A DNA stretch of 35,092 bases from an uncultured Acidobacteriia bacterium (lineage in GTDB: Bacteria > Acidobacteriota > Terriglobia > Bryobacterales > Bryobacteraceae): NCBI GenBank assembly GCA_903882645.1, contig CAIRXZ010000227.1, positions 1-35,092 on the forward strand. The letters are read 5' to 3'. The notes below the pieces were generated by a model, which ran no database searches, was not told the origin of the DNA, and saw only the letters and a list, made by a program, of their open reading frames with translations. Within the stretch, counting starts at the first letter, position 1. Each line of letters begins with the position of its first letter. Shown piece after piece: positions 1-35,092 of the stretch. Made by a program: the position numbers and the translations under genes.

Positions 1-68
1 CCGCGGATCGCCTCTAGCGCCACCTTCGCCTTGAACTTCGGCGTGTACTGCTTTCGCGTCGTCGTCAT
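1..68 (-). CDS. IS3-family transposase OrfA, N-terminal fragment cut by the window edge
   Basis: The minus strand from 68 reads ATG followed by MTTTRKQYTPKFKAKVALEA and runs off the window in frame. This is the usual opening of IS3-family OrfA, which carries an HTH that binds the element ends and is normally followed by a frameshifted DDE OrfB. GAGGAAG lies about 6 bases upstream of the ATG and serves as ribosome binding site. Only 22 codons are visible, so intactness cannot be judged. The call rests on the typical YTPKFKAKVALEAI pattern. Transcription runs leftwards, in the same direction as gyrB. Confidence 0.75.
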   Translation of the reverse strand, partial: MTTTRKQYTPKFKAKVALEAIR

Positions 69-146
69 CGCCGTCTTCCTCGCGACCGCCGACTCCGAAA
101 TTAACTTAATGCGTGGTCTGAATTCTGGGGTCCACTATAGGGATCA
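1..146 (-). mobile_element. End of an IS3-like insertion sequence
   Basis: The orfA start at 68 is preceded on the minus strand by about 78 bases reaching TGATCCCTATAGTGGACCCC, whose first bases lie at 146. IS3-family termini usually begin with TG, so the element probably ends at 146 (TGATCC) or near 135 (TGGACCCC). The other terminus is outside the window, so neither the inverted repeat nor the target duplication can be checked. The gyrB stop at 178-180 is only about 32 bases away, so the element inserted just downstream of gyrB. Confidence 0.5.
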
Positions 147-177
147 GCGCCACTTGCCCGGATTTCGGCATGGAAGG

Positions 178-3758
<3,581 letters not shown>

Positions 3759-3996
3759 AAAGCCCTCCGCTTCTACTATTTTTGACTATATACAGGAACA
3801 CAATTCAAAAACCGTGTTCACCGGGCCTGTGCAAATTGCTGAATACTCTCTAAATTATACTAAACTCAGCTAGTTTTCACGATAGGAACTTGTGGAAGCA
3901 GTGGCGGAAGGAATGCGAAAGAACAGCCGTGGCAGCGAGTTTCACACAATCTTCCTAAGGCTTCTCCACAGGTTGGTGTGCAAAAAACAGCTAACC
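3759..3996. other. dnaA-dnaN intergenic region, candidate oriC/DNA-unwinding region
   Basis: This 238-bp spacer is strikingly AT-rich at 3770-3880, with runs such as CTATTTTTGACTATATACA and CTCTAAATTATACTAAACTC, in an otherwise GC-rich window. At its dnaA-proximal end TTCTCCACA (3962-3970) differs at one base from the DnaA box TTATCCACA. Further box-like sites lie on the other side of dnaA at 5334-5354. Bacterial origins commonly flank dnaA with an AT-rich unwinding element and box clusters. Only a few imperfect boxes are visible, so this is a candidate only. Confidence 0.4.
3854..3882 (-). promoter_or_regulatory. Candidate dnaN-gyrB promoter
   Basis: Reading leftwards, a perfect TATAAT -10 hexamer lies at 3854-3859. 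A weak -35 (TCGTGA, 3 of 6) lies 17 bases upstream at 3877-3882. This would give a leader of about 90 bases ahead of the dnaN ribosome binding site. The -10 is clear but sits in an AT-rich tract where matches arise easily. Confidence 0.4.
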
Positions 3997-5307
3997 TCAT
4001 TGTAATGAGTCCATTAGGCTGTGCAACATCCTGTTCAAATCGGGGTTGATCAGACGTGATTGCTCAATCTTGTTTATGGAGTGAATAACGGTCGTGTGGT
4101 GCTTCCCCCCGAGCGCCCGGCCGATCTCCGGCAGCGAGGCATCCGTAAGCTCTTTGATCAGGTACATCGCGATCTGCCGCGGGTACACAATCTTTTTCGT
4201 GTTGCTCTTTTCCTTGAGCTGAGATTGCTTGATCTGAAACCGCTCGGCCACAGCTCTTTGGATGGAATCGATCGTGATTCTGCGATCCTGAACGTGCACC
4301 AGATGCTTCAGAATTTGCTGCGCCATTTGAACTGTGATAGCGGCCCCGGTCAGCGATGAGTACGCGACGAGCTTCACCAAAGCGCCTTCCAACTCCCGCA
4401 CGTTCGATTTGGTTTTTGACGCCATGAAGGTGCGTACGTCGTCGGAGAGCTTGATTCCCTCGGCTTCCGCCTTCTTATCGAGGATAGCCATCTTGGTTTC
4501 CAAGTCGGGAGGCTGAATATCGGCCATCAGTCCCCACTCGAACCGGGAGCGCAGGCGCTCGAGCAAGCCCGGAATCTCCTTGGGCGGCGCATCGCTTGAC
4601 ATCACGATCTGCTTCTGGTGATCGTGCAGTTCATTAAATGTGTGAAAGAACTCCTCCTGGGTTCGCTCCTTATTGCCGATCAGTTGGATGTCGTCCACCA
4701 GAAGCACGTCCACTTCGCGGTAGCGTTGGTGGAACTGCTGCATACGCTCAGTCCGTATGCATACGATCATCTCGTTCATGAAACGTTCGCTGGAGGTGTA
4801 GATCACCCGCATCGAGCCGAACCTCTCGGTGAGTTCCCGTCCAATAGCGTGCATGAGGTGCGTCTTTCCCATGCCCACTCCCCCGTAAAGGAACAGTGGA
4901 TTGTAGCTGCGGGAGGGGTTGGTAGCGACTGAGCGCGCGGCGGCGTGCGCGAACTCGTTGCATGCGCCCACCACAAACGTATCGAACGTGAACTTCGGAT
5001 TTAGAGAGCTGGCTGGCGGCTCGATATCGGTCGAATCCACGGCCGCCAGGGCTTGGCTCTTGGCGCCGCGAACAGGCTGCACTTCGTAAACGACGTCGCG
5101 TATGGGCAAGCCGAGCTCCCGGATGGCAGTGTGAACCATGCCGGCGTATTCGCTTTCGAGCCACGCGCGGGTCTCCCGGTCCGGCGTCGAGACAAACAAA
5201 GCGTCACCATCGGCGTAGAGGAACTCCGTGCCTCTCAGCCAGTTGTTGTAACTTTCAGCGCTAACCTTCTTCTGCAGGCAACTACAGATGTTTTCCCAGG
5301 AATTCAT
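3997..5307 (-). CDS. dnaA: Chromosomal replication initiator protein DnaA
   Basis: DnaA is an AAA+ protein that binds DnaA boxes and melts oriC. Domain I begins MNSWENICSCLQKKVSAESY, matching the family N-terminus. The AAA+ core shows Walker A GGVGMGKTHL and Walker B LLVDDIQLI. Domain IV carries the DNA-binding signature GGKHHTTVIHS. The chosen ATG at 5307 gives 436 residues. An in-frame GTG at 5355 would add 16 residues, but they do not resemble DnaA and overlap the DnaA-box-like sequences, so they are rejected. There is no strong Shine-Dalgarno sequence. dnaN and gyrB follow on the same strand, and tRNA-Gly diverges upstream. Confidence 0.97.
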   Translation of the reverse strand: MNSWENICSCLQKKVSAESYNNWLRGTEFLYADGDALFVSTPDRETRAWLESEYAGMVHTAIRELGLPIRDVVYEVQPVRGAKSQALAAVDSTDIEPPASSLNPKFTFDTFVVGACNEFAHAAARSVATNPSRSYNPLFLYGGVGMGKTHLMHAIGRELTERFGSMRVIYTSSERFMNEMIVCIRTERMQQFHQRYREVDVLLVDDIQLIGNKERTQEEFFHTFNELHDHQKQIVMSSDAPPKEIPGLLERLRSRFEWGLMADIQPPDLETKMAILDKKAEAEGIKLSDDVRTFMASKTKSNVRELEGALVKLVAYSSLTGAAITVQMAQQILKHLVHVQDRRITIDSIQRAVAERFQIKQSQLKEKSNTKKIVYPRQIAMYLIKELTDASLPEIGRALGGKHHTTVIHSINKIEQSRLINPDLNRMLHSLMDSLQ

Positions 5308-5333
5308 CAGTTTTTGGACACCAAGACTTCGGG

Positions 5334-5354
5334 ATTTCCACAGGGTTTTCCACA
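5334..5354 (+). promoter_or_regulatory. Two phased DnaA-box-like sites upstream of dnaA
   Basis: ATTTCCACA at 5334-5342 and TTTTCCACA at 5346-5354 differ from TTATCCACA at two bases and one base. They are 12 bases apart, about one helical turn. Their position just upstream of the dnaA ATG suits origin function or DnaA autoregulation. The number of sites is small and the consensus of this lineage is unknown. Confidence 0.4.
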
Positions 5355-5457
5355 CAAGCGCGGGATCGCGTGGCAGCTAGTCCAGGAAGATTGCCAACCC
5401 ACCTCTATTCGCCGCGCCACCGCTCGCCGCTGGTGTGTCCCATCGAACCGAGACAGT

Positions 5458-5488
5458 AGTCTAGCACAGCCGACCGGCTTTCCTGCAA
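5458..5488 (-). promoter_or_regulatory. Weak candidate dnaA promoter
   Basis: Reading leftwards, TAGACT with an extended TGC lies at 5458-5463. TTGCAG lies at 5483-5488 with a long 19-base spacer. It would give a leader of about 145 bases ahead of the dnaA ATG that includes the two DnaA-box-like sites. The match is modest. Confidence 0.25.
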
Positions 5489-5528
5489 GTTTATAAATCC
5501 CTTGTTTTCAACACTGTAACCGCAACGT

Positions 5529-5558
5529 TTGACACCGCTCCTGTTTCTGAAGGAAAAT
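5529..5558 (+). promoter_or_regulatory. Promoter of tRNA-Gly
   Basis: A perfect TTGACA -35 at 5529-5534 is followed after 18 bases by GAAAAT at 5553-5558 (4 of 6 to TATAAT). Transcription would start near 5565, leaving about 9 bases of leader before the tRNA at 5574. Confidence 0.55.
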
Positions 5559-5573
5559 AGGTTTTTCCACTGG

Positions 5574-5649
5574 GCGGGAGTAACTCAGTTGGTAGAGTGC
5601 GACCTTGCCAAGGTCGATGTCGCGGGTTCGAATCCCGTCTCCCGCTCCA
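5574..5649 (+). tRNA. tRNA-Gly(GCC)
   Basis: A 76-nt cloverleaf with acceptor GCGGGAG paired to CTCCCGC, a D arm containing AGTTGGTAGA and the T arm CGGGTTCGAATCCCG. The anticodon stem CGACC/GGTCG encloses loop TTGCCAA, giving anticodon GCC, which reads GGC and GGU. The 3' CCA is encoded at 5647-5649. It lies divergently upstream of dnaA. Confidence 0.97.
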
Positions 5650-5681
5650 TGATTCGCCCCCCATGCCGAGGGTAGGCCGCC

Positions 5682-6320
5682 ATGTTCAAGCATCTCGTAC
5701 TCGTGGTTTCCGCCGTCTCCGTCGCGGCGATCTCCCTATGCGCCCAGGATTACAAACTGGAGCCGCTCGATACGCCGCCGCCCTCTCTGCCAGCCTCCTA
5801 CGCTCCGGTTGTCTTTGAGCGCCCCGGCTTCCGCATCGCAGGCCCCAGCGGCCCCTGGTGCGAGATCTGGTTCCGAAACGCCGTCCCAACCGGACCGAAG
5901 TCCGGCGACAGCTCCATTTCGTTCAGCATCCCCCAAGGCGCGCTCCTTGGCATTCTGCGCTTCCCGTCGCAAGGCGCCGATCGCCGCGCTCAGACGATCA
6001 AACCCGGCGTCTATACCCTGCGCTACAGCAACTACCCCGTCGACGGCGCCCATCAGGGCGTCGCGCCGCAACGCGATTTCGCTCTCCTCACGCCGCTTTC
6101 CGCCGATTCCGATCCAAATGCCGCCCCCGCTTTCGATGCCCTCGTGCAGATGAGCCGGGCGGCCTCCGGAACCCCGCACCCAGCCGTCCTCTCGCTCGAA
6201 ACACCGGCCGGGTCGAGCTTCCCCTCGCTAACCAAGGAAGGCGACCACGATTGGGTGCTGAACGTGAAGATCGGCGATCTCCAACTCTCGATCATCGTGG
6301 CCGGCAAGTACGAGGGCTAG
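5682..6320 (+). CDS. Secreted protein of unknown function
   Basis: The 212-residue product starts with a Sec signal peptide (MFKHLVLVVSAVSVAAISLC, probable cleavage after CAQ). The mature part begins with a proline-rich stretch and then looks like an all-beta soluble domain, with segments such as IKPGVYTLRYSNYPVDGAHQ and a C-terminal IGDLQLSIIVAGKYEG. No catalytic motif or known family is recognised. The ATG at 5682 lies 32 bases after the tRNA, possibly giving co-transcription with it. Downstream hairpins at 6323-6353 separate it from a convergent operon. It may be a periplasmic or surface protein, but no function can be assigned. Confidence 0.8.
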   Translation: MFKHLVLVVSAVSVAAISLCAQDYKLEPLDTPPPSLPASYAPVVFERPGFRIAGPSGPWCEIWFRNAVPTGPKSGDSSISFSIPQGALLGILRFPSQGADRRAQTIKPGVYTLRYSNYPVDGAHQGVAPQRDFALLTPLSADSDPNAAPAFDALVQMSRAASGTPHPAVLSLETPAGSSFPSLTKEGDHDWVLNVKIGDLQLSIIVAGKYEG

Positions 6321-6322
6321 GC

Positions 6323-6353
6323 AAGGGCTTGGCCCTTGAGATCCCTTCGGGAT
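6323..6353. terminator. Tandem hairpins between convergent genes
   Basis: AAGGGC-ttg-GCCCTT (6323-6337) and ATCCC-ttc-GGGAT (6341-6353) lie directly after the stop at 6320. Neither has a real T tract, only TT follows, so termination is plausible rather than shown. The remaining bases to 6459 hold nothing else recognisable. Confidence 0.4.
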
Positions 6354-6459
6354 TTGGTCAGGAGCCTGAAGTCAGAAGCCGGGCATCGCAGCGGGGCGGG
6401 TTTCCTGCACTACCCGACCACGAGTGCGAGCTCTTGCCAGCGGCGCGTGAGCCGCCCCC

Positions 6460-8157
6460 CTACGTTGGGGACGACCCCAGCGCCAGCAATGCGGAGCGCA
6501 GCCGCGAATGCCGCTGCATCAGGCGAAGGTATCGCGCCTCGCCGGCCCCTTGCTTGGCTTTGACAATTTCCGCGACCGCAAGTTTTTCCTCACCCGTCCA
6601 ACGCTCCAGATCCGGAACCAGGTTTAGGACAAGCGCCAGGGTACCGGGCGATTCGAGTCCCAACACGCGCCCGGCGAACTGTGTGGCGGCGATCCAGGCT
6701 TCCGCCGGATCTCCGTGCCAGCGTTCCGCCATGGCGCGCGCGGCGGCCAGACCGAGATTGCGGACGCGGAACCGGTCCCAGGCGCCCGGCTGGGCCGAGG
6801 GGCCTTCGTAGAGGATGTAACTCCGGGCCAGTTTCTCCAGGGTCCGCTTCGAGCTGCGGCGTCCCGGCGTCTGGCGCATCCGCCGTTCCTCGCGGCCGAC
6901 GAGCGCCGCGGCTTCGGCATCCACCGGACGGAACCCCAGCTTCCGATAGAACCAGAACGCCCCGGAATCCACCGCTTCCGGGTTCTCCAGTCCGATCTGG
7001 TAAGGGTCCACCGAGAAGGTATCGACGCCCAGAACCTGGTGGAAAAGCCGCAGGAGGCGGGCATAGAGCCACGCAGATTCGCCTTCCCGAAACGTGTAGT
7101 ACAAGTTGAAGCCCACCTCCGCGCGCTCGAACAGCGAGAGCAGCTCCACGTAGCCGGCCGGCACGCCATTCTTGAAGAACATGCCCCCGTGGTAGGCCCG
7201 CAGAGGCAGCCGCCACTCGGGCGGCACGCCGAAAAAGTAGATTTCGACGCCGCGGCCGGCATCGGCTTGGAACACTCGGGCCTCGTCGGGATGGCTGAAG
7301 CCGTACAGCTCGCGGAAGCGCATCGCCGAGGCATCGAGAATCACGTCGAGGATTCCTCGCGCCTCTTTCCGCGCCAAACGCCTCACGGGGAGCCGCAGGC
7401 CGTCGAGTTCGCGAGCGAGCGAAATGTCGGCGCGCCGAAGCAACGGTTCGGTGTGGCAGTACAGCTTCCGCTCAGCCAAAAAGGCAGACCGGGAGATGCC
7501 CCCCGCCGGCAGCCGCAGCCGCGTTCGCGAGATCCGCGAGCCGAATTGCCAGGTGAGAGGCAGCCGCAGCGCCTCGTACAGGTCCGCGCGCTCGCGCGGC
7601 GTAAGCGGCAGACCCGCTACCCGGGCGAGGAGCCAGGAGAGATCGCTCGTCCCTCGAGGCCGCGCCGCCGCGATCCACTCACGGAAGGGCGCGTGCGCCT
7701 CCACCGGCCAATCTTCGCCGAATAGCGGCAGAATCCGCGCCAGGGCGGGACCGAGCCTGTCCATCTCGTCGCAGCGGTCCCAGGCGATCTCGACGTCGCG
7801 CGGATGCCGCGCCGCGAGGCGCCGCGCGAACTCGTAGCTGAACACGGCCGAGAGGGACGTCCCGGCGATACCCGAGATTTCGGGTTCTTCAAAGGGACTG
7901 AAGTCCGCGCCCTCCGCCCGCAACGCGGCGATCCGGCCGGGGAACGAGAAGAGCAGCGCATCCGCCAGGCGCGCCACCTTTGGGCTGCGCGGATAGGCGC
8001 GCAGAAACAGCAGCGCTTCATGAAGCCGGATCAACTCGTCCGCGCCGCGAAACCTCCGAGCGCCGATCATGGCCAGCAATCGCTCCAAACGGCCCGCGTC
8101 TTCGGGGCCGAAGCGGCGCTTCCACTCATTCAAGCGGTCCAGCAGGTCCCGCGGCAT
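6460..8157 (-). CDS. Uncharacterised 565-residue protein with a GNAT-like segment
   Basis: No family is recognised with certainty. The N-terminal half is helical and arginine/leucine-rich. Residues about 290-410 resemble a GNAT N-acetyltransferase fold: GGMFFKNGVPAGYVELL, then FNLYYTFREGESAWLYARLL, then SGAFWFYRKLGFRPVD, the last typical of the final GNAT strand and helix. The canonical acetyl-CoA loop (Q/RxxGxG/A) is not evident, so activity is uncertain. The ATG at 8157 follows the E2 stop by 4 bases, making it the last gene of the lpdA-lipB-E2 operon. No signal peptide or membrane segment is seen, so it should be cytoplasmic. A link to acyl or lipoyl metabolism is suggested only by position. 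Confidence 0.75.
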   Translation of the reverse strand: MPRDLLDRLNEWKRRFGPEDAGRLERLLAMIGARRFRGADELIRLHEALLFLRAYPRSPKVARLADALLFSFPGRIAALRAEGADFSPFEEPEISGIAGTSLSAVFSYEFARRLAARHPRDVEIAWDRCDEMDRLGPALARILPLFGEDWPVEAHAPFREWIAAARPRGTSDLSWLLARVAGLPLTPRERADLYEALRLPLTWQFGSRISRTRLRLPAGGISRSAFLAERKLYCHTEPLLRRADISLARELDGLRLPVRRLARKEARGILDVILDASAMRFRELYGFSHPDEARVFQADAGRGVEIYFFGVPPEWRLPLRAYHGGMFFKNGVPAGYVELLSLFERAEVGFNLYYTFREGESAWLYARLLRLFHQVLGVDTFSVDPYQIGLENPEAVDSGAFWFYRKLGFRPVDAEAAALVGREERRMRQTPGRRSSKRTLEKLARSYILYEGPSAQPGAWDRFRVRNLGLAAARAMAERWHGDPAEAWIAATQFAGRVLGLESPGTLALVLNLVPDLERWTGEEKLAVAEIVKAKQGAGEARYLRLMQRHSRLRSALLALGSSPT

Positions 8158-8161
8158 TGGG

Positions 8162-9388
8162 CTACAGCACTTCTTCCGACCAGTTTTCCAGATCTTGTTT
8201 CAGCTTGCTCATGAACCGATCGGCCAGAGCGCCGTCGATCAGGCGGTGGTCGAAGCTCAGAGACAGATGGCAGATGGACCGGATGGCGATGGCGTCGTCC
8301 ACCACCACCGGCGTCTTGTCCACCGTGCCCACGCCCAGGATGGCCACCTGCGGCAGGTTGATAATGGGCGTCCCGATAAGGCTGCCGAAGCCGCCGAAAT
8401 TGGTGATCGAGAAGGAGCCGCCCCGCACCTCGTCCGGCTTGAGTTGGCGGGCGCGGGCGCGCGTAGCCAGATCGACGATGGAGCGCTGCAAGCCCAGCAC
8501 GTTCTTCTCATCGGCGCCGCGAATCACCGGAACGATGAGCCCGTTCTCGAGCGCCACGGCGATTCCGATATCGATTTCGTTGTGGTAGACGATGTTGTCG
8601 CCGTCAATGGACGCGTTGAGCAACGGGAATTCGCGCAACGCCGTAACCGTGGAGCGCACGATGAACGGCAGATAGGTGAGCGAGAAGCCGTGGCGCGCCT
8701 GGAAATCGGCCTTGTGCCGCTCGCGCATCCGGGCGACCTTGGTCATGTCCACGCGGTGAACGGTGGTCACATGCGCCGCCGTACGCCTGGAAGCGGCCAT
8801 GCGCTCGGCGATCTTGGCCCGCATGGCGCTCATCGGCTCGATGCGCGCGCGGCCCTGGATGGGCGGCGGAAGCGCCGGCAGCGGAGGCGAAGGCGGTGGA
8901 GGGGCCGGAGCCCGGCCGGGCCCCGGTTGTTGCGCCAGGTACGCTTCCAAATCCTGCTTGGTGATGCGCCCCCCGGCGCCGGAGCCCCGCACGCGGCCGA
9001 GATCGATATTGCGATCGCGCGCGATCTTGCGGACCAGCGGCGAAAGCGGGCCCGCCGGTTCGGCGGCGGGGGCCGGTTCTTCCTCCGGCGGCGCGGGGGC
9101 CGCAACTGCCGCCGGTTGCGCTTCAACTGGCGCGGATCGGGCGGCGGCGCCATCGGCTTCTTGAATCCGCGCCACCACCGTATCGATCCCCACCGTTTTG
9201 CCTTCCTCGACCAGCACTTCGGCGAGCGTGCCCGCGGCGGGCGAGGGGATCTCCGTATCCACTTTGTCGGTCGAGATCTCGAACAGCGGCTCGTCGCGCT
9301 CCACGCGCTCCCCGGGCCTCTTGAGCCACTTAGTCAAAGTCCCTTCGACAATGCTTTCGCCCATCTGGGGCATCACTACGTCGGTCAT
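8162..9388 (-). CDS. Dihydrolipoamide acyltransferase (E2) of a 2-oxoacid dehydrogenase complex
   Basis: E2 transfers the acyl group from lipoamide to CoA in pyruvate, 2-oxoglutarate or branched-chain dehydrogenases. Visible in order are an N-terminal lipoyl domain with the modified lysine at about K42 in FEISTDKVDTEIPSP, a long Ala/Pro linker, and an E3-binding domain (SPLVRKIARDRNIDLGRVRG). The C-terminal catalytic domain carries the HxxxDG motif in SFDHRLIDGALADRF. The ATG at 9388 gives 408 residues and is preceded by AAAGAGAGA. An upstream extension of 22 residues would overlap lipB and is rejected. It starts 1 base after the lipB stop. The substrate is not decided by these motifs, and no E1 gene is in the window. 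Confidence 0.93.
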   Translation of the reverse strand: MTDVVMPQMGESIVEGTLTKWLKRPGERVERDEPLFEISTDKVDTEIPSPAAGTLAEVLVEEGKTVGIDTVVARIQEADGAAARSAPVEAQPAAVAAPAPPEEEPAPAAEPAGPLSPLVRKIARDRNIDLGRVRGSGAGGRITKQDLEAYLAQQPGPGRAPAPPPPSPPLPALPPPIQGRARIEPMSAMRAKIAERMAASRRTAAHVTTVHRVDMTKVARMRERHKADFQARHGFSLTYLPFIVRSTVTALREFPLLNASIDGDNIVYHNEIDIGIAVALENGLIVPVIRGADEKNVLGLQRSIVDLATRARARQLKPDEVRGGSFSITNFGGFGSLIGTPIINLPQVAILGVGTVDKTPVVVDDAIAIRSICHLSLSFDHRLIDGALADRFMSKLKQDLENWSEEVL

Positions 9389-9389
9389 G

Positions 9390-10061
9390 TCAGATCTCTC
9401 TTTCCGGGGCCGCGAGAACGGGAGCCGCCATCTCGCAACCGAAAACGCGGCCAAAATGCGCGATCAAAGTCTCCGAGACGCCGGCCAGGCTGGCGCGCAC
9501 GCCCAGTTGCGCCATGGAAGTGACGGGTTTGGCGAGACCGCACGGAACGATGTACTGGAAGTAGCTCAGGTCGGTCGACACGTTCAAGGCGAAACCGTGC
9601 GAGGTCACCCACCGGCCGATGCGCACGCCGATGGCGGCGATCTTCCGCTGGTCCACCCATACGCCGGTCAGGCCGGGGATGCGGCCCGCGGCGATGCCGA
9701 AATCGGCCAGCGTATCGATGATGGTCTGCTCGATGGCGCGCACGTACGCGCCCACGTCGCGCTTCCAATCGCGCAGGTCCATTATGGGGTAGCCGACAAG
9801 CTGGCCCGGCCCGTGGTAGGTCACGTCGCCGCCGCGGTCGATGGGGTAGAACGAAATGCCCGCGCTGGCGAGCGCATCGCCGCTGGCCAGCAGGTTCTCC
9901 ATGCGCCCGTTGCGGCCGAGCGTGATGACGTGCGGGTGTTCGAGCAGCAGAAGCTGGTCCGGAATGCCGCCCCGCTGGCGCTCGACGACGAGCTCGCGCT
10001 GCAATTCGAGCGCCTGGCCGTACTCCATGCGCCCGAGCTCCCGCACCTGGCATTTACGCAT
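9390..10061 (-). CDS. lipB: Octanoyl-[acyl-carrier-protein]:protein N-octanoyltransferase
   Basis: LipB moves octanoate from ACP to the lipoyl-domain lysine, the first step of lipoate assembly. The 223-residue product has the signature RGGDVTYHGPGQLVGYPI. It also has the block KIAAIGVRIGRWVTSHGFAL, which includes the conserved lysine, and the acyl-binding cysteine in YIVPCGLAKPV. The ATG at 10061 overlaps the lpdA stop by 8 bases, and the E2 gene starts just after its own stop, so the three are translationally linked. Its target, the E2 lipoyl domain, is the next gene. lipA, which inserts the sulfurs, is not nearby. Confidence 0.96.
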   Translation of the reverse strand: MRKCQVRELGRMEYGQALELQRELVVERQRGGIPDQLLLLEHPHVITLGRNGRMENLLASGDALASAGISFYPIDRGGDVTYHGPGQLVGYPIMDLRDWKRDVGAYVRAIEQTIIDTLADFGIAAGRIPGLTGVWVDQRKIAAIGVRIGRWVTSHGFALNVSTDLSYFQYIVPCGLAKPVTSMAQLGVRASLAGVSETLIAHFGRVFGCEMAAPVLAAPEREI

Positions 10062-11457
10062 TGATGGAAAGACCGTAGACCGCGTTGAACGCTTCGCCCA
10101 CCGCTTCGTAGAGCGTGGGGTGCGCGTGGATGGTCTGCATCATCACGTCCACCGTGGACTCCGATTCCATGGCCGCGACGGCTTCCGCGATCAGTTCGTA
10201 GCCGTCCGGGCCGATGATATGGACGCCCAGAATTTCGCCGTAGGTCTCGTCGGAAACCACTTTGACGAAGCCCTCGCGATGCCCCAAGATGGTGGCGCGG
10301 CTGTTGCCGGCGAAGGGGAAGCGGCCGACCCGGACTTTGTGTCCCCGCGCGCGGGCCTGGGCTTCCGTCAGACCCACGCTGCCGATGCCCGGCTCGGTGT
10401 ACGTGCAGCCTGGAATGCGGTCCCGGTCGATGGGAATCGCCGGCTTGCCCGCCATGTGCGCGACGGCAATCAGACCTTCCCGCGTGGCCACGTGCGCCAG
10501 TTGCGGCGTGCCCGCCACCACGTCGCCGATGGCGTAGACTCCCGGCTCGGCGGTCTGCTGGTTCTGGTTCACCAGGATGTAGCCGCGGTCGAGGGCGACG
10601 CGTGTGTTCTCGAGCCCGATGTTCTCCGTGTTCGGCTTGCGGCCCACAGCCACCAGCAACTTCTCGACCGCCAGGGTTTCCTGCCTGCCGTCGCGCGTGA
10701 CCAGCGTCAACTCCACGCCGCCGGCCGCCTTCCGGATGTTCTCCGCGCGCGCGCCGGTCTCGACCCGGATCTTCTGCTTGCGGAAGCAGCGCTCGAGCTC
10801 CTTGGAGACATCCTCGTCCTCCACCGGCACGATGCGCGGCAGCATTTCGATGACCGTCACCTCCGAGCCGAAGCGGCGGAACATGGAAGCGAATTCGACG
10901 CCCACGGCGCCCGCGCCGATTATGGCCAAGCTCTTAGGTACGCTCGCGAGGTCCAGGATCTCGACGTTGGTGAGAAAAAACTCGGGGTCGGGCCGCAGGC
11001 CGGGGAGCATGCGCGCTTCCGAGCCGGTCGCGATGACGATGTTCTTGGCTTCGAGCGTCTTCGCGCCGGAATCCGACTCCACCTCGACCTTGCCGCCTCC
11101 CTTGAGCGTGGCTCGTCCCGCGACGCGTTCCACCTTGGCGCGCTTGAGCAGCATGGCCACGCCGTTCGAATGCCTGCCGACAATGCCATCCTTGCGCTCT
11201 TTCACTTTGGGGAAGTCCAGGCGCGGGTTCTCGCAATGGATTCCTTCCGCCTCCGAGTGGACAAAGCGCTGCCATACCTCGGCCGCTTGCAGCCACGCCT
11301 TGGTGGGGATGCATCCCACCAGCAGGCAAGTCCCGCCGAGCCTGGCCTGCTTTTCGACCAGCGCCGTCTTCAGCCCATACTGCCCGGCGCGAATAGCGGC
11401 CGAGTACCCGCCCGGCCCGCTCCCGATCACAATCAAGTCGTAAGGCACTTTTATCAT
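10054..11457 (-). CDS. lpdA: Dihydrolipoyl dehydrogenase (E3)
   Basis: E3 reoxidises dihydrolipoamide using FAD and NAD+. The ATG at 11457 begins MIKVPYDLIVIGSGPGGYSA, the FAD-binding GxGxxG, and gives 467 residues, normal for the family. The redox disulfide is C44/C49 in GGTCLLVGCIPTK, where the usual N is L. The NAD site IGAGAVGVEFASMF and the second FAD motif GVYAIGDVVAGTPQLAH follow. The C-terminal dimerisation domain has the catalytic HAHPTLYEAVGEAF. The open frame extends far upstream in antisense to the esterase gene, but only this start makes sense. It is first in the lpdA-lipB-E2 operon. Confidence 0.96.
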   Translation of the reverse strand: MIKVPYDLIVIGSGPGGYSAAIRAGQYGLKTALVEKQARLGGTCLLVGCIPTKAWLQAAEVWQRFVHSEAEGIHCENPRLDFPKVKERKDGIVGRHSNGVAMLLKRAKVERVAGRATLKGGGKVEVESDSGAKTLEAKNIVIATGSEARMLPGLRPDPEFFLTNVEILDLASVPKSLAIIGAGAVGVEFASMFRRFGSEVTVIEMLPRIVPVEDEDVSKELERCFRKQKIRVETGARAENIRKAAGGVELTLVTRDGRQETLAVEKLLVAVGRKPNTENIGLENTRVALDRGYILVNQNQQTAEPGVYAIGDVVAGTPQLAHVATREGLIAVAHMAGKPAIPIDRDRIPGCTYTEPGIGSVGLTEAQARARGHKVRVGRFPFAGNSRATILGHREGFVKVVSDETYGEILGVHIIGPDGYELIAEAVAAMESESTVDVMMQTIHAHPTLYEAVGEAFNAVYGLSINA

Positions 11458-11664
11458 TCTAGCCGGAGGGGTGGGAATGGGGGAACGCCGGTGGCGCGCG
11501 ACATGGAAGCGGCGGGGCCGGTTTGCCCGCAAGCGGCCTGGGTTCAAGCTCGTGGCGCACGGGCCGATAGGGGGGTGGTGAGTTATCCGCGATCTCGCGT
11601 CGCCGCGCCGGCCGGGCCGAGTTTCAAGGCGCCCGGCGCGCGGCAAGTCGCATATGATGGCGGT

Positions 11665-12876
11665 ATGAGATACGCGCTTCTGTTGCTGGTTGCGACTTCG
11701 CTCGGGGCCCAGAGCCTCCGATTCGATTTCACATCCGGCAAACCGGCGCCGGGCTTCCGAAGCGTGCTGCCCGGCGCGATGTACTCGGAAGAGACGGGCT
11801 ACGGCTTCGAAAACGCCGCCAAAGAACCGCCGTTCTATTTCTCCGTTCGCGTGCCCGAAGAGGGCAATTACAGAGTCACGGTGACGCTGGGCGATCCCGC
11901 GGCCGACTCGGTCACGACGATCAAAGCCGAGATGCGCCGTCTGATGCTGGAGCGCGTGCGCGTCCCGGCAGGCAAGGTTGAAACGCGATCGTTCCTTGTC
12001 AACGTGCGCACGCCGAAGATTCCCGGCGGCGGCGAGGTGCGGCTGAAGGACCGCGAGAAGACTTCCGAAGCGCGGGCCTGGGACAACCGCATCACGCTGG
12101 AGTTCACCGACACGCATCCCGCGGTGCGCACAGTCGAGGTGGAAAAGGCCGGCGACATCCCCACCATCTACATTGCCGGCGACTCGACCTCCACCGACCA
12201 ATCGGGCGAGCCGTTCAACAGTTGGGGGCAAATGCTGCCGCGCTTTTTCAAGCCAGAGATCGCGGTCGCCAATCACGGCGAATCGGGCGAGTCGCTGCGC
12301 GGGTTCCTCGGCGAGAAGCGGTGGGAGAAACTGCTGAGCGCGATCAAGCCCGGCGATTATGTCTTGATTCAAATGGGCCACAACGACCAGAAGGAGAAGG
12401 GCGAGGGTATCGGCGCGTTCACCAGCTACAAGAGCGACCTCAAACGGTTCGTGTCCGACGCGCGCCAGCACGGCGCCACGCCGGTGCTGGTCACGCCGAT
12501 GCATCGCCTTACCTTCGACGCGGAAGGCAAAATCACGAACAGCCTGGGCGACTACCCCGAGGCCGTGCGGCAGGCCGCCAAGGAAGAGAACGCGGCGCTG
12601 ATCGACCTCAACGCCATGAGCAAGCTCTTCTACGAGGCCCTGGGCCCAGCCGACGCGCATCTGGCCTTCGCCGGAAACGACACGACCCATCACGACAACT
12701 ACGGCAGCTACGAACTGGCCAAGTGCATCGTGGAAGGCATCCGGCAGGCCAAGCTGCCGATCGCGAAGTACCTGTTCGATATGCCGCACTTCGACCCCGC
12801 GCATCCCGACCCGGTGAGCAAGTTCGATATTCCCGCCGAGCCCTCCGCATGGGCGCAGCGGCCGTATGGCCAGTAG
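11665..12876 (+). CDS. Secreted SGNH/GDSL esterase, rhamnogalacturonan-acetylesterase-like
   Basis: Enzymes of this type remove acetyl groups from pectic rhamnogalacturonan so that backbone glycosidases can act. The 403-residue product has a signal peptide (MRYALLLLVATSLGAQ) and an N-terminal beta-sandwich, about residues 20-160, as in YesT-type enzymes. The SGNH core follows: GDST with catalytic S174, the NHGESGES block, GHND with N240, and D339-x-x-H342 in GNDTTHHDNYG. The catalytic set is complete. The ATG at 11665 lies 7 bases after TATGAT, so a leaderless transcript is possible. The next gene starts 13 bases after the stop, indicating a two-gene operon. The exact acetylated substrate is inferred. 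Confidence 0.88.
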   Translation: MRYALLLLVATSLGAQSLRFDFTSGKPAPGFRSVLPGAMYSEETGYGFENAAKEPPFYFSVRVPEEGNYRVTVTLGDPAADSVTTIKAEMRRLMLERVRVPAGKVETRSFLVNVRTPKIPGGGEVRLKDREKTSEARAWDNRITLEFTDTHPAVRTVEVEKAGDIPTIYIAGDSTSTDQSGEPFNSWGQMLPRFFKPEIAVANHGESGESLRGFLGEKRWEKLLSAIKPGDYVLIQMGHNDQKEKGEGIGAFTSYKSDLKRFVSDARQHGATPVLVTPMHRLTFDAEGKITNSLGDYPEAVRQAAKEENAALIDLNAMSKLFYEALGPADAHLAFAGNDTTHHDNYGSYELAKCIVEGIRQAKLPIAKYLFDMPHFDPAHPDPVSKFDIPAEPSAWAQRPYGQ

Positions 12877-12889
12877 AGGAGATCCACCC

Positions 12890-14584
12890 ATGCGCGCCAT
12901 TTCACTAGAAATGTCCCAACAAGGAATCTCACGCCGCGGCCTGCTGGCGGCATCGGCGGGGCTGCCCGCCGCGGCCGGCCAACCGGCCCCTCCCGCAACC
13001 GGGTATATCGATATCATGCGGCCGCCCGACCTGGCGACCGCGCTCCTGGACAATGAGACTGTCCCGCTGGCGCGCGAAGGCCCGCGTTGGACCGGCAAGG
13101 GGATCGCGCTGGAAGCCAATCCGCAAGGCTTGGAGCTGCCGATCGCCATCGAAGCGCCGCAGACGCCGCTGGAGCGAATCCACCTGAGGTGGCGCGCGCG
13201 CGTGCCCGAGCGCTGGCGCATTCTCAACGACCAATGGGAGCGCAGCTACGGGGACCTGGAGTGGCGATGCATGGTTGGCGAACGCATCCTGCCGTGGTAC
13301 TTTCTGGCATTCGACGGCAAGGCCACGCACGGCTATGGCGTGGCCACCGGCGCATCGTGCTTCGCCTTCTGGCAGGTAGATCCGGCGGGCATTTCGCTAT
13401 GGCTCGACGTGCGCAACGGTGGAGGAGCCGTAAGCCTCGGCCAGCGCAGGCTGGACGCCGCCGTGGTCCGCGCGCGGCGCGGCTCCCCGGAGGAATCGGC
13501 ATTCGGATCCGCGCGGCGTTTCTGCCGCGCGCTGTGCGCCAAACCCCGGCTGGCGGCGCAGCCCAGCTACGGCGTCAACAATTGGTACTACGCCTACGGC
13601 CAGAATTGCTCGGCGGAGGACATGCTGCGCGATTCCAGCCTTGCTGCCGATTTCGCGCCGGCCGGCTGGAACCGGCCGTTCGCGGTGATAGACGATGGCT
13701 GGCAGATCACGAATGCGGCGGGCCCCTGGGAACGCGGCAACTCCCGTTTCCCCGACATGGTCCGTCTGGCCGCCGAGATAAAACAGCGCGGCGCGCGCCC
13801 AGGCATCTGGATGCGCCCCCTGTACACCACCGCTGCGATTCCAGCCGGCGCCCGTATCGGGCGCCGCGAAAACTCGCGAAACGCCACCATCGATCCGACG
13901 GTCCCCGACATGCTGGAACTGGTCCGCCAGGATGTTCGGCGCACGGTTTCGTGGGGTTTCGAGCTGGTGAAGCACGATTACTCAAGCTTCGACCTGCTGG
14001 GCCGCTGGGGCTTCGCCATGGCTGGAGACATCACCGCCGCCGGGTGGCATTTCGCGGACCGGAGCAAGACGACCGCCGAGGTCGCGCTGGCGCTCTACCG
14101 CGCCATCCGCGAGGCCGCCGGCGACGCCACTCTCATCGGCTGCAACACCTTCGGCCACCTCGGCGCCGGGCTGTTCGAGTTACAACGCACCGGCGACGAC
14201 ACCAGCGGCCGCGAGTTCCACCGGACTCGGCGCATGGGCGTCAACACGCTGGCGTTTCGCGGTTCGCAGCACGGGGCCTTCTTCGCCTTGGACGCCGATT
14301 GCGCTCCGATCACGCCGGACGTCCCGTGGGAATTGGCGTCGCGCTGGCTGGACTTGGTGGCGCGCAGCGGAACGGCCCTGTTCGTGTCGCCAGACCCGAA
14401 GGCGCTCAACGCCGAGACGAGGGCCGCCATCAAGCGGGCGTTTGCCGCGGCCGCTCAGCCGCAGCCTTTGGCCGAGCCTCTGGACTGGATGGAGACCACC
14501 ACGCCCGGACGCTGGCGCATCCAGGGCAGAACCGTGGATTACGATTGGTACGGCGCTGAAGGGGCCACCCCATTCCCGCGTTAG
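12890..14584 (+). CDS. Secreted clan GH-D glycoside hydrolase, alpha-galactosidase-like
   Basis: The 564-residue product opens with a twin-arginine-like leader (SRRGLLAASAGLPAAA). The catalytic TIM barrel resembles GH36/GH27 enzymes: VIDDGWQ at about residues 266-272, PGIWMRPL, and FELVKHDYSSFD with a candidate nucleophile D363 in place of the usual KWD/KxD motif. A downstream GDDTSG (D436/D437) is the candidate acid/base. The N-terminal third looks like the beta-supersandwich that precedes GH36 barrels. AGGAGA lies 7 bases before the ATG at 12890. Co-transcription with the esterase suggests that both act on the same acetylated plant or microbial glycan. Clan membership is fairly clear. Substrate and family number are not. 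Confidence 0.78.
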   Translation: MRAISLEMSQQGISRRGLLAASAGLPAAAGQPAPPATGYIDIMRPPDLATALLDNETVPLAREGPRWTGKGIALEANPQGLELPIAIEAPQTPLERIHLRWRARVPERWRILNDQWERSYGDLEWRCMVGERILPWYFLAFDGKATHGYGVATGASCFAFWQVDPAGISLWLDVRNGGGAVSLGQRRLDAAVVRARRGSPEESAFGSARRFCRALCAKPRLAAQPSYGVNNWYYAYGQNCSAEDMLRDSSLAADFAPAGWNRPFAVIDDGWQITNAAGPWERGNSRFPDMVRLAAEIKQRGARPGIWMRPLYTTAAIPAGARIGRRENSRNATIDPTVPDMLELVRQDVRRTVSWGFELVKHDYSSFDLLGRWGFAMAGDITAAGWHFADRSKTTAEVALALYRAIREAAGDATLIGCNTFGHLGAGLFELQRTGDDTSGREFHRTRRMGVNTLAFRGSQHGAFFALDADCAPITPDVPWELASRWLDLVARSGTALFVSPDPKALNAETRAAIKRAFAAAAQPQPLAEPLDWMETTTPGRWRIQGRTVDYDWYGAEGATPFPR

Positions 14585-14720
14585 ACCCGCCTCGGGTTTC
14601 GCTTGTTCATCTCGCCTGGCGGGCGCGTCTGGTTATGAACCGATGGGCCGGCGGACGCTGTTTGCCGGTCTCAGTGGAAGATTGTTGAACTTACCAGCCA
14701 GTCCGCCGAAAGCAGGTAGC

Positions 14721-14745
14721 GGCGCCGCCGGATTCTGGCGGCGCC
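14721..14745. terminator. Hairpin between convergent genes
   Basis: A perfect 9-bp stem, GGCGCCGCC (14721-14729) and GGCGGCGCC (14737-14745), with a 7-base loop. It lies between the glycosidase stop (14584) and the receptor stop (14761). No long T tract follows on either strand. It could end transcription from both sides. Confidence 0.5.
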
Positions 14746-14760
14746 GCGCCTTCGTTTCGA

Positions 14761-17700
14761 TCAGAAGTAAAACTTGGCGGCAATCTGGACGACGCGCATG
14801 TTCTGCGTGTTGGTGAACTCGCCGAAGTAGTAGCCGAGAACCTGCGAGCTTCCGGAGGCTGGCCGCGTGTTTGTCGTAGCCACAAGGCCGGTGAAATTGC
14901 TGAATATGGCGTTTCCGGTCGCGCCCGCGCCGTTGGTCACGTTGGTGGTCAGGTTGTAGCTCTGGAACTGGGGATGGTTGGGGGCATTGAACGCCTCCAG
15001 GCGGAGTTGGACATAGCGTTGGCTCCCGTCTCCGCTCAGCGGGATATTCTTAAACACCGAGAGATCCTGGTTCACGATCCAGGGGTTGCGCAGGTACATG
15101 CGCGGGTAAGGGCCGGTGTTGCCGAGCCCGGGAACCGTCAGGGCCGACACGTTGACCGTCGTGCCGGTTTGGGGAGCACCGCTTAACAAGAAGCGCATCT
15201 GCTGCCCCGAGAGATTGCCGGCGGTGGGGGTTCCCAGAAGACGGGCCCCAGAATCCTGCCCTGAGATGGTAAGACCGACATCGGTCGGCATCCCGGATGC
15301 AAGCGTGGTGACTCCGGAAAGTTCCCAGTGGTCCAGGATCGCGCCCACCACCTTATTGCCACCGAAAATCCCGCTGCCCTTCGGCAGATTCCAGACAAAG
15401 TTCCCAACGAGGTAGTGCGTGCGGTCGAAACTGGCGAGCGCATAGTCGAGCGACGGGTTCACCAGTCTGGTCATGGTGCCATCGTCGGAAATGGTCGTCT
15501 GGGTCTTCGACAGAGTATACGCGACGCCAAAGGTGAGACCCTTCGAGAACCGCCGCTTGACGGACACCTGGAGGGAATTGTAATCCGCCTTGGCGTCGAA
15601 GTTGTAGTAAGTAATGTCGCTGTACCCCTGGTAGGGGCGCAGGAAGTCCGTGGCCAAAATGTTCGCCCCGCTGAAGCTCAGCCCAGCGCCCGAGTAAATC
15701 GACGGAAGTCCGGATTCGGTAGCCGGGATGACTCCGCCGGCGAACTTGGTCGGATCCTGCGCCGCGGCCGTGAAGGTTGTCCCATAGGGCGGGGTGTTCA
15801 GATTCGCCTTGCGGGGAAGATCGCGCGATTTCGATCCGACGTAGGAGACGTCGATCACAGTGCCTAAGCCGATGTTCCGCTGCAAGCCGATGCTGTAGGT
15901 GTACATGTGCGGAAAACTCATATTTTCGGTGACGGCGGTGACCGTCAACGGCGACAGAATGCCGCCCCCGCCGGGCTGGATGTTCTGCAAGTAGCCGTAC
16001 TGAAGGGTTGGCTGGAGGACCAACGGCGCGTTGCTGGCTCCAAACCCCGTAAGACCGCTCTCGTACCGGTCGATTGAGATTCCGTAACCGCCGCGCACCA
16101 CCGTGTTGTGGCTGCCGGTTACATCCCACGCAAAGCCGACGCGGGGCTGTGGCAGAATCGCCCGCGTGATGACGCCGCCACTCGGGTAACCCTGACTCAC
16201 CAGTTGCATCCCGTTGCTGATGCTGCCGACGTTCGGCACCAACTTGCCGACGTAGTAGCCCGGTTGGGTGTTCGCCAGCGTCGCGGCGCCCGTAGTGGCC
16301 GGGTCGATGGCCCGGTACGTGGCCGCTCCCAAAGAGCAAGTCGAGGCGCCGACGCAAACCGGCCTATAAAGGCGCTCCGCCTGGGTGGGATCGAATGCGG
16401 CGGGATTGAAGTAGGCCCCATCTCCATTGGTGTTGTAGACCGGCTGAAACCAGGAGAACCGCATGCCGAGGTCGAGCGTCAGGTGGCGGCTGACCTTCCA
16501 GGTGTCCTGCGCGTACCAGGAGACGTCGCGGTAGAGATAGTTCTGCAACGGCTTCCCGTTTGCCTGAGTGTACGTGTTGTACACGCCCAACAGGGCGTTG
16601 GCGAAGGGGTAGCCGGTATTGAGCGGGTTGGAGGAGCTGTTCGTAAAGTCGATGTCGCTCTGCACGTGGGTTTGGTTGTTGCTGGCATTCGAGGCGCTCT
16701 GGAAATAGAAGCCCAACTTGACCTCGTGCTTGCCGGTAACCTTGGTGACGCTGTCCATGATCTGCCAGATGAGGAATCGCTGATTGAAGGGACCGAAGAG
16801 GCTGGTGCTGGCGACGGTGCTGACGCTCGCGATCCCGCCGAAAGTCAGGCTTGGAACATAGCCGGGCGTGTTGGCCAACGGATAGAGCATCGGCGTGTTA
16901 ATGCCGGATGCCGCGCGGGTGACCGCGTCGCCCTGCGGCGCGATCGTAACGCCGCCCCGGCCAATTCCGAAAACGAATTCGTTCACCCAGGTGGGACCGA
17001 AGTTCTTGGTGAGCGAAATGCTCGGCACGCTGCCCGGACCGTTCTTCCGGTCCGTGATGGTGAGCGGCCAATTCCAGGATGCCGTCGTCGTACCGTAGGC
17101 GAATTGCTGGTCGTCGTGGTTGTAAACCCAGCGCACGCTGAGCCGGGTATCGTCTCTGATGTTCCAGTCGCCGCGAAGGATGGTCTCATTCCGGGGGTAG
17201 GCGCTGGGCACCTGGGAAGAGTAGTTGTAGAGATTTCCGCCCGCGGTGGTGTTGGACGGGGGCAGGAAATTGAGGATCGTTTGGCCGGGGCTGTAGAGAC
17301 GGGTGCTTGGGATTTTGTTCCCCGGAAACGGGGCCCCGGTGGTCGGATCGACGATGGTGATCGCCTTGCCGGCGCCGTCCACCGTACTTGAGAAGTCCCC
17401 GCCGCGCTCGGCCGCCGTGGGAACACGGATGTTCTGCGACGTAGCTTGGGGCACCAGTTGGCTGTAATACTCCTGGCTGACGAAGAAGAAGAGTTTGTTC
17501 TTTCCGTGCACCAGGTGCGGGATGAAGATCGGCCCTCCGAAATGCCACCCGTAGAAATTGTAGCGGTACAGCGGGCGGGCGTATGTGCCTTGGGCGCCCC
17601 GGAGGTCGTTGAAATAGGTGTTGGCGTTCATGCTGTCGTGGCGGCGAAAGTAACTGGCGCCCCCGTGATACTCGTTCGTGCCCCCGCGCGTGGTCAGCGC

Positions 17701-18435
17701 GATGAGACCGCCGCCGGATCTGCCGTACTGGGCCTGGTAGTTCGACGTCAGGACCTTGACCTCCTCGAGCGCGTCGGGGTTCACCGACACCAGCGCCCCG
17801 GTGTTGTTGCCCAGGTTCAAGTTCGTTATGCCGTCGAGCGTGTATTCGTGCTGGAGGCTGCGCGTGCCGTTGACCTGGAAACTGCCGGTGATGTTGGTCA
17901 CCGTGGAAGCCGCGTTCGCCACCAGGCCGCTTACGTTGACGCCGGGAATGAACTTCATCATATCGACGATGTTCTGGCCGTTGAGCGCGATCTCCCGGAT
18001 GTCCCGGGTGGTCACCACGTCGGAACGCTCGCCCGAATCCGCCTGGATCTGGATCGTCCCGGCATTGGCTTCGACGGTCACGGTGTCGGTGATGTTGCCG
18101 ACCTGAAGAACGACGTCGCCCACTCCGACCTTGGTGGCCACCGACACGATGACGTTCAGGCTTTCGCTCTTCTTGAAGCCCTTAGACTCCGCGGTCATGG
18201 TGTAGGTTCCCGGCGGCAGTTGGGGGAAAATGAAGTTCCCTTCCGCGCTGGTACTCACCGTCTGGCGAAAAGCTGTAGCCTGTTCGATCACGGTCACTGC
18301 CGCCCCGGGGATCACCCCGCCGTTGGAATCCTTGACCGTACCGGTGATTGAACCACTGCTCTGCGCAAAAGCACAGATCGATAGGCAGGCCATCGCGATG
18401 AGCGCCGCCAGTATTCTTCGCACGTTCCGCACCAT
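14761..18435 (-). CDS. Oar-like TonB-dependent outer-membrane receptor
   Basis: Receptors of this type import or bind large substrates, often glycans, using TonB energy. The 1,224-residue product has a signal peptide ending CAFAQ. A carboxypeptidase-regulatory-like beta-sandwich follows (SGSITGTVKDSNGGVIPGA). Next is a plug domain, including the REIALNGQNIVDMMKFIPGV region, and then a long beta-barrel ending in aromatic VVQIAAKFYF, as outer-membrane proteins require. The ATG at 18435 is chosen because AGGAG lies 8 bases upstream. Starts at 18441 and 18456 lack suitable spacing. It diverges from the sensor kinase across 192 bp that hold a large palindrome. No SusD-like partner is present. The substrate is inferred from neighbouring hydrolases. 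Confidence 0.93.
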   Translation of the reverse strand: MVRNVRRILAALIAMACLSICAFAQSSGSITGTVKDSNGGVIPGAAVTVIEQATAFRQTVSTSAEGNFIFPQLPPGTYTMTAESKGFKKSESLNVIVSVATKVGVGDVVLQVGNITDTVTVEANAGTIQIQADSGERSDVVTTRDIREIALNGQNIVDMMKFIPGVNVSGLVANAASTVTNITGSFQVNGTRSLQHEYTLDGITNLNLGNNTGALVSVNPDALEEVKVLTSNYQAQYGRSGGGLIALTTRGGTNEYHGGASYFRRHDSMNANTYFNDLRGAQGTYARPLYRYNFYGWHFGGPIFIPHLVHGKNKLFFFVSQEYYSQLVPQATSQNIRVPTAAERGGDFSSTVDGAGKAITIVDPTTGAPFPGNKIPSTRLYSPGQTILNFLPPSNTTAGGNLYNYSSQVPSAYPRNETILRGDWNIRDDTRLSVRWVYNHDDQQFAYGTTTASWNWPLTITDRKNGPGSVPSISLTKNFGPTWVNEFVFGIGRGGVTIAPQGDAVTRAASGINTPMLYPLANTPGYVPSLTFGGIASVSTVASTSLFGPFNQRFLIWQIMDSVTKVTGKHEVKLGFYFQSASNASNNQTHVQSDIDFTNSSSNPLNTGYPFANALLGVYNTYTQANGKPLQNYLYRDVSWYAQDTWKVSRHLTLDLGMRFSWFQPVYNTNGDGAYFNPAAFDPTQAERLYRPVCVGASTCSLGAATYRAIDPATTGAATLANTQPGYYVGKLVPNVGSISNGMQLVSQGYPSGGVITRAILPQPRVGFAWDVTGSHNTVVRGGYGISIDRYESGLTGFGASNAPLVLQPTLQYGYLQNIQPGGGGILSPLTVTAVTENMSFPHMYTYSIGLQRNIGLGTVIDVSYVGSKSRDLPRKANLNTPPYGTTFTAAAQDPTKFAGGVIPATESGLPSIYSGAGLSFSGANILATDFLRPYQGYSDITYYNFDAKADYNSLQVSVKRRFSKGLTFGVAYTLSKTQTTISDDGTMTRLVNPSLDYALASFDRTHYLVGNFVWNLPKGSGIFGGNKVVGAILDHWELSGVTTLASGMPTDVGLTISGQDSGARLLGTPTAGNLSGQQMRFLLSGAPQTGTTVNVSALTVPGLGNTGPYPRMYLRNPWIVNQDLSVFKNIPLSGDGSQRYVQLRLEAFNAPNHPQFQSYNLTTNVTNGAGATGNAIFSNFTGLVATTNTRPASGSSQVLGYYFGEFTNTQNMRVVQIAAKFYF

Positions 18436-18455
18436 GTACATCACTCCTTTTCCCA

Positions 18456-18515
18456 ATTAACCGGAATTCCCATTTTGGATTAACCGGTCCGATACACTAT
18501 CTCTGACGCAGTATA
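18456..18515 (-). promoter_or_regulatory. Receptor promoter with paired repeats
   Basis: Reading leftwards, a good -10 TATACT lies at 18510-18515 with no recognisable -35, which suggests an activator-dependent promoter with a start near 18503. Downstream of it, ATTAACCGG occurs twice in the same orientation at 18456-18464 and 18479-18487, 23 bases apart, about two helical turns. The repeats lie in the leader and could bind a repressor. Confidence 0.4.
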
Positions 18516-18541
18516 CACAGAAGTACGCCACCACGATCTGC

Positions 18542-18573
18542 GCGAATAGCATAGTCAAGACTATGCTATTCGC
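18542..18573. promoter_or_regulatory. 32-bp palindrome, candidate shared operator
   Basis: Arms GCGAATAGCATAGTC (18542-18556) and GACTATGCTATTCGC (18559-18573) are perfect 15-base inverted repeats around an AA centre. The 2-base centre makes an RNA hairpin unlikely and a dimeric protein site likely. The centre lies about 54 bases upstream of the inferred receptor start and 70 bases before the kinase ATG. A possible third half-site CTATGCT is at 18601-18607. The adjacent NarL-type regulator is the obvious candidate ligand. Confidence 0.65.
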
Positions 18574-18627
18574 ATAGGATCAAGCTCGTCCCGCTTGGCG
18601 CTATGCTTGGGAGTTGAGACTTACGAC

Positions 18628-21600
18628 ATGAGCCGGTCAAGCAGGATCGTCCGCGATTGGCGCCGAACCGGCATCGCCGCGGGATGCCTGGTTCTCTGGT
18701 GGCTCTTGGCGCTGCCAGCGCTGCCGGCGCCGCCCGCCGGCGCAACGGGACTGGGCCTGGCGGCCGCGGCTACGGGTTACGGTATCGACTTCTGGCGCGA
18801 GGCGGAGGGCCTGCCGCAATCCAGAGTCAGAGCTATCGCGCAGACCCACGACGGCTACATCTGGCTGGGCACCGACGGCGGCGCCGTCCGCTTCAATGGA
18901 GCCAGCTTCACGGCGTTCACGGTGGAAAACGGAAGTCTGAAGGACAACGAGGTCTGGGCGCTGCAGGAAGACGACGAGCACGCTCTCTGGATTGGAACCT
19001 TTGGAGGCGGCCTCACCCGCCTCAAGGATGGCCGGTTCAAGACCTTCACAACGGCCGACGGCCTGCCCGACGATATTGTCACGCGCATCGAGAAGGACGC
19101 GTCCGGAGATCTCTGGATCGCCACGTCGAGCGGGTTCAGCCGTTATTCGCACGGGCGTTTTATCCGCATTGAGTCTCCGGATAGATCCGTCACCGCCACG
19201 CGCGACACCATCTGCGCGCGCTCTCCGCACGACGTGTTCATAGCCCTGAGCTCGCAGGTGCTCCGTCTCTCGGACGGCCGCTTCGAACCGCTCGGCGGAC
19301 TCGTCCGGAAAGGCGACGGAGCGATTGAGAAACTCATCTGCGCCGCCGATGGTTCGTTCTGGGTCGGGTTCGGCAGCGGCGCGATCAAGAACTGGAAGGC
19401 CGGCAGGGTCGACACATACAGGCCGCCGCACGGCCCATCCACGACGATAACGGCGCTCTATCAAGACGCCGGCGGCGGCGTGTGGGCAGCCTTGGGGGGG
19501 ACGATTTGCCGGCTGCGGAACGGACGATTCGAACCGTTGCCCTTGGGGGATGAGAGAGCCGACCTCGGCGCGGTGTACAGCATGCATCTCGACCGGGAAG
19601 GCAACCTCTGGGTCGGACTCCAATCGAACGGGCTGGGCCGTCTCCGTGTGAAGCAGATCTCGACCCTGCCCGTGCCGGAAGGCGCGCCCGACGAGATTGC
19701 ACGGTGCGTTTATCAGGACCGGCGCGGCGATGTCCTGGTGGGAGCGTCCAGCGGGTTTGGACGGTATCGCGAGGGGAGGCTGCTGTCGCGCACGAGCCTC
19801 CCGGGAGGGCGTTCGGGACCCGTGAGGTCGTTCGCCGAAGACCCCCAAGGCCGGCTCTGGATCGCGGCCGGCAAGGATCTGCTGCTGCTGGAGCGAGGCC
19901 GCCTGACCGGCTTCCCCGGCTGGCGGGCTTCTTCCGAAATCACGGTGATTTACGGAGATGCCCTCGGCGGCATGTGGGTTGGAACCGACTGGGATGGGCT
20001 GTACCAGTGGACCGGCCGGGCTTTCCGGAATTACCGCAGCCAGGATGGATTAGCCGGAAATCGAATTCGCGCGCTATTGCGCGACCGCCAGGGCGCGCTC
20101 TGGATCAGCGCGGTCGGAGCAGGCGTGAGCCGGTTTTCTCAGGGGAGGTTCACCAATTATGGGACCGGCGCGGGTTTGGCGGGGAATCGTGTGTACGCCA
20201 TTCACGAAGACGAGGGCGGTACGTTATGGTTCGCCACGCGTGGCGGGCTGACCCGGCTCAAGGATGGGAAGTTCTTTTCCTATACCTCGGCATCGGGCCT
20301 GTTGGTCGACTTTGTCTATAGCATTCTCGATGACGGACTAGGCAACTTCTGGTTTAGCTCCGCACAGGGGATCTTTAAGGTCGGCAAAGCCGAACTGGCG
20401 GACTTCGCCGACGGGCGGGCTAAGAAAGTTGTCTCGGTGAGTTATGGCGTGCGGGATGGGATGAAGACGCGCGCCTGCAACGTCGGCAACCAGCCTATCG
20501 CATGGAAGACAACCGGCGGCCTGATGTTGTTCAGTTCGTTGAAGGGCCTTGTGGTGGTCGCCCCCAACCGCGTGACATCCAGTTCTTACATCCCTCCGGT
20601 GCACATCGAAAGCGTCAGCGTGAACCGGCGTCCGCAACCGCTGGACCGCGAGCCCAGTCTGTCGCTGGGCGCCGGAGAGGTGGAGATCGACTACGCCGCC
20701 CTTAGCTACGTGGATCCCGAGAAAGTCCGATTTAAGTACATGCTTCAGGGTTCCGACAGCGACTGGGTGGACGCCGGCGGCAGGAGATTCGCATACTACG
20801 CCAACCTGCGGCCCGGACGGTACCTTTTTCGTGTGATTGCCGGGACCGTCGGCGGATCGTGGAACGAAGTCGGCGCATCGTTCGGATTCTATTTGAGGCC
20901 GTATTTCTATCAAACCCGAACGTTCATCGGGGCTATCGTGTCGGGCGTGTTGCTGCTGGCCTGGCTGCTTTACAGACTCCGCGTGCATGAGTTGAAAGCC
21001 CGCTATTCCGCGGTGCTGGCCGAGCGCAACCGAATCTCCCAGGATATCCACGACACCTTCGCGCAGAATCTCGCCGGCATCGCGTTGCAGTTGGATTCGA
21101 TGACCATGCAGTTGGAGGAGATTCCCCAAAGTCTGAAGGAGCGTCTCGACGAGGCCTGCAACCTGACGCGGTACAGCCTGGCGGAAGTCAGGCGCGCCGT
21201 CGGGGACCTGCGCGCCGACGAACTCGCGCGAGAAGAGCTGCCGGCGGCGCTGCCCGCTATCGCCAGGAGGATGGCGGCCAACTCCGCGGTCGAGCCTTCC
21301 ATCCAGGTGGTGGGCACGCCGAAACGGTTGAACCCGGTGACCGAGAAGAATCTCCTGCGCATTTTCCAGGAAGCCCTGGCGAACGCGCTCAAACACGCCA
21401 ATGCCCAGGCGATCGATGTCGAGTTGAGGTACGAGCGGGAGGACTTGGTCTTGCGCGTGCGGGACGACGGGCGCGGCTTCGACGCGGAGATGGCGATTCC
21501 GCTCGGAATCGGCCACTACGGCCTGACGGGCATGCGCGAGCGGACCGAAAGGATAGGCGGACGCCTCACGCTCCGAAGCGCGCCCGGCGAGGGAACCGAA

Positions 21601-21630
21601 TTGCTGATCGTAGTGCCGCTCTCGGCCTAG
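18628..21630 (+). CDS. Membrane sensor histidine kinase with two-component propeller ectodomain
   Basis: This 1,000-residue kinase has an N-terminal signal or membrane segment (about 16-36). Thirteen propeller segments of the type W-[IL]-G-T...G-R-F follow (about 50-620), enough for two seven-bladed propellers. Next come a Y_Y_Y domain (about 675-740), a transmembrane helix (about 765-785), and a HisKA_3 dimerisation helix with phosphorylated H808 in ISQDIHDTFAQN. The HATPase_c domain has FQEALANALKHA, VRDDGRGFD and HYGLTGMRERTERIGGRL. The layout matches periplasmic glycan sensors of the hybrid type, but receiver and DNA-binding domain are in the next gene. The ATG at 18628 is preferred over TTG 18595. 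The ligand is unknown. Confidence 0.93.
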   Translation: MSRSSRIVRDWRRTGIAAGCLVLWWLLALPALPAPPAGATGLGLAAAATGYGIDFWREAEGLPQSRVRAIAQTHDGYIWLGTDGGAVRFNGASFTAFTVENGSLKDNEVWALQEDDEHALWIGTFGGGLTRLKDGRFKTFTTADGLPDDIVTRIEKDASGDLWIATSSGFSRYSHGRFIRIESPDRSVTATRDTICARSPHDVFIALSSQVLRLSDGRFEPLGGLVRKGDGAIEKLICAADGSFWVGFGSGAIKNWKAGRVDTYRPPHGPSTTITALYQDAGGGVWAALGGTICRLRNGRFEPLPLGDERADLGAVYSMHLDREGNLWVGLQSNGLGRLRVKQISTLPVPEGAPDEIARCVYQDRRGDVLVGASSGFGRYREGRLLSRTSLPGGRSGPVRSFAEDPQGRLWIAAGKDLLLLERGRLTGFPGWRASSEITVIYGDALGGMWVGTDWDGLYQWTGRAFRNYRSQDGLAGNRIRALLRDRQGALWISAVGAGVSRFSQGRFTNYGTGAGLAGNRVYAIHEDEGGTLWFATRGGLTRLKDGKFFSYTSASGLLVDFVYSILDDGLGNFWFSSAQGIFKVGKAELADFADGRAKKVVSVSYGVRDGMKTRACNVGNQPIAWKTTGGLMLFSSLKGLVVVAPNRVTSSSYIPPVHIESVSVNRRPQPLDREPSLSLGAGEVEIDYAALSYVDPEKVRFKYMLQGSDSDWVDAGGRRFAYYANLRPGRYLFRVIAGTVGGSWNEVGASFGFYLRPYFYQTRTFIGAIVSGVLLLAWLLYRLRVHELKARYSAVLAERNRISQDIHDTFAQNLAGIALQLDSMTMQLEEIPQSLKERLDEACNLTRYSLAEVRRAVGDLRADELAREELPAALPAIARRMAANSAVEPSIQVVGTPKRLNPVTEKNLLRIFQEALANALKHANAQAIDVELRYEREDLVLRVRDDGRGFDAEMAIPLGIGHYGLTGMRERTERIGGRLTLRSAPGEGTELLIVVPLSA

Positions 21631-21654
21631 AGGCGGCATGGAAGGAACGGAACT

Positions 21655-22287
21655 ATGAGCCAGACTTCGCAGATTCGAATCATGATCGTGGAAGATCATT
21701 TTGTGGTCCGAGTTGGGCTCAAGGCGATCATCAACAGCCAGCCGGACATGGTGACCGTGGCTGAGGCCGCAAACGGGAAACAGGCGATCGAAGCCTTCGA
21801 GCAATATCAGCCCGATGTGACGCTGATGGACTTGCGGATTCCCGGCTTGAACGGGATCGGCGCTATTAGCGGAATCATAGAGAAATCCCCGCGCGCGCGG
21901 ATCATTGTGTTATCGACGTACGCCGGAGACGAGAACATCTCCCGGGCCTTCAAGGCGGGGGCCAGGGCGTATTTCCTGAAGGACGTCAAAGGCCAGGATC
22001 TGGTGGACGCGATTCGCGCGGTCCACGCCGGACTACGGCCGGTTCCGCCGGGGATCGCGTCCCAACTGGCGGACAGCGTCCCGCGCCCGCCCTTGAGCTC
22101 GCGGGAAATGGAGATTCTCACGCTGATCGCGAAGGGTAAGTCGAACAAGGAAATCGCGGCCGATCTTACGATCAGCGAAGGAACGGTCAGGGTCCACGCC
22201 AGCAACCTTTTCGCAAAACTGGGTTGCAGCGATCGGGCGCAAGCGGTGTCGGAGGCATTTCGCCGCGGCATTGTCGATGTCGATTGA
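21655..22287 (+). CDS. NarL/FixJ-type response regulator
   Basis: The 210-residue protein has an N-terminal receiver with acidic pair E13/D14, phosphoacceptor D59 in DVTLMDLRIPG and the conserved lysine in YFLKDVKG. A C-terminal LuxR-type HTH follows (LSSREMEILTLIAKGKSNKE, then IAADLTISEGTVRVHASNLF). It starts 24 bases after the kinase stop, so the two form a cognate pair. HisKA_3 kinases normally pair with this regulator class. A likely target is the 32-bp palindrome upstream of its own operon and the divergent receptor. Confidence 0.96.
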   Translation: MSQTSQIRIMIVEDHFVVRVGLKAIINSQPDMVTVAEAANGKQAIEAFEQYQPDVTLMDLRIPGLNGIGAISGIIEKSPRARIIVLSTYAGDENISRAFKAGARAYFLKDVKGQDLVDAIRAVHAGLRPVPPGIASQLADSVPRPPLSSREMEILTLIAKGKSNKEIAADLTISEGTVRVHASNLFAKLGCSDRAQAVSEAFRRGIVDVD

Positions 22288-22317
22288 ACCGCCCGATCCA
22301 CCCAAGGGCCGCTACAA

Positions 22318-22334
22318 GCCCGCGCGCCGCGGGC
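22318..22334. terminator. GC-rich hairpin between convergent genes
   Basis: GCCCGCG and CGCGGGC form a perfect 7-bp stem with a 3-base loop in the 54-bp gap between the response regulator and the agarase-like gene. There is no T tract, so its role as a two-way terminator is inferred from position. Confidence 0.4.
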
Positions 22335-22341
22335 CACCGGG

Positions 22342-24132
22342 CTAATCGGTCCACGGCGACGAGGGCGTTCCGGCGCTGGAGGCTTGGGGACGGCCGCTGA
22401 ACGGCGCCGCCTTCCCCGAATGCACGTCGCGCAGCCGCCGATGGGCAGCCCTGGCCGCCTCGACCAGTTCCGGGTAAGGACGGTCCGTCGAATCCACAAA
22501 GCCGATGTTATAGTTTTCGCCGTCCATTCGGCCCAGAACCGGTTCGTCGCGCCATGTAAACCAATGCGCCCCGAGAAACGCGGGCAGCGCCGCCGCCTGC
22601 TCGACGTAGTAACGATATCCTTTAGCGCGCTCGGCCTGATCGCGCGTCTGCACGAGACCCGCGCCCAATCCGTTCTCCGGCACGCCGAAGTGAAACTCAC
22701 CAATCAGCACCGGGCGTCCGGTGATCCGCGACGTGCGCTCGATCTGTTTGGTCGGCTCGTATTCATATACATTGATGCTGCACACATCGAAGACCCGCGC
22801 GCATCGCAGGACATTCTCCCGGGGCGTTCCGCCGAAACGGATGCCGAGGTTCAGGTGATGGGGGTCGTACTTGCGAATCGCCGCGCCGACCAGTTCAAGC
22901 TGCTTCTCAAACGCCCCGACCACGAACTCCTTCCGGCGGTTGGGCGTGTCGCCCTTGGCCAGGAATTCCTTGAGTTTGCCCTGCGTGGCGGTCGCCGGAC
23001 CAGCCAGAATCATGTCCACTACCTCGCTCTCACGGTCGCCCCACGGCGGTTCGTTGCCGATGAAGTAGCCGAGCAGCAGCGGGTCGTCCTTGCGCGGCGC
23101 GCACTGCCTGGCGGCGGTTTCGTCCACGCCGCGGGCGAACTCGCCGGAATAGACGTCGGCCACGCCCAGAAACGTGTTCTGCCCTCTGGGCGCGTTGACG
23201 TACGCGGTGTAAGGCTTGGACATCCCTTCGGAGCCGGTGTTGAACCCCCAGGCGTCCAGGCGCCGGACGAGCCGGCTCGCGGCGGGATTCGCCGCCTGAC
23301 TTGCGGCGCCGCCGCGGCCGCCCACGCCGTTCGACCCGGTCGAAAGGAACAGGTGGCCGTGCGGATCCACGAACCACCACTTGCCGTCAATCCGCTCGAC
23401 GCGGAAGAAGCCTGTCGCCTTGGCCTGGGAGCTCTTGTAGCCGCCGTATTCGCAATAATCGAAGTCGCCGGGTTTCAGCGTCTTCTCCTCCGCGGCCATC
23501 TCCTGTTCCAGTTGCTCCCGGTTCCTGATCTTGCGCGGCCAATCCGCGCGCGCCCATTGCCCGAATTCGTCGAGCACGGGTTTGCCCTCCAGGAAATCGG
23601 AGCCGGGGTCCTCCTTGGCCAGTTGCATGGACCGTATCTCCAGCGTGGGCTTGGCGATCGGGTATTCCATCGTAAAGCCGAGAGACTCGATGTTCTTCAG
23701 ATCGCCAAACGGTCCCCAGATCGACATCCAGAAGGAATCGGTGCGGCGATTGTTGGTGGATGCCAAATCGAAGCCCGACTGGTCTTTCCCCTTGAAGTAA
23801 CGCAGCGGGACCGATGCGCGCAGCCAGACATTCTGGCCGAACGGTTGAAGCATGATTCGCCGCGGTCCGGAGGCCGTGTAAAGCCGCACGGAAAACCGCT
23901 GCGGCGTGGACGTCTTCATCTCCAGGACGAGGTAGTTCCATCCCGACCAATCGGAAGGCCACTCGGGGTTCAGTTCCTTCAGCGTCCATTTTTGCTCGGA
24001 CTTCACGCCATCGAAGACGACGCGGCGCGTCTGCGATTGAGCGGAGCCTTTCGGAGACGGACAAATCGCCAGCGCCACGAGGACGAAGATGACGGCTGAG
24101 ACGCGGGGGGCCGGAATGGCCGGAATTCTCAT
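22342..24132 (-). CDS. Secreted GH50/beta-agarase-like glycoside hydrolase
   Basis: The 596-residue product begins at ATG 24132 with a signal peptide (VSAVIFVLVALAICPSPKGS). An upstream extension of 71 residues runs into repeat DNA and is rejected. AGGAG lies about 10 bases before the ATG. An N-terminal beta-sandwich, about residues 35-190, precedes a TIM barrel with GKWWFVDPHGHLFLSTGSNG and the acid/base E361 in GYFIGNEPPWGD. The nucleophile is E479 in VLIGEFHFGVPE. The NEP and GEFHFG motifs are typical of GH50 agarases. In a soil-type genome the true substrate may be another galactan. It is convergent with the regulator and probably belongs to the same carbohydrate locus. Confidence 0.82.
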   Translation of the reverse strand: MRIPAIPAPRVSAVIFVLVALAICPSPKGSAQSQTRRVVFDGVKSEQKWTLKELNPEWPSDWSGWNYLVLEMKTSTPQRFSVRLYTASGPRRIMLQPFGQNVWLRASVPLRYFKGKDQSGFDLASTNNRRTDSFWMSIWGPFGDLKNIESLGFTMEYPIAKPTLEIRSMQLAKEDPGSDFLEGKPVLDEFGQWARADWPRKIRNREQLEQEMAAEEKTLKPGDFDYCEYGGYKSSQAKATGFFRVERIDGKWWFVDPHGHLFLSTGSNGVGGRGGAASQAANPAASRLVRRLDAWGFNTGSEGMSKPYTAYVNAPRGQNTFLGVADVYSGEFARGVDETAARQCAPRKDDPLLLGYFIGNEPPWGDRESEVVDMILAGPATATQGKLKEFLAKGDTPNRRKEFVVGAFEKQLELVGAAIRKYDPHHLNLGIRFGGTPRENVLRCARVFDVCSINVYEYEPTKQIERTSRITGRPVLIGEFHFGVPENGLGAGLVQTRDQAERAKGYRYYVEQAAALPAFLGAHWFTWRDEPVLGRMDGENYNIGFVDSTDRPYPELVEAARAAHRRLRDVHSGKAAPFSGRPQASSAGTPSSPWTD

Positions 24133-24213
24133 GAATGGACTGCTCCTTTCAGATCTAACCAATTCTCGCCTATTCCGATCTTGTCCGGCGTCTTCGGGTG
24201 TGCGACACAAAAA

Positions 24214-24321
24214 GTGGGGCCAGGCCTTCGGGCCTGCCGCCGGGCTTTGGCCCGGCGTCGCGCGACAACGCGAAGAACGCCGGCTCAAAAGCCGGCGGCA
24301 GCCCGAAAGGGCCGGCCCCAC
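24214..24321. repeat. 108-bp multi-hairpin intergenic element
   Basis: The element is bounded by GTGGGGCC (24214-24221) and GGCCCCAC (24314-24321), which pair perfectly. Inside are AGGCC-ttcg-GGCCT (24222-24235), GCCGGGC-ttt-GGCCCGGC, CGCCGGC-tcaaaa-GCCGGCG and GCCC-gaaa-GGGC. The pattern is a cloverleaf of nested hairpins, as in REP/BIME-type repeats. It lies between the agarase-like gene and a broken toxin gene. A genome search would be needed to show copy number. Confidence 0.6.
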
Positions 24322-24392
24322 AAGAGCGCCCGTCCTTGCGTCCACATACGATCGGATTCAGGCCGTTCTGCCAATGGATCGCGCTGGCGTCC

Positions 24393-24578
24393 ATTTTTAT
24401 CTCGCACACACGGCGCCTTCCGCGATTGGCGGAGTTGGCGGCGCGCTACGCGGACCGCAAACCGGATTTGGCGGATCTTTGCCTGATCCGCCTGAGCGAA
24501 TTGCATCCGCGTTACCCGGTGATCACCACGGATCTGGCCGGCTTCCGCGTGTACCGCCGCGGCCGGCCGGACGAGTAG
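24393..24578 (+). pseudogene. C-terminal fragment of a VapC-type PIN-domain toxin
   Basis: The reading frame ending with TAG at 24576-24578 encodes RLAELAARYADRKPDLADLC followed by a segment with VITTDLAGFRVYRRGRPDE. This matches the last third of PIN RNases, including the late acidic residues (DLAD and TTD). Upstream the frame runs into the multi-hairpin repeat, and no N-terminal PIN motif or start is present. It is therefore a truncated remnant, not a working toxin. It is convergent with the CopG-type antitoxin gene. No vapB is visible. Confidence 0.65.
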
Positions 24579-24591
24579 GAGCGGCGCCCTG

Positions 24592-24873
24592 TTACGCCCG
24601 CCGGCGCTCCTTCTCCAGTCTTTCGGCATGGAACACCTTCAGCAGAGACTGATAAGGTACGTCCCGCTTGTTGGCCAGGACTTTGAGATCCTCGATCATG
24701 TAGACCGGCAGCCGCAGAGAAATGGTCCGCAGCGTGGGCTTCAGGTTTGGAAACGTGCGGCGCCCGGCGGACCGCCAATCGACGAACTCCGTCGAATCGT
24801 GGGTCGCCCAGAACTCGCGTTCCTCATCTTCGGATTGAAACTCAGGCGCCGGCTTCATTTTCGTGTTTAGCAT
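24592..24873 (-). CDS. CopG/RHH-type antitoxin
   Basis: The 93-residue product has the family layout FQSEDEEREFWATHDSTEFV, then DWRSAGRRTFPNLKP, then a ribbon-helix-helix segment TISLRLPVYMIEDLKVLANK ending KERRRA. Such proteins bind DNA as dimers and neutralise a BrnT-like partner toxin. AAAGGG 6 bases upstream supports the ATG at 24873. Starts at 24879 and 24858 are alternatives. It overlaps the end of an upstream reading frame that looks like a toxin tail, the usual toxin-first order, but that toxin is truncated. The antitoxin itself looks intact, so it may be an orphan. Confidence 0.85.
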   Translation of the reverse strand: MLNTKMKPAPEFQSEDEEREFWATHDSTEFVDWRSAGRRTFPNLKPTLRTISLRLPVYMIEDLKVLANKRDVPYQSLLKVFHAERLEKERRRA

Positions 24874-25066
24874 AGGCATCCCTTTCTCGCCGATTCATGT
24901 CCCGAACGGAGATTACCTCGCAACTCGCGCAGGGCGTCGCTCGCGATCCACCTTGCGTATGGCGAATCCTGGCGGCGGATCCCTTCGGCGGCGCCGCGGC
25001 CTTCCGGGCGGGCGCGGCCAAGGCCAGCCAGGCGAAAGCCGCGAGAACCAAGCGGCGATTCGGCAT
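24842..25066 (-). pseudogene. Chimeric ORF: signal peptide fused to a BrnT-like toxin tail
   Basis: This 74-codon frame starts with MPNRRLVLAAFAWLALAAPA, a clear signal peptide with GAGGAA 3 bases before its ATG. It ends with EVISVRDMNRRERDAYAKHE (about 24860-24919). The ending resembles the C-terminal strand and helix of BrnT-type RNase toxins (ISARxxTxxER-Y), and the frame overlaps the antitoxin start as a toxin gene would. The middle has no recognisable domain. The simplest reading is a deletion that joined the start of a secreted-protein gene to the end of the toxin gene. Expression is possible, since it follows the peptidase stop by 16 bases, but toxin activity is not expected. Confidence 0.5.
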
Positions 25067-25082
25067 CCGTTCCTCAGTTTAA

Positions 25083-26306
25083 CTAGGGCGCCAAGCCCTC
25101 CACGCTGGTGACGATGGCGCCGTCGCGGCGCAGTTCGAAGCGGCCGTCGTCGCCCGTCCCGTCCATCGAGCTGGCGGTTTCGGCGCTCACTGTCATCTTC
25201 TTCCACTTCTTTCCAAGCGCCTCCTGGTAGAAGGCGAAGTAAGCGCGAGCGCTCTCCTCGCTGTCCCACTCGGCGGCGTAAAGCAGCGCCGCCCGTCCGG
25301 CTTTCTTGTTCTCGCGCACTTCGAAGACGCACCCGCGCCAGTGCGGCGAGATGTCCGCGGCCGCCTGCTTGCCCGCGAACAACTCGATCAGGATGGCGTG
25401 ATCTGCTTCTCCTATCGTGCCGCCCACCAGCGGCTTGTAGCCGCGGGGCAGATGCGGACGCGGAAGGGCCGGCTGCGTCGGCTTGACCGAGGAGAAGTAC
25501 TCTTCTGGGTGGATGATCTGCTGCGTGGAGAGGGGCGCGCGGCGGAACGGCTCCGCGAAGCCGTCCTGGCCATCGCGCTGGATCAGGGCGTTTTGGAACA
25601 GCATGCCCTTGGTGTACGGAAAAATCAACGATTCCCGCAGGTAGAGCGGCGCATTCTCATAGACCGGGTTCTGCCCTCCGGCGTCCGAGCTCACGGCGCT
25701 CATCATCGCGGCGAGTTCCGGCGATTTCCTCAGCGATTGGCCCGCTTTCCGCGCCAGGTATTCGGACATCAGCCACTGGGCCTGGCCTTCCATCACCGCC
25801 ATGCGGGCAGTCGAGCCGTCGTCGCTCTCCCGTCCCTTCCTGATGAACCTCGCAAGGTGGAAATGCTGATCGGCCAGCGCATGGGACAGTTCGTGCGCCA
25901 GCACCGGCTCCCGCGTTTCCGCCGGGGTGGATTCGGTGATGAACAGCTTTCTCCGGTCGTAGTCGTAGAACGCCGTCGCCTGCTCGGTGAGCAGATCCAC
26001 GGTGCTCCTGGCCAGGTCGAAATCGGGCGGAACGAACCCGAACTTCTTCAGGACCAACTCCTCGGCGCGCAGCTCCTCGCGGCTGGCGGCGGCCTTCACG
26101 CGCTGTTTGACGAACTCGTTCACCTTTTCCTTGGTGATGAAGTCGCAAGGCACGGTATGAAGGAGCTTCAAGCCGGAGATCTCGGTGAGCTCGCGCGCGA
26201 TGCCCGCGGCTTGGGTGCAGACGGCCTCGGCTTCCGGGCTCCGCGCCGGGGCCGGACCGCCGCGAAGCAGGATCGCGAGGATCGCGGCCAGCGCGGTTTT
26301 CCGCAT
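25083..26306 (-). CDS. Putative secreted zinc metallopeptidase
   Basis: The 407-residue product has a signal peptide (MRKTALAAILAILLRGGPAP). A HExxH motif, HELSH, lies at about residue 140 in PVLAHELSHALADQHF. A downstream glutamate in ARMAVMEGQAQWLMSEYLAR could be the third zinc ligand, as in gluzincins. The C-terminal 90 residues form a separate domain (GCVFEVRENKKAGRAALLYA onward). No named family is recognised. The ATG at 26306 is chosen because GGAG lies 8 bases upstream. The ATG at 26321 lacks a ribosome binding site. Activity and substrate are inferred from the motif only. Confidence 0.8.
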   Translation of the reverse strand: MRKTALAAILAILLRGGPAPARSPEAEAVCTQAAGIARELTEISGLKLLHTVPCDFITKEKVNEFVKQRVKAAASREELRAEELVLKKFGFVPPDFDLARSTVDLLTEQATAFYDYDRRKLFITESTPAETREPVLAHELSHALADQHFHLARFIRKGRESDDGSTARMAVMEGQAQWLMSEYLARKAGQSLRKSPELAAMMSAVSSDAGGQNPVYENAPLYLRESLIFPYTKGMLFQNALIQRDGQDGFAEPFRRAPLSTQQIIHPEEYFSSVKPTQPALPRPHLPRGYKPLVGGTIGEADHAILIELFAGKQAAADISPHWRGCVFEVRENKKAGRAALLYAAEWDSEESARAYFAFYQEALGKKWKKMTVSAETASSMDGTGDDGRFELRRDGAIVTSVEGLAP

Positions 26307-26370
26307 CGTCTTCTCCAGCATAATCCGCGCTACAATGAAGTATCAATTCCATTCCTTCGGGAGACTTCTT

Positions 26371-26502
26371 TTGGCGGACGACAAACTCTACAAAGCCGAG
26401 TATGTAGGCAGCGGCACCTTTATTATCAGCAAACCCAAACGCAAGAAAGCCAAAGCGCGCCAGTCGCAGTTGAAGAACCCGCAGCGCGGCTCTCGCAAGT
26501 AA
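26371..26502 (+). CDS. Small basic protein of unknown function
   Basis: From TTG at 26371 the product is 43 residues: MADDKLYKAEYVGSGTFIIS followed by a strongly basic tail with KPKRKKAKARQ. GGGAG lies about 7 bases upstream. An ATG at 26335 would add 12 residues, but it overlaps a TACAAT sequence (26331-26336) that looks like the -10 box, so TTG is preferred. The lysine/arginine-rich end suggests binding to nucleic acid or ribosomes. No family is recognised. It diverges from the peptidase and converges on the MBL gene 7 bases away. Confidence 0.5.
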   Translation: MADDKLYKAEYVGSGTFIISKPKRKKAKARQSQLKNPQRGSRK

Positions 26503-26509
26503 ACCCCCG

Positions 26510-27367
26510 CTACCAGCCGGGCGACCAACTCCAGCCGCCATCCCGGCGCGCGGCGACGCGGCCGACGCTGGGGAAGGGGAAGTGAAAAGCCATCAACCGC
26601 ATGTCTTCGGCTGTGGCGCGCTCCAGCAGGTCCCGCCGCGCGACCGTGGCGCGCCGCGCATCCAGATCGAATCCGTTTTCCCAATCCGGGTGCTCCAGGT
26701 GCAGAGGGTGTACCGCGGCGTCCCCGATGTGCAACAGCTTCCGGCCGCCGCCGCCGATCAAGATCGCCAGGTGCCCCGGCGTATGGCCCGGGGCCGGAAG
26801 CGCGCGCACTCCCGGAGCGATCTGGACCTCGCCGGCCACCGGCTCCAACTGGAATCGTAGCGCATCCAAACAGCGCCGCGCCGTCGATTCCATCTGGTTC
26901 CGGACGTCTTCCGGCACGCGCAGACCGCGCAGGCCCGGGCGCGTTCCCGTCCAGAATTCCCATTCCAACTCGGAGAGGACGTAGCGCGCATTGGGAAAAG
27001 CCGGGCGTCCGCGCGCATCCACCGCGCCGCCGATATGATCCGGGTGCGCGTGGGTCAGGATTACCGTATCGACGTCCCGTGGCCGGATGCCTGCCATCTC
27101 CAAACGCGCCACGATGGCTCCGGCCGTGCGCGAAGAATCCCCCGCCCCGGTATCCACCAGGATCGTGTGCCGCCCGGTCTCGATCAGCAGGCACGTGTAC
27201 GGACTCAAGACGCTTTCCCGAGGCTGGCGGCGCTCGTCCAGGGCGCGGGCGAGCGATTCGTGGCCGGCGTTAGGGAAGAACCACTCCGCGGGGTAGGAGC
27301 AGTAGCCGTCGGCGAGAACGGTGCACTGCATCGAGCCGACCTGAAATCTGTGGGACCCCTCGGGCAT
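26510..27367 (-). CDS. MBL-fold metallohydrolase
   Basis: The 285-residue protein has the metallo-beta-lactamase fold: HxHxDH in VILTHAHPDHIGGAVD, a third histidine in ALPAPGHTPGHLAILI, the bridging aspartate in LLHIGDAAVHPL and a late histidine in LMAFHFPFPSVGR. All ligands for two metals are therefore present. The layout is that of AHL-lactonase/AttM-like and related hydrolases, but the substrate cannot be told. No signal peptide is clear. The ATG at 27367 is chosen. A TTG at 27403 would add 12 residues, and neither has a good ribosome binding site. It follows the glycosyltransferase gene on the same strand. Confidence 0.88.
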   Translation of the reverse strand: MPEGSHRFQVGSMQCTVLADGYCSYPAEWFFPNAGHESLARALDERRQPRESVLSPYTCLLIETGRHTILVDTGAGDSSRTAGAIVARLEMAGIRPRDVDTVILTHAHPDHIGGAVDARGRPAFPNARYVLSELEWEFWTGTRPGLRGLRVPEDVRNQMESTARRCLDALRFQLEPVAGEVQIAPGVRALPAPGHTPGHLAILIGGGGRKLLHIGDAAVHPLHLEHPDWENGFDLDARRATVARRDLLERATAEDMRLMAFHFPFPSVGRVAARRDGGWSWSPGW

Positions 27368-27440
27368 CTTAAAAGGAGTAACGAAAAGCGCCGCAAAAGT
27401 CAAAAGAGCGCGTTTGCCGGGCAGTTCCGCGCGCGCCCCG

Positions 27441-28829
27441 CTACACTTGCTCGGTGAAGGCCGCCGTCGAGTAGTCCGGAACGGCCTGCGGCGGATAGAC
27501 GTGCTCCGTCTTGCGCCATACCAGGGCCTGGCGTCTCCGGCGGGCGCGAATGAACTGCGCGAGGGCGGCGGCGGTTGCGGCGCAATTCACCAGGTTGGCC
27601 CATGGCATTCGAAGCGGCGCGCCGGCGGCGAATCGCCATCCGTAGACGCGCGCGCCCAACCAGACCCGCGCGGCCATCTGAACGGTCGAAAACGAGAACG
27701 TGGTCAAATAGAGCATCGCGAGGCGCGGGTCGATCAGGCTGCCCAGGCGCCACGGCTGGCCGCTGCAGACCGCCGTGAGATAGCTCGCGCATCCGTAGAG
27801 GAAGAGCAAATTGGTGGCTGGCGAAAGGAGATTGCCGGCCAGACCCTTGCGGTCCCGCCAGAACCAGTAGGCCTGCCGCAGCGGAACCTGCCAGCCGTGC
27901 CGTTCCCAACCCTGAAGCGCGATGCCCGCCACCCAGCGGCTGCGCTGGCGGACCGCCGCGCGAAAAGTGCGTGAGAAGTACTCGCGCGTGGCCACCGGGC
28001 CGGCTGGCTCCAGGTGGATTGGCAGGAACACCTGCCGGAAGCCTAGAGCGTGAAGACGGTACCCGGCGTCGTAATCCTCGGTGAGGTTTCCGGGGTCGAA
28101 AACACAGCCGGCGCGCTCCTCCCCGAGGCGGTCCAGCGCCGCCCGGTCGAACCCGGTTCCGACGCCGCAAGACGGCAGGAACCCGCCTAGCCGTTGCCGC
28201 ATCGGAATATCCTTGGACTGGTTCTCGGCAAACTCGTCGCAGTAGACTCCGTGGGTGAATTCGCCCAAGCCGGTGGGCAGGGGAAGGACCGGGACCTGTA
28301 TCATCTCGTAGTCGCGCGAGAAAAAGCTTATGAGGCGCAGCGAATCGGGATGAACCAGGTCCTCCGCGTCCTGCATCATCACGATTTCGAAGCGGAAGCC
28401 GCGGGACGCTTCGTAGTCCTTCATCCCGCGGTACGCGTGGTTGAGGCAATCGCCCTTCGAGGTGGGTCCCCTGCGGGAACACATGGCCAGGTGGACGCGG
28501 GAGTGGCGCCGCGCGACCCGGTGGACCGCCCGCATGGTAGGTTTGTCGTTGGCATATACGCAGGCGAAGATGTCGTAGTTCCGGTAACGGATGGCGGTCA
28601 GATTGCGCTCGAGCATGGGCTCGATGACGCCCGCCTCGCGCCACAGCGGCACAAGGACCGCGATCCGGCGCTCGGGAGCTCGATCCAGCTCCGATGCCGC
28701 CGGCCAATCAAACCGCCTGCGTCCCCCAAAAAGAAACGCGACGTTAATGAACAGGTCGTCCAGCCCGCTCAGCAGTATCCATACCGCCAGAGGGACCAGA
28801 AGCGCCGCAACCCAGTGGTCGAGCCACAC
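27441..28829 (-). CDS. NfrB-like membrane glycosyltransferase, family 2
   Basis: The 462-residue product has N-terminal membrane helices (about 7-35) and a GT-A domain starting RIAVLVPLWREAGVIEPMLE. The block SKGDCLNHAYRG, the DxD-like QDAEDLVHP, PSCGVGTGF and the Q-x-x-R-W motif in QRSRWVAGIALQGWERHGW are as in processive GT2 enzymes. The pattern closely follows the transferase half of NfrB, the phage N4 adsorption protein B. C-terminal helices (about 330-430) follow, but the C-terminal MshEN-type domain of NfrB is missing. The start is GTG at 28829 without a clear ribosome binding site. It probably makes or exports a surface polysaccharide. Confidence 0.85.
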   Translation of the reverse strand: MWLDHWVAALLVPLAVWILLSGLDDLFINVAFLFGGRRRFDWPAASELDRAPERRIAVLVPLWREAGVIEPMLERNLTAIRYRNYDIFACVYANDKPTMRAVHRVARRHSRVHLAMCSRRGPTSKGDCLNHAYRGMKDYEASRGFRFEIVMMQDAEDLVHPDSLRLISFFSRDYEMIQVPVLPLPTGLGEFTHGVYCDEFAENQSKDIPMRQRLGGFLPSCGVGTGFDRAALDRLGEERAGCVFDPGNLTEDYDAGYRLHALGFRQVFLPIHLEPAGPVATREYFSRTFRAAVRQRSRWVAGIALQGWERHGWQVPLRQAYWFWRDRKGLAGNLLSPATNLLFLYGCASYLTAVCSGQPWRLGSLIDPRLAMLYLTTFSFSTVQMAARVWLGARVYGWRFAAGAPLRMPWANLVNCAATAAALAQFIRARRRRQALVWRKTEHVYPPQAVPDYSTAAFTEQV

Positions 28830-29234
28830 GATTCTGTAAAGGTAGAAATGATGAGTGCGCGCCCGGCGTCTGGTTTCTCAAGTATTTCGAGCGAAGGTTT
28901 CGATAATAGGATCGGCTTACCCTCAAATTAGGGGGATTGCGCGGGCGGATGCGGGGGCTGCGTTCTACCACTCGCCAGCCGGAGAGATAAACGTACTGGA
29001 CCGTCCAACGCCAGACGGCAAGCGCGATCCGTAGACGTCCGGCATCCCAGTTGAGCTGGTTCGAGCACATCCTCGTCGGCCTCCGGCCGAAGGCCGGCCG
29101 GGGGTCCGCCCCACCACGAGTCAGTGACCGTAAGTACAGCGTACTTCCGGATTTGTTCCGCCGGCATGCGGTTCGACAGTCCCGCCCACTCTCATGCCGC
29201 ACACCCGTCTTTCCCCGGTCCGGCCGCGTCTGTC
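28830..29234. other. Intergenic region with a small hairpin repeat
   Basis: This 405-bp gap between divergent glycosyltransferase and tolQ shows no convincing gene on either strand. It contains CCGGCC-gaa-GGCCGG (29083-29097) followed by GGGG-tccg-CCCC (about 29101-29112), similar in style to the larger multi-hairpin elements elsewhere. It also holds AAGTAC-agc-GTACTT near 29133. The tol operon promoter should lie here but no strong -35/-10 pair is seen. Confidence 0.5.
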
Positions 29235-29261
29235 ATGATAGATTTTAGTTTAGGAGACGTG

Positions 29262-29948
29262 TTGACCTTTCAAGCTCCGCTCGCCTTTCTTCTTCAACTG
29301 AACATTTGGGATATGGTCCAGCACAGCGGCCCGCTGGTGGTGTTCGTGCTGGCGATTCTGGTCTGCTTTTCCGTCTCGTCCTGGACCGTGATTTTCGGGA
29401 AATGGCAGGTGTTTCGCGGCGCGCGCCGGAGCAATGCCCGCTTCCTGCGCGCCTTCCGCAAGGCCAATGGCCTGGAAGCCGTGATGATCGCGAGCGAGCA
29501 GTACCGCCCTTCCCCTTTGGTTTCGGTTTTCGATTTCGGCTACGAAGAGATCGCCCGCCAGACGAAGGCGCGGGGAAGAGTGACCAATCGCGCCACGCTC
29601 GAGCGCGCGCTGCAATTGGGCGTGAGCCAGGAACTCGCCAAGCTCGAACGCAGCATGAACTGGCTGGCGACGACGGCCTCCACGTCGCCGTTTATCGGGC
29701 TGTTCGGCACGGTGATGGGCATTATCCGCGCCTTCCAGGATATCGGCCAGATGGGCAGCACGAGCCTGCGCGCGGTGGCCCCTGGCATTGGGGAAGCCCT
29801 CATCACCACCGCCGTGGGACTGTTCGCGGCCATTCCCGCGGCCATTTTCTACAACCAGTTCGGCCACGCCATCCGGGAGATCGGCGCGCGCATGGACGAT
29901 TTCGCGCTCGAGTTTCTGAACCTGACCGAGCGGAGCTTCGGAGACTAG
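29262..29948 (+). CDS. tolQ: TolQ, proton-channel subunit of the Tol-Pal system
   Basis: TolQ forms with TolR the inner-membrane motor that uses the proton gradient to energise TolA. The first membrane helix is in PLVVFVLAILVCFSVSSW. The other two are in SPFIGLFGTVMGIIRAFQ and GIGEALITTAVGLFAAIPAA, with the conserved Thr and Pro residues of the MotA/TolQ/ExbB family. The TTG at 29262 (228 residues) is preferred because AGGAGA lies just upstream. An in-frame ATG at 29235 lacks a ribosome binding site. tolR follows after 4 bases. Gene order identifies it as TolQ rather than ExbB. Confidence 0.93.
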   Translation: MTFQAPLAFLLQLNIWDMVQHSGPLVVFVLAILVCFSVSSWTVIFGKWQVFRGARRSNARFLRAFRKANGLEAVMIASEQYRPSPLVSVFDFGYEEIARQTKARGRVTNRATLERALQLGVSQELAKLERSMNWLATTASTSPFIGLFGTVMGIIRAFQDIGQMGSTSLRAVAPGIGEALITTAVGLFAAIPAAIFYNQFGHAIREIGARMDDFALEFLNLTERSFGD

Positions 29949-29952
29949 CGCG

Positions 29953-30399
29953 ATGGCGTTTTCTTCCAATGGCGGCGGCGCCGGTTACGGAGCGCGCAGG
30001 CGCGGCGGAGGGACCCTCTCGGAAATCAACGTCACCCCGTTTGTCGACGTCGTGCTGGTGCTGCTCATCATTTTCATGCTCACGGCGAGCGTGATGGAAT
30101 TCGGCATCGAAGTGGACGTTCCCAAGGTGCGTATGGTGAAGGACACCGCCCAGGAGATGCCGGTGGTAACCATCACCAAGGATGGAACCACGACCCTCAA
30201 TGGCAAACCGGTGAACATCAACGACCTGGGCGCGACCATCCGCCAGCGCTTCGCCAACGCCAAGGGAGTCTACGTACGGGCGGACCGGGAAACCATCTGG
30301 GACATCGTCGCGCAGGTGACGGCTGAGCTGGGCGAGGCGAAGTTCCAGGTGAACATGGTGACCCAACCGGAGGACTCCGCGCCAAAAGGCCGTAAGTAA
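29953..30399 (+). CDS. tolR: TolR, Tol-Pal motor subunit
   Basis: The 148-residue protein belongs to the ExbD/TolR family. A glycine/arginine-rich cytoplasmic start is followed by a single membrane helix containing the proton-carrying D32 in INVTPFVDVVLVLLIIFML. A periplasmic domain follows (EMPVVTITKDGTTTLNGKPV, then IRQRFANAKGVYVRADRETI). Its stop TAA overlaps the tolA ATG by one base (TAATG), so the two are translationally coupled. Confidence 0.95.
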   Translation: MAFSSNGGGAGYGARRRGGGTLSEINVTPFVDVVLVLLIIFMLTASVMEFGIEVDVPKVRMVKDTAQEMPVVTITKDGTTTLNGKPVNINDLGATIRQRFANAKGVYVRADRETIWDIVAQVTAELGEAKFQVNMVTQPEDSAPKGRK

Positions 30400-31199
30400 T
30401 GCCATCGCACGCCGACATTCTGGACCGGCCGGAGCGCCTGTGGGGGTCGTTCTGGAGCTCGATCGGGCTGCATATTTCGATCGCCGCCGTCGCGCTGGGC
30501 GTAACCTGGGTCCATGGCCACCACCCGGCCGCGTTCTGGGGCGACATCAACGGCGGCGGCATGGGATCGGTGGCGGTGAATGTGGTGGCGCGCATTCCGC
30601 TTCCCACCCGGAGCGGCGCCGAGAACCCGGTCGCCAACGACACGGAGTCGAGAGCTCCCTCGCCGCCGGCCAAGACGAAGCCGCTGGCCCGCGTCGCGGA
30701 GCCCGATTTGGACGCCGTTCCCCTGCCCAGCCGCAACGCGGCGAAGAAAGCGTCGCAAGCCGCCTCGGCGGTCAACAAGTTCCGCGAGCGGCAGCAGGAC
30801 GCCCCGAACCAGGTGTACAGCCAATCGGGGCAGCGCCTGGTCACGCCGATGATCGGGATGTCCGGGGGCGGCGGCGTCGCCATAGGGAACAATTCGCCAT
30901 TCGGGACGCAATTCGGCTGGTACTCCGACCAGGTGAGGAGCAGAGTCGCGCAGAACTGGCATACCGGGGATATCAACCCGCGCATCCGGACCGCGAATCC
31001 CGTGGTGGTGACGTTTACAATCCAGCGCGATGGCTCCGTGCCGTCTCAATCGGTCAGAATCACCCAATCGAGCGGCATTTCCGAGCTGGATATCTCGGCG
31101 AAGCGCGCCGTCCTGCAGGCCGTACCGTTCCAGCCGCTGCCGCGGGAGTTTTCCCGCAATTCGGCGGACGTCGAGTTCTATTTTGAGTTGAGGCGTTGA
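30399..31199 (+). CDS. tolA: TolA-like protein with TonB C-terminal domain
   Basis: The 266-residue product has a single N-terminal membrane helix (SIGLHISIAAVALGVTWVHG). A Pro/Ala/Lys-rich periplasmic stretch follows, with a short helical part around KFRERQQDAPNQ. The C-terminal TonB_C-like domain includes VVVTFTIQRDGSVPSQSVRI and VLQAVPFQPLPREF. It lacks the very long helical domain of enterobacterial TolA (421 residues), so its periplasmic reach should be shorter. Position between tolR and tolB identifies it as TolA. By sequence alone it would be called a TonB-family protein. Confidence 0.9.
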   Translation: MPSHADILDRPERLWGSFWSSIGLHISIAAVALGVTWVHGHHPAAFWGDINGGGMGSVAVNVVARIPLPTRSGAENPVANDTESRAPSPPAKTKPLARVAEPDLDAVPLPSRNAAKKASQAASAVNKFRERQQDAPNQVYSQSGQRLVTPMIGMSGGGGVAIGNNSPFGTQFGWYSDQVRSRVAQNWHTGDINPRIRTANPVVVTFTIQRDGSVPSQSVRITQSSGISELDISAKRAVLQAVPFQPLPREFSRNSADVEFYFELRR

Positions 31200-31200
31200 C

Positions 31201-32592
31201 ATGAGAAGGCTCCTCTGGTTCGCGATGGCGCCGGCCGCGGCGTTGGTGTTGCTGACGGCCCAGGACATGACGATTCACTTACAGGAGGGGCAAATCCCGG
31301 CCTTGGCCATCCCGGACCTGCGCGGCGACGGCCAGGCGCAGCCGTTGATGGGTGCGTTCAACGGGACGCTGTGGAGCGACGTGCAAGGGGCCGGGCCGGT
31401 GCGATTGGTCCCCAAGACGATGTACCCCAAGGCCAACCCGCAGCAGGCCTCGGACTGGCGCCAGCCGCCGCCCCCCGTGGAGGCGCCGCGCGGGCGCAAT
31501 CCGAAGCAACCGCCGCCGCAGCCCCAGAACGGAGGCGGCCTGTGGATGAAGGACTGGTCGGGACCGCCGGTTTCGGCCGACTACATGGCCTTCGGCTACA
31601 CGGCGGTGCAGAACGGCGTCCTGGTGCTCTACGGGTGGCTCTACGACCTGGGCCGCGGCCAGCAGGTGATCGGCAAGCGCTACCTGGCATCCGGCGTGGA
31701 CGAGGCCGGCGCGCGCCGGATCGCGCACGAATTCGCCGCCGATATCGTCGCGCAGTTCGGCGGCCAATCCTTGTACGGCAGCCACATTTATTTCAATTCC
31801 GACCGTACCGGCCACCCGGAGATCTGGGTCATGGACCCGGACGGCGGCAACCAGAAGCAAATCACGAGTTACCGCAGTTGGCTGGCCTTCCCAGCCGTGT
31901 CTCCGGACGGCGGCAAGATCGCGTTCACTAGCTGGGTCCGCGGCAATCCTGCTATATTTGTCTTTTCGGTGGATCCGGTTCGGGATTTGCGTTTTTACAA
32001 CCAGCGCGCGTCGGTGAATTCGTCGCCGTCGTTTACCCCGGATGGGAAGCAGATCGTATATTCTTCATCGGCGAATGGCTGCTGCCGGATTTTCATCGCG
32101 AATCTGGACGGTTCGGGTTGGAGGCCGGTCACGTCCGGAAGCTGGAACGACACCGAGCCTAAAGTCAATCCGAAGACCGGCAACGAGATCGTGTTCGCGT
32201 CCAGCCGGTCCAGCGGCGGAGGCGTCGGAGAGCAGATTTTCAAGGCGAATATGGAGGGGGGCGATATCGAACGGTTAACCCCCGGCGAAGGCGAGGCGTC
32301 CAACCCTTCGTGGCACCCCAGCGGGCAGATCGTCGCGTACGCGTGGACGCGCGGATTTATGGCTGGAAACTTCAACATATTCACCATGGATGTGGCGACG
32401 CACAGGTACTCGCAGTTGACGCACAGCGAGGGAAGGAACGAGAATCCAAGCTGGGCGCCGGATGGCGTGCACCTGGTGTTTGCGTCGACGCGCGGCGGAT
32501 CGAGCCAGATCTGGACCATGCTCGCGGACGGATCGCAGCCGCGCCAACTTACCACGCAGGGACATAACAAGACCCCAGTCTGGGGCAAGTAA
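31201..32592 (+). CDS. tolB: TolB, periplasmic beta-propeller of the Tol-Pal system
   Basis: The 463-residue protein has a short signal peptide ending near TAQD. The N-terminal domain (IPALAIPDLRGDGQAQPLMG) is followed by a six-bladed WD40-like propeller with repeats such as RTGHPEIWVMDPDGGNQKQI and GGSSQIWTMLADGSQPRQLT. TolB binds Pal and TolA in the periplasm. An unusual Pro/Gln/Arg-rich insert (QPPPPVEAPRGRNPKQPPPQ) lies in the N-terminal domain at about residues 85-112. The ATG begins one base after the tolA stop. The match is strong despite the insert. Confidence 0.94.
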   Translation: MRRLLWFAMAPAAALVLLTAQDMTIHLQEGQIPALAIPDLRGDGQAQPLMGAFNGTLWSDVQGAGPVRLVPKTMYPKANPQQASDWRQPPPPVEAPRGRNPKQPPPQPQNGGGLWMKDWSGPPVSADYMAFGYTAVQNGVLVLYGWLYDLGRGQQVIGKRYLASGVDEAGARRIAHEFAADIVAQFGGQSLYGSHIYFNSDRTGHPEIWVMDPDGGNQKQITSYRSWLAFPAVSPDGGKIAFTSWVRGNPAIFVFSVDPVRDLRFYNQRASVNSSPSFTPDGKQIVYSSSANGCCRIFIANLDGSGWRPVTSGSWNDTEPKVNPKTGNEIVFASSRSSGGGVGEQIFKANMEGGDIERLTPGEGEASNPSWHPSGQIVAYAWTRGFMAGNFNIFTMDVATHRYSQLTHSEGRNENPSWAPDGVHLVFASTRGGSSQIWTMLADGSQPRQLTTQGHNKTPVWGK

Positions 32593-32616
32593 CGGAGAAC
32601 AGAGGAGACGATATTC

Positions 32617-33411
32617 ATGATCGGTTCACGGAAGATCGTTATTGCGTTGCTTTGCGTTTTGCTGGTGGTGTTCGCGGTCGGATGTAAGAAGAAGGTTCCG
32701 CCGCCGCCGCCGCCACCGGCCCCGGTGGTGCAGCCGCCGCCGCCGCCACCGCCGCCGCCGCCAGCCGCGCCCGCTATCGCGCAGTTTGTGGCGGATCCCG
32801 CGTCCATTCAGCGCGGCCAGACTTCCACGTTGCGCTGGAACGTAACCGGCCAGGTAACCAACGTTTCCATCAACCAGGGAGTCGGGACGCAGCCGAATAC
32901 CGGAAGTTTCCGGGTGCAGCCGGACAATTCCACTACCTACACCCTCACCGCGACCGGTCCGGGCGGCACTACCACGGGTTCGGTGAGCGTCAACGTGACG
33001 ATCCCGCCGCCGCCGCCCCCGCCGCCGCCCCCGCCGCCCAAGCCGACCATCGAGCAGCGCATCTTCGCCGAAGTGCAGGACGCCTTCTTCGATTACGACA
33101 AGAGCGACCTGCGCGCGGACGCGCGCGACGCCCTGACGAAGGACGCCTCGGCCCTGAAAGCCATCCTGGCGGACTTCCCCAACAACAAAATCAAGATCGA
33201 GGGACACTGCGACGAGCGCGGCTCGGCGGAGTACAACATCGGTCTGGGCGACAAGCGCACCACTTCGGCCAAGGACCTCCTGGTGCAACTGGGCGTCTCC
33301 GCCGACAGGCTGACGGCCACCAGCTACGGCAAAGAGCGGCCCCAGTGCACCGAGTCCAACGAGGCCTGCTGGCAGAAGAACCGGCGCGTGCACTTCTCTC
33401 CCGAGCCGTAG
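32617..33411 (+). CDS. pal: Peptidoglycan-associated lipoprotein Pal with an added Ig-like domain
   Basis: The 264-residue product has a lipoprotein signal ending AVGC (C23). Two proline runs (about 27-50 and 129-142) flank a beta-sandwich of about 75 residues, starting FVADPASIQRGQTSTLRWNV and ending TYTLTATGPGGTTTGSVSVN. The C-terminal OmpA-like domain binds peptidoglycan, with IKIEGHCDERGSAEYNIGLG, the D and R ligands for diaminopimelate, and NRRVHF. Typical Pal is 170-180 residues and lacks the middle domain. It follows tolB by 24 bases and precedes cpoB, so its identity as Pal is secure. Confidence 0.95.
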   Translation: MIGSRKIVIALLCVLLVVFAVGCKKKVPPPPPPPAPVVQPPPPPPPPPPAAPAIAQFVADPASIQRGQTSTLRWNVTGQVTNVSINQGVGTQPNTGSFRVQPDNSTTYTLTATGPGGTTTGSVSVNVTIPPPPPPPPPPPPKPTIEQRIFAEVQDAFFDYDKSDLRADARDALTKDASALKAILADFPNNKIKIEGHCDERGSAEYNIGLGDKRTTSAKDLLVQLGVSADRLTATSYGKERPQCTESNEACWQKNRRVHFSPEP

Positions 33412-33436
33412 GAGAGAGACACGAATGCGAGAACCC

Positions 33437-33467
33437 AGGGGCGGCCGGCCGTGCCGCGTCCGCCCCT
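33437..33467 (+). promoter_or_regulatory. Hairpin ahead of cpoB
   Basis: AGGGGCGG (33437-33444) and CCGCCCCT (33460-33467) form a perfect 8-bp stem with a 15-base loop. It ends 3 bases before the cpoB ribosome binding site GAGGAGG (33471-33477). It could adjust cpoB translation or protect the upstream message. Confidence 0.4.
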
Positions 33468-33484
33468 GATGAGGAGGTTTGTCT

Positions 33485-34405
33485 ATGTTCCGACGCTTTT
33501 GCGCCTGCCTGCTGATTGCTGCGCCCGCCGTGACGTTCGGCGCCGACAAAGCCATGATGGATTTGCAGCGCGACGTTGCGCAGTTGCAGGAATCCGTCAA
33601 GCAGTTGCAGCGCTCGCAGGACGAGAAGTTCGCCAAGATCGAGGTGCTGGTCCAGCAGGCTCTCGGCAGCTCCAACGATGCGAAAACGGCTGTCGCGGTG
33701 ATTCAATCCGGCCTTCAACAGGGTATGCGCGACACCGAAAGCAAGCTGGTGCCCCCCGTGGCGGGGCTTTCCACGCGCATGGACCAGATGGCCAGCGATT
33801 TCCGCACCCTCGAAGGGGCGGTTCAAGACTTGAATGCCGCCCTGACCAAGATACAGACGCAGTTGACCGATGTGAACAACGGGCTGAAGGTGTTGCAGAC
33901 GCCCCCTCCGGCGCCTCCCGCTCCGGCTGCCGGCGGAAGCGCGGCCGGGGCCTCGCCGGGCATGCCGCCCATGTCCGCAACCGACCTCTATGCCGCCGCC
34001 CAACGCGACTATAGCGGCGGTCAGCCCGAACTCGCCGTGCAGGAGTTCGCCGAGTACCTGAAGTATTACGGCAATACTTCCCAGGCGCCCGCCGCCCAGT
34101 TCTACATCGGGTACACCCACTACACGCAGAAGGATTATGCAACGGCCGCGCAGGATTTCGACGCGGTTCTGGAGAAGTACCCCGACGACAATGTGCGCGC
34201 CCCGGAGGCGGCCTATTACAAAGGTCTCAGCCTGAAGCAAATACCAGGCCGCAAGACCGACGCCGCCACCGAATTTCTGCAACTGATTAAAGATTACCCC
34301 GATAACGAGAACGCCAAGAAGGCCTGCACGCAGTTGCAGTCCCTCGGCCGAAACTGCCCGGTCAAAGCGCCCCCCGCTAAAGCGCCCGCCAAGAAGAAAA
34401 AGTAG
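33485..34405 (+). CDS. cpoB: CpoB/YbgF, Tol-Pal-associated TPR protein
   Basis: CpoB coordinates peptidoglycan synthesis with outer-membrane constriction. The 306-residue protein has a signal peptide ending TFGAD and a long coiled coil (about residues 22-130; LQRDVAQLQESVKQLQRS). A Pro/Ala linker and three TPR-like repeats of the YbgF type follow (YAAAQRDYSGGQPELAVQEF, FYIGYTHYTQKDYATAAQDF, AAYYKGLSLKQIPGRKTDAA). The tail is lysine-rich. The ATG at 33485 sits 7 bases after GAGGAGG. The coiled coil is longer than in E. coli. Confidence 0.92.
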   Translation: MFRRFCACLLIAAPAVTFGADKAMMDLQRDVAQLQESVKQLQRSQDEKFAKIEVLVQQALGSSNDAKTAVAVIQSGLQQGMRDTESKLVPPVAGLSTRMDQMASDFRTLEGAVQDLNAALTKIQTQLTDVNNGLKVLQTPPPAPPAPAAGGSAAGASPGMPPMSATDLYAAAQRDYSGGQPELAVQEFAEYLKYYGNTSQAPAAQFYIGYTHYTQKDYATAAQDFDAVLEKYPDDNVRAPEAAYYKGLSLKQIPGRKTDAATEFLQLIKDYPDNENAKKACTQLQSLGRNCPVKAPPAKAPAKKKK

Positions 34406-34454
34406 TTCTTCCGTTCGTTCTGCGAACCCCCCGGGTCAAGTGAGCCGGTGTGGT

Positions 34455-34560
34455 GCCGTACGTCCACAAGAGTATGGACGCGGCACGCCGGGAGCGTGCG
34501 CCGCGTGGCGCGGACACTCGTGTCTGCCGCGTCGAGACTCTCTCGACGCGTGGGTCCGCG
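34455..34560. repeat. Multi-hairpin intergenic element
   Basis: Four hairpins follow one another. The first is GCCG-ta-CGTCCA paired with TGGACGCGGC (34455-34484). The second is GCACGC-cggga-GCGTGC (34483-34499). The third is GACAC-tc-GTGTC (34513-34524). The fourth is CGCGTCGAGA-ctc-TCTCGACGCG (34528-34550). CGCGGAC near 34509 and GTCCGCG at 34554-34560 enclose the last two. The element lies between cpoB and tRNA-Thr and may help end the tol transcript. It has the look of a dispersed repeat. Confidence 0.55.
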
Positions 34561-34670
34561 AAGAATCCGTACGCTGGAGATCTGCGAGTCTCAGTCAGCC
34601 CCCTTGTGAAGATCTGGCGGGAAGGGACGCGTCGCGCGCGGTGCCGGGATTCCCGCCGTCTCGCGGGGGT

Positions 34671-34680
34671 TTGCTAAAAT
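34671..34680 (+). promoter_or_regulatory. Extended -10 promoter of tRNA-Thr
   Basis: TTGCTAAAAT contains TGC followed by TAAAAT (34675-34680), an extended -10. No -35 is seen. Transcription would begin near 34687, about 34 bases before the tRNA. Confidence 0.4.
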
Positions 34681-34720
34681 GAAATGGATTCGAAGGCCCC
34701 GCGTTTCGCAGCGACTCAAG

Positions 34721-34796
34721 GCCACCCTAGCTCAGTTGGTAGAGCGGCTGATTCGTAATCAGCAGGTCTCCGGTTCAAGCCCGGAGGGTGGCTCCA
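34721..34796 (+). tRNA. tRNA-Thr(CGT)
   Basis: A 76-nt cloverleaf with acceptor GCCACCC paired to GGGTGGC, a D arm with AGTTGGTAGA and T arm CTCCGGTTCAAGCCCGGAG. The anticodon stem GCTGA/TCAGC encloses TTCGTAA, giving anticodon CGT, which reads ACG. The 3' CCA is encoded at 34794-34796. No integrase or duplicated tRNA end is seen next to it. Confidence 0.97.
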
Positions 34797-34978
34797 TCTA
34801 ATCAATCAGTTGCGAGCAATCGTCGGTAGTCGGTCCGACCCGGTTCGCTTCCATACGGGTCCTATCGAGGGTTCCCTGAAGGAAAATAGGGCCGTCCAGG
34901 GAATCGAGGGCCTGACGGCGCGCGAGTAGCACCCGGCCCGGGGGCTGTGGCATGGGTGCACGACAAAAAAGTGGGTAA

Positions 34979-35092
34979 TCAGGCGGCTCGGGAACGGGTT
35001 TCCCAGTAGTCTTCGAACCTGTGGCTAAGGCGGCAGCAGCGCAAAGCGATGATGGCATTGGCGCCGGCGACAGTCCAGAACGACCCGGAGCG
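34979..35092 (-). CDS. Transposase C-terminal fragment at the window edge
   Basis: Reading in from 35092 on the minus strand, 37 codons precede the TGA at 34979-34981: RSGSFWTVAGANAIIALRCC, then RLSHRFEDYWETRSRAA. This resembles the conserved end of ISKra4-type transposases (W-x-V-x-A-N-A-I-I-A-L-R ... F-x-D-Y-W). The rest of the element is outside the window. The 182 bases between it and tRNA-Thr should hold the element terminus, but no inverted repeat can be paired. The family name is tentative, while a transposase end is likely. Confidence 0.6.
   Translation of the reverse strand, partial: RSGSFWTVAGANAIIALRCCRLSHRFEDYWETRSRAA

Follow-up and report, generated by a model that had tools for sequence, protein, structure and literature searches.

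The window, that is, the whole stretch of 35,092 nucleotides that was analyzed, comes from an uncultured Acidobacteriia bacterium of the Bryobacteraceae. Its minus strand carries a gene for an Oar-like TonB-dependent receptor (14761 to 18441; Pfam OMP_b-brl_4, CarboxypepD_reg, and Plug) that starts at an ATG at either 18441 or 18435. Divergent from it, on the plus strand, lie a gene for a Reg_prop/Y_Y_Y/HisKA_3 sensor kinase, recognized by Pfam and by its relatives, which runs from its ATG at 18628 to 21630, and a gene for a NarL/FixJ-type response regulator (21655 to 22287; Pfam Response_reg and GerE), which we propose as the binder of the site described below. In the regulator, a Response_reg match (2.4e-25) is followed by a LuxR-type GerE match (6.7e-22), and the closest solved chains are VraR and then NarL. 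The gene that adjoins the regulator has both HisKA_3 and HATPase_c, and by this adjacency we take its product to be the cognate kinase. Two long frames border the system (12866 to 14584 on the plus strand and 22342 to 24345 on the minus strand); their composition is coding-like, and neither matched Pfam at E 0.01. An inverted repeat at 24214 to 24321, with 45-base arms that are 80% complementary and lie 18 bases apart, is possibly terminator-like or a repeat element. The minus strand also carries gyrB, dnaN, and dnaA in a row (178 to 5355), so that the window is probably near a replication origin.

Between the divergent gene starts, and outside the inferred transcripts, lies a 32-bp palindrome (18542 to 18573) with the arms GCGAATAGCATAGTC and GACTATGCTATTCGC around an AA center. 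The preliminary description had reported that two 15-base arms pair perfectly here and that the structure is far beyond chance for the window, and both points held up: the pairing is exact at 15 of 15 positions, and a palindrome with arms of at least 15 bases and a center of 0 to 2 bases is expected ~0.0003 times per random 35-kb window of equal composition (~0.04 times for the same class in 5.27 Mb). The distance of 54 bases that it gave to the receptor start had to be reassigned, as this is the distance to the kinase ATG at 18628; the receptor start is 100 to 106 bases off.

Searches allowing up to three mismatches over 26 specified bases found the palindrome to be single copy in its own genome, and at up to three mismatches it was absent from 100 relatives, so that among 101 genomes only its own carried it. 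A genome-wide repeat or mobile element was ruled out by these two results. The exact 20-base core had one match among the genome contigs, in Paraglaciecola, which we took to be a chance match, the surroundings being unlike by eye. When the 12-base half AATAGCATAGTC was sought in the window's own genome with at most one mismatch, five places were found, two of them the palindrome itself, versus four for the control.

Close orthologues of the kinase (53 to 68% identity) were found in eight genomes besides the window's among 237 genomes of the family; among 399 genomes sampled from the class, three, all of the same family, had a kinase match at E ≤ 1e-200. The upstream regions of the first two close orthologues, in genomes G033 and G023, gave the consensus CTATGCGAATGTCATAG, a 17-bp inverted repeat of the form CTATG-N7-CATAG, which is the conserved unit. 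Three further genomes found by kinase similarity (G060, G115, and G121) have the site at the same place, with one mismatch in G060, and in G048 a 16-bp variant adjoins the divergent receptor gene, ~0.4 kb from the kinase. The clusters of G101 and G109 are rearranged, with receptor and kinase on one strand and the receptor first; neither has a site before the kinase, only sites with two to three mismatches elsewhere in the cluster, namely, a three-mismatch site ahead of a hydrolase-receptor-kinase run in G101 and a two-mismatch site ahead of a xylose-isomerase-like gene in G109. A further site in G109 lies on another contig (C72), ahead of a hydrolase-like frame. Thus, the operator is found in the gene cluster of all eight relatives (an exact copy in four, a one-mismatch copy in one, the 16-bp variant in one, and sites with two to three mismatches in two), and it was kept in the cluster despite the rearrangement in G101 and G109. 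Conservation at orthologous loci, on which the preliminary description had staked its reading, was therefore lacking for the 32-bp palindrome (1 of 101 genomes) and present for the inner 17-bp operator.

The exact 17-mer occurs four times in the 237 family genomes, each time at this locus, and the three one-mismatch places away from the locus are all inside reading frames. The upstream regions of more distant kinases that we examined lack the site. The regulator adjoins the kinase in all eight relatives. In an alignment read by eye, the acidic pair (E13/D14), the phospho-acceptor aspartate (D59), and the lysine (K109) of the receiver are present in 9 of 9 orthologues; the recognition-helix region, SEGTVRVHASN, is invariant in the same number and differs in all 10 regulators beside more distant kinases. 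The relatives' neighboring genes encode 3-keto-disaccharide hydrolases, xylose-isomerase-like proteins, and an alpha-L-fucosidase, a hint that the signal may be related to sugars; in the window, the two flanking frames without a Pfam match offered nothing of the kind.

Measured against this unit, the window carries the operator twice, head to head, and the part that is identical in both copies is the palindrome. Copy 2 (CTATGCTATTCGCATAG, 18561 to 18577) is an intact inverted repeat, CTATG-CTATTCG-CATAG, which differs from the consensus at two positions when read on the minus strand and so falls within the three-mismatch limit for the family operator. Copy 1 (CTGCGCGAATAGCATAG, 18538 to 18554) reads CTATG-CTATTCG-CGCAG on the minus strand, its outer half having decayed. 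With a scoring matrix made from eight sites from relatives (the 16-bp site of G048 was omitted), copy 2 was the best place in the window (22.6 bits) and copy 1 the second best (13.4), the next place scoring 9.6. Copy 1 is weak alone, as 166,053 bases from other loci contained eight places that scored at least as high; this background comprised 27 of 29 receptor loci, with those of G023 and G033 dropped. The palindrome is probably a doubled operator, in which the second copy arose in this lineage as an inverted duplication of ~20 bp. As to which copy is ancestral, the kinase-side position favors copy 2 and the core orientation favors copy 1; in the kinase tree, open forks surround the row of the window's kinase. 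As far as sequence can tell, we judge the palindrome to be a real regulatory site; its kind is known, and its doubling was seen in this genome only.

The relatives also share a fixed spacing between the operator and what follows it. From the site toward the receptor, hydrolase, or isomerase genes, all eight tabulated loci show N20-22, (A/G)TGAC(A/C), 17 bases, and TANNNT, which we take for a promoter of the sigma-70-like type whose activator site lies near -64. The composite of site and promoter pattern occurred at eight places in 7 of the 237 genomes, all seven of which have the kinase, and the reversed control gave none. The pattern was drawn from seven of its own eight places, and the 16-bp site of G048 cannot match it. 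What is informative is therefore that the pattern was absent elsewhere and that it turned up at one new place (G109, contig C72); Fisher values computed for it carry no weight here, the pattern having come from these very genomes. Neither the window nor the rest of its genome has a match to this composite. On the receptor side of the window, a putative -10 element, TATACT (18510 to 18515, minus strand), stands at the same distance from copy 2 as the relatives' -10 elements; the -35 slot 17 bases from it (18533 to 18538, minus strand) holds GATCGT, which is not a -35 element, and copy 1 lies against this slot. This agrees with the preliminary description, which gave the receptor promoter a -10 but not a -35. 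Alignments of this side with the relatives did not rise above shuffled sequences (z of 0.7 to 1.4, versus 2.2 to 4.3 among the relatives).

The kinase side of the window aligned with that of G060 (z = 5.6) and not with that of G033 or G023 (z = -0.2 and 0.6). In this alignment, TATGCT (18602 to 18607, plus strand) falls on the same hexamer in G060, 20 bases before the ATG in both, and is therefore better read as the kinase -10 than as a half-site; the letters CTATGCT at 18601, which had been put forward as an extra half-site, are present and probably belong to this promoter. By eye, in the window as in G060, G115, and G121, 22 to 24 bases lie between the site and the -10-like hexamer that follows it, a gap that leaves no room for a -35 element. 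In G033 and G023, we dropped TTGATT as a candidate kinase -10 and reread it as the -35 of a pair, TTGATT-N17-TAC(G/C)AT, that lies 22 to 23 bases after the site and is -35/-10-like by eye.

Both putative promoters in the window therefore lack a -35 element, and their -10 elements lie 42.5 and 44.5 bases from the center of the palindrome, close to mirror symmetry. If start sites are placed by rule of thumb from the -10 elements (near 18503 on the minus strand and 18614 on the plus strand), the two copies are estimated to lie at -43 and -66 relative to the receptor start site and at -45 and -68 relative to that of the kinase. Because the -10 elements flank the palindrome almost symmetrically, each promoter would have one of the copies near -44 and the other near -67. 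The missing -35 elements in the window, together with the lack of room for one at the kinase promoters of G060, G115, and G121, fit the need for an activator.

The reading that we favor, with somewhat better than even confidence, is that the palindrome is a doubled operator of the NarL/FixJ-type regulator encoded at 21655 to 22287 and mediates two-way, self-amplifying activation. The propeller kinase would sense a nutrient signal, perhaps a sugar, and the signal of this adjacent kinase would lead to phosphorylation of the regulator. One 17-bp inverted repeat would bind one regulator dimer; the phosphorylated regulator would occupy both copies and bring RNA polymerase to two divergent promoters without -35 elements, toward the TonB receptor in one direction and the kinase-regulator operon in the other. 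At each promoter, one copy would stand in a class II position (near -44) and the other in a class I position (near -67). We infer the promoters, their start sites, regulator binding, and activation rather than repression from the DNA and its comparison with relatives. The proposal in the preliminary description of a NarL-type activator site serving both directions thus gains from the conserved 17-bp unit, the fixed promoter spacing in relatives, and the invariant recognition-helix region, although the unit that it named was the wrong one. More tentatively, and with less confidence than we give to the doubled operator itself, we suggest that an inverted duplication of the operator in this lineage turned a promoter with its own -35, like those of the relatives, into a near-mirror, fully activator-dependent divergent promoter, at which each dimer would act as class I for one gene and class II for the other.

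The alternative that survives best, though we think it rather doubtful, is that copy 2 alone works for this regulator and that an inverted duplication by template switching produced the left arm as a by-product, neutral or in decay. The relatives manage with a single site, one half of copy 1 is lost, its score is no higher than that of chance places in coding DNA, and template switching at quasi-palindromes is described, in the accessible part of the source, as an origin of perfect inverted repeats. What speaks against it is the receptor promoter, whose -35 is present in the relatives and missing in the window, with copy 1 set against the slot as if it had taken it over. It seems unlikely that the co-encoded regulator's site instead serves to repress one gene or both, or to switch transcription from one direction to the other. 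By position, the site adjoins or overlaps the polymerase-binding region at both window promoters, which would suit a repressor; set against this are the activator need of promoters without a -35, or without space for one, and the relatives' site, which near -64 is clear of the receptor-side promoter. Slightly less probable still is that the 17-bp site is used by a DNA-binding protein other than the co-encoded regulator. Inverted repeats of this sort suit many dimeric regulators, yet the exact site was confined to clusters with the kinase-regulator pair (all four places in the 237 genomes, and all seven genomes for the composite) and stayed in the cluster through the rearrangements in G101 and G109. 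It is very improbable that the palindrome has no regulatory role and is a product of chance, a structural repeat, or a mobile one: the 32-bp unit is indeed single copy and missing from the 100 relatives at up to three mismatches, and its core has an exact match in the unrelated Paraglaciecola, but its 17-bp component is conserved in orthologous clusters and it occupies the gap between the two diverging gene starts, where no inferred transcript runs.

The favored reading follows an ordinary and known logic, in which divergent activation is combined with positive autoregulation. The regulator resembles NarL and VraR in combining a receiver with a GerE domain and in having an adjoining HisKA_3 kinase. 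NarL recognizes a 7-2-7 heptamer site, from which CTATG-N7-CATAG differs. In Bacteroides, polysaccharide loci are served by hybrid two-component systems in which a Reg_prop/Y_Y_Y sensor is encoded beside a TonB-dependent outer-membrane receptor. The present locus shares that pairing of sensor and receptor; unlike the hybrids, it encodes the kinase and the regulator as two proteins, uses GerE as its output domain, and has a receptor of the OMP_b-brl_4 (Oar-like) type. ComA of Bacillus subtilis is a response regulator whose helix-turn-helix is of the same kind; according to the accessible part of a study of its class III promoters, a distal class I site and a proximal class II site are combined at a single promoter (PMC4797271), which is the arrangement that we propose here. 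The proximal ComA site in that account is a direct repeat (PMC4797271), whereas both copies in the window are inverted repeats, and one pair of sites in the window would serve two divergent promoters. An inverted repeat at the class II position of ComA cut output >10-fold, again by the accessible part of the study (PMC4797271), which makes the efficacy of copy 1 a real question.

The locus supplies a concrete candidate operator for a system that links a propeller kinase and a NarL-type regulator to an Oar-like receptor, and the eight relatives, which have the undoubled form, allow its doubling to be compared. If the duplication did turn a promoter with its own -35 into an activator-dependent one, the locus preserves a natural example of a promoter being rewired as a palindrome forms. 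Searches of the open-access literature with narrow terms found no earlier description of the operator's setting; given that scope, its novelty is likely rather than shown.

Searches for further targets began to lose specificity once the motif was loosened. With up to three mismatches, CTATGCGAATNNCATAG had 60 matches in the window's own genome versus 26 for the control, so that the loose motif is overrepresented, with 54 of the matches at three mismatches. No second target emerged in that genome, as all three other places with at most two mismatches are inside reading frames. A broad CTATG-N7-CATAG regulon was rejected as not specific, with 16 places versus 8 for the reversed control in eight genomes; of 13 such places away from kinase loci, 9 are inside reading frames and 4 are before other genes. 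Judged by these counts, only the full 17-mer is a specific motif. Two CTATG-N7-CATAG repeats lie 32 bases apart inside a long reading frame in G011 (contig C1, locus L077, 1501 to 1549), a genome without a close kinase orthologue. Among the looser family-wide matches whose contexts were read, a two-mismatch place in G101 (L096) is outside called frames. Finally, at locus L152 of G060 (contig C389), where the composite promoter is not present, a place with two mismatches (CTATGCGAATATCATAT, 1514 to 1530) has a GH32 gene on one side and an Oar-like receptor gene on the other and may, as a weak lead, be a second target of the regulator in that genome.
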